Below are positions 1 to 64,000 of a DNA stretch of 64,000 nucleotides, piece after piece. The translations under genes were made by a program, and so were the position numbers. The notes below the pieces were generated by a model, which was not told the origin of the DNA, did not search any database, and was given only the letters and a program-made list of their open reading frames with translations. The DNA is taken from NCBI RefSeq assembly GCF_010685995.1, contig NZ_JAAGWK010000009.1, forward strand, positions 496,001 to 560,000, read 5' to 3'. The DNA is from Goekera deserti (GTDB lineage: Bacteria; Actinomycetota; Actinomycetes; Mycobacteriales; Geodermatophilaceae). Position 1 is the first letter of the stretch. Every line of letters starts with the position of its first letter.

Positions 1-1238
1 AGCCGCGTGGACCCGGCGATCCCCCGGACGACGTCGTCCTCGCTGGTGCGGCCACCGCGGCCGGCGCGCTCGGGGCGCTCCTCGGTCTCCTCGACGGCGT
101 CCTCGGTGGCGGTGCCGCTGCTCTCACCCCGGCGGCGACGGCGACGGCGACGGCGCGTGCTGGAGGCGGTCTCCGGCTCGTCGGCGTCAGCGGCGTCCCC
201 GGTCTCGGGTGCCTCGTCGTCGGGCTCGCCGGCGGCCTGCTCGCCGGTGCGCGCGTCGTCGTCGGTGTCGTCCTCGCCGGCGTCCTCACCGGTGCGGCCA
301 CGACCGCGTCCACGACGGCCGCGACGGCGCCGGCGGCTGGTGCCACCGGCGTTGTCCTCGTCGTCGCCGGCCTCGTCGGGGTCCTCGGTGGTCTCGGCGT
401 CCTCCGACCGGTCCGAGGACGGCTCGTCGGCACCGTCGTCGACGACGGGGGTCTCGTCGGTCTCGTCCGCGACGGCGTCGGGGTCGATCGCGCGCCGGCG
501 GGAGCGGCTGCGCCGGGGGGCCGGCCGGACCGGCTCCGGCGTCTCGTCCTGGACGTCGTCGACGTCCGGCTGGGCGGTCTCCCGCTCCTCCTCGCGGGCG
601 GCGGCCGCACGGGCCGCTGCCGCCCCGCGGCCGCGGCGGGGTGCCCAGCGGGCGCCCTCCGGCGGGCCCTCGACCTCGGCGTCGGGCCGGCCGGCGGGCT
701 CCACCACGGGCTCGGCCGGCTCGGCCGGGGTCTCGGCGGCGGTGCGGCGGCTGCGCCGGCGCGGGGCGACCGGCGCCTCCGCGGGCACCTCGGCCGGCGC
801 CACGAAGGTGATGAAGGCGGGCAGCGTGGGTGCCGCGGAGGGAGCCGGCTCGACCGAGTCGGGGTCGGCGGCGAGCGCGGGACGGGTCGCGCGCCGGCGG
901 GGGCGCGCGGTCACCGTGGTGGGCTCGGGCGAGCTGAACTGGGCACCGAAGCGGGGCGCGGCCGGCTCGCTGACAGCAGAGCGGACCGGGATCGCCGCCG
1001 CGGCGAGGGTCTCCTCGTCCGCGGTCAGCACCGTCGGGCCGGGGGCGGCCTCCCCTGCCGGCTCGGGCTCCGGCTCGGTCGGCGCCTCGGGCTCGCCGGG
1101 CGCGTCCTCGGCGGACGGCAGTCCGGTGTCGGCGGGGTCCTCACCCTCCAGGGGCGCGACGACCGCGTCCTGGGCCGGGCCGTCGGACGCCGGGTCCTCA
1201 TCGGCGGTGGGGGTGCTGTCGTTGTCCTGGTCGGCCAC
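1..1238 (-). CDS. rne: Ribonuclease E/G, N-terminal part (runs off window)
   Basis: This is the N-terminal 412 codons of an actinobacterial RNase E/G, the endonuclease that processes rRNA, tRNA and mRNA; the catalytic S1/RNase E core lies outside the window. The visible part is low complexity: acidic Glu/Asp/Pro-rich blocks alternate with Arg-rich blocks (for example a run of nine Arg), as in the long N-terminal extensions of Streptomyces and Mycobacterium RNase E. At the window edge the sequence reads VVRGIAGSTRL, the motif that usually precedes the conserved region. The start is the GTG at 1238-1236, because a perfect AGGAGG lies 10 nt upstream (1254-1249); an ATG slightly upstream is out of frame. 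Composition and position fit RNase E well, but the catalytic residues cannot be checked here. Confidence 0.82.
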   Translation of the reverse strand, partial: MADQDNDSTPTADEDPASDGPAQDAVVAPLEGEDPADTGLPSAEDAPGEPEAPTEPEPEPAGEAAPGPTVLTADEETLAAAAIPVRSAVSEPAAPRFGAQFSSPEPTTVTARPRRRATRPALAADPDSVEPAPSAAPTLPAFITFVAPAEVPAEAPVAPRRRSRRTAAETPAEPAEPVVEPAGRPDAEVEGPPEGARWAPRRGRGAAAARAAAAREEERETAQPDVDDVQDETPEPVRPAPRRSRSRRRAIDPDAVADETDETPVVDDGADEPSSDRSEDAETTEDPDEAGDDEDNAGGTSRRRRRGRRGRGRGRTGEDAGEDDTDDDARTGEQAAGEPDDEAPETGDAADADEPETASSTRRRRRRRRRGESSGTATEDAVEETEERPERAGRGGRTSEDDVVRGIAGSTR

Positions 1239-1548
1239 TGAGGGCTCGCCTCCTCATGGCTCCCGGGCGCCGATCACGAGGACTGGCGGCCGCGCAGGAG
1301 CACGGTAGGGCGGGACGGGCGCACCGCACGGGTGCGGTGGGTCTGCCCGGCCCGCGAAGTCTGGGTGCGGCTACCGGCCGGTCGTGGTGCACAGACCGGA
1401 GCCGTGGTGCCGTTCGCGGTGGTGCCGTGGTGCTGTCGTGCAGAGCGTGTGTGGAGCGGTGGTGCAGAGCTGTGCGATGCGGGGCATCGGCGCGTCACGA
1501 CTGGCAGTCGTGGTGCTCGACGTCGCGGGCCACCCGGCTCCGCCCGTG
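1239..1548 (-). other. 310-bp leader/intergenic region of rne with repeated GCACCACG
   Basis: No gene is seen here. On the rne-sense (minus) strand the octamer GCACCACG, or GCACCACCG, occurs six times in 134 bp (plus-strand positions 1383, 1403, 1417, 1426, 1457 and 1509). A 7-bp hairpin, CACGACT-ggc-AGTCGTG, lies at 1496-1512 just after the stop of the upstream gene. RNase E genes of other bacteria are autoregulated through their 5' leader, so this repeated, structured leader could have a similar role; that is inference. Confidence 0.5.
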
Positions 1549-2316
1549 TCAGGCCGGGGTGCGCTCCCCCTGGCAGTGGGCGCGTACCTCTCGGTCCGGG
1601 TCGAGCGGATCGGCCACGTTCCCGGAACCGTCGAGCCGGCCTTGCGCCTCACGCACGGCCCGGGGGGGCAACGGCGGGTGCAGGTCGGCGACGGCCGCCA
1701 GGGCGGCCAACACGTCGTCGGGTCGTACGGTCGGCGTGAGCTGACGTACCACCAGCTGCAGTATGGCACAACCTGCTCCCCCGGCGACCTCGGCGCTGAC
1801 CACGGCGGCCCGGGCGTCGACGTCGCGGGTGCCGTCCTTGGTGCGCTTGGTGACCATCACGGCGTCGGCGGCGAGGAACGCCTCGACCGCCGCGCGGACG
1901 TCGTCCACCGGGGTGTCCACGAGCTCGACCCGCCAGCGGGAGGAGTCGATCCGCTCGGCCAGCGAACCGGTCCCCGCCTGCGCCTCCACGCAGTCGAGCA
2001 CGTCGATGCCGGGGGGCAGGGACTCGTCGAGGGCGACGCGCACCGCGTCCGGGTCGCAGCGCCGGGACACGCCGATCTCCAGGTACTCCGCCTCGCTGGC
2101 GGTGCCGGTGGGGGCGGCCCCGATGTAGGAGATCTTGGGGTGCGGGCTGAAGCCGGCGGAGAACGCCATCGGCACCTGGGCCCGGCGCAGCGCCCGTTCC
2201 AGGGCGCGCGCCAGGTCCCGGTGCGAGGCGAACCGCAGCCGGCCGCGCTTGGCGTAGCGGATGCGCAGCTTCTGCACGGTCGGCGGCGGCGGCGGGCCCT
2301 CCGGCTGCCGGGCCAC
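1549..2316 (-). CDS. TIGR03936-family radical-SAM-associated protein (DUF2344)
   Basis: A 255-aa protein of the DUF2344/TIGR03936 family, which is nearly always encoded beside a TIGR03960-type B12-binding radical SAM protein and RNase E, as here. The family signature lies near the N terminus: KLRIRYAKRGRLRFASHRD, then the conserved AFSAGFSPHPKISY. The molecular function is not established; a role in RNA or tRNA modification with the radical SAM partner is the usual assumption. The start is placed at GTG 2316, 2 nt after the radical SAM stop, implying translational coupling. A second GTG at 2277 would give a 242-aa product beginning VQKLRIRYAK and is a real alternative. Transcribed leftward from the ndk side. 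Confidence 0.85.
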   Translation of the reverse strand: MARQPEGPPPPPTVQKLRIRYAKRGRLRFASHRDLARALERALRRAQVPMAFSAGFSPHPKISYIGAAPTGTASEAEYLEIGVSRRCDPDAVRVALDESLPPGIDVLDCVEAQAGTGSLAERIDSSRWRVELVDTPVDDVRAAVEAFLAADAVMVTKRTKDGTRDVDARAAVVSAEVAGGAGCAILQLVVRQLTPTVRPDDVLAALAAVADLHPPLPPRAVREAQGRLDGSGNVADPLDPDREVRAHCQGERTPA

Positions 2317-2318
2317 CC

Positions 2319-4244
2319 CTAGCTCCGGACCGGTGTCAGCGGGATGAGGCTGCGTCCGGTGGGCCCGATCTGGATCTCGGTGCCCATGGTCGGGCAGACG
2401 CCGCAGTCGTAGCAGGGGGTCCACCGGCAGTCGGCGACCTCCTCCTCCGAGAGGGCCTCCTGCCAGTCGTCCCAGAGCCACTCCTTGTCCAGGCCGGACT
2501 CCAGGTGGTCCCAGGGCAGCACCTCGTGCTGGCCGCGCTCCCGGGTGGTGTACCAGTCGAGGTCGAGGCCGAAGGGGCGCAGCTCCTCGGCCGCGGCCGC
2601 AGTCCAGCGCTCGTAGGAGAAGTGCTCGCTCCAGCCGTCGAAGCGACCCCCCTCACGCCACACCCGCTCGATGACCCGGCCGACGCGGCGGTCGCCGCGA
2701 GACAGCAGGCCCTCGATCATGCCGGGCTTGCCGTCGTGGTACCGCAGCCCGATGGAGCGCCCGATCCGCCGGTCGGCGTTGATCGCCGCGCGCAGCAGCC
2801 GCAGCCGGTGGTCGATGGTCTCCGCGCTGGCCTGGCTCGCCCACTGGAACGGCGTGTGCGGCTTGGGCACGAAGCCCCCGATGGAGACGGTGCAGCGCAC
2901 GTCCTTGGTGCCGCTGGCCTCCCGGCCGGCGCGGATCACCTCGACCGCGAGCTCGGCGATCTCCAGCACGTCCTCGTCTGTCTCGGTGGGCAGACCGCAC
3001 ATGAAGTAGAGCTTCACCTGGCGCCAGCCGTTGGCGTAGGCGGTGGTGACCGTGCGGACGAGGTCCTCCTTGGACACCGTCTTGTTGATCACCCGCCGGA
3101 TGCGCTCGCTGCCGCCCTCCGGGGCGAAGGTCAGCCCGGACCGGCGGCCGTTGCGGGAGAACTCGTTCGCCAGCGTCACGTTGAAGGCGTCCACCCGGGT
3201 GCTCGGCAGGCTCAGGCCGGTGTTGGTGCCCTCGTAGCGGTCGGCGAGCTCGGTGGCCAGCTGGCCGATCTCGGAGTGGTCGGCGCTGCTCAGCGACAGC
3301 AGCCCGACCTCCTCGTACCCGGTCGCCTTGAGGCCGGCGTCGACCATCGAGCCGATGCCGGTGATGGTGCGCTCGCGCACCGGGCGGGTGATCATCCCGG
3401 CCTGGCAGAAGCGGCAGCCGCGGGTGCAGCCGCGGAAGATCTCCACGCTCATCCGCTCGTGCACGCTCTCGGCCAGCGGCACCAGCGGCTGCTTGGGGTA
3501 GGGCCACTCGTCGAGGTCCATCACGGTGCGCTTGGCGACCGTCGCCGGCGCGTCCCCGGACGGCGTGACCGAGGCGATCGTGCCGTCCTCGGCGTAGGCG
3601 ACCGCGTAGAACCGGGGCACGTAGACGCCCTCGACCCGGGCCAGCCGGGCGAGCAGCTCGACCCGGCCACCGGGCCGGCCCTGGCGCTTCCAGGCGGCGA
3701 CGACGTCGGTGATGTCCCCGACGACCTGCTCGCCGTCGCCGAGCACGGCGCAGTCGACGAAGTCGGCGATCGGCTCGGGGTTGAAGGCCGCGTGCCCACC
3801 GGCGACGACGACCGGGTGCGTCTCGTCCCGGTCCACCGCGTGCAGCGGGATGCCGGCGAGGTCGAGCGCCTCGAGCATGTTGGTGTAGCCGAGCTCGGTG
3901 GCGAAGCTGATCCCGAGCACGTCGAACGCCCGCACCGGCCGGTGCCCGTCGACGGTGAACTGGCCGACGCCGGCCTCGCGCATGAGGGCGGCGAGGTCGG
4001 GCCACACGGCGTAGGTGCGCTCGGCGAGGGCGTCGGGCCGCTCGTTGAGGACCTCGTACAGGATCATCAGGCCCTGGTTGGGCAGGCCCACCTCGTAGGC
4101 GTCGGGGTACATGAGCGCCCAGTGCACCTCGGCGTCGTCCCAGTCCGTGAGCTGGGCGTTCAGCTCACCGCCGACGTACTGGATCGGCTTCTGGACCTGG
4201 GCGAGCAGCGGTTCGAGGCGGGGGTACAGGGACTCGACCGTCAT
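2319..4244 (-). CDS. TIGR03960-family B12-binding/radical SAM protein
   Basis: A 641-aa two-domain enzyme. The N-terminal part (residues 1 to about 230) resembles a cobalamin-binding fold (MYPDAYEVGLPNQGL, HAAFNPEPIADFVD). The central radical SAM domain carries the [4Fe-4S] cluster motif CTRGCRFC (C-x3-C-x2-C), which binds the cluster that cleaves S-adenosylmethionine. The C terminus has an extra Cys cluster (CRWTPCYDCGVCP) that could hold a second Fe-S centre. The substrate is unknown for this family, but its constant pairing with DUF2344 and RNase E genes points to RNA metabolism. The start ATG at 4244 gives MTVESLYPRLEP, which matches where the family begins; upstream in-frame sequence is Arg/Pro-rich and not conserved-looking. 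Confidence 0.88.
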   Translation of the reverse strand: MTVESLYPRLEPLLAQVQKPIQYVGGELNAQLTDWDDAEVHWALMYPDAYEVGLPNQGLMILYEVLNERPDALAERTYAVWPDLAALMREAGVGQFTVDGHRPVRAFDVLGISFATELGYTNMLEALDLAGIPLHAVDRDETHPVVVAGGHAAFNPEPIADFVDCAVLGDGEQVVGDITDVVAAWKRQGRPGGRVELLARLARVEGVYVPRFYAVAYAEDGTIASVTPSGDAPATVAKRTVMDLDEWPYPKQPLVPLAESVHERMSVEIFRGCTRGCRFCQAGMITRPVRERTITGIGSMVDAGLKATGYEEVGLLSLSSADHSEIGQLATELADRYEGTNTGLSLPSTRVDAFNVTLANEFSRNGRRSGLTFAPEGGSERIRRVINKTVSKEDLVRTVTTAYANGWRQVKLYFMCGLPTETDEDVLEIAELAVEVIRAGREASGTKDVRCTVSIGGFVPKPHTPFQWASQASAETIDHRLRLLRAAINADRRIGRSIGLRYHDGKPGMIEGLLSRGDRRVGRVIERVWREGGRFDGWSEHFSYERWTAAAAEELRPFGLDLDWYTTRERGQHEVLPWDHLESGLDKEWLWDDWQEALSEEEVADCRWTPCYDCGVCPTMGTEIQIGPTGRSLIPLTPVRS

Positions 4245-4262
4245 GTCGCCCAGGGTAGCCGC

Positions 4263-4316
4263 CCCCCTCGCAGGCCCCCGCCCCCTCGCAGGTCCCACCG
4301 TGGGCCTGCGAGGGGG
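4263..4316 (-). terminator. Terminator after ndk with duplicated left arm
   Basis: A 12-bp stem (CCCCCTCGCAGG at 4281-4292 with CCTGCGAGGGGG at 4305-4316) continues, after a one-base bulge, into 4 more pairs with a 3-nt loop. It starts 7 nt after the ndk stop. The left arm is duplicated 18 bp away at 4263-4274, so two alternative hairpins can form. There is no clear U-tract, as usual for this GC content. Confidence 0.65.
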
Positions 4317-4323
4317 TCCTGCC

Positions 4324-4740
4324 CTAGAGGTTCGGGAAGAAGAGCGCGATCTCGCGGGCGGCGGACTCCGGGGAGTCCGAGCCGTGCACGATGTTCTCGC
4401 CGACCTCGAGGGCGAGGTCGCCGCGGATGGTGCCCGGGGCGGCCTTGACCGGGTCGGTGGCGCCGGCCAGGGCACGGAAGGCCTCGATGGCCCGCGGGCC
4501 CTCGACGACCAGGGCGAGCAGCGGGCCGCCGGTGATGAACTCGACCAGGCCGGCGAAGAACGGCTTGCCCTGGTGCTCGGCGTAGTGGGTCTCGGCGACC
4601 TCGGCGGTCAGGGTGCGCAGCTCGGCGGCGACCAGGCGCAGGCCCTTGGCCTCCAGGCGGGAGACGACCTCACCGACCAGGCCGCGGGCGACGCCGTCGG
4701 GCTTGACGAGGACGAGGGAGCGTTCAGCAGTGGCGGACAC
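4324..4740 (-). CDS. ndk: Nucleoside diphosphate kinase
   Basis: A 138-aa cytosolic kinase that transfers the gamma-phosphate of ATP to NDPs by a ping-pong mechanism. The length is standard for the family. The phosphate-accepting histidine is H119 in the signature NIVHGSDS, and the nucleotide-binding start LVLVKPDGV is intact. Start GTG at 4740 gives [16 protein letters not shown]. It is transcribed leftward, is followed by a strong hairpin terminator, and faces a divergent HTH/Clp-N pair across 75 bp that contains two palindromes. Confidence 0.97.
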
Positions 4741-4769
4741 GGTCGGTCAGCCTACGCACGCCCGGACGT

Positions 4770-4813
4770 GTCAACCGGGGTTGACAGACGTCGTCGTGTC
4801 AACCATGGTTGAC
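4770..4813 (+). promoter_or_regulatory. Twin palindromic operators overlapping the HTH/Clp-N promoter
   Basis: Two 16-bp inverted repeats share the same arms: GTCAACC-GG-GGTTGAC at 4770-4785 and the perfect palindrome GTCAACCATGGTTGAC at 4798-4813; their centres are 28 bp apart. The first contains a consensus -35 (TTGACA, 4781-4786). The second covers the place for a -10 (CATGGT, 4804-4809) after a 17-bp spacer, which puts the transcript start near the ATG at 4816. A repressor bound here would block the core promoter. The encoded HTH protein is the obvious candidate (inference); ndk on the other side could also be affected. Confidence 0.7.
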
Positions 4814-4815
4814 GC

Positions 4816-5040
4816 ATGGCGACACCGACGCACGACGTCACGGCGGCCGCGGCCGCCGACGACCCGGCGGTCGGCCTCCGGGCGGTCCGCGCGCTGCGGG
4901 AGCTGGCCGAGCGGCTGGAGGTGCTCCAGGTGGCCAGCGCCCGGCGGCGCGGCTGGTCCTGGCAGCAGATCGCCGACGCCCTCGGGGTCACCCGGCAGGC
5001 CGCGCACAAGAAGCACGCCCACGGCAGGAAGGACGACTGA
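4816..5040 (+). CDS. Small helix-turn-helix protein (probable repressor)
   Basis: A 74-aa basic protein whose C-terminal half is a clear HTH (about residues 47-67, GWSWQQIADALGVTRQAAHKK), similar to sigma-70 region 4 or MarR-like recognition helices. The N-terminal half is Ala-rich and helical and could dimerise. No Shine-Dalgarno precedes the ATG, and the promoter geometry predicts a leaderless transcript starting at the ATG. It is followed after one base by a Clp-N domain gene, so the two are cotranscribed. Small HTH genes paired with Clp N-terminal domain genes recur in actinobacteria. I infer autoregulation through the two palindromes directly upstream; the true target is unknown. Confidence 0.8.
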   Translation: MATPTHDVTAAAAADDPAVGLRAVRALRELAERLEVLQVASARRRGWSWQQIADALGVTRQAAHKKHAHGRKDD

Positions 5041-5041
5041 G

Positions 5042-5563
5042 GTGTTCGAGCGCTTCACCGACGAGGCCAAGCAGGCCGTCGTCTCCGCCCAGCAGCAGGC
5101 CCGCGACCTCCGGGCGGACCGGATCGAGCCGGTGCACCTGCTGCTCGCCCTGGCCGCCGTCCCCGGCCCGGGACGCGAGGCCATCGAGGCCGCGGGCCTG
5201 GACCACCACCGACTCCGGACGGCGGCCGAGCGCAGCGGCACCGCGCTGGACGCCGACGCGCTGGCCGCCCTGGGCATCGACCTGGACCAGGTGCGAGCCG
5301 CCACCGAGGCCACCTTCGGACCCGGCGCCCTGGACGGCGGGGCCGCCCCGCGCGGGCACCTGCGCTTCACCGCGGGCAGCAAGAAGGCGCTGGAGCTGTC
5401 GCTGCGGCTGGCGATGCGGCGACCCGGCCGGCGCGTGATCGACTCCGGCTGCCTGCTGCACGGCGTGCTGTCGCTGGCCGACCCGGTGGTGGTGCGGGTG
5501 CTGCACCAGCTGGACGGCGACCCCGACGTCCTGCGGGCCAGGATCGAGCCGGACGTGGCCTGA
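5042..5563 (+). CDS. Clp N-terminal (Clp_N) domain protein without ATPase
   Basis: A 173-aa protein made of the double Clp N-domain repeat found at the N terminus of ClpA/ClpC: FERFTDEAKQAVVSAQQQAR at residues 2-20, and a second copy beginning LRFTAGSKKALELSLRLA. There are no Walker motifs and no AAA+ module, so it cannot unfold proteins itself. In ClpC the N domain binds substrates and adaptors, so a free N domain could act as an adaptor, decoy or sensor for Clp machinery (inference). The start GTG at 5042 lies one base after the HTH stop, indicating coupling. It converges on the DUF4233 gene with 6 bp between stops. Confidence 0.85.
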   Translation: MFERFTDEAKQAVVSAQQQARDLRADRIEPVHLLLALAAVPGPGREAIEAAGLDHHRLRTAAERSGTALDADALAALGIDLDQVRAATEATFGPGALDGGAAPRGHLRFTAGSKKALELSLRLAMRRPGRRVIDSGCLLHGVLSLADPVVVRVLHQLDGDPDVLRARIEPDVA

Positions 5564-5569
5564 GCGGGC

Positions 5570-5965
5570 TCAGCCGGCCGGCGGGGTGGCGGGCGGGGTG
5601 GTCGGCGGCACAGTGCCGAACGTCGTCCCGATGAGCTGCTTGCGCACCTGCAGCAGGTAGTACCAGAGCGCCAGGAACAGCACGCCGACGAACCACATGG
5701 CCGACGCCAGCAGGCCGGTGAGCAGCAGCGGGACCTGGAGCGCGGTGCCGATGAGCAGCCCCTGCGGGCGGCGCATCACCCCGCTGGACAGGATGAGCAC
5801 CGCGGCCAGCGCCAGCAGCAGGGTCAGCCGCACGCCACCGAGGCCCTGCTCGGTCTGCGCAATCGCCCGGGGCACGAAGAGCACGGCCAGGCCCTCCAGG
5901 AACAGCAGGGCCGCGGCCGCGCCGTTCAGCGCCCGGCCGGCGCGGACCGGGTCCGGTGCGGTCAC
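5570..5965 (-). CDS. DUF4233 membrane protein
   Basis: A 131-aa integral membrane protein with four predicted membrane segments (around residues 14-32, 46-65, 69-90 and 90-108) and a Pro/Thr-rich tail. Proteins of this family are regularly encoded directly after folC in actinobacteria, which is how I recognise it; the function is unknown. Start GTG 5965 overlaps the folC stop in a GTGA arrangement, so it is translationally coupled to folC. Confidence 0.85.
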   Translation of the reverse strand: MTAPDPVRAGRALNGAAAALLFLEGLAVLFVPRAIAQTEQGLGGVRLTLLLALAAVLILSSGVMRRPQGLLIGTALQVPLLLTGLLASAMWFVGVLFLALWYYLLQVRKQLIGTTFGTVPPTTPPATPPAG

Positions 5966-7350
5966 CGGCGTCGCCCGGTCAGCAGCGTGCGGGCCTCCCC
6001 CGCGGTGATCACGCTGCCGGTGACCAGCACCCCGGAGCCACCGAGGGCGTCGTCCGGGCCGGCCTCGGCCAGCTCGATCGCCGACTCCAGCGCCTCGGCC
6101 AGCTGCGGGTGCACGCTGACCCGGTCCGCACCGAACACGTCGACGGCGAGCGCGCCCAGCTCGTCGGCCGGCATCGCCCGCGGCGAGCTGTTCTGGGTGA
6201 CCACCAGGTCGGCGCAGAGTCCCTCCAGCGCGGTCAGCATGCCGGTGACGTCCTTGCCGGTGACGCAGCCGACGACCCCGACCACCCGGGTCAGGTCGAA
6301 GGACTCCCGCACCGCCTCGACGGTGGCGGCCATGCCGGCGGGGTTGTGCGCGGCGTCGACCAGGACGGTGGGCGAGGTGCGCACCCGCTCCAGCCGACCC
6401 GGGGAGCGGACCGCGGCGAACGCGTCGCGCACGACCTCCATCGCCACGGTGCCGGTGGCGGCACCGGCACCCAGGAAGGCCTCCACCGCGGCCAGCGCGG
6501 TGGCGGCGTTCTGCGCCTGGTGCGCCCCGAAAAGCGGAAGGTAGACCTCCTCGTACTCCCCGCCCAGGCCCTGCAGCCGCAGCTGCTGCCCGCCCACGGC
6601 CACCCGCCGCTCCAGGACGCCGAACTCGGTGCCCTCCCGCGCCACGGTGGCCTCGACCTCGACCACCCGGCGCAGCAGCGAGTCCATCGCCCCGGCCGGC
6701 TGGTGGGACAGCACCGCGACCGAGCCGGGCTTGATGATCCCGGCCTTCTCGGCGGCGATCGTGGCGACGTCCGGCCCCAGGTACTCGGCGTGGTCCAGGG
6801 CGACCGGGGTGATCACCGCAACCCGGGCGTCGGCCACGTTGGTGGCGTCCCACCTGCCGCCCATGCCCACCTCGACGACGGCGACGTCGACCGGCGCGTC
6901 GGCGAAGAACGCGAACGACAGCGCCACCATCACCTCGAAGAACGACATCGGCACGTCGTTGGCGGCGTCCACCAGGTCCACGTACGGGGCGACGTCGGTG
7001 TAGGCGGCGAGGAAGCGCTCCTCGCTGATCGGCTGGCCGTCCAGCACGATCCGCTCCCGCATCGACGTCAGGTGCGGGCTGGTGAACCGGCCGACCCGCA
7101 GGCCGAAGCCGCGCAGCAGCTCGTCGATCATCCGCGCCGTCGTCGTCTTGCCGTTGGTGCCGGTCACCTGGACGACGGGGGCCGCGCGCTCGGGCGAGCC
7201 CAGCAGGTCCAGCAGCGCGGCGATGCGGGTCAGCGACGGCTCGAGCCGGGTCTCCGGCCAGCGCCCGAGCAGCGCCGCCTCGACCTGCGCGGCGGTGCGC
7301 GGGGCGTGCGGGGCGGCGGCGGGGCGCCCGTCCGGAGGGGAGGTGCTCAC
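5962..7350 (-). CDS. folC: Bifunctional folylpolyglutamate synthase/dihydrofolate synthase
   Basis: A 462-aa Mur-ligase-like enzyme that adds glutamate to dihydropteroate and to folates in an ATP-dependent reaction. The P-loop VTGTNGKTTT is at residues 63-72. The Mg-binding and folate-binding landmarks follow: FTSPHL, VEVGMGGRWDATN, the central Lys region AAEKAGIIKPG, and DAAHNPAG in the C-terminal domain. Start GTG 7350 gives VSTSPPDGRP; longer in-frame extensions are not supported because the divergent valS promoter lies there. The stop overlaps the following DUF4233 gene by GTGA. Confidence 0.95.
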   Translation of the reverse strand: MSTSPPDGRPAAAPHAPRTAAQVEAALLGRWPETRLEPSLTRIAALLDLLGSPERAAPVVQVTGTNGKTTTARMIDELLRGFGLRVGRFTSPHLTSMRERIVLDGQPISEERFLAAYTDVAPYVDLVDAANDVPMSFFEVMVALSFAFFADAPVDVAVVEVGMGGRWDATNVADARVAVITPVALDHAEYLGPDVATIAAEKAGIIKPGSVAVLSHQPAGAMDSLLRRVVEVEATVAREGTEFGVLERRVAVGGQQLRLQGLGGEYEEVYLPLFGAHQAQNAATALAAVEAFLGAGAATGTVAMEVVRDAFAAVRSPGRLERVRTSPTVLVDAAHNPAGMAATVEAVRESFDLTRVVGVVGCVTGKDVTGMLTALEGLCADLVVTQNSSPRAMPADELGALAVDVFGADRVSVHPQLAEALESAIELAEAGPDDALGGSGVLVTGSVITAGEARTLLTGRRR

Positions 7351-7425
7351 CGCCCCAGGATGCCAGTGGGCTGCGGCCGGGCACTCCGGGGTTCGGTCGG
7401 GGAGTTCGGTCGGAGGCGGGGTTCC

Positions 7426-7431
7426 TAGGAT
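7426..7431 (+). promoter_or_regulatory. Probable -10 element of valS, leaderless start
   Basis: TAGGAT, a common actinobacterial -10 sequence, ends 7 nt before the ATG at 7439. This predicts a transcript starting at or next to the start codon. No good -35 is seen. Confidence 0.45.
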
Positions 7432-7438
7432 GGCGGGC

Positions 7439-10027
7439 ATGCCTCCCCACACCCTCACCCCGGACAGCACCCCCCCGGCCGCCGGTGTGGACGTACCCGA
7501 GAAGCCGACGCTGGACGGCATCGAGGAGAAGTGGACCGCGCGCTGGGCCGAGGTCGACCCGTACGCCTTCGACCGCGCCGCCGCGCTCACCGCCCCGCGC
7601 GAGCAGGTGTACTCGATCGACACCCCGCCGCCCACGGCCAGCGGCTCACTGCACGTGGGGCACGTGTTCAGCTACACGCACACCGACATCGTGGCCCGCT
7701 ACCAGCGGATGCTCGGCAAGCACGTCTTCTACCCGATGGGCTGGGACGACAACGGCCTGCCGACCGAGCGCCGGGTGCAGAACTACTACGGCGTGCGCTG
7801 CGACCCCTCGCTGCCCTACGACGAGGGCTTCCAGCCGCCGGAGAAGCCCGGCAAGGACCAGCTGCCGATCTCCCGGCGCAACTTCGTGGAACTGTGCGAG
7901 CAGCTGACCGCGGTCGACGAGGCGGCGTTCGAGGAGCTGTGGCGCCGGGTCGGGCTGTCGGTGGACTGGTCGAACGTCTACCGCACGATCTCGGCGTCGT
8001 CCCGGGCGACCGCGCAGCGGATGTTCCTGCACAACCTGGCCCGCGGTGAGGCGTACGCGCAGGAGGCGCCCACCCTCTGGGACGTCACCTTCCGCACCGC
8101 CGTGGCCCAGGCCGAGCTGGAGGACCGGGAGCGCCCGGGCGCCTACCACCGCATCTCCTTCCACGGTCCTGCCGGCCCGGTGTTCATCGAGACCACCCGG
8201 CCCGAGCTGCTGCCGGCCTGCGTGGCCCTGGTCGCACACCCCGACGACGAGCGGTACCAGCCGCTGTTCGGCAGCACCGTGCGCACGCCGCTGTTCGACG
8301 TCGAGGTGCCCGTGGTGGCGCACCGGCTGGCCGAGCCGGACAAGGGCTCCGGCATCGCGATGATCTGCACCTTCGGCGACCTCAACGACGTGACGTGGTG
8401 GCGGGAGCTGCAGCTGCCCACCCGGGCGATCGTGGGCTGGGACGGCCGCGTGCTGGCCGACCCGCCGGCGGGTGTGCCGGCCGGGCCGTACGCGGAACTG
8501 GCCGGCAAGACCGCGTTCAGCGCTCAGCAGCGCATCGTGGAGATGCTGCGCGAGTCCGGTGACCTGGACGGCGACCCGCGGCCGATCACCCACCAGGTGA
8601 AGTTCTTCGAGAAGGGCGAGCGCCCGCTGGAGATCGTCACCACCCGGCAGTGGTACATCCGCAACGGCGGCCGGGACGCCGACACCCGGGCGGCGCTGGT
8701 GGCCCGCGGCCGGGAGATCCACTGGGTGCCCGAGCACATGCGGCACCGCTACGAGAACTGGGTGGAGGGCCTCAACGGCGACTGGCTGATCAGCCGGCAG
8801 CGCTTCTTCGGGGTGCCCTTCCCGGTCTGGTACCCGCTCGACGAGGCCGGCGAGCCGGTGTTCGACCAGCCGATTCTGGCGCCCGAGGAGTCACTGCCGG
8901 TCGACCCCTCCTCCGACGTGCCGGCGGGCTACACCGAGGAGCAGCGGGGCGTGCCGGGCGGCTTCGCGGCCGACCCGGACGTGATGGACACCTGGGCGAC
9001 GTCGTCGCTGTCGCCGCAGGTGGCCTCGGGCTGGGACACCGACCCGGAGCTGTTCGCCCACGTGTTCCCGATGGACCTGCGCCCCCAGGCCCACGACATC
9101 ATCCGCACCTGGCTGTTCTCCACCGTGGTGCGCTCGCACTACGAGTTCGGCGCCGTGCCGTGGTCGCACGCCGCGATCTCCGGCTTCGTCGTCGACCCGG
9201 ACCGCAAGAAGATGAGCAAGTCCAAGGGCAACGCGACGACGCCGATCGACGTGCTGGAGAAGTACGGCACCGACGCGGTGCGCTGGCGGGCCGCCGGTGC
9301 CCGCCCGGGCGCGGACTCGCCCTTCGACGAGGCGCAGATGAAGGTCGGCCGGCGGCTGGCGATCAAGCTGCTGAACGTGGGCAAGTTCGTGCTGGGGCTG
9401 GGCGCCTCGGCGTCGTCGTCGGCGGACCTGGTGACCGAGCCGCTGGACCAGGCGCTGCTGGCCCGGCTGGGCGTGGTGGTGGCCGAGGCGACCGCCGCGC
9501 TGGACGCCTACAACTACACCCGGGCCCTGGAGGTGACCGAGGCCTTCTTCTGGCAGTTCTGCGACGACCACGTGGAGCTGGTCAAGACCCGGGCCTACGG
9601 GTCGGACGAGGCCGCGGCGTCCGCGCAGGCCGCGCTGGCCCTGGCGCTGTCGGTGCAGCTGCGGCTGTTCGCCCCGGTGCTGCCGTTCGTCACCGAGGAG
9701 GTGTGGAGCTGGTGGCAGACCGGCTCGGTGCACCGCGCCCCGTGGCCGGTGGCCGGTGAGCTGCCGTCCGGTGGCGACCCGGCGGTGCTGCTGGCCGCCG
9801 CCGAGACGCTGGCCGCGGTCCGCAAGGCGAAGTCCGAGGCCCAGGTGTCGATGCGGGCCGACGTCGCCACCGCCACCGTGCACGCCCCGGCCGACCGGGT
9901 GCCCCTGGTCGAGGCGGCCCGTGTCGACCTGGAGAACGCCGGCCGGATCGCGACGCTGTCCGTCGTCCCGGGTGACGGCCCGTTGACCGTGGACGTCGAG
10001 CTCGCCGAGACCCCGCCCGACGCCTGA
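7439..10027 (+). CDS. valS: Valyl-tRNA synthetase
   Basis: An 862-aa class I aminoacyl-tRNA synthetase that charges tRNA-Val with valine and edits misactivated threonine. The HIGH box appears as HVGH (residues 72-75, in GSLHVGHVFSYTHTD) and the KMSKS box as KKMSKSKGN near residue 590. The sequence WDDNGLPTERRVQNYYGVRC and the absence of a long C-terminal coiled-coil arm resemble the archaeal/Rickettsia-like (type 2) ValS rather than the E. coli type. The ATG at 7439 is chosen because a TAGGAT -10 box suggests a leaderless start there; the in-frame ATG at 7430 is the alternative. It is transcribed rightward, divergent from folC. Confidence 0.96.
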   Translation: MPPHTLTPDSTPPAAGVDVPEKPTLDGIEEKWTARWAEVDPYAFDRAAALTAPREQVYSIDTPPPTASGSLHVGHVFSYTHTDIVARYQRMLGKHVFYPMGWDDNGLPTERRVQNYYGVRCDPSLPYDEGFQPPEKPGKDQLPISRRNFVELCEQLTAVDEAAFEELWRRVGLSVDWSNVYRTISASSRATAQRMFLHNLARGEAYAQEAPTLWDVTFRTAVAQAELEDRERPGAYHRISFHGPAGPVFIETTRPELLPACVALVAHPDDERYQPLFGSTVRTPLFDVEVPVVAHRLAEPDKGSGIAMICTFGDLNDVTWWRELQLPTRAIVGWDGRVLADPPAGVPAGPYAELAGKTAFSAQQRIVEMLRESGDLDGDPRPITHQVKFFEKGERPLEIVTTRQWYIRNGGRDADTRAALVARGREIHWVPEHMRHRYENWVEGLNGDWLISRQRFFGVPFPVWYPLDEAGEPVFDQPILAPEESLPVDPSSDVPAGYTEEQRGVPGGFAADPDVMDTWATSSLSPQVASGWDTDPELFAHVFPMDLRPQAHDIIRTWLFSTVVRSHYEFGAVPWSHAAISGFVVDPDRKKMSKSKGNATTPIDVLEKYGTDAVRWRAAGARPGADSPFDEAQMKVGRRLAIKLLNVGKFVLGLGASASSSADLVTEPLDQALLARLGVVVAEATAALDAYNYTRALEVTEAFFWQFCDDHVELVKTRAYGSDEAAASAQAALALALSVQLRLFAPVLPFVTEEVWSWWQTGSVHRAPWPVAGELPSGGDPAVLLAAAETLAAVRKAKSEAQVSMRADVATATVHAPADRVPLVEAARVDLENAGRIATLSVVPGDGPLTVDVELAETPPDA

Positions 10028-11004
10028 CCGCCCGGCCGCGGCCCGTGCCGGCGGACCGGCTGCCGCTCCCGCCCCGTGCCGGGGGCGTCGCGCCGGGACG
10101 CCGGTCGGTTCGGGAGTCGGGCCAGTGGCCCGTGGTCGGCCAGGAGTGCCCCGCGCCTGGCCGATGGCGGGCCACTGCCACGGGTGGTGGCCGACGAGTG
10201 GTGGCCGGGTGTGCGGCCGTCGGGTCAGCGCCTGCGCTGGTGCGTCACCTGATCCCCTCTGGGTCCGCAGCAGTGGCCCCTGGCCGGCCAGGAGCGCCCC
10301 GCGCCTGGCCGGCGTGGGGCCAGTGCCGGCGGGTGGAGGCCAGCGAGTGCGGCTACCGAGGGCAGTGCCTGCCTGGAGCGTCACCTGATCCCCGCTCGCT
10401 CCGCGGCAGTGGCCCCCTGTGAGCCAGGAACGCCCCGCGCCTGGCCGTCGGCGGGCCACCGCCGGTGGAAGGTCACTGGCGATGCGACTACCGGGCACTG
10501 GCTGGCGCCGGGCCTCGTCACGAGATCTCAGCTGGGTCATCGGCATTGGCCCGCGGCGGGCCAGTAGCGCCCGATCTCTGGCCGACGGCGGGCCAGTGCT
10601 GGTGAGGCGAGCGCCGCATGTCGACGGGTGAGCGCCAGGGGCGCCGGGCGCGCCGACCGCCCCGTGGCGGGATCCTGGCCTCAGCCCGCTCCGGAGTCGG
10701 CAGCAGTGACCCGTGGTCGGCCGGAAGTGACCCGCTCGTGGCTGTTGGCGGGCCACTGCCGGTGCTGGTCGCCGGCGAGCGAGAGGCTGCGCGGGGCAGC
10801 GGAGCGGGGCAACGCAAGTCGGCGGCGTAGGTCGGCGGCGTAGGGCGCTCGGGTCGGGCGCGATCGAGGTGACCCGGTCGTCGCGGGGGCATCTGCCCTC
10901 GGCCGGCCAGATGCGTCACCGGAGCGGCTGCGGGACGGTCCCTGCCTCCGGTTGTCCACAGGTTGCTGGGCCGTCCCCCACGAGGTGGGCCTGAGGGTCA
11001 GGGT
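10028..11004. repeat. Noncoding region with five 55-bp palindromic repeats (group 1)
   Basis: No convincing gene is seen in this 977-bp stretch. It holds five imperfect palindromes, each exactly 55 bp: 10123-10177, 10271-10325, 10407-10461, 10544-10598 and 10704-10758. Each begins CANTGRCCC or a close variant and ends GGGCCANYG. Most have a second, symmetric inner arm (GGCCAGG at offset 15-21, CCTGGCC at offset 33-39 in the first copy; a 10-bp inner stem GCCGGCCAGG/CCTGGCCGGC in the second). The flanks also repeat: GTCACCTGATCCC occurs near 10245 and 10380. This suggests tandem duplication of a unit of about 137 bp. A smaller inverted repeat, GCATCTG/CAGATGC, lies at 10889-10914. A single DnaA-box-like TTGTCCACA is at 10952-10960. 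Confidence 0.8.
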
Positions 11005-11925
11005 GTGGGCGTGCATGACGTCTCAGCTCTCGTCCGCCCGCGCGGGGCAGTGCGCACTGCCGAGCTCACCGATGTGACCAGCCCGCGCAGCGTCGGACGG
11101 TGGCTGGCCGCTGGGGAGCTGGTGCGACTGCACCCGGGTTGGGTCACCGTCCCGGACCTGGCCGCGGACTGGCAGGTGCGTGCTCGGGCCGCTGTCGGTT
11201 ACACCGCGGGCCTGCTCAGTCACGGCACCGCACTGACCGCCCACGGCCTGCGCCCACCGGACGCGGCCCCGCTGCACGTCACGGTCGCCCCGAGCAGGCG
11301 GGTCCGCTCGGGGCCCGGTCTCGTCGTGCACCGGACCGTCCGGCCGCCACGGGGACTGCTCGTCCAGGGCCTGCCCACCACGCCCGTCGAGCGGGCACTC
11401 GTCGAGGCGTGGGGCGCTGCCTGCTCGGCCGGGCGACTCCCCCGCGAGGTGGACGACGTACGGGCGGCGCTCCTGGAGGCGACGCGCGACCGCTACGCCC
11501 ACGTAGCGCTCATCGAGGAAGAGTGGACGGCGCGTCCGGAGCTGCCGGGCCGCGCCGAGCTGGGCGTCCTGCTCGGCCTGGTGCGGCGCGGGTGCCAGAG
11601 CCCACTGGAGCTGTACGGCGTGGTGCACGTGTTCGACCGGCTGACGGTCCCGGCGCCCCGGCAGCAGGTGCCGGTGGACGTGGGCGGACGGCGGTACGTG
11701 CTCGACGCCGCATGGGAGGACGTGAAGCTGGCCGTCGAGCTGGACGGCGCCGCGTTCCACGGCAGCCGTGAGCAGCGGGAGCGGGACCTGCGCCGCGACG
11801 CGGGGCTGGCGGCCGCAGGTTGGTTGGTCATCCGCTTCAGCCACCACCGGCTCACCACGGAGCCGGACGCGTGCCGCGCCGAGATCGAGGCCGCCTGGCG
11901 CGCTCGCCGTCACCTGCTCGGCTGA
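11005..11925 (+). CDS. DUF559-type protein: AbiEi-like winged helix plus Vsr-like nuclease domain
   Basis: A 306-aa protein with two parts. The N-terminal half (VSALVRPRGAVRTAELTD...RSVGRWLAAGELVRLHPGW) resembles the AbiEi/type IV antitoxin winged-helix domain. The C-terminal part is a Vsr/DUF559 restriction-endonuclease-like fold: YVLDAAWEDVKLAVELDG, then FHG, and RRDAGLAAAGWLVIRFSHH, supplying the D...E-x-D pattern expected of a PD-(D/E)xK core. Such proteins are abundant in actinobacteria and their role is not established. The start GTG 11005 has GAGGG 7 nt upstream; GTG 11011 is an alternative. It stands alone, flanked on both sides by arrays of the same 55-bp palindrome. Confidence 0.85.
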   Translation: MGVHDVSALVRPRGAVRTAELTDVTSPRSVGRWLAAGELVRLHPGWVTVPDLAADWQVRARAAVGYTAGLLSHGTALTAHGLRPPDAAPLHVTVAPSRRVRSGPGLVVHRTVRPPRGLLVQGLPTTPVERALVEAWGAACSAGRLPREVDDVRAALLEATRDRYAHVALIEEEWTARPELPGRAELGVLLGLVRRGCQSPLELYGVVHVFDRLTVPAPRQQVPVDVGGRRYVLDAAWEDVKLAVELDGAAFHGSREQRERDLRRDAGLAAAGWLVIRFSHHRLTTEPDACRAEIEAAWRARRHLLG

Positions 11926-12360
11926 CCAGCTTCCCGTGGCCTGCCACGATCACCCCGACCCTGTGACCACTCCTGGCCACCGCCCGCAAACCCGTCCGCG
12001 CGGTCCCGCCGGTCCACCCACGAGAGCACTGGCCCACCACCGGCCACGACCGCGACGGTCTTGGCCTCTCTCGGGCCACTGCTCAGGAACGGTCCGCCGA
12101 CCTCGCCCGCCGACCCAGTGGAGCATCGGCCCGCCACCGGCCACGACCAGCCCAATACTGGCCGCTCGTGGGCCAACCGCTCGGGAAACGCACACCCACC
12201 CCGCGCGAGCCCAGCCCCGGGGGAGCATCGGCCTGCCACCGGCCACCAATCGCCCGCGCGTGGCCGATCCCGGGCCACTGACCCGGACGCGCGGACGCCC
12301 ACCGGCCCCGAGGGGCGCGGCGGGCGTCTGCGTCAGCCCCTGGGGGCCGCGGGTCCGGCG
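11926..12360. repeat. Noncoding region with three more 55-bp palindromic repeats (group 2)
   Basis: No gene is seen between the DUF559 gene and clpX. Three palindromes, again exactly 55 bp, lie at 12027-12081, 12124-12178 and 12226-12280. They share the geometry of group 1: an outer arm CACTGGCCC or CATCGGCCC with GGGCCACTG or GGGCCAACC, and inner arms GGCCA at offset 15-19 and TGGCC at offset 35-39. The sequences between copies are not conserved. The same family therefore sits on both sides of one gene. Confidence 0.78.
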
Positions 12361-13638
12361 TCAGGCGCTCTTCTCGCGACGCTCGCGGGCCGGCTTGCGG
12401 GGCACCAGGGTCGGGGCGACGTGCTCGAGGACGACGTCCCGGGTGATGACGACGCTGGCGACGTCCTCACGGCTGGGCACGTCGTACATCACCGACTGGA
12501 GCACCTCCTCCATGATGGCGCGGAGCCCGCGGGCACCGGTGCCACGGAGGATGGCCTGGTCGGCGATGGCCTCCAGGGCGTCGCTCTCGAACTCCAGTTC
12601 CACCCCGTCGAGCTCGAAGAGCCGGCGGTACTGGCGCACCAGGGCGTTCTTCGGCTCGGTGAGGATGTTGATCAGCGCCTCGCGGTCCAGCTTCTGCACG
12701 CTGGTGATCACCGGGAGCCGGCCGATGAACTCGGGGATCATGCCGAACTTCAGCAGGTCTTCCGGCATGACCTCGGCGAAGGCGTTGGCCTCCTGGATCT
12801 CGGCCTTGCCGCGCACCTCGGCACCGAAGCCGATGCCCTGCTTGCCGATGCGCTGCTCGATGACCTGGTCCAGGCCGGCGAAGGCGCCGCCCACGATGAA
12901 CAGCACGTTGGTGGTGTCGATCTGGATGAACTCCTGGTGCGGGTGCTTGCGGCCACCCTGCGGCGGCACCGAGGCGGTGGTGCCCTCGAGGATCTTCAGC
13001 AGGGCCTGCTGCACGCCCTCGCCGGAGACGTCCCGGGTGATCGACGGGTTCTCGCTCTTCCGGGCGATCTTGTCGACCTCGTCGATGTAGATGATGCCGG
13101 TCTCGGCCCGCTTGACGTCGTAGTCGGCGGCCTGGATCAGCTTCAGCAGGATGTTCTCGACGTCCTCACCGACGTAGCCGGCCTCGGTGAGCGCGGTGGC
13201 GTCGGCGATGGCGAACGGCACGTTGAGCATCCGGGCCAGGGTCTGCGCCAGGTGCGTCTTGCCGCAGCCGGTGGGGCCCATGAGCAGGATGTTCGACTTG
13301 GCGAGCTCGACGCCCTCGTCGCGGCTGCCACGCTCGGCGGCACCGGACTGGATGCGCTTGTAGTGGTTGTAGACGGCGACCGCGAGCGTGCGCTTGGCCT
13401 TGTCCTGGCCGATCACGTACTGCTCGAGGAAGTCGTGGATCTCCTTCGGCTTCGGCAGCTCATCGAACTTGAGATCGGAGGACTCGGAGAGCTCCTCCTC
13501 GATGATCTCGTTGCACAGGTCGATGCACTCGTCGCAGATGTAGACCCCTGGCCCAGCGATGAGCTTCTTGACCTGCTTCTGGCTCTTCCCGCAGAACGAG
13601 CACTTGAGCAGGTCACCGCTCTCACCGATACGTGCCAC
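12361..13638 (-). CDS. clpX: ATP-dependent Clp protease ATP-binding subunit ClpX
   Basis: A 425-aa AAA+ unfoldase that delivers proteins to ClpP. The N-terminal zinc-binding domain has four cysteines (C13, C16, C35, C38). The ATPase part has Walker A GPTGCGKT and Walker [10 protein letters not shown], plus the IGF-type ClpP-docking region ([10 protein letters not shown]). GTG 13638 is chosen because GGAGGT lies 7 nt upstream and the resulting [18 protein letters not shown] matches ClpX N termini; GTG 13653 lacks a ribosome-binding site. It lies 346 bp downstream of the clpP1-clpP2 operon on the same strand and probably has its own promoter. Confidence 0.97.
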
Positions 13639-13984
13639 CTGGCTGACCTCCACCTCGGATCGGGCTGCTGCGTGGTGCAGGCCCGCTGTGCTCTCGTCCT
13701 CACCCCGCGTGTGCCGTCCGCCATGTGGGCGCCGGCTGCGTCCCCCACCTCTGACGGTGCGGGGGTCGGGCGTCCGTCGAACGTACCGGCCCCCACCGAC
13801 GCTTCCGGGCAGTGACGCACCCTCGCGCGGCGGTCATTTCGGGTCGTTCCGGTCCGTCTGGCGACGGCCCGTGGTCATGCGGTGACGGTACGGGCCAGAG
13901 GGGCTCTGGTGCACCCCCCTGGCCCGCTGCCCCCCGCGGAGCCCCACCCCGAGGTACGGGGGGTGGGAAGCGAGGGGCCCTTCG
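13639..13984 (-). other. Intergenic region between clpP2 and clpX
   Basis: 346 bp without a gene. It contains the clpP2 terminator candidate (13943-13967) and a second small hairpin, CCAGAG-ggg-CTCTGG at 13895-13909. The remainder must contain the clpX promoter; I could not assign -10/-35 boxes with confidence. Confidence 0.5.
13943..13967 (-). terminator. Terminator candidate of the clpP1-clpP2 operon
   Basis: CCCACCCC (13943-13950) pairs with GGGGTGGG (13960-13967), starting about 18 nt after the clpP2 stop. It is GC-rich without a strong U-tract. Confidence 0.5.
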
Positions 13985-14623
13985 TCAGGCCGGCGGCGGC
14001 GGCAGCGCGTTGAGCTTCCGGCTGGAGATGACCTCGTCCACGATGCCGTAGGCCTTGGCCTGCTCGGCGGTCATGATCTTGTCGCGCTCGATGTCCAGGC
14101 GGACCTGCTCCTGGGGCTGGCCGGTGTGCCGGGCCAGCATCATCTCCAGCAGCACGCGCATGCGCTCGATCTCGTTGGCGTGGATCTCCAGGTCGGAGAC
14201 CTGACCACCGGACTCACCCGAGGGCTGGTGGATCAGCACCCGCGAGTACGGCAGCGCCAGGCGCTTGCCCGGCGTCCCGGCCGCGAGCAGGACAGCGGCC
14301 GCGGAGGCCGCCTGGCCCATGCAGACGGTCTGGATGTCGGGCCGGACGAACATCATCGTGTCGTAGATCGCCGTCAGCGCGGTGAACGAGCCACCGGGCG
14401 AGTTGATGTACATGGTGATGTCACGGTCGGGGTCGTTGGACTCCAGCGTGATCAGCTGGGCCATGACGTCGTTGGCGGACGCGTCGTCGACCTGCACCCC
14501 GAGGAAGATGATGCGCTCCTCGAAGAGCTTGTTGTAGGGGTTGGACTCCTTCATGCCGTAGCTCGTGCGCTCCACGAAGGAGGGCAGGATGTAGCGGCTG
14601 GAAGGCATCTGGAAGTCGCTCAT
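13985..14623 (-). CDS. clpP2: ATP-dependent Clp protease proteolytic subunit ClpP2
   Basis: A 212-aa serine protease subunit. It matches the ClpP2 type of actinobacteria ([35 protein letters not shown]), which forms the mixed ClpP1P2 tetradecamer and docks ClpX/ClpC. Catalytic triad: S107 (GQAASAAAV), H132 (LIHQPSG) and D181 (ERDKIMTA). The ATG at 14623 has GGAG 8 nt upstream and follows the clpP1 stop by 2 nt, so the two subunits are translated together. A GTG at 14629 overlaps the clpP1 stop but lacks ribosome-binding spacing. Confidence 0.97.
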
Positions 14624-14625
14624 CG

Positions 14626-15276
14626 TCACTTCTCCGGTCCGTCGGTGACCGGGTTGTCGGTCGAGGTCATGCTGTCCGCGCGGGTGACCACGTGGTCGAC
14701 GAATCCGTACTCCAGCGCCTCCTGGGCGGTGAACCAGCGGTCGCGGTCGGAGTCCTTCTCGATCTGCTCCACGGTCTGGCCGGTGAACTGCGCCTGGAGC
14801 TCGTTGAGCTGCTTCTTGGTGTTCTTGAACAGCTGCGCCTGGATCGCGATGTCGGAGGCGGTGCCGCCGACGCCGGCCGAGGGCTGGTGCATGAGGATCC
14901 GGGCGTGCGGCAGCGCGTAACGCTTGCCGGGGGTGCCCGCGGTGAGCAGGAACTGCCCCATCGAGGCGGCGAGGCCCATCGTGTAGGTGGCGACGTCGCA
15001 GTCGATGAACTGCATCGTGTCGAAGATGGCCATGCCGGCCGTGACCGAGCCACCGGGCGAGTTGATGTACAGGTGGATGTCGCGCTTGGGGTCCTCGGCG
15101 GACAGCAGCAGCATCTGGGCGGCGAGCTGGTTGGCGATGACGTCGTCGACCTGGCTGCCCAGGAAGATGATGCGCTCGCGCAGCAGGCGCTCGTAGACGG
15201 AGTCGTTGAGGTTCATCATGCCGCCGCCGCCACGCATCAGCGGGGAGCTCGGGGTGATGAGATCAGGGGTGCTCAC
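14626..15276 (-). CDS. clpP1: ATP-dependent Clp protease proteolytic subunit ClpP1
   Basis: A 216-aa ClpP subunit of the actinobacterial ClpP1 type ([17 protein letters not shown]), first gene of the clpP1-clpP2 operon. Catalytic residues are S105 (GLAASMGQF), H130 (ILMHQPSAG) and D179 (SDRDRWFTA). The N terminus has a Gly/Met-rich segment (MRGGGGMMN) that would be a removable propeptide, in line with processing known for this family. Start GTG 15276 has GGAGGT 10 nt upstream. It is preceded by 278 bp containing the operon promoter and the tig terminator. Confidence 0.97.
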
Positions 15277-15496
15277 GGGTGTGGTGACCTCCGTAGGACT
15301 GCTGGGCAGTCGGTCTCGTGGAACGGGTGGGTCGGTGGTGCGGACCTGCTGCCGCCGACGCCTCCGCCGGCGCTCCGGCGGGGGCCTCTCGGTGTCACGA
15401 CGACCCTAACGCGCGCACCGACGACACCACTCCCGTACCGGGCGGTGTTCGCCGTGGGCGCAGCAGCGCCCCCGGCCGGCCGGTCCCGGACACGAC

Positions 15497-15535
15497 GACG
15501 CCGCCTGCCCCCGGGGTGCGGGGACAGGCGGCGTC
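15497..15535 (-). terminator. Strong terminator after tig
   Basis: A 16-bp stem with one mismatch (GACGCCGCCTG-C-CCCC at 15497-15512 against 15520-15535), starting 20 nt after the tig stop. Confidence 0.7.
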
Positions 15536-15554
15536 GGGTGCTGCGAGGGGCTGA

Positions 15555-16994
15555 TCAGGCCTTGGCGTCGGCCTCGGGAGCGTCGGCCTCGGGAGCGTGT
15601 CGTCGACCACCAGCCTCGACCTCGATGGTCTCGGCGGCGTCGTCCTCGACGGCCGGTGCGGCTGCGCGGGTGGTGGTCCCGCGCAGCGCCTCGAGGTCGA
15701 CGGTGGCGCCGGAGGCGTCGGTGATCGTGGTCTGCTCCAGCAGCTGGGCCAGCGCCTTGGTGCGGCGCACGTCGGCGACGAAGTCGGCGATGTTGTTGCC
15801 CTGCTGCAGCTGCTGCGCGTACTGCTCCGGGCTCATCCGGTTGCGCTGGGCCTGGGCCATGATCTGCGCCGAGAGGTCGTCGTTGTCGACGGTGACCTCG
15901 CGGGCGTCGGCGATGGCGTCGAGCAGGAACTGCGTGCGGACGGCGTTCTCGATGTTGCTGCGCATCTCCGCGTCGTAGTCCTCGCGGTTCTGCCCACCGG
16001 TCATCTCCAGGTAGGTGTCCCAGTCCATGCCGGCCTGCTTGAGCTCGCGCTCCATGGCCTCGTTGCGCCAGGCGAGCTCGCGCTCGACCATGCCCTCGGG
16101 CAGCGCGACGTCGGTGGAGGCGAGCAGGTGCTCGACCAGCTTGTCGCGGGCCTGGGCGCCCTGCTGCAGGACCTTGCCGCGGGACAGCCGGCTGCGGACG
16201 TCGGCGCGCAGCTCCTCGAGGGTGTCGAACTCGCTCGCGGTGGACGCGAAGTCGTCGTCGAGCTCGGGGAGGTCCTTGACCTTGACCGAGCGGACGGTGA
16301 CCTCGACGTCGGCGGACTCGCCGGCGTGCTCGCCGTTCAGCAGCTCGGTGGAGAAGGTCGCCGACTCGTCGACGGACAGGCCGCGGACGGCGTCGTCCAG
16401 ACCGGCCATCAGCTGGCCGGAGCCGACCTCGTAGGACATGCCGCTGGTGGTGCCGTCCTCCAGCACCTCGCCGTCCAGCGAGGCCGCGAGGTCGATGGAG
16501 ACGAAGTCGCCGTCCTGGGCGGCCCGCTCGACGCCGGTGAGCATGGCGAAGCGCTCGCGCATCACGCCGATCTGCTCGTCGATGTCGGAGTCGCTCACCT
16601 CGACGTCGTCGACGGTCACGGCCAGGTCGTCCAGCGGGGGCACCTCGACGGTCGGGGCGACGTCGACCTCGGCGGTGAAGGCGAGGATGTCGCCGTCGTC
16701 CAGCCGGGTGACCTCGACCTCGGGCTGGCCCAGCACGCGCACCTGGTTCTCCCGGACGACCTCGGAGTAGACCTCGGGGACGGCGTGCTGCACGACCTGC
16801 TCGAGGACGACAGGACGGCCCACGCGCTGGTCGATGATGCGGTTGGGCACCTTGCCGGGCCGGAAGCCGGGGACCTTGACCTGCCGACCGAGCTCCTTGT
16901 AGACCTCGCCGAAGGCATGGTCCAGGTCGCCCCACGGCACCTCGATGGCGAGCCGGACCCGGGTCGGGCCCAGGTTCTCGATGGTGCTCTTCAC
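15555..16994 (-). CDS. tig: Trigger factor (ribosome-associated chaperone/PPIase)
   Basis: A 479-aa chaperone that meets nascent chains at the ribosome exit tunnel. The ribosome-binding signature GFRPGKVP is at residues 43-50. A FKBP-type PPIase domain follows at about 155-245 (DGDFVSIDLAASLDGE, SGQLMAGLDDAVRGL), then the helical C-terminal arm domain. The tail is acidic and contains the repeat APEADAPEADA, which is common in actinobacterial trigger factors. Start GTG 16994 has GAGGAG 9 nt upstream. It lies directly upstream of the clpP operon on the same strand, a conserved order, and has its own terminator. Confidence 0.96.
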   Translation of the reverse strand: MKSTIENLGPTRVRLAIEVPWGDLDHAFGEVYKELGRQVKVPGFRPGKVPNRIIDQRVGRPVVLEQVVQHAVPEVYSEVVRENQVRVLGQPEVEVTRLDDGDILAFTAEVDVAPTVEVPPLDDLAVTVDDVEVSDSDIDEQIGVMRERFAMLTGVERAAQDGDFVSIDLAASLDGEVLEDGTTSGMSYEVGSGQLMAGLDDAVRGLSVDESATFSTELLNGEHAGESADVEVTVRSVKVKDLPELDDDFASTASEFDTLEELRADVRSRLSRGKVLQQGAQARDKLVEHLLASTDVALPEGMVERELAWRNEAMERELKQAGMDWDTYLEMTGGQNREDYDAEMRSNIENAVRTQFLLDAIADAREVTVDNDDLSAQIMAQAQRNRMSPEQYAQQLQQGNNIADFVADVRRTKALAQLLEQTTITDASGATVDLEALRGTTTRAAAPAVEDDAAETIEVEAGGRRHAPEADAPEADAKA

Positions 16995-17091
16995 AGCGCA
17001 GTGCTCCTCAGGTGCGAGATCAGGTGGACACGGACGTCGTGCCAGGCGCCGTCCGCTCGTGCCCGCGAGTGTTCCAGACCTCGCGGCAGTG

Positions 17092-17165
17092 TCGGGGTGG
17101 CGGGATTCGAACCCACGGCCCCCCGCTCCCAAAGCGGGTGCGCTACCAAGCTGCGCTACACCCCG
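17092..17165 (-). tRNA. tRNA-Pro (anticodon TGG)
   Basis: A 74-nt cloverleaf: acceptor stem CGGGGTG/CACCCCG, D arm, anticodon stem CCCGC/GCGGG around loop TTTGGGA (anticodon TGG), and T loop TTCGAAT. The 3' CCA is not encoded. It lies about 100 bp upstream of tig, on the same strand. Confidence 0.96.
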
Positions 17166-17252
17166 TGGCCTGGCAGGAGTCTAGGCCGACGGCCCGGGGG
17201 CACCGGGGCTCGGGCGCGGGATAAGCTGCCCGGGCACCTCGGTGCGCGCCTC

Positions 17253-17323
17253 GCGGGTGTAGCTCAATGGTAGAGCCCCAGCCTTCCAAGCTGGCCATGC
17301 CGGTTCGATCCCGGTCACCCGCT
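17253..17323 (+). tRNA. tRNA-Gly (anticodon TCC)
   Basis: A 71-nt cloverleaf: acceptor GCGGGTG/CACCCGC, D arm GCTC-AATGGTA-GAGC, anticodon stem CCAGC/GCTGG around CTTCCAA (anticodon TCC), and T loop TTCGATC. A genomic CCA follows at 17324-17326. It is oriented opposite to tRNA-Pro. Confidence 0.96.
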
Positions 17324-17466
17324 CCACTCCCGACCTGCGTCTGCGCGGCTCACCTCCCGACTCGACCGAACTGTGCGGCGGGCCGATAGAAACCCCTGCT
17401 GCACCTGGAGCCCTGCCCCGACCACGGCGGGTGGCACGACGGAGGTCCACGGAGCCACTGCCGTCG

Positions 17467-18144
17467 TCAGCGCGCCAGAGCCGGCTCAGCGGGGGCGACC
17501 GGACGTGGGGCCGGCCGGCGCGCCACCGCCACGAGCACGGACGCCCCGGCCGCGCAGGTCAGCAGGCCGGAGACCGCCTCCCACCACGGCCGGGCGTCCC
17601 AGGGACCGATCGCGTAGGTGGAGAAGGCGACGAGTGGTGTCGCCAGGAGCAGCAGGACCGCTGCCGCGCGCGTTGCCCGGCCGCCAGCGGACACCGCGAG
17701 GTGCCCGAACAGGACCGGCGGTGCGAGGAGCCAGAGCCAGCTGCCGACGCCCGGGACCAGGGGGCCGACCACCGCGCCGTCCAGACCGGAGCGCAGCGTC
17801 GCAAGTCCGACGTCGACCGTGATCGCCGCGGTCGCGAGGAGGAGGCCGGTGACGACCGGCCCCGGCTTCCGCCCGGTCAGGGCCCACGGCAGGAGGAGGA
17901 CGGCGACGGCCAGGACGAGCAGCGACGCACCCGCCAGCTGTGCTGCCTCCCCGGCGGGCGCCCAGGGCTCGGTGGGTGGGAGGAAGTCGTACAGGTGGTC
18001 CATCCGCGTCGCGCAGGCCGGGGTCTCGTGGTCTCCAGCCCACGGGCACGCACCGGCCCAGCGCTGCCAGGAGGCTGCGAACAGCAGGCCTCCGGACGTC
18101 ATCAGCGTCCCCGCCACCCACACCCGGAGAACCCTCAGCACCAT
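17467..18144 (-). CDS. Polytopic membrane protein of unknown function
   Basis: A 225-aa protein with about six predicted membrane helices, the first at residues 6-25 (RVWVAGTLMTSGGLLFAASW). The first loop is extracytoplasmic-looking and holds two cysteines (ACPWAGDHETPACATRMDH), which could form a disulfide. I do not recognise a family. Start ATG 18144 has GAGGGGG upstream. It is the last gene before the tRNAs on the minus strand and is separated by 157 bp from the catabolic operon upstream, so it is probably transcribed on its own. Confidence 0.7.
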   Translation of the reverse strand: MVLRVLRVWVAGTLMTSGGLLFAASWQRWAGACPWAGDHETPACATRMDHLYDFLPPTEPWAPAGEAAQLAGASLLVLAVAVLLLPWALTGRKPGPVVTGLLLATAAITVDVGLATLRSGLDGAVVGPLVPGVGSWLWLLAPPVLFGHLAVSAGGRATRAAAVLLLLATPLVAFSTYAIGPWDARPWWEAVSGLLTCAAGASVLVAVARRPAPRPVAPAEPALAR

Positions 18145-18301
18145 GGCCCCCTCTCGGCACCTGGATGGCGCCTCAGCGAGCAGCATGGCAGCCCGGACCA
18201 CACCGCGGGGCCGTCCCGGTGGCCAGGTGCTCCCCCGGGGTCGCCGGCTCGCGACGGGCGGGCCGGCAGCCGGTCGAGTCCCGGCACCCCGCGACCAGGG
18301 A

Positions 18302-18715
18302 CTACGAGCTGGTGGTGGGTCGAGGGGTGTCACCGGCCTCACGGCGGACGACGTGCAGCGGGAGCGACCGCCTAGCCGACTCGCGCTCGCGGTGCTCGGT
18401 CAGGCGGGCGAGGTAGTCCGGCGCCATCATCGACTCCGTCCAGTCGTAGCCGTTGTCCAGCTCGAGCTGGACCTCCTCGACACCGGCCAGTCCGAGCAGC
18501 CGGGCCCGGGCCTCCGCCGCGAACGGCCCGATCATGAAGCAGCCCGGCTCGGTGACGCCCACGGTCAGCGCCACCCGCTGCCTGCCGGGGGGGCCCGACA
18601 CGTGCACCGCGCGGATCAGCCCCATGTCGCACAGTCCCGCCGGGACGCCCGCGGTGACGCTGCACGGGTCCACGATCTCGTTGAGGACCGTCCGCACCTC
18701 CGCCTCGCCGATCAC
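18302..18715 (-). CDS. MIP18/PaaD-family (DUF59) protein
   Basis: A 137-aa protein of the MIP18/DUF59 fold associated with Fe-S cluster assembly or target maturation (SufT, PaaD). Visible landmarks are the N-terminal VDPCSV...GLCDMGLIRAVHV and TEPGCFMIG, with the conserved Cys of the family, and the distal YDWTESMMAPDYLARL. It lacks the C-terminal zinc ribbon of PaaD. Its GTG start overlaps the amidohydrolase stop (GTGA), and it is the last gene of the LIV-transporter operon. That context suggests it helps mature an Fe-S enzyme, or acts directly in the pathway; no Fe-S oxygenase is encoded nearby, so the client is unknown. Confidence 0.8.
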   Translation of the reverse strand: MIGEAEVRTVLNEIVDPCSVTAGVPAGLCDMGLIRAVHVSGPPGRQRVALTVGVTEPGCFMIGPFAAEARARLLGLAGVEEVQLELDNGYDWTESMMAPDYLARLTEHRERESARRSLPLHVVRREAGDTPRPTTSS

Positions 18716-19776
18716 GGCGCGGCCGCCGCGTCGAGCAGGCCACCCCAGGGCTCGGCGAGGTCGCCGGTGTCGAACTCGTCACCGGCGATCCGTGCCCGCA
18801 CGACGTCCTCGTCCATGCCGTGCATGCGCAGGAAGTTGCGCCCGAGGACGTCGATCTTGATCTCCCGGGTCAGCTCCGGGTAGCCGTGGCCCTCGACCAG
18901 GTCCCGGGGCATCTCGAAGTCCCAGAACGCCTCGATCACCGGACGTGGGTGGACGGCGTTGCAGCCGGTCGCCCAGATCAGCCGGTCGGCGCCGCCCCGC
19001 TCGAGGAAGGCGCCGATGGCCTCGGCGAAGCGCCGCGGCGCGTAGCGCAGCATGTTCGTGGTCGCCTCGAGGTTGATCATGATGTTCGGGAACGCCTCGA
19101 TCTGGACGGCGGTCTCCTCGACGAAGGCCATCCCACCGTGCACCACCTCGAAGGTGAGCTGCGGGAACGCCACCGCAGCGGCCTCGACGTCGGCCGAGCG
19201 CAGCGCCTCGACCGGCCCGGGGCCGACCGGCAGTGCCTTGTGGATCGCGACCACCGTCAACCCACGCTCCACGGCCCGCTGGAACACCGGGAAGCAGACC
19301 TCGGGGTCACCCATGTCCAGTCCGGTGACCCGGCCCTCGACGAGGTCGATGGGGTAGAGCTTCAGGGCCGTCACCTCGTGCTCGTCGACGAGCTCGTCGA
19401 CCCGGTCGACCGCCCCGGGCCGCAGCGGTGACACGGCTCCGTAGGTCAGCACCCGGTTGGGCCAGAGCCGGCGCATCTCCTCGCCCACCCACAGGGCGGA
19501 CCCGCCGTCGAAGAACTGCCCGTAGATGGGCGTCTCGTGATAGCAGATGATGTCGGTCTGGCTCTCGGCCAGCAGGGCGCGACCGATCCGCTCCGGACCG
19601 GCGCCGTTCATGTACGTCTCCCGGTCGAGGGTGTACGCCGGCCCGCCGGTCCTGCGGTGCAGGGCGTACAGCGTCTCGCCGATCAACGGCCCCACGTGCG
19701 GGTCGACGAAGTTGTCCGGGCTGAAGTTGTACTGGTGGGCCACGCCCTCGATGACCAGTACGTCGTCGTCGATCAC
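18712..19776 (-). CDS. Amidohydrolase-family protein (ACMSD/amidohydrolase-2 type), atypical active site
   Basis: A 354-aa TIM-barrel protein of the amidohydrolase-2 group that includes decarboxylases and lactonases. Barrel landmarks are recognisable: LKLYPIDLVEG, VVAIHKALPVG, FEVVHGGMAFVEE, and DRLIWATGCNAVHPRP before the C-terminal helices. The usual metal ligands are partly missing. The N-terminal H-x-H is replaced by AHQYNF, and the barrel-end Asp (usually LxxGSDxP) is replaced by ATGCN. This may be a metal-independent or altered-metal enzyme. It is coupled by GTGA overlaps to livF upstream and the DUF59 gene downstream, so it most likely processes the imported compound. Substrate unknown. 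Confidence 0.82.
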   Translation of the reverse strand: MIDDDVLVIEGVAHQYNFSPDNFVDPHVGPLIGETLYALHRRTGGPAYTLDRETYMNGAGPERIGRALLAESQTDIICYHETPIYGQFFDGGSALWVGEEMRRLWPNRVLTYGAVSPLRPGAVDRVDELVDEHEVTALKLYPIDLVEGRVTGLDMGDPEVCFPVFQRAVERGLTVVAIHKALPVGPGPVEALRSADVEAAAVAFPQLTFEVVHGGMAFVEETAVQIEAFPNIMINLEATTNMLRYAPRRFAEAIGAFLERGGADRLIWATGCNAVHPRPVIEAFWDFEMPRDLVEGHGYPELTREIKIDVLGRNFLRMHGMDEDVVRARIAGDEFDTGDLAEPWGGLLDAAAAP

Positions 19777-20627
19777 GATGAGTGCTCCTTCTCCGACTGC
19801 GACGGCAGGACGATGGGGGCGGCGGTCGCCCGGGAGGGTCCGCCGGCGCGGGCGCCGGCTCCCACGGGCTCGGTCGGCTCGGCCGGCCCGCCCGGGTCGG
19901 AGGCGCCGAGGTAGCTCGCCTCCAGGAGCTCGGGATGCTCGCGGAGCACCGCGGCGGGACCGGCATGGGTCTGCTCACCGTGGTTGAGCACCACGACCGA
20001 GTCGGCGATGCCGAGCGCGAGCCGGACGTGCTGCTCCACCAGGACGACGCCGCACCGCTCCTCGTCGGCGTAGCGGCGCAGCACGGGCAGCAGCTTCTCC
20101 ACGATGATCGGCGCCAGCCCGAGGCTGAGCTCGTCGACGAGGAGCACCTTCGGCTTCATCACCAGCGCCCCGGCCAGGGCGACCATCTGCTGCTCACCGC
20201 CGGACAGCACCCCGGCGAGCCGCTTGGCCAGCGGCGCGAGAGCCGGGAAGTAGTCGTACGCCGGGTCGACCGACTGCTTGCGGACCCGGCTGCGCAGGGC
20301 GAGGTTCTCGGCCACCGTGAGCTTGGGGAACAGGCCCCGCTGCTCGGGGACGTGGACCAGGCCGAGCCGCACCAGCTTGTGGGTCGAGCGCTTGACGACC
20401 GATTCCCCGTACAGGTTCACGTCGCCGGCCATCACCGGCAGCAGCCCCGTCATGGCCAGCAGGGTCGAGGTCTTCCCGGCCCCGTTCGGGCCCAGCAGGC
20501 CGACCACCTCGCCGGCGCGCACCGTGAGCGACAGGTCGCGCACCACCCGGGCGTCGCCGTACCCCGTCGCCATGCCCGTGGTCTGCAGCAGCACCTCGCC
20601 CCGCTCGCCAGCCCGTTCCTCACCCAT
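19773..20627 (-). CDS. livF: ABC transporter ATP-binding protein, LivF-like
   Basis: A 284-aa ABC ATPase of the branched-chain amino acid (HAAT) importer type. Walker A GPNGAGKT, the signature LSGGEQQ and Walker B LLVDELSLGLAP are intact. A C-terminal extension of about 40 residues is rich in Pro, Gly and Ala. Start ATG 20627 overlaps the end of livG. In this setting the importer probably carries an organic acid or aromatic compound rather than amino acids (inference from the neighbouring catabolic genes). Confidence 0.9.
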   Translation of the reverse strand: MGEERAGERGEVLLQTTGMATGYGDARVVRDLSLTVRAGEVVGLLGPNGAGKTSTLLAMTGLLPVMAGDVNLYGESVVKRSTHKLVRLGLVHVPEQRGLFPKLTVAENLALRSRVRKQSVDPAYDYFPALAPLAKRLAGVLSGGEQQMVALAGALVMKPKVLLVDELSLGLAPIIVEKLLPVLRRYADEERCGVVLVEQHVRLALGIADSVVVLNHGEQTHAGPAAVLREHPELLEASYLGASDPGGPAEPTEPVGAGARAGGPSRATAAPIVLPSQSEKEHSS

Positions 20628-21354
20628 GGTGGGCCACCGCCTCCGGCTCGTGGGTCTCCCCGAGATAGGCCCGCAGCACGGCGGGGTCACGGCGGACGTC
20701 CTGCGGCGCTCCGGTCGCCACCGTCCTGCCGAAGTCGAGCACGTGCAGCTCGTCGCACGTACCCAGCACCATGTCCATGTCGTGGTCGATCAGCAGGATC
20801 CCCGTGCCGCCGTCCGCGATCGAGCGCAGGCTCCTGCCCAGCGCTGCGCTCTCGCGGGAGTCCAGACCGGCCGCGGGCTCGTCCATGCAGATCACCCGGG
20901 GCCCGGCCACCAGCGCGCGGGCCACCCCCACCAGCTTGCGCCCGCCGAGGGAGAGCTCGGCCGGGAGCAGGTGCCGGGTGTCCGCGATCCCGAGCAGCTC
21001 CAGCGCCCGCTCGATCTCGCCGTCCACGTCGTGCTCGACGTGGCGGGTGCGGACGATCCGGAGGTTCTCCTCGACGGTCAGGTCGGCGAAGAGCTCGACG
21101 GTCTGCCAGGTGCGGCTCAGCCCGGCCAGCGCCCGCTGGTGGACCCGGGCCCGGGTCACGTCGACCCCGTCGAGCTCGACCGTGCCGGTGCACCGGGTCA
21201 GGCCGGTGATCGCGTCGACGAGCGAGGACTTGCCGGCCCCGTTCGGCCCGATCACCCCCAGCACCTCGCCTTCCCGGACCACGATGTCGACGTCGTCGAC
21301 CGCCACCACCCCGCCGTAGCGGACCGTGATGCCCCGGGCGTCGAGCGCGCTCAC
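20620..21354 (-). CDS. livG: ABC transporter ATP-binding protein, LivG-like
   Basis: A 244-aa ABC ATPase, partner of the LivF-like subunit. Walker A is GPNGAGKS and Walker B is VICMDEPAAGLD. The signature motif is degenerate (ELSLGGRKLVGVARAL instead of the more usual LSYGQQR). Start GTG 21354 overlaps the permease stop as GTGA. Second cytoplasmic motor subunit of the same importer. Confidence 0.9.
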   Translation of the reverse strand: MSALDARGITVRYGGVVAVDDVDIVVREGEVLGVIGPNGAGKSSLVDAITGLTRCTGTVELDGVDVTRARVHQRALAGLSRTWQTVELFADLTVEENLRIVRTRHVEHDVDGEIERALELLGIADTRHLLPAELSLGGRKLVGVARALVAGPRVICMDEPAAGLDSRESAALGRSLRSIADGGTGILLIDHDMDMVLGTCDELHVLDFGRTVATGAPQDVRRDPAVLRAYLGETHEPEAVAHHG

Positions 21355-23423
21355 CGGCCGGCCCCCACCGTGGTCGGCGCGACCACGTCCGCGGCGGCGA
21401 GGACGGGTGCCGGGCTGGGTGTGCTGCCCCGCGCGAGGCCCCGCACCAGGCCGGTCACCCGGTGGCGCGCCCGGGTGAGGACGACCGCGGCGCCGTCGGG
21501 GTTGCCGAGCACGGACAGCACCAGGGCGAGCCCTGCCAGCAACTGGTAGTAGGTCGTCGGGACGCCGAACGCCGTGGTCAGGAGCTGGAACATGACGGCG
21601 TCCGCCGTCAGCAGACCCCCCATGATCGCGCCGCCCACGCTGCCGATGCCGCCGATGTAGGCCGTGGCCAGCACCCCGACCGCCTGCAGCGTCCCGACCG
21701 TGGAGAGGGAGACGACGCCCGCGCTGTAGCCGAGCATCACCCCGGCGACGCCGGCGATGGCCGCGGCGATGGCGAAGCCGACCAGCTTGGTCCGCACCAC
21801 GTCCAGCCCGGCCGCGGCGGCGGCCCGCTCGTTGTTGCGGATGGCCAGCATCCGCAGCCCCAGGGGGCTGCGGCGCAGCCACACCACGGCGGAGGCGACC
21901 AGCGCCACCACCAGCAGGCACAGCAGACCGAAGACCGGGCTGGGCTGCCGTCCGTCGCCGAGCGGGAAGGAGCCGGCCGGCCCCAGGTCGAGCGATCCCA
22001 GCGTCGGTGGCGGCACCGCGGCCGGGGTGAGCCCGCCGCCGACGAGCGGGTTGTTGAAGACCACCTGCTCGAGTGCGACCGCTGCGGCCAGCGTGATGAT
22101 CGCGAAGTTGACGTCGCGCACCCGCAGCGCCGGGAGTCCGGCGAGCACCCCCACCAGGCAGGCGCCGGCGATCGCGACCAGCGGGCCGATCGGGAAGGGC
22201 ACACCCCAGCCGGCCGTCAGCCCGGACAGCAGGAAGGCCGCCACGCCGGCCAGCGCGCTCTGCACCAGGGACACCTGGCCGAGGAAGCCGGTCGCGACCA
22301 CCAGCGAGAGGCAGGCCACGGTGCCGATGAGGGACAGGATCAGCGCCTGGCGCCACTCCGGCGGGGCGAAGACGACGCCGACCAGCGCGATGGTGCCGAG
22401 CACCAGCCCGGTGGCGACCGGGTGCTGGGGACGCGGGGCGGCCGGGAGCCGCATGACCGTGCCGAGGCGGGCCGGGATCCGGTCACCACGCCAGAGCATC
22501 ACCGCGAAGATCAGCACGAACGGCAGCCCCGCGGCGAGCCCCGGGATCGCGCGCCCGTCGACCGTCGGGTACCAGTCGAGGGTGGAGAAGTAGGTGATCA
22601 GCGACTGGGCCATCCCGATCCCGAACGCCGCCAGGGTGGTGATCCAGAAGGAGCTGAAACCACCGAGCAGCGCGGCGCTGAGCGCCGGCACCACGAGGAA
22701 GGTCAGGCCGTCGGGGACGAGCTGGGTGATGGGGCTGAACAGGATCCCGAGCAGCCCGGCCACGAACGCGGACAGCATCCAGTTGTAGAGGGCCAGCCGC
22801 GAGGTGGCGATCCCGCTCAGGGCCGCCGCGCGCTCGTTCTGCTCCGCGGCCCGCGTCGCGATCCCGAAGTGGGTGAAGCGGTACAGCGCCCACAGCAGCG
22901 CCGTCATGAGGACTGCGATGCCCGCCAGGACGAGGCGGTCGACCGGCACGGCCGCGCCGAGCAGCTGGATCGAGGTGGAGGTGCTCTCCGGGAGGACGCT
23001 GGGCGCCGTGCGGGCCTGCGAGGAGTACCGGAGGACGACGATCGCCTGCAGGAGCAGCATCACGCCCACCGAGGCGATGGCCCGGGCCAGCGGGGTCGCG
23101 TTGCGCAGCGGCCGGAACACCAGGAAGTGCAGCAGCACCCCCATCAAGACCGAGACGGCCAGGGCCACGACCAGGGCCGACGCCGGGGTGAGCCCGCTCG
23201 GTGCGACGTGGACGAAGTCGGGCACCAGCGGCAGCGGGGGGATCAGCACGGTGCCGTCCTCCCGCAGCCCGGAGTAGGTGTAGGCGGACACCATCGCCAT
23301 CGCCCCGGCGCTGAAGTTCACCACCCCCGATGAGCGGTAGGTGATCACGATGCTCAGCCCGATGCCCGCGAGCATCGTCCCCGTCCCGAGACCGAGGATC
23401 AGGAACACCAGCGTGTTCGTCAT
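21351..23423 (-). CDS. Fused LivH-LivM permease of a LIV-type ABC importer
   Basis: A 690-aa protein combining both permease subunits in one chain. Residues 1 to about 320 are LivH-like (GIGLSIVITYRSSGVVNFSAGAM at the start, then FGIATRAAEQNERAAALSGI). Residues of about 340-660 are LivM-like (GFLGQVSLVQSALAGVAAFL, SPLGLRMLAIRNNERAAAAAG, TAYIGGIGSVGGAIMGG). About 18-20 membrane helices are expected. Fusion fixes a 1:1 stoichiometry. The 20-residue tail is Pro/Ala-rich. ATG 23423 follows the binding-protein gene by 30 bp. Confidence 0.92.
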   Translation of the reverse strand: MTNTLVFLILGLGTGTMLAGIGLSIVITYRSSGVVNFSAGAMAMVSAYTYSGLREDGTVLIPPLPLVPDFVHVAPSGLTPASALVVALAVSVLMGVLLHFLVFRPLRNATPLARAIASVGVMLLLQAIVVLRYSSQARTAPSVLPESTSTSIQLLGAAVPVDRLVLAGIAVLMTALLWALYRFTHFGIATRAAEQNERAAALSGIATSRLALYNWMLSAFVAGLLGILFSPITQLVPDGLTFLVVPALSAALLGGFSSFWITTLAAFGIGMAQSLITYFSTLDWYPTVDGRAIPGLAAGLPFVLIFAVMLWRGDRIPARLGTVMRLPAAPRPQHPVATGLVLGTIALVGVVFAPPEWRQALILSLIGTVACLSLVVATGFLGQVSLVQSALAGVAAFLLSGLTAGWGVPFPIGPLVAIAGACLVGVLAGLPALRVRDVNFAIITLAAAVALEQVVFNNPLVGGGLTPAAVPPPTLGSLDLGPAGSFPLGDGRQPSPVFGLLCLLVVALVASAVVWLRRSPLGLRMLAIRNNERAAAAAGLDVVRTKLVGFAIAAAIAGVAGVMLGYSAGVVSLSTVGTLQAVGVLATAYIGGIGSVGGAIMGGLLTADAVMFQLLTTAFGVPTTYYQLLAGLALVLSVLGNPDGAAVVLTRARHRVTGLVRGLARGSTPSPAPVLAAADVVAPTTVGAGR

Positions 23424-23453
23424 GAGTGGCGCCTTTCCGGTGGGGGTCGGAGC

Positions 23454-24761
23454 TCAGTCGTTGATGCTGATCCACTCGCCGCCGGCGAGGTCGGTCCACT
23501 CACCGTCGCCCTCGTACTTGATCAGCCGTGCGCTGGAGGTGCAGATCGTCGGGTAGTCGGGCAGGGCCCCGCACTTGATGTCGGGGGCGCCGAGGAAGGC
23601 CTGGCCGGTGAACGAGGCGAGGGCGGTGTTGATCGCGTCGCTGGTCAGGCCGTCGTAGCCGATCGTGTTCATGACCTTGACCAGGTCCAGGATCGACCCG
23701 AAGGTGATGCCGGCGAACCCGGCCAGGTTGGTGCCCGCGGGGGCCTTCTCGGCCATGACACTGCGGTACAGGTTGATCTGCGGGTCGGCGCCGTCGACGT
23801 AGGGGTTGGCGGTGGACGACCCGAACGACCACTCGGGGAAGTCACCGAGCTGTTCCTTGACCGACGGGTCCAGGCACAGGCTGACGGAGATGATCGGGGC
23901 CTGGATCGCCAGCTGCCTCTGGGCCTGGGCCATCTGGAGGCAGGCCGGCCCCGAGGAGAAGAAGCTGATCGCATCGGCGCTCGCGGCACCGGCGGCGGTC
24001 AGCGGCCCGGTCAGGTCGCCACCGCCGGCGGGGAAACCGACATCGGTGACGTCGACGCCGCGCGCCTTGAGCCCCGCGGTGCCCAGCACCGCGGCGCCGG
24101 AGCCACCGGGGTCGTCGGAGTGCACCACCGAGACGGTGGTGCCCTTCAGGTCGTCGGCGACGTAGGCGGCGATCGCGCCGACGACCCCCGGCGCACCCGG
24201 CGTGTAGAAGTAGGTGTTCTTCGCCGTGTAGTCGGCCGGCGCGGTCGGGTTGCCGCCGAGGATGGGCTTGGCGCCGTTGATGGTGTTGTAGAGCGAGGCG
24301 TTGCCCACGACCATGGCGCCGGTCTGGATGACCTTGATGTCGTCGTCGTTGAGCATCTGCTGCGCGCAGGCCTGGGCCTGCGCCTCGGAGCTGACCGAGC
24401 ACATGACCAGCTCGAGGGGGTGGCCGTCGACGCCGCCCAGCTTCTCGTTGACGTAGGCGGTGACCGCCGTGGCGGCGGCCGTGGCCTCGGGGAACGACGG
24501 GACGCCGGAGTCCTGGTTGATGAAGCCGACCTTCACCGGGGTGGCGGACGGGTCGGCGGCCCCGGCCGTCCCACCGACGAAGGAGAGGGCCGTCTCGTCG
24601 GTGACCGGCGCGATGTCCCCCGACCCGGCTGCTGGTGAGGACGCCGAGCTGGTGTCCCCGGCCGCGGTGGTGGCGGTGCACGACGTGGACGCGGCTGCCA
24701 GGGCCAGGCCCACGACCGCGAACGCGGTGCGGCGGGAGCCCGTCGAGGAGGTGGAACGCAT
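23454..24761 (-). CDS. LIV-type substrate-binding lipoprotein
   Basis: A 435-aa extracytoplasmic type I periplasmic-binding-fold protein of the LivK/AmiC group. The signal peptide ends in a lipobox (LAAASTSC, lipidated C28), followed by a Ser/Ala/Gly-rich linker of about 20 residues. The receptor domain starts with VKVGFINQDSGVPSFPEATAA, typical of the family. It captures the ligand and hands it to the fused permease. It is the first gene of the operon (binding protein, permease, livG, livF, amidohydrolase, DUF59). A copy of the shared TGCCATTGA box lies 145 bp upstream of its start. Confidence 0.93.
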   Translation of the reverse strand: MRSTSSTGSRRTAFAVVGLALAAASTSCTATTAAGDTSSASSPAAGSGDIAPVTDETALSFVGGTAGAADPSATPVKVGFINQDSGVPSFPEATAAATAVTAYVNEKLGGVDGHPLELVMCSVSSEAQAQACAQQMLNDDDIKVIQTGAMVVGNASLYNTINGAKPILGGNPTAPADYTAKNTYFYTPGAPGVVGAIAAYVADDLKGTTVSVVHSDDPGGSGAAVLGTAGLKARGVDVTDVGFPAGGGDLTGPLTAAGAASADAISFFSSGPACLQMAQAQRQLAIQAPIISVSLCLDPSVKEQLGDFPEWSFGSSTANPYVDGADPQINLYRSVMAEKAPAGTNLAGFAGITFGSILDLVKVMNTIGYDGLTSDAINTALASFTGQAFLGAPDIKCGALPDYPTICTSSARLIKYEGDGEWTDLAGGEWISIND

Positions 24762-24905
24762 GGGGAACCCCTAGGTCAGGAAGTCGGACGCGGCCGGTGC
24801 CGCCGGACTAGCCGCATCGACGACGACCTCGTCCTGGTCGGGATGTGGCCCTCGTCACGCGTCGTGGTCACCCTGGAGGCGGCGTGCGGTCGCTGTCGAC
24901 GGCTC

Positions 24906-24918
24906 TGCCATTGAGTGG
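24906..24918 (+). promoter_or_regulatory. Candidate IclR box upstream of the LIV operon
   Basis: TGCCATTGAGTGG lies in the 179-bp space between iclR and the binding-protein gene. It is one of five related boxes in this cluster. Confidence 0.5.
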
Positions 24919-24940
24919 CTCGCCGCGTTCCCGTCGCTGG

Positions 24941-25750
24941 TCAGTGCGCGGTGAGCCGCTCCCTGCCCGCACCCGGCGCGCCGATGCCCCGGGACACGGC
25001 GCGAGCGGCTGCGCGCACCGCGGGCTCGACCATCCGGAACGAGGCCCCCCCGGCCGGGACGACGATGGAGAGCGCGGCCACCACCCGGTCGCCCTCGCCT
25101 CGCAGGGCGGCGGCGACCGACACGACCGGGGCGGGGAACTCGCGGGCGAGGACGGCCACCCCGGTGTGCCGGATCCGCTGGAGGCTCTGCCGCAGCCGGG
25201 CCGGGTCGGGCGCCGGGGCCGTCGGCGTGACGCCCACCTCGCCCGCGCAGACCCGGGCCTGCAGCTCGGACGAGGCGTGGGCCAGCAGCACCAGACCCAC
25301 CCCGGTGCAGTGCAGCGGCAACCGCTCCCCGACCTGATAGGCCACGGTGACCGCCCGGCTGGAGGACCGGCGCTCGACGAGCAGCGCGTCGTCGCCGTCC
25401 AGGACGGCGAGCAGCACGTGGTGCCGGGTCGCCTCGTAGAGGTCCTCCATGAACGGCCTGGCGACCTCGCGGAGCCCGACGGCCCGCGGCGCCAGCGAGG
25501 CGATCTCCCACAGCCGCAGTCCCACGACGTACTCACCGGCGGCCGTGCGCTCCAGGGCGCCCCAGGCGACCAGCCGCTCCGCCTGCCGGCGGGCCGTGCT
25601 CAGCGGCAGGCCGGCGCGGCGGCCGAGCTCGGAGAGGGTCAGGCGGCGGTGGTCGGGGTCGAAGGCGCCCAGCAGTCCCAGCGCGCGGTCGATGACCGGC
25701 TCGCCGACCGGCGGCCGCTTGCCACGGACCGCGGGTGCAGGTGTGTCCAC
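24941..25750 (-). CDS. IclR-family transcriptional regulator
   Basis: A 269-aa regulator. The N-terminal winged helix (LTLSELGRRAGLPLSTARRQAERLVAWGAL, about residues 35-65) is followed by the IclR effector-binding GAF-like domain (RHHVLLAVLDGDDALLVERRS, LPLHCTGVGLVLLAHAS, PAPVVSVAAAL). Such proteins sense aromatic or short organic acids and control neighbouring catabolic genes. It is divergent from the esterase-like gene and lies just upstream of the LIV operon. Start GTG 25750; longer in-frame reading would cross the shared promoter. A TTGCCATTG box lies 34 bp upstream of this start, so autoregulation is likely (inference). Confidence 0.92.
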   Translation of the reverse strand: MDTPAPAVRGKRPPVGEPVIDRALGLLGAFDPDHRRLTLSELGRRAGLPLSTARRQAERLVAWGALERTAAGEYVVGLRLWEIASLAPRAVGLREVARPFMEDLYEATRHHVLLAVLDGDDALLVERRSSSRAVTVAYQVGERLPLHCTGVGLVLLAHASSELQARVCAGEVGVTPTAPAPDPARLRQSLQRIRHTGVAVLAREFPAPVVSVAAALRGEGDRVVAALSIVVPAGGASFRMVEPAVRAAARAVSRGIGAPGAGRERLTAH

Positions 25751-25783
25751 CGTCTCATCGTTCCACGCACCACCGCGGGACTG

Positions 25784-25797
25784 CCGCCCAATGGCAA
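25784..25797 (-). promoter_or_regulatory. Candidate IclR box in the iclR/hydrolase divergent promoter
   Basis: On the minus strand TTGCCATTGGGCGG. It lies between the two divergent starts (25750 and 25879), where an IclR operator is expected. Confidence 0.55.
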
Positions 25798-25878
25798 CCG
25801 GGTTGGCGGCTCCCCGGGGCAGGCCGATGCTCGGCTCAGGCCGCTCACGCACTGGACACGAACGGAGGCGCTTCGCTC

Positions 25879-26709
25879 ATGAGCCGCACGACCACCCGGG
25901 CCGGGCTCACCTACGCGACGCGCCCGGGCTCCCGTCCGCTCCAGCTCGACCTGCACCTGCCGCCGGAGGGGGCGCACCCGGCGCCCTTCGTGGTCTTCGC
26001 CCACGGTGGCGGGTGGTCCACCGGCTCGCGGGACGTCGTGGGCCCCGGCTTCGCCGACTGGTCCCCGTCGCCGTTCGACCGGCTCGCCGCGGCCGGGATC
26101 GCCGTGGCGACGGTCGACTACCGGCTCAGCGGCGAGTCGACCTGGCCGGCCCCGCTCGAGGACGTCGTGGCGGCCCTGCGCTGGTTGCGGGGCAACAGCA
26201 CCCGCCTCGGTCTCGACGCCGACCGGGTGGCTCTGTGGGGCGAGTCGGCCGGCGGTCACCTGGCCGCGATGGCCGGGCTCCTGGGACACGACCCCGACCG
26301 GGGCGCCGGCAGGGTGCGGGCGGTCGTCGACTGGTACGGCCCGGCGGACCTGCTCGGCCTCTCCGGCCAGCTGGGGCCCGGTGCTCCGCACGACCCGGAC
26401 GCCGCCGACTCCCGCGAGTCGATGCTGCTCGGAGCTCCGCTCCGCACGGTGCCGGAGCTGGCCGCGGATGCCAGCCCCGTCCACCACGTCACCGCCGGAG
26501 CACCACCGTTCCTCCTGGTGCACGGGCGGGCGGACCGCCTGGTGCCCGCCCGGCAGAGCGAGCTCCTCGCCGCTGCGCTGGCCGACCACGGCGTCCCCGT
26601 CCGGCTGGAGGTCCTGGACGGCGCGGACCACCTGTGGACGGGCTCCGAGGACGCACCGGCAGTCGCCTTCGACCTCACCACGAGCTTCCTGCTCGAGCAC
26701 CTGACCTGA
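25879..26709 (+). CDS. Alpha/beta hydrolase (HSL/carboxylesterase-like)
   Basis: A 276-aa esterase/lipase-type hydrolase. The oxyanion-hole motif HGGGW is near residue 47, the nucleophile elbow GESAGG near residue 123, the Asp in GRADRLVP and the His in GADHLW; all triad residues are present. There is no signal peptide, so it acts in the cytoplasm. ATG 25879 has GGAGG 10 nt upstream. As the first gene of the rightward operon (hydrolase, monooxygenase, FAH, DUF3500), it probably removes an ester or acyl group from the imported compound (inference). Confidence 0.9.
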   Translation: MSRTTTRAGLTYATRPGSRPLQLDLHLPPEGAHPAPFVVFAHGGGWSTGSRDVVGPGFADWSPSPFDRLAAAGIAVATVDYRLSGESTWPAPLEDVVAALRWLRGNSTRLGLDADRVALWGESAGGHLAAMAGLLGHDPDRGAGRVRAVVDWYGPADLLGLSGQLGPGAPHDPDAADSRESMLLGAPLRTVPELAADASPVHHVTAGAPPFLLVHGRADRLVPARQSELLAAALADHGVPVRLEVLDGADHLWTGSEDAPAVAFDLTTSFLLEHLT

Positions 26710-26824
26710 TCCCGCTCGACCAGCTGACGTGCTCCGCGCACCACCCCTGCGCCGTACCCGGGCGCCGATCGGCACCACCCCTGCCCCTGCTCTGCCGACC
26801 GCCGGCCGCACTCCGAGGAGAACC

Positions 26825-28489
26825 GTGACGACATCCCCAGGCAGCCGCCGGCCGTCAGCGCCCGTGCCCCCGGCGCGGGTGCCGGTGCTCGTCGTCGGCG
26901 GTGGTCCGAGCGGTCTGGCGGCGGCCATCGAACTCGGTGGCCGCGGCATCGAGTGCCTGGTGGTCGAGCCCCGCGCGGACCTCGACCACCTCCGCCCCCG
27001 GGCGAAGACGACGAGCGTCCGCACCATGGAGCACCTGCGGCGCTGGGGACTCGCCGACCGCCTCAGGTCGGTCGCTCCGCTCCCCGTCCGGCACGCCCAG
27101 GACGTCGTGTTCTGCACCAGCCTGCTCGGACGGGAGATCGAGCGGTTCAGCGAGGCCTTCGGCCTGACACCGGACCCGCGTGAGACGTACGCCGAGTCGG
27201 GCCAGCAGGTGCCGCAGCCGGTCGTGGAGCAGCTGCTCCGCGACGCGGCGACGGCGCTGCCCACCGTCTCGCTGCTCCTCGGCTGGCGGGTGGAGCAGCT
27301 CGCCGACGGCCAGGACGCAGTGGCCGCCGTGCTCGTGGCTCCCGACGGCACCCGTCACCGGGTCACCGCGGACTTCGCCCTCGGCTGCGACGGCGGCGGT
27401 GGGGTGAGTCGCGAGGCGATCGGTGCCACGTACTCCGGCTCCTCGGGCAGCCTGCCCAACCTCAGCGTGCTCTTCCGGGCGCCGGTGCTGGACACCGAGC
27501 GGTTGTGCGCCGTCGGGGTGCACTACTGGGTGATCGGCGACCGGGTCGGCGGGCTCATGGGCCGCCTGGACCTCGACGGCACCTGGTGGGCGATCGTCCA
27601 GGGCGTCGACCTCGGCGCGCCGCTCGACGCCACGGCGCTGGTGCAGGCGCTCGTCGGCAGCGCGATCGACCTGGACGTCCTCGCCACCGACCCCTGGTCC
27701 GCCCGGATGCTGCTGGCCGACCGGTACCGCGGTGCGCGCACGTTCCTGGTCGGGGACGCCGCACACCTGAACCCGCCCTGGGGCGGGCACGGCTTCAACA
27801 CCTGCGTCGGCGACGCCGTCAACATCGGCTGGAAGCTCGCCGCCGTCCTCCAGGGCTGGGCCGGTCCCGCGCTGCTGGACAGCTATGCGGAGGAGCGCCG
27901 CCCGGTGGCCGAGCGGACCATCGAGGCGGCGGCCGACCAGGACGCCTTCCCTGCCGGGCGGTTCGCCGGGCGGGACCTCGACGACGAGGGGCCGAGGGGT
28001 GAGGCGCTGAGGGCCGAGGTGGCCCAGGCCCTGCAGGTCAAGGACGGGGAGTTCCACAGCCTCGGCCTGGTCCTCGGCTACGACTACCCGACGTCCTCGG
28101 CCGTCGTGCCGGACGGCCGGCCGATCCCGCGGCCCGACCTGACCTCCTACACGCCGTCCGGTCACCCCGGCGCCCGGCTGCCGCACGCCTGGCTCGAGGA
28201 GGGCGTGTCCGTCTTCGACCTCCTGGGTCCGTGGTTCTCGCTGCTGCGCCTCGACGACTCCGTGGACGTCGAGCCGTGGACGAGCTGTGCCGCCGAGCAC
28301 GGCATCCCGCTGACGGTCGTGGAGCTGGGTCACCTGCCCCACCTCCGGGAGCGGTACGACGCCGGGCTGGTGCTGGTACGGCCCGACCAGCACATCGCCT
28401 GGCGCGGCGGACCCGGGGAACAGGGCGACCCCGGGACGGCGCTCCGCACCGGTGCCGGCCTCCGCGCCGCGTCGACCGTGGGGAGCTGA
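26825..28489 (+). CDS. Class A FAD-dependent monooxygenase (PheA/TfdB-type hydroxylase)
   Basis: A 554-aa single-component flavoprotein hydroxylase that would use NAD(P)H and O2 to hydroxylate a phenolic or aromatic ring. The Rossmann FAD motif GGGPSGLAAAIELGGRG is at about residues 22-38, the DG motif appears as GCDGGGGVSREAIG, and the GD motif as LVGDAAHLNPPWGGHGFNT. The C-terminal thioredoxin-like domain typical of phenol hydroxylases is present. GTG 26825 has GAGGAG about 6 nt upstream. It lies 115 bp after the hydrolase and 1 bp before the FAH gene. A second, divergent-sequence enzyme of the same class is encoded at 33933-35495. Confidence 0.92.
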   Translation: MTTSPGSRRPSAPVPPARVPVLVVGGGPSGLAAAIELGGRGIECLVVEPRADLDHLRPRAKTTSVRTMEHLRRWGLADRLRSVAPLPVRHAQDVVFCTSLLGREIERFSEAFGLTPDPRETYAESGQQVPQPVVEQLLRDAATALPTVSLLLGWRVEQLADGQDAVAAVLVAPDGTRHRVTADFALGCDGGGGVSREAIGATYSGSSGSLPNLSVLFRAPVLDTERLCAVGVHYWVIGDRVGGLMGRLDLDGTWWAIVQGVDLGAPLDATALVQALVGSAIDLDVLATDPWSARMLLADRYRGARTFLVGDAAHLNPPWGGHGFNTCVGDAVNIGWKLAAVLQGWAGPALLDSYAEERRPVAERTIEAAADQDAFPAGRFAGRDLDDEGPRGEALRAEVAQALQVKDGEFHSLGLVLGYDYPTSSAVVPDGRPIPRPDLTSYTPSGHPGARLPHAWLEEGVSVFDLLGPWFSLLRLDDSVDVEPWTSCAAEHGIPLTVVELGHLPHLRERYDAGLVLVRPDQHIAWRGGPGEQGDPGTALRTGAGLRAASTVGS

Positions 28490-28490
28490 G

Positions 28491-29351
28491 ATGACCCGGA
28501 TCGTGGGCATGGTCCGGGCCGCGGGCGGCGTCGAGGTCGCGGCCCTGTCCCCGGACGGCGCGTCGGTCGCACCGATCGCGTCCCTCGAGGAGTTCTGGGC
28601 CGAGCCGCACGGCCTGCTCGCCGCCCGGCCGGCCGGCGGCGACGCCCTGCCGGTGTCCGACGTGCGGCTCGTGCCACCGGTCCTGCCGGACGCACGGGTC
28701 ATCTGCATCGGGCTCAACTACCGCGCGCACGTGGCCGAGGGGTCCTACGCCGACCAGGAGTTCCCCGAGCACCCGACCCTGTTCGCCCGGTGGACCCGGT
28801 CGCTGACCGTCGGCGACACCCCGGTGCCGGTGCCCGTCGACGAGGCCGGGCTCGACTGGGAGGGCGAGGTGATGGCCTACGTCGGTGCGCCGCTGGTCGA
28901 CGCCGACCCCGAGTCGGCCCTGACCGCGGTGCTGGGCTACTCGACGTTCAACGACCTGACCGCGCGGCGGGCGCAGAAGCTCACGTCCCAGTGGACCCTG
29001 GGCAAGAACGCCGACCACTCCGGCCCGCTGGGCCCGCTGGTGCCGGCCGACGAGGTCGGTGACCTGCGCGACGGCCTCCGGATCAGCACCCGGGTCAACG
29101 GCGAGACCGTGCAGCAGGCCAGCACGGCGCAGATCGTCCACGACGTCGGCCGGACGCTCGCGCTGGTCTCGCGGACGCTCACGCTCCGGCCCGGCGACCT
29201 GCTCGCCACGGGGACGCCGGCCGGGGTCGGTTACGCCCGCACCCCCCCGTGGCTGCTGCAGCCCGGCGACGTCGTCGAGGTCGAGGTCGAGCGGCTCGGT
29301 GTGCTCCGCACCCCGGTGGTCGGCGCCGGCCACCGGCACCGCACGCGCTGA
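28491..29351 (+). CDS. Fumarylacetoacetate hydrolase (FAH) family protein
   Basis: A 286-aa FAH-fold enzyme with a metal-dependent C-C bond hydrolase or isomerase fold. Signature regions: VICIGLNYRAHVAEG, the metal-binding DWEGEVMAYVG, GYSTFNDLTAR, and LLATGTPAGVGYARTPPWLLQPGDVVEVE. In aromatic catabolism such proteins cleave acylpyruvates (fumarylpyruvate, maleylpyruvate) or act as 2-hydroxyhepta-2,4-diene-1,7-dioate isomerase. It follows the monooxygenase by 1 bp, so it probably performs a late step of the same route. The exact substrate cannot be read from sequence. Confidence 0.92.
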   Translation: MTRIVGMVRAAGGVEVAALSPDGASVAPIASLEEFWAEPHGLLAARPAGGDALPVSDVRLVPPVLPDARVICIGLNYRAHVAEGSYADQEFPEHPTLFARWTRSLTVGDTPVPVPVDEAGLDWEGEVMAYVGAPLVDADPESALTAVLGYSTFNDLTARRAQKLTSQWTLGKNADHSGPLGPLVPADEVGDLRDGLRISTRVNGETVQQASTAQIVHDVGRTLALVSRTLTLRPGDLLATGTPAGVGYARTPPWLLQPGDVVEVEVERLGVLRTPVVGAGHRHRTR

Positions 29352-29381
29352 CCCACCCACCCGCCCGACCCAGGGAGACCC

Positions 29382-30653
29382 GTGTCCAGCTCCGAGTTCC
29401 GCCAGCACCTCTTCCCGTACGACCACCCCCGGCTGGCGGGCGTGCGCGGGATGGACGCCCACACCTATCGCCGAGCGGCCCGCGAGGACGCGTTCACCGG
29501 CGGCCTGATCGCGGGGTGGACACCGCTCTACCTCAACGAGTTCCGGGGCATCACCGAGGACGGCCACCTGCAGGAGGGGCGCCACCCGCTCACCGTCCCG
29601 CGGCCCGGCGAGGAGGCACCCGTCGCGGCCATGGTGGCTGCGGCGACGTCCTTCCTCGGCACGCTCGCCCCCGGTGACCGCGCCCGGGTGCAGTACGACG
29701 TGGACGCCGTGGAGTGGCAGACCTGGGCCAACCCGGAGTTCATGCAGTTCGACACCGGCCTGCGGCTCGACTCGCAGCCCGCGGAGGTCCGGGAGGCCGC
29801 GCTGGCCCTGGTGGCGGCCTCGCTCAGCCCCGAGGGGACCGCGCTGGTGCGCGCGATGATGCGGATCAACGGTTTCCTCGGTGAGGTCGTCGGCCTGGAG
29901 ACCATCCTCAACGAGTTCAGCTACCACGTCGCGGTCTACGGCCGTCCGCACCTCTCCGCCCCGTGGGGGTGGCAGCTCTTCGGCCACCACTGCGCCGTCA
30001 ACTGCCTGGTCGTGGGGGGGAGGATGGTCGTCAGTCCGCTGTTCCTGGGCGCCGAGCCCGACGCGATCGACGTCGGGCCGCACGCCGGCCCGCCGGCGTT
30101 CGCGGCCCACATCGACCTCTCGCTGCGGCTGATGGCGCAGCTGTCGCCGGCGCAGCGCGCGCAGGCGGTCGTCTTCGCCCAGATGGTCGATCCGGCGATG
30201 CCGCCCGGGCGGGTGCACCCCGGCGACGAACGCCACCTGGGTGGCGCGTTCCAGGACAACCGGGTGATCCCGTTCGAGGGCATCCCGGTCGCCGACCTGT
30301 CGGCCGGTGCCCGCGACCTGGTCCTCGAGCTGGTGGAACAGTTCGTGCTCCCCCTCCCGGCGGGCCCGCGCGCTGCGCGGATGCGCGAGGTGGCCTCCGC
30401 CCTCGACGAGACCTGGCTCAGCTGGATCGGGGGGCACGAGCCCGGCGACGTCTTCTACGTCCGGGTCCAGTCACCGGTGGTGATGGTCGAGCTCGACCAC
30501 CACTGCGGGGTCTTCCTGGACTACGACACCCCCCGGCCGTTCCACGTGCACACCGTGGTGCGGACGCCGCACGGCAACGACTACGGCCGGTCCTGGGTGC
30601 GGCAGTGGCAGGCGGGTGCCGGCCGGGTGCCGGCGGACCCGGACCACCGCTGA
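29382..30653 (+). CDS. DUF3500-family protein
   Basis: A 423-aa protein I assign to DUF3500 from its pattern: PWGWQLFGHHCAVNC and VVSPLFLGAEPDAI in the middle, and at the C terminus VVMVELDHHCGVFLDYD, HVHTVVRTPHGNDYG. The function is not established. The clustered, conserved His residues (GHH, DHH, H-x-H) look like metal or substrate ligands (inference). There is no signal peptide. It ends the hydrolase-monooxygenase-FAH operon (30-bp gap, start GTG 29382 with GGGAGA upstream), so a catalytic role in this pathway is plausible. Its stop converges with the DoxX gene 30 bp away. Confidence 0.8.
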   Translation: MSSSEFRQHLFPYDHPRLAGVRGMDAHTYRRAAREDAFTGGLIAGWTPLYLNEFRGITEDGHLQEGRHPLTVPRPGEEAPVAAMVAAATSFLGTLAPGDRARVQYDVDAVEWQTWANPEFMQFDTGLRLDSQPAEVREAALALVAASLSPEGTALVRAMMRINGFLGEVVGLETILNEFSYHVAVYGRPHLSAPWGWQLFGHHCAVNCLVVGGRMVVSPLFLGAEPDAIDVGPHAGPPAFAAHIDLSLRLMAQLSPAQRAQAVVFAQMVDPAMPPGRVHPGDERHLGGAFQDNRVIPFEGIPVADLSAGARDLVLELVEQFVLPLPAGPRAARMREVASALDETWLSWIGGHEPGDVFYVRVQSPVVMVELDHHCGVFLDYDTPRPFHVHTVVRTPHGNDYGRSWVRQWQAGAGRVPADPDHR

Positions 30654-30683
30654 CCGGGCCGCGAGGCCGCGACCCGCCGCCGG

Positions 30684-31109
30684 TCAGCTGCCGGGACGCG
30701 GCGGTGCGGTGGCGATGCCGAGCAGCCCACCGGCCACCGCGAGGTTCTTGAGGAAGGCGGCCCGCGCGTGCGTCCGCTCGGGGCCGGCCGGCAGGTCCCA
30801 GAAGGAGAAGACCGCCAGCGTCGTCGGGGCGAGCGAAGCGGTCAGGACGCCGGCCGCGAGCCGCGGGGCGAGACCGAGCGCGAGGGCCGCGCCGGCGCCG
30901 ACGTGCACACCGGCGTTCACCCGGACGAGCTGCTCGTCCGTGCAGGGCCCCAGCGCGGGCACGGCTGCCCGGAGCCGGGCCAGGAACGGCCCGGCTCCCT
31001 GCGCGGGGCCGGCCGGCGCCGCCCACACCTGCCGCCCGCCGTCGAGGAAGACCAGCGCTGCCGCCACGCGGGCGACGGCGGGCAGGATCCGCGGTCGGTA
31101 CTGCGCCAT
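30684..31109 (-). CDS. DoxX-family membrane protein
   Basis: A 141-aa membrane protein with four predicted helices (about residues 11-25, 65-82, 86-104 and 119-135), matching the DoxX fold. Members are found beside oxidoreductases and in redox stress systems; the biochemical role is poorly defined. It is the last gene of a leftward operon after a GMC oxidoreductase and a GlcG-like gene, which suggests a link to the electron flow of that oxidase (inference). ATG 31109 has GGAGGT upstream. Confidence 0.8.
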   Translation of the reverse strand: MAQYRPRILPAVARVAAALVFLDGGRQVWAAPAGPAQGAGPFLARLRAAVPALGPCTDEQLVRVNAGVHVGAGAALALGLAPRLAAGVLTASLAPTTLAVFSFWDLPAGPERTHARAAFLKNLAVAGGLLGIATAPPRPGS

Positions 31110-31139
31110 CGTCGTGACCTCCAGGTGGTCGGGCTGTCG

Positions 31140-31571
31140 TCAGTCGGTCGGGAACAGCAGCGGGGCGATGCGCTCGATCCCGGACGCCGCGGCCCTCTCG
31201 TCGACGTCCCCGTGCGCTCCGCCGACGCCGACCGCGCCGATCACCTCGTCGTCCTCCACGAGGATCGGCAACCCGCCGGGGACGGCGAGCAGTCGCCGGT
31301 CGACCTGGGAGGGCGGCGCCACCGCCATCTCCGGCCGCGCGGCGAAGGCCGCGAACGCGCGGGTGCTCTGCCCGGTGACGGCCGCCGTGTAGGCCTTGCG
31401 GCGAGCCGTCTCGACGGCGACGGGGCCGACCCGGTCGTCGCACAGCAGCACCACCAGGCCGCCGCTGCGGTCGACCACCGCGACGCACAGCCGCGCCGCG
31501 TCACGGCGTCCCGACTCCAGCACCGCCAGCGCTGCCTCGTGGGCCATCTCGAAGGTCAGCGGTGCCCTCAT
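31140..31571 (-). CDS. GlcG/HbpS family (DUF336) protein
   Basis: A 143-aa protein of the GlcG/HbpS fold. Typical segments: LCVAVVDRSGGLVVLLCDDRVGP, ARRKAYTAAVTGQSTRAFA, and GGLPILVEDDEVIGAVGVGGAHGDVDE. Homologues bind haem or are encoded in glycolate and aromatic operons without a proven enzymatic role. It is translationally coupled (ATGA) to the GMC oxidoreductase upstream. No signal peptide. Confidence 0.88.
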   Translation of the reverse strand: MRAPLTFEMAHEAALAVLESGRRDAARLCVAVVDRSGGLVVLLCDDRVGPVAVETARRKAYTAAVTGQSTRAFAAFAARPEMAVAPPSQVDRRLLAVPGGLPILVEDDEVIGAVGVGGAHGDVDERAAASGIERIAPLLFPTD

Positions 31572-33238
31572 CGGCGCAGCGCGCCCGGTCGCTCGGCGCC
31601 GGCCGCCGCGGTGTCCTCACCGCGGACGAGCGCGGCGGCCCGCTCGGCGATGGCGATCACCGTGGCGTTGACGTTGGCACCGATCGAGCTCGGCATCACG
31701 GAGGCGTCGGCGACCCGCAGGCCCGTCGTACCGTGCACCACCAGCGACGGGTCGACCACCGCGTCCCGGCCGGTGCCGATCGCGCACGTGCCGCCGGCGT
31801 GGTGGGCCTGGTGGGCGTGCCCGCGCAGGAAGGCCTCGAACTCCTCGTCGGTCCGGACGTCGGGCCCGGGCACCGTCTCCCCCGCGATCATGCCCCTGAC
31901 CTCGGGTGCGGTGAGGAGCCGCCGCGTCATCCGCAGCGTCTCGCGCAGGGCGGCCACGTCGTCGGGGTGCTGCAGGAGGTTCAGCTGGATGCGGGGAGCG
32001 GCGTCCGGGTCGGCGGAGCGCAGCCGCACGTGGCCCCGGCTCACCGGTGTGCCGACGGCGTTGAGCGCGATGCAGTGCCGGCCAGGCAGCGGCTTGACCC
32101 CGGGGAACCACGGGCGGGCGTCGAAGCCGCCGGCCACGATGCCCAGGAACCCGTCGGGTCGGTCCAGGTCCGGGCGGGACCGGGTGTAGACCGACAGGAG
32201 CTCCGGCATCGCCGCGAGCGGTCCGGTGCCGGCCACCGCCCACCGGAGGGCAGCCCACGCGAGCCGGTCGGCGCGCAGGTGCTCGTGGAAGGTGACCGGC
32301 TCGGACACGTCGAAGAGGACCGGTGCGGACGGGTGCTCGTGCAGGTTCTCCCCCACGCCGGGGAGGTCGACCAGGGCATCGAGCCCGTGCGACCGCAGGT
32401 GGTCGGCCGGGCCGATGCCCGAGAGCATGAGCAGCTGGGGCGAGTTGTAGACCCCCGCCGCCAGGACGACCTCGCGACCCGCGCGCACCGGCGTCAGCCG
32501 GCCGTGGTCGAGGAGCTCCACCCCCGCTGCCCGCGTGCCGTCGAAGACGACCCGCCGCACCTGCACCCCCGTGAGCAGGGTCAGGTTGGGCCGGCGCCGC
32601 AGCACCGGGCGCAGGTAGGCGGCGGCGGTGCTGTGCCGGCGCCCGCGCCGGATCGACACCTCGCTCTGACCGGCACCCGTCGGGTCACCGTCCTGCGTGT
32701 CGTCCGGGAAGTCCACACCCAGGCCGCGGGCACCTGCGTCGAGCCGATGGCCGAAGCTGCCGCGCTCGGTCGCGCGGGCCACCGAGACCGGGCCGCTGCC
32801 GCCGTGCTGGGCGTCCGCACCACGCCAGCTGGTCTCGGAGCGGCGGAAGTACGGCAGCAGGTCGTCGTACCCCCAGCCGACGGCCCCGTGCTGCACCCAG
32901 TCGTCGTAGTCCAGCCGGTGCGCCCGGACGTGCGTGGAGCCGTTGATCGACCCCGTGCCGCCCACCAGCTTCCCTCGCGGCACCGGGAGCCGGCGGCCAC
33001 CCAGCCCGGGCTCGGGCTCGGTCTCGTAGCCCCAACCGAGGTCGGTGCGGCCGATCAGCAGCCCCACCCCGATCGGCATCTGCACCAGGAGCCGTCGGTC
33101 GGCGGCCGGTCCGGCCTCCACGAGCAGGACCGACACGGACGGGTCCGCCGAGAGCCGGGTGGCGAGGACGCACCCCGCGGTGCCGGCCCCGACGATGACG
33201 ATGTCGTAGGCGGTGTCGAGCCGGGTACGACGAGCCAC
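31568..33238 (-). CDS. GMC-family FAD-dependent oxidoreductase (choline dehydrogenase-like)
   Basis: A 556-aa flavoprotein that oxidises an alcohol. The ADP-binding motif VIVGAGTAGCVLATRL is at about residues 13-28. GMC signature 1 is GKLVGGTGSINGSTHVRAH and signature 2 is GVYNSPQLLMLSGIGP. The active-site His lies in HHAGGTCAIGT and the C-terminal Asn in GANVNATVIAIAERAA. GTG 33238 has AAGGAGAT upstream and gives VARRTRLDTAYDIVIVGAG. First gene of a leftward operon with GlcG-like and DoxX genes. It is divergent from the SnoaL-like gene; two TTGACCGG boxes lie between them. Confidence 0.94.
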   Translation of the reverse strand: MARRTRLDTAYDIVIVGAGTAGCVLATRLSADPSVSVLLVEAGPAADRRLLVQMPIGVGLLIGRTDLGWGYETEPEPGLGGRRLPVPRGKLVGGTGSINGSTHVRAHRLDYDDWVQHGAVGWGYDDLLPYFRRSETSWRGADAQHGGSGPVSVARATERGSFGHRLDAGARGLGVDFPDDTQDGDPTGAGQSEVSIRRGRRHSTAAAYLRPVLRRRPNLTLLTGVQVRRVVFDGTRAAGVELLDHGRLTPVRAGREVVLAAGVYNSPQLLMLSGIGPADHLRSHGLDALVDLPGVGENLHEHPSAPVLFDVSEPVTFHEHLRADRLAWAALRWAVAGTGPLAAMPELLSVYTRSRPDLDRPDGFLGIVAGGFDARPWFPGVKPLPGRHCIALNAVGTPVSRGHVRLRSADPDAAPRIQLNLLQHPDDVAALRETLRMTRRLLTAPEVRGMIAGETVPGPDVRTDEEFEAFLRGHAHQAHHAGGTCAIGTGRDAVVDPSLVVHGTTGLRVADASVMPSSIGANVNATVIAIAERAAALVRGEDTAAAGAERPGALRR

Positions 33239-33339
33239 GGGATCTCCTTCGATCGCGAGCAGGGGTCGCACGACCGCGGCGAGTCACCCGGTGCGACCTC
33301 CGGAACGTAGACCGGCCCGCGTGCCGGAGTCAGCGGGAC

Positions 33340-33355
33340 GGCCATTGACCGGCAA
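33340..33355 (+). promoter_or_regulatory. Candidate IclR box upstream of the GMC operon
   Basis: GGCCATTGACCGGCAA, about 100 bp upstream of the GMC start. It is the first of two copies in this divergent promoter. Confidence 0.5.
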
Positions 33356-33404
33356 CCGGGCCCTGGGCCGGCGCGGCGGCTCCGGTGCCGCCCCGGCGCG
33401 ACCG

Positions 33405-33418
33405 TTGCCATTGACCGG
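33405..33418 (+). promoter_or_regulatory. Candidate IclR box upstream of the SnoaL/monooxygenase operon
   Basis: TTGCCATTGACCGG, the best copy of the shared box, 87 bp upstream of the SnoaL-like start. Confidence 0.55.
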
Positions 33419-33504
33419 CCGGCTCGTCGACACCTGCCGGCGGAGTCGAGATCCTGGGTCCACGGCGGGCGCGGTGGCACGGCCCCATCTCGACGAGGAG
33501 CGCC

Positions 33505-33903
33505 ATGGACCCGAGCACGACGATGGAGCCGGCGGACGTCGCTGCCGCGGAGGCGGCCTGGGTCGCCGCGTGGGGCTCCTCGGACCACGACCGGATGCGC
33601 CTGCTCATGCACCCCGACTGCCTGGTGGTGCACGGGCCCGTCGGTTCCCAGAGCGATCTGGAGCAGTTCCTCGCCTACAACAGCCACGTCGGCGTGATCA
33701 GCGAGGCGCGGGTGCACGACGTCACGACCCGCCGTCACGGCGACGTCATCGTGGTGAGCTGCCTGCAGGAGTCGCGCATCGCGTTCGTGCCCGAGCTGAC
33801 GCCGTTCGTGATCCAGGCCGCCGTGACCCGGGTCTGGGTGCCCGGCCCGCACGGGTGGCGCCTGGTGCACATGCACATGGCCCGCCGCCAACCGCCCGGC
33901 TGA
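33505..33903 (+). CDS. SnoaL-like/NTF2-fold protein
   Basis: A 132-aa protein of the NTF2/SnoaL-like superfamily: an N-terminal helix pair with WVAAWGSSDHDRMRLLMHPDCLVVHG, then a beta-sheet ending in RLVHMHMARR. Members are small cyclases, isomerases, hydratases or ring-hydroxylating dioxygenase beta-like proteins, so the reaction is open. It is 29 bp upstream of a flavin monooxygenase and starts at ATG 33505 with a weak ribosome-binding site. The context suggests it handles the product or substrate of that monooxygenase. Confidence 0.82.
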   Translation: MDPSTTMEPADVAAAEAAWVAAWGSSDHDRMRLLMHPDCLVVHGPVGSQSDLEQFLAYNSHVGVISEARVHDVTTRRHGDVIVVSCLQESRIAFVPELTPFVIQAAVTRVWVPGPHGWRLVHMHMARRQPPG

Positions 33904-33932
33904 CCCGCCCCCCTGGACGAGGAGGTACTCGC

Positions 33933-35495
33933 ATGACGTCGGTGCACACCACCGGGGCCACGGTTCCGCAGGCGGCCGGCACGGTCCTGGTCGTGGGGGC
34001 CGGCGGCAGCGGTCTCGCGACGGCCCTGGAGCTGGCCCGCGCCGGGGTGGCCGTGCGCGTCGTCGACGCCGCAGCGGGACCGTGCCGGGAGTCCCGGGGG
34101 AACGGGCTGCAGGCCCGGACCCTCGAACTGCTCGACCTGCACGGCGTCACCGACGACCTGGTGGCACGCGGCAACCCCGTCGACACCCTCACCGTGTTCG
34201 CCGGCGGCGAGCGCCTGACCGAGGTGGACTTCCGGCTGGCGCCCAGCCGGTTCACGTCGCTGGTGCTCCCGCAGTGCCACACCGAGGAGGTCCTGCGCCG
34301 GCGGCTCGCCGACCACGGCGTCGAGGTCGAGTGGGGCACGCGGCTCGAGGCGATCGTCCAGGACCACGACAGGGTGACCGCGACGCTGCAGCACGACGGC
34401 GGCTCGACCGAGGCGGTCGTCTCCTGGTTGGTGGGGGCGGACGGTGCCGGCAGCACGGTGCGCAAGCTGCTGGGCTTCTCCTTCGACGGCGTCTCGTTCG
34501 AGGAACGCTGGGGCCTGATGGACGCCGCCCTGGACTGGGAGCTGCCCGGTGACCGGATCCGGGTGTTCCGCACCGTCGGCGGCCGGGGGCAGCTCATCAC
34601 CGTCCCGCTCGGCGGTGACCGCTACCGCGTCCAGACCGACGACATCGACCGCGACGACCGTGCGGCGCCGTCACTGGCGCACATGCAGGAGCTGTTCGAC
34701 CGCTACTCCGGCGTGCCCGGGACGCTGTCGTCCCCGACGTGGACGTCGTCGTTCCGGGTGCACTGCCGCCAGGTCGTCGCCTACCGGGACCGACGCGTGT
34801 TCCTGGCGGGCGACGCCGCGCACATCCACACCCCCGCGGGCGGCCAGGGGCTCAACACCGGGATCCAGGACGGCATCAACCTCGGGTGGAAGCTCGCGCT
34901 GGTCGCCGCCGGCCACGCCGGCGCGGAACTGCTCGACAGCTACGAGCAGGAGCGGGCTCCCGTCGCCGCGGCCGTCCTGCGGTTGACCGAGGTGCTCGCC
35001 CGCGATCCGGGGCGGGTCAGCGTCTCGGCGCCGGCGGACCGGGTCCAGGTCGCGAACGTCGTCAGCCAGTGTGCGATCACCTACCACGGCGGTCCCCTGG
35101 CGGCGACGGAGGACGACGCCGGGAGCGGGCTGCGTGCCGGCGACCGGCTGCCCGACGTGCTCGTGGACGGTCAGCGGCTCCACGAGCGGCTCCGCACAGG
35201 CCGGGTGACCGTCGTACGGCTGGGGGCGGCCGAACTCCCGCACGTCGCCTCGGCGGCCGTCGATCTCTGGGACGTGGACACCACCGCGCCGGACCAGCCG
35301 CTGGCCGAGGCGCTGGGCTTCCGGGACGGCCTGGCGGTCATCCGGCCCGACGGGTACCTGGGCTGCTCGACCGCCAGGGCGGACGGCGCCACCGTGGTCC
35401 AGGACCACCTCGCCGACGTCCTCCGCCTCTCGGACGACCCCCACCGACGACGGCCCACCTCGTCGGCTCCCCCGCTGGCCGCCTCGACGAGATAG
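33933..35495 (+). CDS. Class A FAD-dependent monooxygenase (second copy)
   Basis: A 520-aa flavoprotein hydroxylase of the PheA/TfdB/MhpA class. The FAD motif GAGGSGLATALELARAG is at about residues 22-38, the DG motif is VGADGAGSTVRKLLGF, and the GD motif is FLAGDAAHIHTPAGGQGLNTGIQDGINLGWKLA, a better match to consensus than in the copy at 26825. A thioredoxin-like C-terminal domain follows (GDRLPDVLVDGQRLHERL, LAVIRPDGYLG). ATG 33933 has GAGGAGGT 6 nt upstream. Two hydroxylases in one island could act in sequence on one ring or on two related substrates. Confidence 0.93.
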   Translation: MTSVHTTGATVPQAAGTVLVVGAGGSGLATALELARAGVAVRVVDAAAGPCRESRGNGLQARTLELLDLHGVTDDLVARGNPVDTLTVFAGGERLTEVDFRLAPSRFTSLVLPQCHTEEVLRRRLADHGVEVEWGTRLEAIVQDHDRVTATLQHDGGSTEAVVSWLVGADGAGSTVRKLLGFSFDGVSFEERWGLMDAALDWELPGDRIRVFRTVGGRGQLITVPLGGDRYRVQTDDIDRDDRAAPSLAHMQELFDRYSGVPGTLSSPTWTSSFRVHCRQVVAYRDRRVFLAGDAAHIHTPAGGQGLNTGIQDGINLGWKLALVAAGHAGAELLDSYEQERAPVAAAVLRLTEVLARDPGRVSVSAPADRVQVANVVSQCAITYHGGPLAATEDDAGSGLRAGDRLPDVLVDGQRLHERLRTGRVTVVRLGAAELPHVASAAVDLWDVDTTAPDQPLAEALGFRDGLAVIRPDGYLGCSTARADGATVVQDHLADVLRLSDDPHRRRPTSSAPPLAASTR

Positions 35496-35590
35496 CCGAC
35501 CGACGGGCAGCCACGCGCGGGCCCCCTCGCCGGCGCCGTCGCCGCCTGGTCCGGGCGGGTGCGGCGACGGCCAGGACAGGCGGGGTGTCC

Positions 35591-35596
35591 TAGCAT
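35591..35596 (+). promoter_or_regulatory. Probable -10 of the MarR gene
   Basis: TAGCAT ends 8 nt before the GTG at 35605, compatible with a near-leaderless transcript. No clear -35. Confidence 0.35.
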
Positions 35597-35604
35597 CGCC
35601 GACC

Positions 35605-36069
35605 GTGAGCGCGTCCGCAGCGAGTCCGCCCGGTCCCGACCGCCCGGCTGCCGCGGACTTCGACGCCGGTGCGCGACCCGGGTACCTCCTGCGGCGGGGC
35701 GTGAAGCAGCTGTCCCAGCTGTGGACGGAGCGGGGTCTGGAGATGACGGTCCCGCAGTTCGCGATCCTCGTCGAGCTGGCCCAGTCCGACGGGCTGGACC
35801 AGCGCACGCTGAGCGACCGGGTGCTGATCGACCCGTCGACGGTGACCGACATGTGCCGCCGACTGCTCGCCCGGGGCGACATCGAGCGGGAGCGCGACCC
35901 GGCCGACCAGCGCCGGTACACGGTGCGGATCACCCCGGCCGGACGGGCGAGCCTCGCCCCGGCCCTGCCGGTGGTCCGCGAGATCGACGACCTCCTGCTC
36001 GCACGGCTGACACCCGCCGAGCGTGAGCTGTTCGTGCAGCTGTTCCGCAAGGCGCTCGGCCTCGACTGA
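35605..36069 (+). CDS. MarR-family transcriptional regulator
   Basis: A 154-aa winged-helix regulator. The MarR core is clear: FAILVELAQSDGLDQRTLSDRVLIDPSTVTDMCRRLLARGDIERERDPADQRRYTVRITPAG, with the wing in DPADQRRYTV. Such proteins usually respond to phenolic ligands and repress neighbouring genes. It lies between the second monooxygenase and the convergent flavin oxidase (stops 32 bp apart). None of the TGCCATTGA boxes lies upstream of it, so it may be a separate layer of control. Confidence 0.92.
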   Translation: MSASAASPPGPDRPAAADFDAGARPGYLLRRGVKQLSQLWTERGLEMTVPQFAILVELAQSDGLDQRTLSDRVLIDPSTVTDMCRRLLARGDIERERDPADQRRYTVRITPAGRASLAPALPVVREIDDLLLARLTPAERELFVQLFRKALGLD

Positions 36070-36101
36070 CTGCGCTCGACCCCCGACCCGGCGGGAGACC
36101 G

Positions 36102-37505
36102 TCAGGCCCGCGAGCGCGCCAGGTTCGCGTTGAACCGGAAGACGTTGTCGGGGTCGTAGGTCTCCTTGAGGTCGACCAGTCGCTCCCACGTCCCGCCGTA
36201 CACGGCCGACGTGCCGCCGTCCTCGTCGCCTCCGGCGAAGTTGACGTAGCTGCCGCCACTGAGGTGCGGCCGGAACACCTCGTACACCCTGCGCACCCAC
36301 CCGATCGACTCGTCGTCGGCTGCCACGTCGTCCCACAACCCGATGATGTTCATCGGCCACCGGGCCTGACGGTGCGGGAACGCGGTCGCGTCCTGACCGA
36401 CGCGGGCCACCGCACCGCCCAACCTGAGCACCTCGAACTGGCAGGACGGGTGGGGCATCGTCGCGGCACACTCGACCAGGGCCGTGAGCAGGTCGTCGGG
36501 GAGCTCGTCCAGGAAGCCGGCCTTCGCGTAGTGCCGACGACCGTGCACGAAGACGTGGTCCATCTGCTGCTGCGACGCCACCCACGGCACGACGCCCGCG
36601 ACCACGGCCGCGGTCGGCAGCCGGCCGACCAGCTCGCCGATCACCCGCTCGCCCTCGGTGACGTCCCCGGCCCAGAACAGCGGCATGAGCAGGACCGGCA
36701 CACCGCGCAGTCGGTCCGGGACCCACTCGAAGCCCGGTCCCTCCGGCGCACCACGGAACAGCGAGATCCAGGACAGGTCGTCGGGCACGTCGTCGTCGCC
36801 CATCACCGAGCGCCACACCCGCAGCGCCTCCTCGGCGTGCTCGAGCTCGACGATCGACGCCGCGACGTACACGTCGGGCCCGAAGTCGTGGCAGCGGAGC
36901 CGGAACTCGGTGACGATGCCGAAGTTCCCGCTCCCGCCACGCACGGCCCAGAACAGGTCCGCGTTCTCCGTCTCACTGGCCTCCACGACCTGCCCGTCGG
37001 CCAGCACCATCTGCACGGACTCGAGGCTGTCGATGGTCAGGCCGAACTTCCGCATCAGGTTGCCGAACCCGCCGCCGAGGATCAGGCCGCCGGCGCCGGT
37101 GTGCGAGATGGCGCCGGCCGGCACCACGAGTCCATGGGGTGCGGTCGCCTCGTCGAGGCCCCGCAGCAACGCCCCTCCCTGCACCGTGGCCCGCTTCGCC
37201 GCCGCGTCCACGGAGACCGCGGACATGGCCGACAGGTCGACCACCAGACCGTCGTCGTCGCAGACGCTGTAGCCGGGCGCACTGTGGCCGCCGCACTTGA
37301 CCGCGATCGGCAGGTCGACCTCGCGCGCGAAGCGCACGGCGGCCGCGACGCCGTCGACGTCGCGCGGCTGCAGGATCATCCGGGGTCGGCGGTCGATCAT
37401 GCCGTTCCACAGCCGGCGGGCCGCCTCGTACCCGGGGGTGCCCGGCAGCAGGACGGCCACCCCGCTCTCGCCCAGGACGTCGTCGGCCGTTCGCAGCTGG
37501 GTCAC
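36102..37505 (-). CDS. FAD-linked oxidase (PCMH/BBE-type)
   Basis: A 467-aa oxidase of the berberine-bridge-enzyme-like group. The FAD-binding PCMH domain includes CGGHSAPGYSVCDDGLVVDLS, whose His (GGHS) is the usual covalent flavin attachment site. The second position, normally a Cys in bicovalent enzymes, reads SHTGAGGLILGGGFG, so the flavin is probably attached through His alone. The C-terminal BBE segment is present (GGTSAVYGGTWERLVDLKETYDPDNVFRFNANL). GTG 37505 has GGGGAG upstream. A CATTGAGCGG box lies 70 bp upstream, linking it to the catabolic regulon. Substrate unknown. Confidence 0.9.
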   Translation of the reverse strand: MTQLRTADDVLGESGVAVLLPGTPGYEAARRLWNGMIDRRPRMILQPRDVDGVAAAVRFAREVDLPIAVKCGGHSAPGYSVCDDDGLVVDLSAMSAVSVDAAAKRATVQGGALLRGLDEATAPHGLVVPAGAISHTGAGGLILGGGFGNLMRKFGLTIDSLESVQMVLADGQVVEASETENADLFWAVRGGSGNFGIVTEFRLRCHDFGPDVYVAASIVELEHAEEALRVWRSVMGDDDVPDDLSWISLFRGAPEGPGFEWVPDRLRGVPVLLMPLFWAGDVTEGERVIGELVGRLPTAAVVAGVVPWVASQQQMDHVFVHGRRHYAKAGFLDELPDDLLTALVECAATMPHPSCQFEVLRLGGAVARVGQDATAFPHRQARWPMNIIGLWDDVAADDESIGWVRRVYEVFRPHLSGGSYVNFAGGDEDGGTSAVYGGTWERLVDLKETYDPDNVFRFNANLARSRA

Positions 37506-37574
37506 AGGAGCTCCCCTCGTCGGAATCAATGCGTGTACGCATGGATATGCGACCGGCCTGGGCGTCGGCAAGAG

Positions 37575-37590
37575 CCGCGTCATTGAGCGG
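37575..37590 (+). promoter_or_regulatory. Candidate IclR box upstream of the FAD-linked oxidase
   Basis: CCGCGTCATTGAGCGG, the most divergent of five related boxes (GTCATTGA instead of GCCATTGA). Confidence 0.4.
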
Positions 37591-37678
37591 ACACCAGCTG
37601 GCCGGCGGTCCTCGCCCGGCCCTCGGCGCCCGTCGGCCCATCACCGGAGGCGTCCCCGGTGACGAGCGCGGGACGGCG

Positions 37679-39055
37679 TCAGGCCCGGAACCGCTCCATC
37701 GTGTGGACCGTCAGGCCCTGCAGGCTCGCTGCCCCACCGGGTGCGGAGACGCGCAGGGCGACCGGCCCGGCGACGTCCACGCGGACGGCGGCGGTGTCGC
37801 CCCCGCTGAACACCTCGGCGAGGCCGGCGTCGAGCAGCAGCCGCAGGTGGTCCCCGGCGTCGGGCAGCCGCTCGTCCGGCCGACCCGGTCGGCCCACCGT
37901 GAGGCCGCGCTGCCCGTCGCCGGATGCAAGGACCAGCACCTCCACCCCGTCGGCCAGCACGGTCAGCCGGAGTCCGCCTGCTCCGGCCCGGGTCGCGATG
38001 CCGATGTCGAGGAAGGGGTCGAACGGCCCGAGGACGACCGGCTCGACGTCGACCTCGGTCGGGCCGAGGTCGGCCACCAGGCCCGACCGGAGCGTGTCGA
38101 CGTCCGGGTGCGGGTCGATCGTGACCCGGTCGCCGTCCAGTCCGAGCAGCACCGGCAGCGACAGCGCCCCCGCCCAGGCCGGGCCGGGCGCCGCCGACTC
38201 ACGCACCCAGGACACCGCACTGCGCCGGCGCTGGTCGTCCAGGAACGACGTGGTGGCATACAGGGCGTCGTTGGCGGTGAACCGCTGCCAGGTCGACGGC
38301 TGGAACCGACCGTCGTGCAGGTCCCCGACGGAGCACGCGACGTACTGGGCCAGGCCGTCGTGCCAGACCGACAGCAGCAGGACCCAGCGGTCCTCCAGCG
38401 GGAAGAGCTGGACGCACTCCCACACCGACCCGGTCCAGACGGGATCCGTCTCGGTGGTGGGGCGTTCGGCGAGGACCCCGTCGAACGTCCAGGTCGACAG
38501 GTCCGGGGAGGACCAGGACAGCGCCGTGCCGCGGCCGTCGGTGAGCCCGCCCCCGATGACCATCGACCAGCCGTCCCCGTCGCGCCGGACGGCCGGGTCG
38601 CGGAACTGGGTGAAGGGCAGACCGTCCGGCGGCCCGGCGACCACCGGCTCGCCCGGGTCGACCACCCAGGTGCTCCAGTCGCGGTCGCCGCGGGCCCGCA
38701 CGACCGAGCCGACGTCCAGGGACTCGCCCGCGACCCGCGTGTAGAAGATGCTCGGGGCGCCGTCGTCGTCCACGACGACCGCGCCGGACCAGCAGCCGAC
38801 CTCGTCCGGTCCCGGCGTCAGGGCCACCCCGACCCACTCCCACCGCACCAGGTCGGGACTGGACATCTGGCCCCACCCGCAGGCCGGGCTCCACTCCGGG
38901 GCCGCGGGGTTGTACTGGACGAACATCTCGTAGCGCCCGCCCGTAGGGCCCTCGTGCCAGGTGACGCCGAGCGGGTCGTTGATCCAGCCGGACTGCGGGG
39001 TCACGTGGAACCCAGGACGCACGCTCACTCCTGACCGGGACGGGGTGCTCACCAT
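37679..39055 (-). CDS. Glycoside hydrolase family 32 (beta-fructosidase/sucrose hydrolase)
   Basis: A 458-aa GH32 enzyme releasing fructose from sucrose or fructo-oligosaccharides. The nucleophile Asp is D27 in WINDPLG (usually NDPNG), the stabiliser lies in FRDP (151-154), and the acid/base Glu is E213 in VWECVQLFPL. A C-terminal beta-sandwich domain follows. There is no signal peptide, so hydrolysis is intracellular, after uptake. ATG 39055 is chosen (MVSTPSRSGVSVRPGFHVTP); no good ribosome-binding site is seen. It is last in the sugar locus, 170 bp after the permease genes and separated by two hairpins, so it may also have its own promoter. Confidence 0.92.
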   Translation of the reverse strand: MVSTPSRSGVSVRPGFHVTPQSGWINDPLGVTWHEGPTGGRYEMFVQYNPAAPEWSPACGWGQMSSPDLVRWEWVGVALTPGPDEVGCWSGAVVVDDDGAPSIFYTRVAGESLDVGSVVRARGDRDWSTWVVDPGEPVVAGPPDGLPFTQFRDPAVRRDGDGWSMVIGGGLTDGRGTALSWSSPDLSTWTFDGVLAERPTTETDPVWTGSVWECVQLFPLEDRWVLLLSVWHDGLAQYVACSVGDLHDGRFQPSTWQRFTANDALYATTSFLDDQRRRSAVSWVRESAAPGPAWAGALSLPVLLGLDGDRVTIDPHPDVDTLRSGLVADLGPTEVDVEPVVLGPFDPFLDIGIATRAGAGGLRLTVLADGVEVLVLASGDGQRGLTVGRPGRPDERLPDAGDHLRLLLDAGLAEVFSGGDTAAVRVDVAGPVALRVSAPGGAASLQGLTVHTMERFRA

Positions 39056-39143
39056 CACGGGTGGGGCCACGTCGGCTGTCCCGGGGAGCTGCTTGCGAAT
39101 GTAGTGGGGGCCAGGGCGGTGCCGACATCGGGCACCCGCCCCC

Positions 39144-39197
39144 ACGGCTCCCCTGGAGCCGTACGGGCGGGGACGCCGACTCGCGGCGTCCCCGCCC
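39144..39197 (-). terminator. Double hairpin between permease and GH32 genes
   Basis: A perfect 14-bp stem with a 5-nt loop (GGGCGGGGACGCCG at 39165-39178 with 39184-39197), 28 nt after the permease stop, followed by an 8-bp hairpin ACGGCTCC-cct-GGAGCCGT at 39144-39162. Either full termination or partial readthrough to GH32 is possible. Confidence 0.6.
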
Positions 39198-39224
39198 GGT
39201 GGCGGACGTGCTCGGTGCCCCGGC

Positions 39225-40151
39225 TCAGCCCTTGACCGACCCGGCGGTCAGGCCACGGACGAAGTACCGCTGCAGCGACAGGAACACCAGGATCGGCACG
39301 AGCATGGTGAACAGGCCGCCCGCGGTGAGCAGCTGCCAGCCCTGGCCCTGGTTGCCCAGCAGGGACACCAGCGCGATGGTCAGCGGCTGGTTCGACCCCG
39401 GACCCACGAAGATCAGCGCGGCCAGCAGGTCGTTCCAGACCCAGAGGAACTGGAAGATCGCGAACGAGGCCAGCGCGGGCGTCGACATCGGGATGATCAG
39501 CCGCCAGAACGTCTGGAAGTGGCTCGCGCCGTCGATCTTCGCCGACTCGATGATCTCCTTGGGCAACGTGGCCATGTAGTTGCGGATGAGGTAGATCGCC
39601 AGCGGCATGCCGAACCCGATGTGGGCCAGCCAGATGGCCAGGAACGTGCCGCTGATGCCGAGGTCGCCGTACAGCTTGAGCAGCGGCACCAGCGCGACCT
39701 GGGTCGGGACGACCAGCAGGGCGACGATCATCACCATGAGGAAGTCACGGCCCTTGAACTGCATGAACGTGAACACGTAGGCCGCGAACGCAGCGATCAG
39801 GATCGGGATGATCGTCGCCGGCACCGTGATGGCCACGCTGTTGACGAACGCCTCGCCCATGTTGGCCCGGCTGAACACGTCGCTGTAGTTCTGCAGGGTC
39901 ACCGACGGCGACGTGAAGATCGTCCACCAGCCCGACGAGTTGGCCTGGTCGGCGGGACGGAAGGACGTGACCGCCAGCCCCAGCGTGGGGATGATCCAGA
40001 GGGCACAGAGCAGGCCGACGACGATCCGGACCCACAGCGGCGACTTCCCCCCCACATCCGGCTTCTTCCCTCCCCGCGCCTTGGTGTTGCTGCCGACACT
40101 CGCGGTGTCGCTCTGCAGCTGGATGGGGGTGGCGACGGTGCCACTGCTCAT
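39225..40151 (-). CDS. Sugar ABC transporter permease, MalG-like
   Basis: A 308-aa inner-membrane subunit with six predicted helices and a polar N-terminal extension of about 40 residues. The ATPase-docking EAA loop is EIIESAKIDGASHFQTFWRL. CUT1-type importer component. Its start ATG overlaps the stop of the partner permease (ATGA). Expected cargo is a fructose-containing oligosaccharide, from the adjacent GH32 gene (inference). Confidence 0.92.
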   Translation of the reverse strand: MSSGTVATPIQLQSDTASVGSNTKARGGKKPDVGGKSPLWVRIVVGLLCALWIIPTLGLAVTSFRPADQANSSGWWTIFTSPSVTLQNYSDVFSRANMGEAFVNSVAITVPATIIPILIAAFAAYVFTFMQFKGRDFLMVMIVALLVVPTQVALVPLLKLYGDLGISGTFLAIWLAHIGFGMPLAIYLIRNYMATLPKEIIESAKIDGASHFQTFWRLIIPMSTPALASFAIFQFLWVWNDLLAALIFVGPGSNQPLTIALVSLLGNQGQGWQLLTAGGLFTMLVPILVFLSLQRYFVRGLTAGSVKG

Positions 40152-41131
40152 CGGGAGACCTCCTCAGCGCGGAACTGCCGGATCTGGTAGGTCATGATCG
40201 GGATCATCACGAGCATGAGCATGACGACGATCGCCGCGGCGTAACCGGCGTTGCTGTTGGTGAAGAGCTGGTTGTAGAAGTCGACCGCGATGACGTTGGT
40301 GCCGAAGTTGCCGTTCGTCATCACGTAGACGATGTCGAAGGTCTTGAGGACCGTGATCAGCACGGTGATGAACACGGTGATCAGCGAGGTCCGGATCTGC
40401 GGGACCACGACCCGGAAGAAGATGGCCCCCTCGCCGGCACCGTCGAGGCGGGCTGCCTCCAGGGTGTCGACCGGCACGCCCTTGATGGCAGCGGACAGCA
40501 GGACCATCGCGAAGCCGGCCTGCAACCACATGAGGATGACCATCAGCAGGAAGCTGTTCAGCTTGCCGCTGGAGATCTGCAGCCAGTTCACCGGGTCGCC
40601 ACCGACCCCGGTGACGATCCCGTTCAGCAGTCCGACCTGCTCCTGCGAGGCCGGGCTCGCCGCGTAGACGAAGCGCCAGATCGCCCCGGCGCTGACGGCC
40701 CCCACGGCGAGGGGCAGGAAGATGAAGGTCTTGGCCGTCTTCTCGGCCCGGGGCTCGAGGCGGTCGGCGAGCGTGGCGATGAGCAGACCCAGGACGATGG
40801 TGCCGGCCGGGACGATGATGATCCACAACAGCGTGTTGACCAAGGTGGTCTGGAACGCCGACGACGCCAGCAGATCGGAGTAGTTGGACAGACCGATGAA
40901 CTGCGTGCTGCTGGCGTTGGCGAAGCTGAAGATGATCGTCTGCACGGTCGGGTAGATCAGGTAGACGCCGATGGCGGCCAGCGCCGGGAACAACCACAGG
41001 AACGGTTTCACCCGCTCCTCCCACCGGCCGGGGAGGAGCTCGCCGAGCTTGTTCAGCAGGTAGAAGACGGCGACCGCACCGCCCACACCGGCGAGCACGG
41101 CGAGCAGCGCATTGGCGATCTTGATGCCCAT
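40148..41131 (-). CDS. Sugar ABC transporter permease, MalF-like
   Basis: A 327-aa permease with about eight predicted helices. The first two (residues 4-24 and 46-62) flank a short loop, and the EAA loop is VDTLEAARLDGAGEGAIFFR. It pairs with the MalG-like subunit, with which it overlaps by 4 bp. It lies 84 bp after the binding-protein gene; that gap contains an 18-bp perfect hairpin. ATG 41131 follows AGAGAGGATGG. Confidence 0.92.
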   Translation of the reverse strand: MGIKIANALLAVLAGVGGAVAVFYLLNKLGELLPGRWEERVKPFLWLFPALAAIGVYLIYPTVQTIIFSFANASSTQFIGLSNYSDLLASSAFQTTLVNTLLWIIIVPAGTIVLGLLIATLADRLEPRAEKTAKTFIFLPLAVGAVSAGAIWRFVYAASPASQEQVGLLNGIVTGVGGDPVNWLQISSGKLNSFLLMVILMWLQAGFAMVLLSAAIKGVPVDTLEAARLDGAGEGAIFFRVVVPQIRTSLITVFITVLITVLKTFDIVYVMTNGNFGTNVIAVDFYNQLFTNSNAGYAAAIVVMLMLVMIPIMTYQIRQFRAEEVSR

Positions 41132-41167
41132 CAGGGCCCATCCTCTCTAGGCAATGCGGGATCAGGG

Positions 41168-41205
41168 CCCGTGTGCCGGCCGCCGCCCGGCGGCCGGCAC
41201 ACGGG
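41168..41205 (-). terminator. 18-bp perfect hairpin between binding protein and permeases (attenuator)
   Basis: 41168-41185 pairs perfectly with 41188-41205, starting 9 nt after the binding-protein stop. In operons of this type such a hairpin stabilises the upstream mRNA and limits readthrough, giving more binding protein than permease. Confidence 0.7.
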
Positions 41206-41214
41206 ATCGTGCAG

Positions 41215-42534
41215 CTAGGACGCAGGCCAGCTGGCCTCGATGTTGTCCAGCGCCGTCTGGGCGTCGATCTCGCCCGCGATCCAGGCCGTCATCTCCTTCC
41301 AGAAGGAGCCGGAGCCGACGGCACCGGGCATCTGGTCGGACCCGTCGAAGGCCCAGTCGGTCGCCTCGTTCTGGATCGTGGCGAAGTTCCGCGAGGTGTC
41401 GCTCGGGTAGTTCGCCGGGTCGACGTCGGAGCGCGGCGCCAGGTACGACGTCAGCTCCTTCGCCATCTTGTTCTGGAAGTCCACCGAGGCCATGTAGGCC
41501 AGCGTCTTCTGGGCCGACTCGTTGTCACCGCTGAAGAGCCCGGCGAGGTCACCACCGCCGAGGACCGGCGAGGAGTCGGCACTGGTCCCCGGCATCGGGA
41601 ACACGCCGACCGTGTCGTCCAGGGTGTCGACGACGGCGTCGGGGAAGAAGCCCTGCTGGGTCAGGAAGTTGCCCTGCCGGTACATGTAGCAGCCGGGAGG
41701 CGTGTCGAACATCGGGTTGCCGGCGGTCTGGAAGTTGTTGCTGGCGATGGCCTCGCGGCCACCGTTGGTCTCGCCCGGGGCGAGCAGCAGCTCCTCCATC
41801 TGGTTCAGGACCTCGAGCACGCGCGGGTCGTTGAACGGGATCTCGTGCTGGACCCACTGGTTGTAGACGTCGGACCCGTAGTTGATCAGCATCAGGTTCT
41901 CGACCCAGTCGGTGGCCGGCCACCCGGTGCCCGGCCCGTTCTCGATGCCGAAGCACCAGGGCGTCGTCCCGGTGGCGGCGACGGTCTTGCTCAGCGACAG
42001 CAGGTCGTCGAACGTCGCGGGCGGGGTGGTCAGCCCGGCCTGCTCGGCGCCCGCCTTCGGGTAGTAGACGACGCTCTTGATGTTGGAGCTCATCAGGATC
42101 CCGTACTGGGTGCCGTCCTCGCCCTGGCCGGCCTCGATGGCCCCGGGCAGCATGTTCGCCTCGAGGTCGTCCATGTCGACCGCCTCGGAGACGTCGGAGA
42201 GCACGCCCCGCTCGGCCATCGTGCGCAGGATCCCGGGCTGCGGGAAGATCGCGATGTCGGGCAGCTGGTTGCCCTGCACGCGGGTGTTGATCAGCGAGTT
42301 GAAGTCCGGCGTCGGCGAGAACTGGATCGTGACGTCGTTCTGCCCCGCCCACTCTTTCATCACCGACTGGAACACCTGGTCCTGGTTGCCGGTGAACCCG
42401 TACATCAGCTCGATCTCGTTGCTGGTGTTGTTGCTCCCGCCGCCCCCGTCACCGCCGCTGCTGAGACAGCCGGACGTGAGCAGGGTGACGGCGCCGACGG
42501 CGATCGCCGCACCGATGGTCGATCTGTTGCGCAT
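41215..42534 (-). CDS. Sugar-binding lipoprotein of a CUT1 ABC importer
   Basis: A 439-aa type 1 extracellular solute-binding protein. The signal peptide ends in the lipobox LLTSGC (lipidated C23), followed by a Gly/Ser-rich linker. The binding domain starts IELMYGFTGNQDQVFQSVM and contains the ligand-domain motif GIENGPGTGWPATDWVENLML common to alpha-glucoside/fructo-oligosaccharide receptors. ATG 42534 has AGAGGAG 6 nt upstream. It is downstream of the ATPase gene with a 258-bp gap. Confidence 0.93.
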   Translation of the reverse strand: MRNRSTIGAAIAVGAVTLLTSGCLSSGGDGGGGSNNTSNEIELMYGFTGNQDQVFQSVMKEWAGQNDVTIQFSPTPDFNSLINTRVQGNQLPDIAIFPQPGILRTMAERGVLSDVSEAVDMDDLEANMLPGAIEAGQGEDGTQYGILMSSNIKSVVYYPKAGAEQAGLTTPPATFDDLLSLSKTVAATGTTPWCFGIENGPGTGWPATDWVENLMLINYGSDVYNQWVQHEIPFNDPRVLEVLNQMEELLLAPGETNGGREAIASNNFQTAGNPMFDTPPGCYMYRQGNFLTQQGFFPDAVVDTLDDTVGVFPMPGTSADSSPVLGGGDLAGLFSGDNESAQKTLAYMASVDFQNKMAKELTSYLAPRSDVDPANYPSDTSRNFATIQNEATDWAFDGSDQMPGAVGSGSFWKEMTAWIAGEIDAQTALDNIEASWPAS

Positions 42535-42556
42535 GAGGACTCCTCTGAGAACCGTG

Positions 42557-42579
42557 CTCCCGGCCTGCTCGGCCGGGAG
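42557..42579 (-). promoter_or_regulatory. Hairpin in the leader of the sugar-binding protein gene
   Basis: CTCCCGGCC-tgctc-GGCCGGGAG lies 23 nt upstream of the start codon. It may stabilise the mRNA or modulate translation. Confidence 0.4.
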
Positions 42580-42635
42580 GACCACCAGGGGCGGCGGGAC
42601 GATCCCGCCGCACCGAACGAGTTGCGGGCGCCGAC

Positions 42636-42660
42636 GGCCCACGGGTCACGCCCGTGGGCC
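42636..42660 (-). terminator. Terminator candidate after the sugar ABC ATPase gene
   Basis: GGCCCACGGG-tcacg-CCCGTGGGCC, a 10-bp perfect stem about 130 nt after the ATPase stop. Confidence 0.55.
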
Positions 42661-42792
42661 GGTCGCCTGCCGGACGTGAGTCGTCACGCCCGTGCACGGC
42701 CGAGGCCGCGGCGCGGTGTCCGGGGACCCGCGCGCGGTGCGTGCCGCCACCCGGCCGTCACCGGGCGGCCCGAGCGGCGACACGCCCGCAGG

Positions 42793-43932
<1,140 letters not shown>

Positions 43933-44073
43933 GTCAGCGTCCCCTCAGTGGGAATGGTCGAAGGAAGAGCACGGCGGCCGGGACAGTGCTCGGGACACCA
44001 GGAACACCGGGCCCTCGTGCCGTCGGTGCACCTTGTCAGGTGCCTGTGTCCAGCACCACATGAGGGTCGATCT

Positions 44074-44087
44074 CGGAAACCATTCCG
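44074..44087 (-). promoter_or_regulatory. Small palindrome upstream of the sugar ABC locus
   Basis: CGGAA-acca-TTCCG, in the promoter region of the ATPase gene. A related half (GGAATGGT) occurs at 43950. No sugar repressor gene is encoded nearby, so the binding protein is unknown. Confidence 0.3.
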
Positions 44088-44139
44088 TTACATGTTCGGG
44101 GCTTCGGTGAGGTGACGAGAAGATGAGATACGGGTGACG

Positions 44140-44754
44140 TCAGCGGACGGTGGGCCCGGACAGCTGGTAGGAGCGCAGCTCCGGCCGTGCCGAGCAGAGC
44201 GTCGCCGCGGCGTCCAGCAGGGGCTCTGGCGCGAGGATCAGCACGTCGCTCGTGGTGGTCCCGCCGTCCTCGCGCACGACGCTCACCTGCCCGGCGAGCG
44301 TGCGCGGACCCGCCCCGGCGTCCGTCCCGTCCGGGGCCGGCGCGGGGTCGCAGGTCAACAGCACCGACAGCGGCAGCAGGGCCTCGTCCGCCGCCTCGAT
44401 GCGCAGCGGGCCGCTGCCCGAGATGTCCATGCCGGAGCCGACCGAGGCCAGCTCCTCGACGGTCGTCGGGCGCAGCCCGTCGTTGCGGACGGTGACGAAG
44501 TACTCGACCTGGCCACCCAGCGGGGTCGTGGAGGACGAGGAGACGCCGAGGGTCACCGACAGGCGCACCTCCCGGTCCGCCGCGCGTCCCGCCGCCCAGC
44601 TCCGGTACCCCAGGACGGCGGCGGCCAGCACAGCCGCCGCGACCAGGCAGACTGCACCGGCCCGTACCCCCCGGGACAGGGAGCGCCAGCGGTGCCCCCA
44701 GGACTCGCCCAGGGGATCGCCCTCGAGCACGTCGAACCCCTCGTGGCTCTGCAC
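44140..44754 (-). CDS. Single-pass membrane protein of unknown function
   Basis: A 204-aa protein with a short cytoplasmic N terminus, one membrane helix at about residues 34-52 (AGAVCLVAAAVLAAAVLGY) and a C-terminal domain of about 150 residues outside the membrane. The external part begins VRLSVTLGVSSSSTTPLGG and contains two Cys. No family is recognised. The start is uncertain: GTG 44754 is preferred because GTG 44853 would add an Arg/Pro-rich segment and leave only 17 bp to the divergent LysR gene. It lies between the sugar locus and LysR. Confidence 0.6.
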   Translation of the reverse strand: MQSHEGFDVLEGDPLGESWGHRWRSLSRGVRAGAVCLVAAAVLAAAVLGYRSWAAGRAADREVRLSVTLGVSSSSTTPLGGQVEYFVTVRNDGLRPTTVEELASVGSGMDISGSGPLRIEAADEALLPLSVLLTCDPAPAPDGTDAGAGPRTLAGQVSVVREDGGTTTSDVLILAPEPLLDAAATLCSARPELRSYQLSGPTVR

Positions 44755-44870
44755 CGGCCCATGGTCACCGCCGCCGGCCGGGGCGACAACCACCCGGCTC
44801 CTGCGCGGCCGGCGTACCGGAGCGGGCCGTCGACCGCTCACCCGCGCGGGCACGGGGGCAGGCTGTCGCC

Positions 44871-45767
44871 ATGGAGATCCGCCACCTCAGGTGCTTCCTC
44901 GCCGTCGCGGACGAGCTGCACTTCGGCCGGGCGGCTGCACGGCTGCACATGACGCAACCGCCACTGAGCCAGCAGGTCCGGTCGCTGGAACGCGAGCTGG
45001 GCACCCGGCTGTTCGAGCGCTCCAGCCGGAGGGTCGCGCTGACCGCCGCGGGAGAGGCGCTGCTGGCACCGGCACGGCGGATCCTGGACGAGGAGGCGGT
45101 GGCCTCGCGGGTGGTGGACGCCGCACGGGTCGGCCAGGTCGGCCGGGTGCGCATCGGCTTCGCGGGGACGACGGCCTACGGGGTGCTGCCGACGTTGCGC
45201 CGGCGCGTCGCCCGGGAGTTCCCGGGCATCGAGATGGTCCTGCACAGCCAGGTCTACTCCGAGGCCGCGGCCGGCCTCGTCCAGGACGGCGAACTCGAGT
45301 TCGGGTTCGTCAGCCTCCCGGTCCGCCCGGCGCTGGACTGGCTGCCGCTCACCGTCGAGCGCCTGGTCTGCGCCCTGCCGGCCGGTCACCGGCTGTCCGA
45401 GGCCGACCACGTGGACATCACCGAGCTGGCCGCCGAGGAGTTCGTGGCCTTCCCGCACGCCCGGGGCTCGGCGGTGCGCGACCTGGTGATGCGCGCCTGC
45501 CACGACGCGGGCTTCACCCCCGACGTCGTCCAGGAGTCACCCGACCCGTTCAGCCTGCTGACCATGGTGGCCGCCGACGTCGGGGTCGCCCTCGTCCTGG
45601 AGTCGGCGGGCCGGGTCCAGCTCGACCAGGTCGTCATCCGGCCGCTGCGGGACGACGTGCAGCTGGCCGTCGGCCTGGCCTGGTCGCGGCCGGCGGTCTC
45701 CCCCGCCGTGCTGACGGTGCTCGACGTGGCGCGCCGCACGTTCCCGGTCGCGGCGGGCACCCCGTGA
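44871..45767 (+). CDS. LysR-family transcriptional regulator
   Basis: A 298-aa LTTR. The N-terminal HTH is clear (LRCFLAVADELHFGRAAARLHMTQPPLSQQVRSLERELGTRLFERSSRRVALTAAG), and the effector domain starts VGRVRIGFAGTTAYGVLPTL. It resembles regulators of aromatic acid pathways (BenM/CatM-like N terminus with ELHFGRAA), though the target is not evident. It is divergent from the single-pass membrane protein and is followed 3 nt later by a hairpin, so it is monocistronic. Confidence 0.93.
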   Translation: MEIRHLRCFLAVADELHFGRAAARLHMTQPPLSQQVRSLERELGTRLFERSSRRVALTAAGEALLAPARRILDEEAVASRVVDAARVGQVGRVRIGFAGTTAYGVLPTLRRRVAREFPGIEMVLHSQVYSEAAAGLVQDGELEFGFVSLPVRPALDWLPLTVERLVCALPAGHRLSEADHVDITELAAEEFVAFPHARGSAVRDLVMRACHDAGFTPDVVQESPDPFSLLTMVAADVGVALVLESAGRVQLDQVVIRPLRDDVQLAVGLAWSRPAVSPAVLTVLDVARRTFPVAAGTP

Positions 45768-45770
45768 GAC

Positions 45771-45787
45771 CCGCCGCCGGGCGGCGG
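45771..45787 (+). terminator. Short hairpin after the LysR gene
   Basis: CCGCCGC-cgg-GCGGCGG, a 7-bp stem immediately after the stop. Confidence 0.45.
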
Positions 45788-45841
45788 ACCGGGCCGCGAC
45801 CGGCCGGCCACCAGCCCGCTCGGACTCCGGGACCACCGTGC

Positions 45842-45871
45842 TTGCGTGGCGTCGAGCGGCCCGCCTAGTCT
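45842..45871 (+). promoter_or_regulatory. Probable promoter of the PaaX-like gene
   Basis: TTGCGT (45842-45847), an 18-bp spacer, then TAGTCT (45866-45871), about 90 bp upstream of the ATG. Confidence 0.4.
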
Positions 45872-45959
45872 CGGGGTCCCCGCTCCCGCGCGGTCGTCGA
45901 GTCCCCCGCTGGGCGCGGCCGGGTGAGGCAGTCGACCCGCACCGCCGCCCCGAGGACGG

Positions 45960-46796
45960 ATGAAGCCCCGCGACATCGTCTTCGACCTGATCGGCGAGCA
46001 CCCGGAGAGCCTCGGCGGCGGCGCCCGACTGCAGGCACTGACCGACCTGCTGGGCGGTCTCGGGGTCGGCGAGGAGACCGCGCGCATCACCCTGGCCCGC
46101 ATGCGCACCGAGGGCTGGTTCGCCCCTCGTCGCGACGGGCGGACCACGCGCTACATCCCCACCGACGCCTGCCGGCGTCTGGTCGCGGAGCGCCGGGCGA
46201 CGGTCTCCCGACGGCGGCGGGACGCGTGGGACGGGCAGTGGCGGATGGTCATCTACCGGGTCGCGCTCCCCGACCGGCCCGAGCGGGAGAGGCTGCGCCA
46301 GGTCCTCACCCGGCTCCGCTTCGGTCCGCTCACGGCAGCCACCTGGGTGAGCCCGCACCCCGTGCTCGCCGACGTGGAGGCCGAGCTCGGCCCGGTGTCG
46401 GCCCTGCGCTTCGAGCTGCTCACCTGCCGGACCTGGGGGCCGGGCGGCGACCGCGACATGGCCGCGCGCTGCTGGGACCTCCCGGCGATCGACCGGGAGG
46501 CCGCGCGGCTGCTCGACCGACTGGACGTGCTGCCGGCGCCCGACGCCCTGCGCACCCTCCCCGGCGAGGACGCGCTCCGGCTGCGCATCGAGCTCTCCGG
46601 CGCCGTCCGCAGCTTCGCCGCGCGTGACCCCGACCTGCCCGCCCAGCTGCTGCCGGGCACGTGGGCGGGGCAGCGCGCGCACCTGCTGTTCGAGCAGGCG
46701 CACGAGGCACTGGACCGACCGGCCAGGGCGTTCGTCGAGGCAGTCGTGCAGCGGCACGGCGGTGCCGCCGCGCACGGCCCGGCCACCGGGGCGTGA
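45960..46796 (+). CDS. PaaX-family transcriptional regulator
   Basis: A 278-aa GntR-like regulator of the PaaX family, the repressors of phenylacetyl-CoA catabolism that respond to acyl-CoA ligands. The N-terminal winged helix (RDIVFDLIGEHP, GVGEETARITLARMRTEGWFAPRRDGRTTRY) is followed by the PaaX Cas2-like domain (WDGQWRMVIYRVALPDRPERERLRQVLTRLRFG) and a C-terminal helical domain. No paa catabolic genes are present in the window. It probably senses another CoA thioester and may control the acyl-CoA cluster that follows (inference). Confidence 0.9.
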   Translation: MKPRDIVFDLIGEHPESLGGGARLQALTDLLGGLGVGEETARITLARMRTEGWFAPRRDGRTTRYIPTDACRRLVAERRATVSRRRRDAWDGQWRMVIYRVALPDRPERERLRQVLTRLRFGPLTAATWVSPHPVLADVEAELGPVSALRFELLTCRTWGPGGDRDMAARCWDLPAIDREAARLLDRLDVLPAPDALRTLPGEDALRLRIELSGAVRSFAARDPDLPAQLLPGTWAGQRAHLLFEQAHEALDRPARAFVEAVVQRHGGAAAHGPATGA

Positions 46797-46918
46797 GGAC
46801 GGCGGGACCTGAGCACGGCTGGACCTGAGGACCGCGGGCGCGCCCGGCCTCACCCGGCGCGAGGAGGCTCGCGTCACCCCCTCTGGCGCCGGGGCAGCCG
46901 GAGGCCGTACCGTCGCGC

Positions 46919-46934
46919 TTGAACGGTGGTTCAA
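46919..46934 (+). promoter_or_regulatory. Palindromic operator upstream of TetR gene
   Basis: TTGAAC-ggtg-GTTCAA, a 16-bp inverted repeat 28 bp upstream of the TetR start. Size and symmetry fit a TetR-family autoregulatory operator. Confidence 0.6.
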
Positions 46935-46962
46935 CCCTTCGAGCTGCGCAGGTGGAGGTCCG

Positions 46963-47607
46963 ATGCCCTACCGGGCGACCGCGGGTACCCGCCGCCGTGC
47001 CGACGAGCGCCGCGCCGCGCTGGTCCGGGCAGCCCAGACCATCGTGGCCGAGCACGGTTTCGCCGGGGCGCGGGTCACCGAGATCGCCCAGGCGGCCGGG
47101 ACCAGCGCGGGCTCGCTCTACTCCTACTTCAGCAACCGGGACGAGCTGCTGGCGGAGGTCTTCCGCCGGGCCGCCGCCCACGAGCTGCTGGTCGTCCGCG
47201 CGGCGGTGTCCGCGGCCGGCGAACCGGCCGGGCGCCGACTCGAGGCGCTGGTGCGGACGTTCGCGGGCCGCGCGCTGCACGGCCGCCAGCTGGCCTGGTC
47301 GCTGCTCTTCGAGCCCGTGTCGACCCTCGTGGACGCCGAGCGGCTGGCGTTCCGGCAGGCCTACGCCGGCCTGGGCGAGGACATCGTCACCGCCGGGATC
47401 GGCCAGGGCGTCTTCCGCGACCAGTACGTGCCGCTCGCCGCCACGGCCCTGATGGGCGCGATCTCCGAGGCCCTGGTGGGCCGGTTGCGCCCGGTCGCCG
47501 ACGAGTCGGACGCCCCCTCGATCGAGTTCCTGGTCCGCGAGATCGGGACGTTCTGCGCCCACGCCCTGGCACGCACACCACCCACCACCGAGGAGAGCCC
47601 CCGATGA
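46963..47607 (+). CDS. TetR-family transcriptional regulator
   Basis: A 214-aa repressor. The HTH (about residues 28-60) reads FAGARVTEIAQAAGTSAGSLYSYFSNRDELLAEVFRR. The C-terminal ligand domain resembles regulators of fatty-acid or CoA-thioester metabolism. The stop overlaps the start of an acyl-CoA dehydrogenase (ATGA), so repressor and enzyme form one operon controlled through the palindrome at 46919-46934. Confidence 0.93.
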   Translation: MPYRATAGTRRRADERRAALVRAAQTIVAEHGFAGARVTEIAQAAGTSAGSLYSYFSNRDELLAEVFRRAAAHELLVVRAAVSAAGEPAGRRLEALVRTFAGRALHGRQLAWSLLFEPVSTLVDAERLAFRQAYAGLGEDIVTAGIGQGVFRDQYVPLAATALMGAISEALVGRLRPVADESDAPSIEFLVREIGTFCAHALARTPPTTEESPR

Positions 47608-49232
47608 GCCGGACACACGAAGTCCTCAACCAGCCCCCGCCGCGGACCGACGTCGACGAGTTCGGGTCCAACACCGCCCTGGTCGAGGCGGTCGACCGGT
47701 TCGGTGCCGGATGGGCCGGCGCCGAGCTCACCACGGTGGGGCAGCTGGTCGGCAGCGCGGGGTTCCAGCACGACGCCGAGCTGGCGAACACGCACCCGCC
47801 GGTCTTCACCGCGCACGACCGCCAGGGCCACCGCATCGACCACGTCGAGTTCCACCCGGCCTACCACCGGGTGATCCGCGACTCGGTGGCGCACGGCGCG
47901 CACACCCGCTGCTGGGCCGCGCCGCGGCCCGGTGCCCACGTGGCCCGTGCCGCCACGTTCATGATGTTCGCGCAGGTGGAGCCGGGTCACTCCTGCCCGG
48001 TCAGCATGACCCACTCCGTGGTGCCCGCGCTGGCGTTCGCCCCCCAGGTGGCCGAGCAGTGGCTGCCGCGGGTGCTGTCCGAGGAGTACGACCCCGAGCT
48101 GCGCGACCCGGCCACCAAGGGCTTCGCGCTGTTCGGCATGGGGATGACGGAGAAGCAGGGCGGCTCCGACGTCCGCGCCAACACGACGGCGGCGGTCGAC
48201 GCCGGCGACGGGACGTGGCTGCTCACCGGGCACAAGTGGTTCTGCTCCGCCCCGCAGTCCGACGCCTTCCTCGTGCTGGCCCAGACCGGCTCCGGGGTGA
48301 GCTGCTTCCTCGTGCCCCGGCGGCTGCCCGGCGGCGAGCCCAACAACTTCTTCATCCAGCGGCTCAAGGACAAGCTGGGCAACAAGTCGAACGCCTCCAG
48401 CGAGATCGAGCTCGACCAGGCCGTCGGCCAGCTGATCGGGGAGGAGGGCCGGGGCGTCCGCACGATCATCGAGATGGTGAACCAGACGCGGCTGGACTGC
48501 ATCCTCGGCTCGGCCGCGGGCATGCGCCAGGCGGTGTCCGAGGCCGCCTGGCACGTCCGCCACCGGTCGGCCTTCGGTCGCACCCTGATCGACCAGCCCG
48601 CGATGACCGCGGTGATCGCCGACCTGCAGCTGGAGGCGGAGGCCGCCACCTGGACGGCCCTGCGCATGGCGTCGGTGCACGACCACGACGACGAGCAGTC
48701 CCGGGCGTTCGGCCGGCTCGGGACAGCGGTGGCGAAGTACTGGGTGTGCAAGCGGGGCCCGGGGCACGCCTACGAGGCACTGGAGTGCCTGGGCGGCAAC
48801 GGCTACACCGAGCAGTTCCCGCTGGCCCGGCGGTACCGGGAGCAGCCGGTCATGGCCATCTGGGAGGGGTCGGGCAACGTGATCGCCCTGGACGTCCTGC
48901 GGGCGATGCAGCGGGAGCCGGCGTCCGTCGAGGCGTTCTTCGCCGAGGTGGAGCTCGCCTCCGGGCAGCACCGGGTGCTGGACGACCACGTCAAGGCGAC
49001 CCGGGAGCTGGTCGACCTGGCCGCGACCGACCCGGTCGGCGCACCTGGGCTGGCCCGGCGCCTCGTGGAGTCGATGGCCCTCGCCCTGCAGGCCTCGCTG
49101 CTGGTCCGCGAGGCCCCGACCGCCGTCGCCGACGGCTTCCTGCACGGCCGGCTGGGCAGCGACCGGTGCCTGGAGTACGGCTCGCTGCCCTCGGGCAGCG
49201 TGGACCTCGCGGCGATCACCGCCCGCGCCTGA
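47604..49232 (+). CDS. Acyl-CoA dehydrogenase, AidB-like
   Basis: A 542-aa flavoenzyme of the AidB/isovaleryl-CoA dehydrogenase-like branch, which has an extra N-terminal domain and a long C terminus. Landmarks: HVEFHPAYHRVI, CPVSMTHSVVPAL, GMGMTEKQGGSDVRANTT (FAD region), RLKDKLGNKSNASSEIEL, CLGGNGYTEQFPL and IWEGSGNVIALDVLRAM. It may oxidise an acyl-CoA; AidB itself is implicated in alkylation protection, but no alkylation-repair genes are nearby. ATG 47604 overlaps the TetR stop. A strong hairpin follows the stop. A paralogue is encoded at 50765-52489. Confidence 0.92.
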   Translation: MSRTHEVLNQPPPRTDVDEFGSNTALVEAVDRFGAGWAGAELTTVGQLVGSAGFQHDAELANTHPPVFTAHDRQGHRIDHVEFHPAYHRVIRDSVAHGAHTRCWAAPRPGAHVARAATFMMFAQVEPGHSCPVSMTHSVVPALAFAPQVAEQWLPRVLSEEYDPELRDPATKGFALFGMGMTEKQGGSDVRANTTAAVDAGDGTWLLTGHKWFCSAPQSDAFLVLAQTGSGVSCFLVPRRLPGGEPNNFFIQRLKDKLGNKSNASSEIELDQAVGQLIGEEGRGVRTIIEMVNQTRLDCILGSAAGMRQAVSEAAWHVRHRSAFGRTLIDQPAMTAVIADLQLEAEAATWTALRMASVHDHDDEQSRAFGRLGTAVAKYWVCKRGPGHAYEALECLGGNGYTEQFPLARRYREQPVMAIWEGSGNVIALDVLRAMQREPASVEAFFAEVELASGQHRVLDDHVKATRELVDLAATDPVGAPGLARRLVESMALALQASLLVREAPTAVADGFLHGRLGSDRCLEYGSLPSGSVDLAAITARA

Positions 49233-49240
49233 CCGCGCTC

Positions 49241-49277
49241 GGCACCGCGACCCGGCCGGCAGGCGGGTCGCGGTGCC
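49241..49277 (+). terminator. Terminator after the first acyl-CoA dehydrogenase
   Basis: GGCACCGCGACCCG (49241-49254) pairs perfectly with 49264-49277 across a 9-nt loop, starting 8 nt after the stop. Confidence 0.7.
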
Positions 49278-49296
49278 GACCGGTCACCACCTCGAT

Positions 49297-49315
49297 CGAT
49301 ACCGATGACGTATCG
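49297..49315 (+). promoter_or_regulatory. Inverted repeat upstream of the MHS transporter operon
   Basis: CGATAC-cgatgac-GTATCG, 6-bp arms with a 7-nt spacer, 110 bp upstream of the transporter start. A GGATCGATCC palindrome follows at 49342-49351. It could be the site for the TetR or PaaX-like regulator upstream; that is unproven. Confidence 0.35.
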
Positions 49316-49424
49316 CAGGGGCGCCCACTCGGACTTGGACAGGATCGATCCCCGGGGCGCACTGTGTCGTGCGTCTCACTGCACGGCTCGTCGGTGAGGC
49401 CCGGCCTCGATCGAGGAGACGACA

Positions 49425-50768
49425 GTGGCAGCGCAGCCAGCACTGGACCGACCACCGGCACACGACCTGAGGAAGGCCCGGCGGGCCGGTGTGACCGCCT
49501 TCGTAGGGACGACCGTGGAGTGGTTCGACTTCTACATCTACGGCACCGCCTCGGCGCTCGTGCTCGGCAAGGTGTTCTTCCCCGAGGCCTCCTCGGCGGT
49601 GGGCACCCTGGCCGCGTTCGGCACGTTCTGGGTGGGCTTCCTGGCCCGGCCCCTGGGCGGCATCGTCTTCGGGCACCTCGGCGACCGCTACGGCCGCAAG
49701 TCCGCGCTGATCGCGACGCTCTCGCTCATGGGGGTGGCGACCTTCTGCATCGGCCTGCTGCCGGGCTACGCCTCCTGGGGTGTCGCGGCGCCCGTCGTCC
49801 TGATCCTGCTGCGGATGGTGCAGGGGGTCGCGGTCGGCGGCGAGTGGGGTGGGGCGGTGCTCATCGCCACCGAGTACGCACCCCCGGGGAAGAAGCTGCT
49901 CTACGGGGCGTTCGCCCAGCAGGGTTCCCCGGTCGGCAACCTGCTGGCGACCCTCGCCTTCCTGGCCATCGCCCAGCTGCCGGACGCCGCGTTCGAGTCC
50001 TGGGGCTGGCGGCTGCCGTTCCTGGCGTCGGCCCTGCTGGTCGGGGTGGGCATGTTCATCCGGCTGCGACTGGACGAGACCCCGGAGATGGCGCGCCTGC
50101 TGGAGTCGAAGAAGACCAGCCGGGTGCCCCTGCTGCAGCTGCTGCAGCAGTACCCGCTGGTCGTGGCGCTCGGCGTCTGCGCCGGAACCGCGGGCGTGGC
50201 GATCACCTACGTGAAGACGACGTTCGCGCTCAGCTGGGCGACCACGGACCTGGGCTTCACCCGGTCCAGCTTCCTGACCGTCATCACGATCGCGCTGGTC
50301 ATCCAGGTCGTCGTCCAGCCGTTCGGCGCCGTGCTGGGCGAACGGCTGGACCTCCGGCGGGCGGTCCTGATCATGCTGCTGCCCGAGCTGGTCCTGCTGC
50401 CGCTGATGTTCGTGCTGATCTCCACGGGCTCGTTCTGGCTGGCCGTGCTGGGCATGGGCCTGGCCACCGCCCCGCATGCGATGTACTACGCCGCGATGGC
50501 CGGCATGCTCGCCCGGGTCTACCCGGTGGAGATCCGGTACACCGGCCTGTCGGTCACCTACCAGCTCTGCACCACGATCTTCGCCGGCACCGCACCGTTC
50601 GTTGCCCAGTACCTGCTCAACGCCACCGGGTCGATCTGGTCGGTCGTGGTGCTGGGGCTGGTCTACGTCGGCATCACCCTGGCCGCCGTCCTGGCGCTGA
50701 TCTCGCGCACGGTGTGGCGGGACGGCAAGGAGTCGGTCCCCACCCCCGTCGAGGAGCGCGTCTCGTGA
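49425..50768 (+). CDS. MHS-family MFS transporter (proton symporter)
   Basis: A 447-aa major facilitator with 12 predicted helices. The metabolite:H+ symporter (ProP/ShiA/KgtP) group is indicated by the start VTAFVGTTVEWFDFYIYGTASAL and the loop 2-3 motif FGHLGDRYGRKSAL. It carries organic acids or compatible solutes into the cell. GTG 49425 is the start, after GGAGACGACA. It is followed by an overlapping (GTGA) acyl-CoA dehydrogenase, so the imported substrate probably feeds the CoA pathway encoded downstream. Confidence 0.92.
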   Translation: MAAQPALDRPPAHDLRKARRAGVTAFVGTTVEWFDFYIYGTASALVLGKVFFPEASSAVGTLAAFGTFWVGFLARPLGGIVFGHLGDRYGRKSALIATLSLMGVATFCIGLLPGYASWGVAAPVVLILLRMVQGVAVGGEWGGAVLIATEYAPPGKKLLYGAFAQQGSPVGNLLATLAFLAIAQLPDAAFESWGWRLPFLASALLVGVGMFIRLRLDETPEMARLLESKKTSRVPLLQLLQQYPLVVALGVCAGTAGVAITYVKTTFALSWATTDLGFTRSSFLTVITIALVIQVVVQPFGAVLGERLDLRRAVLIMLLPELVLLPLMFVLISTGSFWLAVLGMGLATAPHAMYYAAMAGMLARVYPVEIRYTGLSVTYQLCTTIFAGTAPFVAQYLLNATGSIWSVVVLGLVYVGITLAAVLALISRTVWRDGKESVPTPVEERVS

Positions 50769-52489
50769 GCACACCGGTCCACACCCGTACCGCCGACCCC
50801 ACCCTCGAGCGGGTGCTGGGGCGCCTGCTGGACGACGGGCAGCTGGCCTGGCTGGCCCCGCACCTGGACGAGATGGGCCGGGTCGCGGTGACCGAGCTGG
50901 AGGACGCCGCCCGCACCGCTGACGTCAACCCGCCGCGGCTGCGGCAGTGGGACCCCTCCGGCGACCGGGTCGACGAGGTCGTCCACCACCCCGCCTACCG
51001 GGTGATGGAGGAGATCGCCTACGACCGGTTCGGGCTGGCCGCCATGTCGCACCGGCCCGGCGTGCTGGGCTGCCCCACCACCGCCCCGCACGTGGCCAAG
51101 TACGCGCTGAGCTACCTGTTCGTGCAGGCAGAGTTCGGGCTGGCCTGCCCGGTGTCGATGACCGACTCCGCGGCCCGGGTGCTGCGGCTGTTCGGCGCGA
51201 GCGAGTTCTCCGAGGCGATCGACCGGCTCACCTCGACCGACCGGGAGCACGCCTGGACCGGCGCGATGTTCATGACCGAGCGCGCCGGGGGCACCGACCT
51301 GGCGCAGACCGAGACGGTCGCGACCGACTGCGGCGACCACTGGGAGCTCGAGGGCCGCAAGTGGTTCGCCTCCAACGTGGCCGCCGACGTCGTCCTGACG
51401 CTGGCGGTGGTGCCCGGTCAGGGCGAGGGCACCCGCGGCCTGGGCATGTTCTACGTTCCCCGGACCACGCCCGACGGCCGGCGGAACAGCTACACGATCG
51501 ACCGGCTCAAGGACAAGATGGGCAGCCGGTCGATGGCCAGCGGCGAGGTCACGCTGCACCGGGCGTGGGCGCAGCCGGTCGGGGAGCTCTCCCGCGGGTT
51601 CCTGCAGATGGCCGAGATGGTGAACGTCTCGCGGCTGTCCAACGCGATGCGCTCGGCGGCCCTGATGCGCCGGGCCACCCGGGAGGCCGTCGAGCACGCC
51701 CGCGGTCGCGTCGTCTCCGGCCGGGCGCTGTTCGACCAGCCGCTGATGCGGGTCACCCTGCTGTCCCTGGCCCTGCAGGCCGAGGCGGCGCTCACCCTGG
51801 TGCTGGACACCGCAGCGGTGCTGGACGCCGCCGACGCCGGCGACGCGCGGGCCCGCAGCCTGATCCGGGTGATGACCCCGCTGGCGAAGTACACGATCTG
51901 CAAGGAGGCCCGCCGGGTCACCGGAGAGGCCATGGAGGTGCGCGGCGGCAACGGCTACATCGAGGACTGGGTCGACCCCAAGCTCGTCCGCGACGCCCAC
52001 CTGCCCTCGATCTGGGAAGGCAGCTCCAACGTCATCGCCCTGGACGTGCTGCGCTGCCTGCGCCGGGACGCCTCGCACCGGGTGCTCGCCGACCACGAGA
52101 CCACCCGCCTGGACGCGGTGACCGACGTCGACGCGCAGCCGGCGGCGGCCTGGCTGCGGGCTCGCTGGGCCCGGCTGCGCGCGCGGGGCGAGGAGCTGCT
52201 CACCCGGCCCGAGGCCCGCCAGCAGGCACTGGTGGGCTCCTACGCCCGCGACCTGGCGACCACCATGATGGCCACGTCGCTGCTGGTGCAGGCCGACCAC
52301 GACCTGGCCCGGCAGGCGGGCTCCCGGACGCTGCTGGTCGCCTACAGCTGGCTGCTCACCCTCGACGGGGTGCCGGTGGACGAGCTGGCCGTCGCCCAGG
52401 AGGAGCTGGCCGCCGTCGTCGACGGCGGGCACGTCGCGGCCGGCGCGGTCGAGGCGCTGCTCGCGGAAGCGGGTTGGGCCGGTGCCTGA
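50765..52489 (+). CDS. Acyl-CoA dehydrogenase, AidB-like (second copy)
   Basis: A 574-aa paralogue of the enzyme at 47604. It shares the same extended architecture: VVHHPAYRVMEEI, CPVSMTDSAARVL, FMTERAGGTDLAQTET, RLKDKMGSRSMASGEVTL, VRGGNGYIEDW and IWEGSSNVIALDVLRCL. It should bind FAD and an acyl-CoA. GTG 50765 overlaps the transporter stop; its own stop overlaps the start of the CoA transferase by 8 bp. In this operon it would perform the desaturation step after CoA activation. Confidence 0.92.
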   Translation: MSTPVHTRTADPTLERVLGRLLDDGQLAWLAPHLDEMGRVAVTELEDAARTADVNPPRLRQWDPSGDRVDEVVHHPAYRVMEEIAYDRFGLAAMSHRPGVLGCPTTAPHVAKYALSYLFVQAEFGLACPVSMTDSAARVLRLFGASEFSEAIDRLTSTDREHAWTGAMFMTERAGGTDLAQTETVATDCGDHWELEGRKWFASNVAADVVLTLAVVPGQGEGTRGLGMFYVPRTTPDGRRNSYTIDRLKDKMGSRSMASGEVTLHRAWAQPVGELSRGFLQMAEMVNVSRLSNAMRSAALMRRATREAVEHARGRVVSGRALFDQPLMRVTLLSLALQAEAALTLVLDTAAVLDAADAGDARARSLIRVMTPLAKYTICKEARRVTGEAMEVRGGNGYIEDWVDPKLVRDAHLPSIWEGSSNVIALDVLRCLRRDASHRVLADHETTRLDAVTDVDAQPAAAWLRARWARLRARGEELLTRPEARQQALVGSYARDLATTMMATSLLVQADHDLARQAGSRTLLVAYSWLLTLDGVPVDELAVAQEELAAVVDGGHVAAGAVEALLAEAGWAGA

Positions 52490-53702
52490 GGCGAGCGGGC
52501 ACGACACCGGACAGCCGGGCTCGCCGAGCCTGCCGCTGGCCGGGATCCGGGTGGTCGACCTGTCCAAGATCCTCGCCGGGCCCTACGTGACGATGTCCCT
52601 GGGTGACCTGGGCGCCGAAGTGGTCAAGGTCGAGTCACCCGGCACCGGTGACCCGACCCGGACCTGGGGGCCGCCGTTCTCCGGGCCGGACGCCACGTAC
52701 TACCTGGCGACCAACCGCAACAAGCGGTCCGTCGTGCTGGACCTGAAGTCCGCCGAGGGCCGCGAGGTCGTGGACCGGCTGCTGCAGACCGCCGACGTCG
52801 TGGTGGAGAACTTCCGGCCCGGCAGCTCGCTGGCGCGGGAGTACGACCACCGGGAGCTCGCGGCCCGGTACCCCTCGCTGGTGGTGCTGCACATCTCCGC
52901 GTTCGGCGACACCGGGCCGCTGCGGCACGAGCCGGGCTACGACATGGTGGCCCAGGCCGCGGGCGGGCTGATGTCGCTCACCGGGGAACCCGGCGGCCCG
53001 CCGATGAAGGCCGGCTACGCCATGGGTGACCTGGGCGCGGCGCTGTTCGGCATGATCGGCGTCTGCTCGGCGCTGGTCGCCCGGGAGCGCACCGGCCGAG
53101 GCGGCTACGTGACGACGTCGCTGTTCGAGTCGCAGCTGGCCCTGCACATCAACTGGGCGACCGGGTACTTCGCCACCGGCGTCGACCCCACCCCGCTGGG
53201 CTCCGGGCACCCGAACCTGGTGCCGTACCAGGCCTACCCGGCCGGCGACGGTCACCTGGTGATCGCCGTGGGCAACGACGGCCTGTGGCGCCGGCTGTGT
53301 GCCTGCCTCGGCGTCCCGGAGCTCGCCGACGACCCGGCGTACGCCACCAACGCCGCACGGGTCGAGCACCGCACCGAGCTGAACGACCTGCTGGAGCGGG
53401 CCCTCGCCGGCCACCCGGTCGATCACTGGTGCGCGGTGCTGGGCGCCGAGGGCATCCCGGTGAGCCCGATCCGCACCCTGGCCGAGGTGTACGCCAGCGA
53501 GCAGACCGCCGCGCTGGGCATGGTGGGCACGGTCGAGCACCCCGTCGTCGGGCCGCTGCGGCAGGTGGGCTTCCCGGTCAGCTACGACGGCGCCCGGCCG
53601 GCGGCCCGCTCCGCGCCGCCGCTGCTGGGCGAGCACACCGAGGAGGTGCTGCGCGAGCTCGGCTACGGTCCCGACGAGATCGCCCGGTTCGGGCAGTCGT
53701 GA
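52482..53702 (+). CDS. Class III CoA transferase (CaiB/BaiF family)
   Basis: A 406-aa CoA transferase. Family landmarks: IRVVDLSKILAGPYVTMSLGDLGAEVVKVE at the N terminus, NRNKRSVVLDLKS, and GYAMGDLGAALFG, which contains the position of the catalytic Asp that forms the aspartyl-CoA anhydride. It moves CoA from a donor thioester to a carboxylic acid, so it is the likely activation step for the acid imported by the MHS symporter. It overlaps both neighbours in the operon. Confidence 0.94.
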   Translation: MPEASGHDTGQPGSPSLPLAGIRVVDLSKILAGPYVTMSLGDLGAEVVKVESPGTGDPTRTWGPPFSGPDATYYLATNRNKRSVVLDLKSAEGREVVDRLLQTADVVVENFRPGSSLAREYDHRELAARYPSLVVLHISAFGDTGPLRHEPGYDMVAQAAGGLMSLTGEPGGPPMKAGYAMGDLGAALFGMIGVCSALVARERTGRGGYVTTSLFESQLALHINWATGYFATGVDPTPLGSGHPNLVPYQAYPAGDGHLVIAVGNDGLWRRLCACLGVPELADDPAYATNAARVEHRTELNDLLERALAGHPVDHWCAVLGAEGIPVSPIRTLAEVYASEQTAALGMVGTVEHPVVGPLRQVGFPVSYDGARPAARSAPPLLGEHTEEVLRELGYGPDEIARFGQS

Positions 53703-53719
53703 CCGATCGAGAGGACACC

Positions 53720-54520
53720 ATGGGCCCCGACGGAGCACCGGCCGTGCTGTACGACGTCGACGGGCCGGTCGCCACGATCCGGCTGAACCGGCCCGCGGTG
53801 CGCAACAGCGTGGACGGGCCGACCGCGCGGCTGCTGCGCGAGGCGTTCCACCGCATGGCCGACGACGACGCGGTGCGGGTCGCCGTGCTGGCCGGGGAGG
53901 GCGGCACCTTCTGCGCCGGTGCCGACCTGACCGCGGTGGGTGACCCGGCGCGACGCAACGACCTGGACCCCGACGGCGGCGGGGAGGGGCCGATGGGCCC
54001 CACCCGCACCGCCCTGTCCAAGCCGCTGATCGCCGCCGTCAGCGGTCACGCGGTGGCCGGCGGGCTGGAGCTGGCACTGCTGGCCGACCTGCGGGTCGCC
54101 GAGGAGGACGCGGTGCTCGGCGTCTTCTGCCGCCGCTGGGGCGTGCCGCTGATCGACGGTGGCACCGCGCGCCTGCCCCGGGTGGTGGGCCTGGGCCGGG
54201 CACTGGACCTGGTGCTCACCGGCCGGCCGGTCGACGCGGCCGAGGCGCTGTCGATGGGGCTGGTCGACCGGGTGGTGCCGCGCGGCGGGGCGCTGGCGGC
54301 CGCCCAGCAGCTGGCCGCCGAGATCGCCGCCTTCCCGTTCGGCTGCATGCTCGCCGACCGCGCCTCGGTGTACGCCGGGCTGGACCTGCCGCTGGCCGAG
54401 GCGCTGCGCGCCGAGGGCGCATCCGGCACCCCGCTGGTGCTGGCCGAGGGCGTCGACGGCGCCGCCCGCTTCGTCGCCGGCGAGGGCCGGCACGGGTCCT
54501 TCGGCGACGCGGGTCGGTGA
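53720..54520 (+). CDS. Enoyl-CoA hydratase/isomerase (crotonase) family protein
   Basis: A 266-aa crotonase-fold protein. The oxyanion-hole segments are GGTFCAGADL and GHAVAGGLELALLADLRVAEEDAVLGVF, followed by CRRWGVPLIDGGTARLPRVVG, as in the hydratase subgroup. ATG 53720 has GAGAGGA upstream; GTG 53699, overlapping the CoA transferase stop, would add seven residues. Last gene of the transporter, dehydrogenase, CoA transferase, hydratase operon, catalysing hydration of the unsaturated CoA ester. Confidence 0.93.
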   Translation: MGPDGAPAVLYDVDGPVATIRLNRPAVRNSVDGPTARLLREAFHRMADDDAVRVAVLAGEGGTFCAGADLTAVGDPARRNDLDPDGGGEGPMGPTRTALSKPLIAAVSGHAVAGGLELALLADLRVAEEDAVLGVFCRRWGVPLIDGGTARLPRVVGLGRALDLVLTGRPVDAAEALSMGLVDRVVPRGGALAAAQQLAAEIAAFPFGCMLADRASVYAGLDLPLAEALRAEGASGTPLVLAEGVDGAARFVAGEGRHGSFGDAGR

Positions 54521-54530
54521 CGGGCGCCGC

Positions 54531-54559
54531 GCCGGGTGCGGCCTCGCCGCGCACCCGGC
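54531..54559 (+). terminator. Terminator after the acyl-CoA operon
   Basis: GCCGGGTGCG (54531-54540) pairs with CGCACCCGGC (54550-54559), 10 nt after the stop. Confidence 0.65.
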
Positions 54560-54596
54560 CGGTCGGCGGCTGACCGCACCGCCGGCGCGTGCCTGA

Positions 54597-54758
54597 GACG
54601 GTGATCCCGGTCAGCACCGACACCCGGTCCTCGGTGAGGTCGGTCATCGCCGCGTGCACCCCCTCCCGCCCGACGCCGGTCTTCAGGCCGAACCGCCTGT
54701 CGTCGACCCGGGCGAAGGCCTCGTCGACGGAGTCCACGACGTCCAGGACGACGACCGC
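54597..54758 (-). pseudogene. Aldehyde dehydrogenase remnant
   Basis: On the minus strand about 54 codons read like the C-terminal part of an aldehyde dehydrogenase: AVVVLDVVDSVDEAFARVDD followed by RRFGLKTGV and a degraded stretch to VSVLTGITV. In intact enzymes this corresponds to the E-x-FGPV-x-x-V segment and the (Y/F)GL-x-(A/T)GV motif. The surrounding frame has no start, catalytic Cys or C terminus, so it is a relic. It lies between the acyl-CoA operon and the GNAT gene. Confidence 0.6.
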
Positions 54759-54808
54759 CCGTGGACCAGCACCCGCGCTCGGCGGATCCCCTGGACAGGA
54801 GGGAGACG

Positions 54809-55336
54809 ATGAACCGGGCCGCATCGGCGACCCCCGACGTCGGGAGACACACCGTGCGGGCGTACACCCCAGCCGACAGCGCCGCCGTCGTCGACCTCGT
54901 CGTGGCAGCCGGCATGTTCGCCCGCGAGGAGGCCGGCTTCCTCGCCGACGGCGTCCTGGACGCGGACGACGACGGCGGCACCTGCGTCGTGGCGGACGCC
55001 GAGGACGGCCGGGGACTGGCCTCGGTGCTGTTCTACCGACCCGAGGAGTCCTCGGACCGGGGCTTCGACCTGACGATGATCGCGGTACGGCCCGACCTGC
55101 AGGGCGGTGGGCGCGGCGCCGCGCTCATGCGCCACGCCGAGGACGACCTCCGGCAGCGGGGGCAGCGACTGCTGGTCGTCCGCACCTCCGGCACACCGCA
55201 GTACGACCGGACGCGCGCCTTCTACCGCGGCCTGGGCTACGCCGAGCACAGCCGGGTGCCGGACTACTGGACCGACGGCGACGACCTGGTCGTGTTCAGC
55301 AAGCGCCTGGACGGGGAGACGCACGACGGGCGGTGA
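54809..55336 (+). CDS. GNAT-family N-acetyltransferase
   Basis: A 175-aa acetyltransferase. The acetyl-CoA-binding motif A is visible as LTMIAVRPDLQGGGRGAALMRHAEDDLRQRG (V-x-P-x-x-Q-G-x-G-x-G at about residues 93-103), followed by motif B AFYRGLGYAEHSR. Substrate unknown. ATG 54809 has AGGAGGGAGA directly upstream; an ATG further upstream lacks one. Confidence 0.9.
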   Translation: MNRAASATPDVGRHTVRAYTPADSAAVVDLVVAAGMFAREEAGFLADGVLDADDDGGTCVVADAEDGRGLASVLFYRPEESSDRGFDLTMIAVRPDLQGGGRGAALMRHAEDDLRQRGQRLLVVRTSGTPQYDRTRAFYRGLGYAEHSRVPDYWTDGDDLVVFSKRLDGETHDGR

Positions 55337-55589
55337 TCGGCGCGGGGCGGCCCGGACGCCGCCCGGCCGGGCCGAGCACGATCAGGCCGGTGCGCGCGGC
55401 TGCCCGGCCGGGTCAGCCGCTGGCTCGCCGTGCCCCCGCGCGGCGGCGCGGGACGGCGCCCTGGCCCTGCCGCCACCGGTCGGCGCGGGCCTCCTCGGCC
55501 AGCTGACGAGCGGCGACGACCGTGGCGGGCTCGGCCGGCCGGGCGCCAGCGCGCACGGGTCCGTCGTCGACCGGGTCCGGCTGCACGGC
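55337..55589. other. Intergenic region, 253 bp
   Basis: No confident gene. A 57-codon minus-strand frame (55586-55413, GTG start) encodes an Ala/Arg-rich helical peptide, but it has no clear ribosome-binding site or family. GC-rich short inverted repeats (for example GGACGCCGCCCGGCC) follow the GNAT stop. Confidence 0.3.
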
Positions 55590-56321
55590 TCAGCGCGCCC
55601 GGGTCGGGCACTGCCGGGACGCGGCGGCGGCGCGCTCCTCCGGGATGCCCGTCTCCGGGTACCAACCGGCACCGCCGGAGGCGATGAAGGCCGCCTCGTC
55701 CAGTGGCTCGGCGGGCGCGAAGCCCTTCGCGACCATGCAGGTGTGCGCGGCGAGGTAGTCGGCGTAGACCACCCGCAGGGCCACCTCGCTCAGCGGGGGT
55801 CGCGCGGGCTGGGCAGCCCGGCACGTCGTCATCGACGCCTCGTAGGCGGCCGACGAGAGTGCGGTGCCCTGCCACTCCACGCCGTTGCGGTGCACCGTCA
55901 CCTGCCAGCCCGCCGCGGTCAGGCACTCCCCCAGCACGACGGCGTCGGCCCGCTGCCGGTCCCGGTCGGCCGCGAACTCCGCCAGCGCCTGCACCATCTC
56001 CGCCTCGGTGAGGTCACCGACCACCTCCACCGCCTCGTCGCGCTGCGCCGTGGCCTCGCGCTGCGCGGTGGCGTCGGGTACCGGCCCGCCGGGGGTCGCG
56101 ACGTCGCCGCCCGGCCGGGTGGGGGCGGCGCCGAGCGAGCCGGCGACGGTCGGCACCGAGACGACCGTGACCACCGCCGCGACGACGGCCACCACGCCGG
56201 CCCGGGCGCGCCGGGCCCGGCGGTGCCGGGACACGACCTCCCCGGCGTCCAGCGGCGACCAGCCGACGTCGTCGGCCATGTCGTGCAGCCCGGCGCGGAC
56301 GGTGCCCTCGATGTCGTTCAC
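55590..56321 (-). CDS. Membrane-anchored protein coupled to a SigE-type sigma factor
   Basis: A 243-aa protein: a cytoplasmic N terminus (NDIEGTVRAGLHDMADDVGWSPLDAGEVVSRHRRARRAR), one membrane helix at about residues 41-60 (AGVVAVVAAVVTVVSVPTVAG), then an extracytoplasmic domain with Cys residues (GECLTAAGW, MTTCRAAQP, AHTCMVAKG, ASRQCPTRAR). GTG 56321 overlaps the sigma-factor stop (GTGA). Position and topology suggest it is the regulatory partner, though it lacks the H-x3-C-x2-C zinc motif of ZAS anti-sigma factors. Repeats of QREATAQRDEA lie after the helix. Confidence 0.75.
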   Translation of the reverse strand: MNDIEGTVRAGLHDMADDVGWSPLDAGEVVSRHRRARRARAGVVAVVAAVVTVVSVPTVAGSLGAAPTRPGGDVATPGGPVPDATAQREATAQRDEAVEVVGDLTEAEMVQALAEFAADRDRQRADAVVLGECLTAAGWQVTVHRNGVEWQGTALSSAAYEASMTTCRAAQPARPPLSEVALRVVYADYLAAHTCMVAKGFAPAEPLDEAAFIASGGAGWYPETGIPEERAAAASRQCPTRAR

Positions 56322-56851
56322 GGTGTCTCCTCCAGATGGGTGCGCGTGCGGGCCGGGACGAGTTCCGGGTCGTCGGCCAGCAGCCGCCGCAGCGCCGCCA
56401 GTCCGCGGGTGACGTGGTTGTCCACCGTGCTCACCGAGCAGCCCATGAGGCGGGCGGTCTCGGCACGGCTGTGGTCGTCGTAGAACCGCAGCACCACCGC
56501 CGTGCGGACGCGGGGCGACAGCTCCCGCAGCGCGTCCCGCAGCTGGCCGCCCAGCGCGCGGGCCGCGTGCCCGTCGTCGGTGCCGGGGTCGGGCACCCGC
56601 TCGACCACCTGCTCGGTCGACGCCAGCCGGCGGAGCCAGCTGAGGTGCGCGTTGACCATGAGGCGGCGCACGTAGGCGACCGGCTGGTCGGCGGCCTCGA
56701 CCCGCGACCAGTGCCCGTAGGCCTTGGCCAGGGCGGTCTGGGCCAGGTCCTCCGCGTGGCCGCGGTCGCCGGTCAGCAGGTACGCCGTGCGCATCAGCGA
56801 CGGCGAGTGCTCCCGGACGAACGAGCTGAACGCCTCGTGCGTGCCCCTCAC
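56318..56851 (-). CDS. ECF RNA polymerase sigma factor, SigE family
   Basis: A 177-aa ECF sigma factor of the short actinobacterial SigE-like group (TIGR02983 type). Region 2 spans about residues 8-73 (FVREHSPSLMRTAYLLTGDRGHAEDLAQTALAKAYGHWSRV) and region 4 about 108-160 (LRELSPRVRTAVVLRFYDDHSRAETARLMGCSVSTVDNHVTRGL). It directs RNA polymerase to specific promoters. It is coupled to the membrane protein gene downstream. Divergent neighbours do not share a promoter with it. Confidence 0.93.
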   Translation of the reverse strand: MRGTHEAFSSFVREHSPSLMRTAYLLTGDRGHAEDLAQTALAKAYGHWSRVEAADQPVAYVRRLMVNAHLSWLRRLASTEQVVERVPDPGTDDGHAARALGGQLRDALRELSPRVRTAVVLRFYDDHSRAETARLMGCSVSTVDNHVTRGLAALRRLLADDPELVPARTRTHLEETP

Positions 56852-56926
56852 GCGTCCCCCCGTCCTCGGTCCTCACTCTGCAGGACGCCGTCGACGGCCG
56901 ATCCCTCCCACCCGCTCAGGTCACGA

Positions 56927-58465
56927 TCAGGCAACGGACGTCGGGCGCGGTGTCTGGTGGCTCGGCACCGGCGGCCCGGCGAGCACGACCGGCCCGGGGC
57001 GGAACAGGGCCGCGGTCACGGCGGCGCCGACGAGGAAGACGCCGGCCGCCACCCAGAAGACGGTGTGGTAGCTGGACAGCGCCGCCAGCGCCTGCGCCTG
57101 CTCGGCGGGTGCACCGGCGTCGTCGGCGAGGTAGCGGTCGACCGCCGAGGCACTGATGTAGGTGAACGTGGCCAGGCCGATCGCGCCGCCGACCTGCTGC
57201 ATGGTGTTGACCATGGCCGACGCGACCCCGGCGTCGTCGTCGTCCACACCGGAGGTGGCGACGTTCTGCGCGGAGCCGAACACCAGGCCGGTGCCGAAGC
57301 CGAACAGCAGCACCGCGGGCAGCACGCCGGTGAGGTAGCTGCTGTCCTGGTCGATGCCGGTCAGCAGCACCAGCGCGGCGACGGCGAACAGGCACCCGGC
57401 GGGGATGACCGGGCGCGGGCCCACCCGGGGCAGCAGCACCGAGCCGGAGACCCCGGCACCCAGGACGAGGACCGCGGCGAACGGCAGGAAGCCGAGCCCC
57501 GCCTCCGTGGCCGACCAGCCGAGCGTCTGCTGCAGGTAGTAGGAGAGGTACAGGAACACCGCGAACGAGCCGACCCCGGAGATCGCGATGCTGAGGAACC
57601 CGGCACCCCGGTTGCGGTCCCAGACCACCGACAGCGGCAGCAGCGGGTGCGCCGTCCGGGCCTCCCGCAGGACGAAGCCCACGACCAGCAGTGCGCCGAC
57701 GGCGAGCGGGACCCAGGTGGACGGCGCCCCCCGGCCCTCGACGGCGGAGTTGCCCAGCCCGAACACCACACCGGCCAGGCCGGCCACCACCAGGACGGCG
57801 CCGGGCAGGTCCACCGAGCGGGTGGAGGCACCGCCGCGGGCCGCACCCGGGTCGCGGACGAACGCGAGGGCGCCGAGCAGCGCGACGGCGGCGATGGCGA
57901 CGTTGATGTAGAGGCACCAGCGCCAGGACAGCTGGTCGGTCAGCACGCCGCCGAGGGTCAGTCCGATGGCCCCGCCCATGCCCGAGACGGCACCGAAGAC
58001 GGCGAAGGCTCGGCCTCGCTCGGTGGCGTCGTCGGCGAAGGTGACCGACACCAGGGACAGCGCGGCCGGTGCGAGCGCGGCGGCGAACAGGCCCTGGGCG
58101 ATCCGGGCGCCGAGGAGCACCTCGAAGGTCGGTGCGGCTCCGCCCACGGCCGAGGAGACGGCGAAGCCCACCAGCCCGATGGTCAGGAACCGCCGCCGGC
58201 CGAACCGGTCGGCCAGCCGGCCGCCGAACAGCAGCAGGCTCCCGTAGGCCAGCGCGTACCCGGTGACGAGCCACTCCCGGTTCTCCAGGTCGAACCCGAG
58301 GTCGGACTGGGCGCTGGGCAGGGCGATGTTGATGATGGTCCCGTCGAGCACGTCCATCAGCTGGGCCAGGCTCAGCACCAGCAGCGCCAGCCACCGTCGG
58401 GGATCAGGCCCCGGGTCCTCCGGGAGTGCGTGCGCGGTGCCGGGGCGGACGTCACCTGTGGTCAC
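56927..58465 (-). CDS. MFS drug:H+ antiporter, DHA2 (EmrB/QacA) family
   Basis: A 512-aa exporter with 14 predicted helices. Motif A is FGGRLADRFGRRRFL, motif C is GGAIGLTLGGVLTDQLSWRW, and the first helix carries the family pattern LAQLMDVLDGTIINIALPS (motif D1). It likely exports a hydrophobic toxic compound. GTG 58465. It is divergent from a TetR gene; the 122-bp space holds two palindromic operators, a standard efflux-pump/repressor arrangement. Confidence 0.93.
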   Translation of the reverse strand: MTTGDVRPGTAHALPEDPGPDPRRWLALLVLSLAQLMDVLDGTIINIALPSAQSDLGFDLENREWLVTGYALAYGSLLLFGGRLADRFGRRRFLTIGLVGFAVSSAVGGAAPTFEVLLGARIAQGLFAAALAPAALSLVSVTFADDATERGRAFAVFGAVSGMGGAIGLTLGGVLTDQLSWRWCLYINVAIAAVALLGALAFVRDPGAARGGASTRSVDLPGAVLVVAGLAGVVFGLGNSAVEGRGAPSTWVPLAVGALLVVGFVLREARTAHPLLPLSVVWDRNRGAGFLSIAISGVGSFAVFLYLSYYLQQTLGWSATEAGLGFLPFAAVLVLGAGVSGSVLLPRVGPRPVIPAGCLFAVAALVLLTGIDQDSSYLTGVLPAVLLFGFGTGLVFGSAQNVATSGVDDDDAGVASAMVNTMQQVGGAIGLATFTYISASAVDRYLADDAGAPAEQAQALAALSSYHTVFWVAAGVFLVGAAVTAALFRPGPVVLAGPPVPSHQTPRPTSVA

Positions 58466-58534
58466 GGGGTCTCCTCGATGATGGGCGCCGGCACCGGGAT
58501 GCTCGGGGACGAGACGGCCGACTGTCAGGCAACG

Positions 58535-58570
58535 TACACTCAGTGTAGAAAAAAGCTACACTCGGTGTAG
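58535..58570. promoter_or_regulatory. Twin TetR operators between MFS exporter and its repressor
   Basis: TACACT-c-AGTGTA (58535-58547, perfect) and CTACACTCGGTGTAG (58556-58570), with centres 22 bp apart, about two helical turns. This is the only AT-rich spot in the region (AGAAAAAAGC lies between them), so it probably also contains promoter elements. Confidence 0.75.
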
Positions 58571-58587
58571 ACCATGAGGAGGCATGG

Positions 58588-59274
58588 GTGGAGCAGGACG
58601 CGACCGGTCAGCAGGAGCCCGTCGGCGTCCGCGAGCGGAACCGGCAGGCGCTGCGCCGGAAGCTGTCGGACACGGCGACCGCGATGTTCCTGGAGCAGGG
58701 GTTCGACGCCGTGCGCGTCTCCGACGTCGCCCGGGCGTGTGGCGTGTCCACGAAGACGGTGTGGAACCACTTCCCCACCAAGGAGGCGCTGCTGCTGGAC
58801 CGCGGCGAGCGGCTGGCCACGGCCCTGCGGACCGCCGCGGCCGAGCGCACCGACGTGCTCGAGGTCGTCGTCACCAGCATCGACACCGAGATCGACCAGC
58901 TCGACGCCGACGACCAGGACGACGGTCCGGACGGCGGCGTCCTGCGGTCCGTGCAGGCGTTCGTGCGGCTGGTGGAGGCCAACCCGGGGCTGCGCGCCGC
59001 GGCCGCCGACCGCTTCGAGCAGCTGGTCCGGCTCGCCGCCGACGCCCTCGCGGCGCAGACCGGCACGCCCGCCCAGTCGCCGCAGAACCAGATCCTGGCC
59101 GGCGCGCTGATCAGCCTGTGGCGCCTGCACCTGAGCGCGCTGCTGCACGCCGGCGACCGGTCGCTACCCCCCGCGCAGCTGCGGGACCACGTCCGCCGCG
59201 AGGTGCACGCCGGCGCCGAGCTGGTGGCGGTGCTGGTGCGGGAGGCGGCCAGGCGCCCGGACGTCGGGGGCTGA
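58588..59274 (+). CDS. TetR-family repressor of the adjacent efflux pump
   Basis: A 228-aa regulator with HTH at about residues 38-70 (FDAVRVSDVARACGVSTKTVWNHFPTKEALLLDRGE), the AcrR/TetR pattern. The C-terminal domain is helical and Ala/Asp-rich. GTG 58588 has GAGGAGGCAT-type Shine-Dalgarno upstream. The twin operators lie 18 bp upstream of its start, so it should repress itself and the divergent exporter; inducer unknown. Confidence 0.93.
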   Translation: MEQDATGQQEPVGVRERNRQALRRKLSDTATAMFLEQGFDAVRVSDVARACGVSTKTVWNHFPTKEALLLDRGERLATALRTAAAERTDVLEVVVTSIDTEIDQLDADDQDDGPDGGVLRSVQAFVRLVEANPGLRAAAADRFEQLVRLAADALAAQTGTPAQSPQNQILAGALISLWRLHLSALLHAGDRSLPPAQLRDHVRREVHAGAELVAVLVREAARRPDVGG

Positions 59275-59284
59275 GCCGCACGGC

Positions 59285-59515
59285 GTGGCCGTCGTCCGGA
59301 AGCGTCACCTCAGGGTGTCACGACGCGGCGTGCCCACCGCGCTCCTGGCGGCTCCCCCGCCCGAGCTGACCCTCGGCGTGCTCGTGCCCGACCCTGCCGC
59401 CACGGTGGCGCCCGCTGCCGCGGTGCGTGGCGCACTGTGGGCCGGCATGGGCGTCGCCGCGAGCGTCACACTCGTGCCGGAACCGAGTGCCCTCGACCGG
59501 CGCGCCCTGGTCTGA
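59285..59515 (+). CDS. Doubtful small ORF
   Basis: A 76-codon frame (GTG 59285) rich in Ala, Val and Pro that ends one base before the next gene's start. It shows no family resemblance and no good ribosome-binding site, and other frames here are also open. It may be spurious. Confidence 0.25.
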   Translation: MAVVRKRHLRVSRRGVPTALLAAPPPELTLGVLVPDPAATVAPAAAVRGALWAGMGVAASVTLVPEPSALDRRALV

Positions 59516-59516
59516 T

Positions 59517-60065
59517 GTGCGCGTGACCGCACCCCTGCCGGGAGACGCCGTCCTCGTCAGCCCGTCGGCGAGGCGCCGGCTGCCGACGCTCGGCGTGCTC
59601 GCGCTGTTCCTCGGCGCCTACCTCCTGCTCGGCGCCGCCGGGCTCGTCGAGCCCTGGCTGGTCTGGGCGGGGGTGATCGTGTTCGGCACGATCCTGCTCG
59701 TCGGGCTCGCCGGGTCGGTCCGGGCCCGGGGCGCGCCGGCTGGACGAGGACGGCGTCACGGTGCGCGGCGGTGGCACGACCCGTGGTCGGACGTCGCGGA
59801 GGTCCGCGTGACCGGCCTGCAGCCGCGGTGGCTCTTCGTCGTCTCGCTCGGGTACCGGGTCGTGGCCGTAGTCGGACGACCGGGCGTGCAGCTGCCCGCT
59901 CTGCCCTCGGCCTCACCCGGCCGCTGCCTGCGGGCCTCGGCCCGGCTGCAGGACCGGTGGTACGGCACCCGGTTGGTGGTGATGCCGTACGCCTTCGACA
60001 CGTCCACCGACGCCCTGCTGGCCGCGGTGCGCCGGTTCAGCGACGTGCCGGTCGTCTCCGGCTGA
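59517..60065 (+). CDS. Membrane-anchored PH-like domain protein with a shifted internal segment
   Basis: A 182-aa protein: two adjacent membrane helices (about residues 20-65: LGVLALFLGAYLLLGAAGL, LVWAGVIVFGTILLVGLAG), then a small beta-domain (WSDVAEVRVTG, WLFVVSLGYRVVAVVG) and a tail WYGTRLVVMPYAFDTSTDALLAAVRRF. The topology resembles STM3941/bacterial PH-like proteins. Between the helices and WSDV the frame reads an odd GAPAGRGRRHGARR, while the +1 frame of the same bases reads RRLDEDGVTVRGG, which is what the family would have. This suggests two compensating frameshifts or base errors near 59733 and 59780. GTG 59523 is an alternative start. Confidence 0.65.
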   Translation: MRVTAPLPGDAVLVSPSARRRLPTLGVLALFLGAYLLLGAAGLVEPWLVWAGVIVFGTILLVGLAGSVRARGAPAGRGRRHGARRWHDPWSDVAEVRVTGLQPRWLFVVSLGYRVVAVVGRPGVQLPALPSASPGRCLRASARLQDRWYGTRLVVMPYAFDTSTDALLAAVRRFSDVPVVSG

Positions 60066-60145
60066 GACCGCCCGGGTGCTGGACCGCCGGTCCCGCGTGA
60101 CGGATCCTGCCGTCGACGACCAGCCCCACCCCCACCGGAGGACCC

Positions 60146-60355
60146 GTGACCGACGCCCCCAAGGGCAGCGCCTACTTCCCCGCCATCGAGGCCCGGTACG
60201 GCAAGCCCATCGCCCACTGGCAGGAGCTGCTCCAGGCGCACCGCGCCGAGCAGCCGGAGCAGAAGTTCATGCAGCAGGTCGCCTGGCTCAAGTCCGAGCA
60301 CGGCCTGGGGCACGGCCACGCGACGGCGCTGGTGTCGGCCACCCCGGCCGGCTGA
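60146..60355 (+). CDS. DUF4287 protein
   Basis: A 69-aa protein matching DUF4287: SAYFPAIEARYGKPIAHWQELL then QQVAWLKSEHGLGHGHATALVS. Function unknown; often a stand-alone small gene or fused to DUF5655 domains. GTG 60146 has GGAGGA 5 nt upstream. Confidence 0.88.
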   Translation: MTDAPKGSAYFPAIEARYGKPIAHWQELLQAHRAEQPEQKFMQQVAWLKSEHGLGHGHATALVSATPAG

Positions 60356-60456
60356 GCCGGCTCTCCTGGGGCACTGCCCGGGACTCAGGCCGCTGGACCG
60401 CCACTACCGATGGCGCGCCACTGGGACGACGGGGGTCCAACGGGTTGACTGCACCT

Positions 60457-62220
60457 GTGCGCCCCGCCGACCGGCTCGTCGTCGACCAGTGGCGCAGCCT
60501 GCTGCCCACCGCCCACCTGCTGACCGGCACCGACGCCGCGGCCCGCGACCTGCTCGCCCGGGGCCTGGCCGCCGCCCGCCGCGTGCCGGGCACGGACGAC
60601 CACGACCGCGCCGTCGCCGGACTGGTGCGCGCGCACCTGAGCCGGTGGCAGGCGCGCCGCGACGGCTCGATCACCGGGGCAGCGACGGGCGCCTGGTGGG
60701 TGTCCCCGGACGACGCCGAGGCCGCCCGCCGCACGTCGGCAGCCCTGGACCGGCTGACCGCGGCGGAGCGCACCGCGGTGGTGCTGCACTGGTACGAGGG
60801 CCTGCCCGCCAACCGGGTCGCCGCGCTCGTGCCGAGGGTGGACCTGGAGGCGGCCGCCCGGGAGCTGGCCGGCGAGGTGCCCGACCCGGCCGACCTGCCC
60901 GCCCGGCTGGACCAGCTGGCGGCGCAGTGCGACCTCGCCGGCCTCACCGACGAGACGGCCACGGCGGCGGTGGCAGCGGTCGGCGCCCGCGGACGGCGAC
61001 GGGTCCTGCTGGCCGGGGTGGCGGTGGCCGCGCTGACCCTCGGGGCCGTGGTGGCGCCGGGGCCGGCAGCGGGACCGGAGCCGGCGGCGGCGCCTGCGCC
61101 GGGGTCGCTGTTCACCGCGGGCCCGACCCGCGGGTCGCTGGCCGGCGACGGTGCCTTCCTGGACGCCGCCCGGGCCCGGATGGCGGCGGCCTCCGGGGCG
61201 GTCGACGACGATCCCTGGGCGGTCGTCTTCGCCGGGGACGTGCAGGGCGTCCGGGCGGTGTTCCTGCTCGACGCGGCCGGACGGGAGCCGACGTGGCTGA
61301 CCGGGCCGGCCGGCACGCCGGCCGCGGAGCTCGCGTCCAACGGCGCGCTCGGCCTGCCGGGTCAGGAAGCCGCCGCGGTGGCGGTGTCCCGGCCCGACGG
61401 CGGCGGTCAGGTCGTGCTGGTGGTCGCGGCACCCAGGGACGGGGTGGAACTCTCCCCCGGCATCGACGTCGCGGCCGACGGCACCGCCGGGCGCACCTTC
61501 CGGTCCCTGACGGTGACCGACGGCGTGGCGGTGGGTGTGCTGGACCGGGGCGCTGCCGGCAGTGCCCAGTACCGGCTCGTCCGGGACGGCGTGCCGCTGG
61601 AGCCGATGGGCGTCATCGGCTACTTCCCCGTCTCGGTGTCCGTCATGGGTGAGGTGGGCCAGCCGGTGCCGAGCCGGTCGGGCACACCCACCGCGTCCGG
61701 GTTCGGCTACGCCTCGGCTCTCGCGGCGATCACCGGGCCGACCGGGTACGCCGCCGATCAGCTCGAGGTCACCGTCCTGGGGGCCGGTCAGTTCCCGGCA
61801 CCGGGCGGGGAGACCGTCGAGGCGGTCAGCCTGGCCGCGGTACTGCCCTCCGGAGCGGTGGTGACCACGACCGGGTTCGGCTCGTCCCGCACCGACGGGC
61901 TCGGGAGCACGACGGCGAGCTGGTCGGGGTGCGGCAGCACCGGCCACCCGGCCGGCACCGACCCGGCCGCGCTCACCGTCGCCGCCCGGTGCGCGTCCTA
62001 CGCCGGCGACAGCTCGACGTTCGGCGTGACCGTCGTGCTCGCCGCCCCACCGGGCGCCGTGGTCGCCCTGGACGACGCGGCCGGCAGCAGCCCGACGGTG
62101 CCGGAGCTGACCCGGGGCTGGGCGTTCGTGATCGACGACCGCGACGTGCTGACCCGCGTCGCCGCCCCCGACGCGGCCGGGACCGTGAGCCGCGAGGGCG
62201 CCGATCTCTTCCACGGCTGA
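60457..62220 (+). CDS. Membrane protein with degenerate ECF-sigma-like head and large exported domain
   Basis: A 587-aa protein. Residues 8-66 (WRSLLPTAHLLTGTDAAARDLLARGLA) align with sigma region 2 of SigE-type factors, and residues 95-135 (LDRLTAAERTAVVLHWYEGLPANRVAAL) with region 4, but the recognition helix is replaced by PRVDLEAAAREL. A membrane helix follows at 183-203 (VLLAGVAVAALTLGAVVA), then about 380 residues outside the membrane with repeated beta-rich segments and no known fold. No similar fusion is familiar to me. GTG 60457 is used; TTG 60445 is an alternative. It may be a membrane-tethered pseudo-sigma or sensor. Confidence 0.75.
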   Translation: MRPADRLVVDQWRSLLPTAHLLTGTDAAARDLLARGLAAARRVPGTDDHDRAVAGLVRAHLSRWQARRDGSITGAATGAWWVSPDDAEAARRTSAALDRLTAAERTAVVLHWYEGLPANRVAALVPRVDLEAAARELAGEVPDPADLPARLDQLAAQCDLAGLTDETATAAVAAVGARGRRRVLLAGVAVAALTLGAVVAPGPAAGPEPAAAPAPGSLFTAGPTRGSLAGDGAFLDAARARMAAASGAVDDDPWAVVFAGDVQGVRAVFLLDAAGREPTWLTGPAGTPAAELASNGALGLPGQEAAAVAVSRPDGGGQVVLVVAAPRDGVELSPGIDVAADGTAGRTFRSLTVTDGVAVGVLDRGAAGSAQYRLVRDGVPLEPMGVIGYFPVSVSVMGEVGQPVPSRSGTPTASGFGYASALAAITGPTGYAADQLEVTVLGAGQFPAPGGETVEAVSLAAVLPSGAVVTTTGFGSSRTDGLGSTTASWSGCGSTGHPAGTDPAALTVAARCASYAGDSSTFGVTVVLAAPPGAVVALDDAAGSSPTVPELTRGWAFVIDDRDVLTRVAAPDAAGTVSREGADLFHG

Positions 62221-62266
62221 CCCACCCGGCCGCCGGCCCCGGGGGCCGCGGGCCGACCCGGGTGGG
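62221..62266 (+). terminator. Terminator candidate after the sigma-like membrane protein
   Basis: CCCACCCGG (62221-62229) pairs with CCGGGTGGG (62258-62266), with a GC-rich inner part, directly after the stop. Confidence 0.5.
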
Positions 62267-62297
62267 CCGGCGGGCCGGGACTGGGGACACTGGTCCG

Positions 62298-62567
62298 ATG
62301 AGCCCGACGTCCGCTGCGGCAGGTGACCCCGAGGCGGTGGCCGGCCCGCTGATGCGGCAGGCGGCCCAGCAGCTGCGGGGCGGGCTGCTCTGCGAGCGGG
62401 AGTTCCGCCGGATCCGGCGGCTGGCCTACCAGCTGCGGGTGGACCGGGTGTTCCGCGAGCAGGTGCTCGACGCCTTCAGCCGGGACCCCGAGCGCACCGC
62501 CGACACGCTGCTGGCCCTGGGCCGGGACCGGCCGCTGGCGGAGATCGCCCGCGAGCTCGGCTCTTGA
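62298..62567 (+). CDS. Small helical protein of unknown function
   Basis: An 89-aa charged, probably all-helical protein (RQAAQQLRGGLLCEREFRRIRRLAYQLRVDRVFREQVLDAF). No family recognised. ATG 62298 with a weak ribosome-binding site. Followed by a strong bidirectional hairpin. Confidence 0.6.
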   Translation: MSPTSAAAGDPEAVAGPLMRQAAQQLRGGLLCEREFRRIRRLAYQLRVDRVFREQVLDAFSRDPERTADTLLALGRDRPLAEIARELGS

Positions 62568-62573
62568 ACGCGC

Positions 62574-62611
62574 GAGCGGGTGGTCACCTCGCTCGAGGTG
62601 ACCACCCGCTC
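62574..62611. terminator. Bidirectional terminator, 17-bp perfect stem
   Basis: 62574-62590 pairs perfectly with 62595-62611 across the 4-nt loop gctc, between two convergent small genes. Confidence 0.75.
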
Positions 62612-62631
62612 CGCCTGCCCGTGCCGCGGTG

Positions 62632-62826
62632 TCAGCCGCGCACCACCCGCAGCAGCCCGTCCATGTCCAGGTCCGGCGAGGTCACCGAGTCCGCACGCTG
62701 GCGGGCGAAGGACGTGCGCAGCGCATCGGCCAGTTCCAGGGCCGAGAAGGGCAGTGCCCGGAGGGCTGCCTGGATCGGGACGACGACGGCGGGGGCGGTG
62801 GGGCCGGGGAGGGCCAGCGAGCTCAT
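62632..62826 (-). CDS. Small hypothetical protein
   Basis: A 64-aa frame (ATG 62826) encoding a helical peptide (SALELADALRTSFARQRADSV). No family and no ribosome-binding site (the bases before the ATG are CTTCCCCC), though a leaderless start is possible. It lies between the bidirectional terminator and a creatininase-family gene on the same strand. Confidence 0.45.
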   Translation of the reverse strand: MSSLALPGPTAPAVVVPIQAALRALPFSALELADALRTSFARQRADSVTSPDLDMDGLLRVVRG

Positions 62827-62894
62827 GGGGGAAGTGTGCGGCTGCGACCACAGCGACGGATGTGACTGGTGGTGCGTGTCGGGTCACGGTCCGG

Positions 62895-63722
62895 TCACAC
62901 CCCGCGCGCCGGGTGGGACACGCCGGTCGGGTCCCGGCGCAGCACCGGGAACTCGAACGCGGACACCTCCAGCAGCGCGGCGGCCAGCCGGGCCGTCCAC
63001 CAGGCCACGATCTGCTCGCCCACCGCCGCACTGGCCCGGCGAGGGTCGCCCACCACGCCGTTGCTGCTCACGTCGTCGGTGACCCAGGCGGTGGGCACCG
63101 CGCCCTCCAGGGTCAGCAGGCCCGGCCCGGCGAACAGGTCGGCGACGGCGCGGCCGCCCTCGACGGCGCGGTCCATGTGCACGGTGTCCGGGGCGAGGGC
63201 GAGCATCACCGAGGTCTCGCTGTGCCCGCCGTGGACGTCGAAGTCGGCGCCGACCAGGTCCAGCCCCGCGGGCAGGCCGAGCCGGAAGACCGAGATCGGG
63301 AAGACCATCAGCCCGGTGGCCACCCGGACGTCCCGGGCGACGGTGTCCAGCAGGGAGGGGTTGCCGCCGTGCCCGTTGACGAACACCAGCCGGCGGAACC
63401 CGGACGCCGCAACCGAGCGGCCGAGGTCCCGGCACATGGCCAGCAGCGTCTCGGTGGACCAGGTGAGCGTCCCGGGCCAGCCCAGGTGCTCGGTCGACTT
63501 CCCGATCGACTGCGTGGGCAGCAGCCACACCGGGGCGTCGTCGGGCAGCGCGGCCACCGCGCGGGTCGCCACCTGCTCGGCGATGAAGCAGTCGGTCATC
63601 AGCGGCAGGTGCGGGCCGTGCTGCTCCACCGCCCCGATCGGGACGACGGCGACCGCGGCCGTGGTGTCGATCGCGCCCACCTCGGGTCCGGTGAGCCGTT
63701 CCCAGCGCCGCTCGGTCGTCAT
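62895..63722 (-). CDS. Creatininase-family protein (MftE-like)
   Basis: A 275-aa metal-dependent amidohydrolase of the creatininase fold. Metal-binding motifs: GAVEQHGPHLPLMTD near the N terminus (E, H, D ligands), LVFVNGHGGN (H ligand), and DFDVHGGHSETS further on. The sequence most resembles the MftE-like branch, which cleaves a peptide during mycofactocin maturation, but none of mftA, B, C, D or F is nearby, so the substrate is open. Start ATG 63722, divergent from an M50 protease. Confidence 0.88.
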   Translation of the reverse strand: MTTERRWERLTGPEVGAIDTTAAVAVVPIGAVEQHGPHLPLMTDCFIAEQVATRAVAALPDDAPVWLLPTQSIGKSTEHLGWPGTLTWSTETLLAMCRDLGRSVAASGFRRLVFVNGHGGNPSLLDTVARDVRVATGLMVFPISVFRLGLPAGLDLVGADFDVHGGHSETSVMLALAPDTVHMDRAVEGGRAVADLFAGPGLLTLEGAVPTAWVTDDVSSNGVVGDPRRASAAVGEQIVAWWTARLAAALLEVSAFEFPVLRRDPTGVSHPARGV

Positions 63723-63776
63723 GCCCCGATGCCTACCGGCCCGGTGTTTCCCCCCGGTGACGGACGGTGCTGCTGA

Positions 63777-63795
63777 CGGTTGTCACTGGCAACCG
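63777..63795. promoter_or_regulatory. Inverted repeat in the creatininase/M50 divergent promoter
   Basis: CGGTTG-tcactgg-CAACCG, 6-bp arms, midway between the two divergent starts. It is a candidate operator; the binding protein is unknown. Confidence 0.35.
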
Positions 63796-63849
63796 CGCCC
63801 GGCGTCCACTTCACTCGTGCCGACCCACCCACCGGCCCGGGGAGCAGCC

Positions 63850-64000
63850 GTGACCAGCACGACCAGTGACCAGGCAGCGCGCACCGGGGGGCTCACCCCG
63901 ACCCGGCTGCTGCTGCTGAACTCCGCCGTCGCCTTCGCCCTCGCCTGCCTGGTGATGGTCACGCTGCACGAGCTCGCCCACGCGCTGGCCGGCGTGCTGC
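63850..64000 (+). CDS. M50-type membrane metalloprotease, N-terminal part (runs off window)
   Basis: Only 50 codons are present. A polar N terminus leads into a membrane helix (LLLLNSAVAFALACLVMVTL) with the zinc motif HELAH (H-E-x-x-H) at its end, as in intramembrane site-2-type proteases. GTG 63850 has GGGGAG 5 nt upstream. Family assignment rests on this motif alone. Confidence 0.65.
   Translation, partial: MTSTTSDQAARTGGLTPTRLLLLNSAVAFALACLVMVTLHELAHALAGVL

Follow-up and report, generated by a model that had tools for sequence, protein, structure and literature searches.

REP/RAYT systems combine dispersed extragenic palindromes, some of them clustered, with a cognate gene that lies between two copies (PMC2817692, PMC3733652). 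Orthologous RAYT genes are described as staying in place while the palindromes that flank them change, remaining palindromic and alike (PMC2817692, PMC3733652). The RAYT protein is a HUH-domain tyrosine transposase of the IS200/IS605 kind (Pfam PF01797) (PMC2817692), and REP sequences are 20-40 bp long and carry a GTAG or CGTC tag (PMC3733652). The EDxHD enzyme I-Bth0305I is described as binding a target of nearly 60 bp in dimeric form (PMC3943268). Most homing endonucleases of this group come from phages and are associated with group I introns. VsrA of Caulobacter, a Vsr-like DUF559 protein, has been proposed to act in mismatch repair together with a cytosine methyltransferase to which it is linked (PMC12907096); the letters 'palindrom' are absent from the main text of that paper.

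Most DUF559 proteins, common in the genomes considered here, are unexplained, and so is the origin of actinobacterial extragenic palindromes. No description of a repeat system made of a DUF559 gene and palindromes was found in the open-access literature searched, which was mostly titles and the starts of abstracts and, for some searches, those of the top-ranked papers, and no title among its DUF559 papers concerns repeats. Such a system may be described elsewhere, most subscription papers and bioRxiv being outside that literature.

The locus analysed lies in a 64,000-nucleotide stretch of the Goekera deserti genome (the window), where a DUF559 gene is flanked on both sides by nested palindromes. 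As in REP/RAYT systems, DUF559 palindromes are extragenic and present in many dispersed copies, and the gene is framed by two of them (in 95 of 167 genes the pair exceeds the 99th percentile of the null described below). The DUF559 genes at valS-clpX also resemble RAYT genes in that they keep their place while the flanking pair changes and its copies stay alike. Unlike a RAYT, the cognate protein combines an AbiEi-like part with a nuclease of the DUF559/Vsr type. The palindromes, unlike REPs, are 55-59 bp long, have a consensus that starts with AGC and lack the GTAG or CGTC tag. Close as the anatomy and dynamics are, these differences in enzyme, length and tag place the system outside REP/RAYT.

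Other comparisons are likewise partial. With EDxHD homing endonucleases the compact window protein shares a related nuclease part (a profile match to the structure 3r3p) and conserved E/D/H/D columns; unlike them, its gene is intergenic and chromosomal and stands between two copies of its supposed target. Like VsrA, it has a DUF559 domain of the PD-(D/E)XK superfamily (PMC12907096), and no cytosine methyltransferase gene directly adjoins the window gene. Its N-terminal part is similar to AbiEi, the antitoxin of the AbiE type IV toxin-antitoxin systems. Unlike in AbiE, this part is fused to a nuclease domain in the window protein, and no second small gene that could encode an AbiEii toxin adjoins its gene, the neighbours being valS and clpX (named by reading their translations).

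Nested palindromes in the window and in the genome

The first-pass annotation had reported eight palindromes of exactly 55 bp, five upstream and three downstream of the DUF559 gene, and both the positions and the length were confirmed. The 55 bp cores of the upstream copies lie at 10123-10177, 10271-10325, 10407-10461, 10544-10598 and 10704-10758, and those of the downstream copies at 12027-12081, 12124-12178 and 12226-12280; none is assigned a strand. When the window was searched with the half-site pattern TGGCC-N7-GGCCA-N15-TGGCC-N7-GGCCA, allowing up to 3 mismatches, 8 matches were found where 0.04 were expected, and none of 100 shuffled windows reached 8. Copy 3 has 1 mismatch to this pattern, and copy 5, the nearest upstream of the gene, has 3 mismatches. 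The inner arms noted earlier at offsets 15-19 and 35-39 are indeed present, as GGCCA and TGGCC. The symmetry of the outer arms is incomplete in copies 3, 5, 7 and 8, which break at least one pair (the free N position excluded). The tandem spacing, given earlier as about 137 bp, is 148, 136, 137 and 160 in the upstream group; in the downstream group the intervals are 97 and 102. The fold z-scores of copies 1 to 5 are -6.75, -7.00, -3.78, -4.41 and -3.60, that of copy 6, the nearest downstream of the gene, is -5.98, and those of copies 7 and 8 are -2.24 and -0.33. Against 200 shuffles each, six copies beat all 200, copy 7 beats 197 and copy 8 is at chance level. The palindrome can be described as a pair of 17-bp palindromes, the second starting 32 bp after the first. 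Over 55 copies the consensus is, in the main, AGC-R-K-TG-K-CCC, 5 free bases, CGGCCA, 15 free bases and the mirror image. An Rfam scan of the window matched the palindromes to no family; its sole matches were two tRNAs, whose genes are located at 17092-17165 (-) and 17253-17323 (+).

About 43 copies of fixed length, single or clustered, occur at 15 loci of the same genome. With up to 3 mismatches allowed, the pattern was found 45 times in the 4.84 Mb assembly of 61 contigs, two of these being half-phase overlaps, and the pattern read backwards gave 22 at the same tolerance, so a single match with 3 mismatches is not proof of a copy; in 34 of the 45 there are no more than 2 mismatches. The constancy of length asserted by the first-pass annotation was borne out at the loci of this genome, where a loop of 15 gives 45 matches (up to 3 mismatches), a loop of 14 gives 3 and a loop of 16 gives 1. 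A covariance model of the eight copies, which had been proposed as a check, gave 56 matches in the genome, counted per strand, at E <=0.001. This model (R1) matched the home genome and 3 of 58 relatives. A second model (R2), built from 55 copies, had matches in 58 of the 112 family genomes (the home genome among them) and in 8 of 12 genera, so R1 had understated the spread of the palindrome. Among the R2 matches listed nearly all are 59 positions long. One off-register copy (L053:6335) was left out of the R2 alignment, and the half-phase overlaps (L047:5753, L053:6159) and duplicate rows were left out of the table of copies. Loss of length or pairing in copies elsewhere, or relatives devoid of such palindromes, was looked for as evidence against the family and did not occur.

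The palindromes keep to the spaces between genes. None of 56 copies (43 from the home genome, 13 from a neighbouring genus) lies wholly within a called gene, and many follow stop codons. Gaps that hold palindromes are tandem in 15 cases, convergent in 12 and divergent in 2, and the other gaps of at least 100 bp at the same loci are tandem in 28, convergent in 4 and divergent in 16 (Fisher p 3e-4 for the convergent versus divergent bias); the gene calls behind these classes come from a simple codon-usage script and are rough. The earlier label of a REP-like element fits, as the palindromes are extragenic, dispersed, clustered and mainly 3' of genes.

Dispersal is not limited to the window type. 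Another palindrome type of the home family is scattered over 68 of the 112 genomes, with a control count of 0. In G180, a genome of another family, the sequence that flanks a DUF559 gene has 63 forward and 62 reverse half-element matches with up to 2 mismatches, again with a control count of 0. One type of family f8 has matches in 4 of 33 genomes searched, where just four single matches were found besides two flanking pairs. The genome G162 (e.g. L353, L357, L360) has 72 forward and 73 reverse matches to the variant ATGAAAGGCCCCTTCAT, which is unlike the pair around a close DUF559 homolog (L362), and a cognate gene for it was not found in G162.

Selection on a folded RNA, one of the possibilities raised at first, was not supported. 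Pairing holds in 89.2% of the cells of the palindrome and some columns covary. Most stem columns are near-invariant, the internal loop shows no covariation and there is no clear strand bias, and RNA structure was rejected as the selected feature. On the sense strand the upstream copies have 115 G-T and 102 A-C mismatches and the downstream copies 121 and 123; these near-equal counts favour DNA rather than RNA.

The DUF559 gene and its matched pairs

The gene between the two arrays is located at 11011-11925 on the forward strand; its start is uncertain and may be the TTG at 10963 or the GTG at 11005 or 11011. It encodes an AbiEi-like N-terminal part followed by a DUF559/MTES_1575 (Vsr-type) nuclease domain. 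The N-terminal half has a PADLOC match to AbiEi (E 1.6e-10), and the C-terminal part matches Pfam DUF559 and MTES_1575, with two further matches below the cut-off; by Pfam the protein has no transposase domain. Two structures match a profile built from 21 homologs: the endonuclease-like protein 3hrl, at E 9.5e-6, and 3r3p, at E 5e-4, which is a mobile intron protein that we take to be I-Bth0305I. In 146 proteins E200, D232, E243, D245, H250 and D259 (numbered in the 304-residue protein that starts at 11011) are conserved at 96-100%, and in our reading the E, D, H and D positions of the EDxHD motif would map to conserved columns of the DUF559 protein. The ratio dN/dS is 0.10-0.49 in the 25 pairs listed. 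By these comparisons the protein is shown to have an apparently intact nuclease and to be under purifying selection. Searches of 72,556 plasmid and 50,697 phage records at E 1e-5 found no relative, and no close relative was found on viral contigs. The structure model of the protein alone has a pLDDT of 35.6 and is too poor for use.

Relatives of the protein were found by protein search in 100 of the 112 family genomes. In several relatives two palindromes lie about 1025 bp apart, and at L060, which corresponds to the site in the window, the order is clpX, palindrome, DUF559 gene, palindrome, valS (identified by similarity). The DUF559 gene at valS-clpX in relatives usually has a palindrome on either side. 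The centres that flank the window gene most closely, at 10731 and 12054, are farther off than in relatives. When nested palindromes of any sequence were searched for de novo, the type was found to vary by genome while the two copies at each gene were alike, and matched pairs were also seen at other loci of these genomes and beyond the family, both in further families and in certain groups more distantly related.

The pairs were scored in 167 distinct genes by the best combination of palindromes on the two sides, taking the pairing of each and their likeness, and compared with 1500 pairs drawn from the flanks of genes of different taxon groups. The 95th percentile of this null is exceeded by 101 of the 167 genes and the 99th by 95. 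These 95 matched genes comprise 65 of 94 from the family, 22 of 47 from the rest of the order, 8 of 25 from other orders and classes and 0 of 1 from Streptomyces. The Streptomyces gene, a distant relative without a matched pair, was the one found in a scan of named genomes. Flanks of clpX, used as a control, exceed the two percentiles in 2 and 1 of 30 cases, and random 900-bp windows in 17 and 5 of 200, a rate somewhat above the nominal one yet far below that of the DUF559 genes. An earlier null, made from the flanks of all other genes, was dropped because genes sharing a type contaminated it (79 of 147 genes exceeded its 95th percentile). In the 95 matched pairs the median span from centre to centre is 1037 bp, and the downstream centre lies a median of 22 bp past the stop codon, so the downstream palindrome abuts or covers the stop. 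A matched pair at the 95th percentile is absent in 66 of the 167 genes. Three loci (L103, L110, L127) are unmatched by the score although the de novo search shows a pair, and the count of matched genes is conservative for this reason.

The idea that the window's own palindrome type is tied to all DUF559 genes failed. Of the seven DUF559 matches in the home genome one, the window gene, adjoins copies of this type. Other DUF559 genes of this genome (L003, L005, L006, L284) have palindrome pairs of their own types, as does L007 by eye, and L002 and L004 showed no palindrome pair. L003 (contig C56) is also located beside a different repeat, the repeated GGCCACTTCCGCGGAAAGGGCC. Elsewhere, the DUF559 genes at L200, L201, L203 and L204 adjoin tandem arrays of short repeats, not single palindromes. 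In a subclass of family f15 comprising 11 genes (L205, L361, L364, L366, L370, L373-L377, L379) an upstream palindrome stands alone with no downstream partner; it mostly has GGGACG...CGTCCC at its centre and lies 144-189 bp ahead of the gene match.

Gene and palindrome diverge together. Across 89 genes, which were chosen for a good pair, palindrome distance and protein distance are correlated (Mantel r 0.75), and 0 of 500 permutations gave a value as high. With the nuclease part held fixed, the N-terminal and middle parts keep partial correlations of 0.38 and 0.41; in the reverse comparison the values are 0.25 and 0.20. Linked inheritance of the gene and its flanks could by itself give part of the Mantel correlation. 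Beside the valS-clpX gene, column 4 of the palindrome is A in all 8 copies of the home genome and G in all 4 of the neighbouring genus, and among copies elsewhere 27 of 35 in the home genome have A there, against 0 of 9 in the neighbouring genus. In both genera, then, the distant copies appear from this column to follow the type of those beside the gene. In family f15 the palindrome differs among four close homologs, with the same changes in the two copies at each gene, and three of these homologs are 70-73% identical to the G180 protein. The window protein has 54% identity to its counterpart in G012, compared with 92% for clpX and 78% for the part of valS seen, so that of the proteins encoded at valS-clpX the DUF559 protein evolves the fastest. 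The matched pairs and the joint divergence of gene and palindrome across relatives argue for the earlier suggestion that the palindromes and the nuclease-like gene enclosed by them belong together.

A proposed role for the protein and alternative explanations

The reading that we prefer, with a probability of roughly one half, is that the gene and its cognate palindromes form a REP/RAYT-like system built on an unrelated DUF559 nuclease that would act in trans. It builds on the matched pairs, the fixed length, the types particular to each gene, the dispersed copies of the same type and the joint divergence, features shown by comparison at the level of sequence. Binding, dimerisation, cutting, the copying step and movement are what we infer for the DUF559 protein. 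Most likely it would bind one nested palindrome of 55-59 bp as a dimer in which either subunit recognises two half-sites, an outer and an inner one. Binding of this kind would explain both the fixed length and the four half-sites, and the length of the palindrome fits the target of nearly 60 bp of an EDxHD dimer. The bound protein would then nick or cut at the palindrome, and repair would copy palindromes into other gene-end gaps and, rarely, the whole palindrome-gene-palindrome unit.

We are more tentative, at rather less than even odds, about the wider claim of an actinobacterial class of selfish or domesticated repeats in which a Vsr/EDxHD nuclease, and not a HUH transposase, has captured the role of REP partner. 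Each gene of such a class would evolve its own 55-59 bp nested palindrome, cut in trans by a dimer, would stand between two copies of it and would seed genome-wide families with one specificity per gene. If this is true, a nuclease unrelated to RAYTs has also given rise to the REP-plus-cognate-enzyme lifestyle, and the DNA targets of many functionally uncharacterised genes lie right beside them, so that recognition, cutting and spread become directly testable. There would also be many natural pairs of long-site nucleases and their targets.

An alternative that we consider unlikely is that the palindrome is an operator. A regulator of the AbiEi kind would repress its own promoter through the upstream palindrome, and the downstream and dispersed copies would be its regulon or sinks. 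The AbiEi-type match of the N-terminal half agrees with this, as do the 11 f15 genes with an upstream palindrome alone and six f8/f15 units (L206, L207, L212, L281, L282, L283) in which the upstream palindrome is centred about 119-126 bp ahead of the gene. Most matched units, however, have a second copy at the stop codon, and the dispersed copies avoid divergent gaps (2 divergent versus 12 convergent), which is the opposite of what promoter operators do. A mere repressor would moreover need no invariant catalytic columns.

Homing by a selfish gene, for which a lone palindrome would be the empty target and repair of the cut would install the palindrome-gene-palindrome unit, seems improbable. 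Homing genes usually destroy their own target, and here the target is doubled. The relationship of the nuclease part to a mobile-intron protein is in its favour, and at one locus the gene occurs in either orientation. Lone palindromes lie +105 to +116 from the end of clpX (L265, L268, L313), as does the first palindrome in many occupied gaps, but they may equally be remains of gene loss, and in genus g4 (L313, L328) they have sequences of other types. The lack of matches in the phage and plasmid records, and of close relatives on viral contigs, also argues against it. It is very improbable that the palindromes are strong 3' hairpins for transcript ends to which the DUF559 link is secondary, for although the copies have strong predicted folds, avoid the inside of called genes (0 of 56 wholly within one), often follow stop codons and replace the clpX-end hairpin in several genomes (L253, L254, L118, L143), their fixed length with an internal loop that does not covary, the lack of a clear sense-strand G-T excess and the way in which palindrome sequence tracks the protein all speak against it.

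History of the valS-clpX gap

The proposed gene-palindrome system can be followed at a single place in many genomes. A clpX match was found in 98 of the 112 family genomes, and 88 distinct loci downstream of clpX were compared (the window, two sets of 30 and 40 fetched clpX loci, and the loci already in use, with duplicates removed). The DUF559 gene is intact in 62 of them, in the direction of valS in 40 and of clpX in 22; it is partial in 6 and was not found in 20, among them some rearranged gaps and some loci where the contig ends. Two loci (L255, L311) retain a gene remnant between two palindromes, and L339 has two palindromes 128 bp apart without a gene. Five short gaps of 161-186 bp (L265, L268, L313, L320, L328) contain one palindrome and the clpX-end hairpin, and a gap of 100 bp (L344) contains the clpX-end hairpin only.

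Genes in the clpX direction mostly have one palindrome type and those in the valS direction have others, with exceptions such as L252, the types being assigned by a crude pattern. This difference by orientation suggests that the unit may have arrived at valS-clpX more than once; an inversion in place could instead have produced the two orientations. In another family three units are located at the same place with homologous flanks, so that a unit can also stay put over long periods. Movement of whole units would be rare, since no transposition event was caught and these three share both place and flanks.

Some further observations concern the end of clpX. In genus g4 the short gap between clpX and valS (L313, L326, L328) has a further palindrome type with GGTCACCGCAC and no DUF559 gene. 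At L253, L254, L116, L118 and L143 the gene-flanking palindrome occupies the site where the clpX-end hairpin is found elsewhere, and it may serve as a terminator there. The clpX genes of G025, G017, G008, G009 and G032 (genera g9 and g10) have an in-frame TAG within the match, which could simply be a stop that comes earlier, close to where the gene ends.
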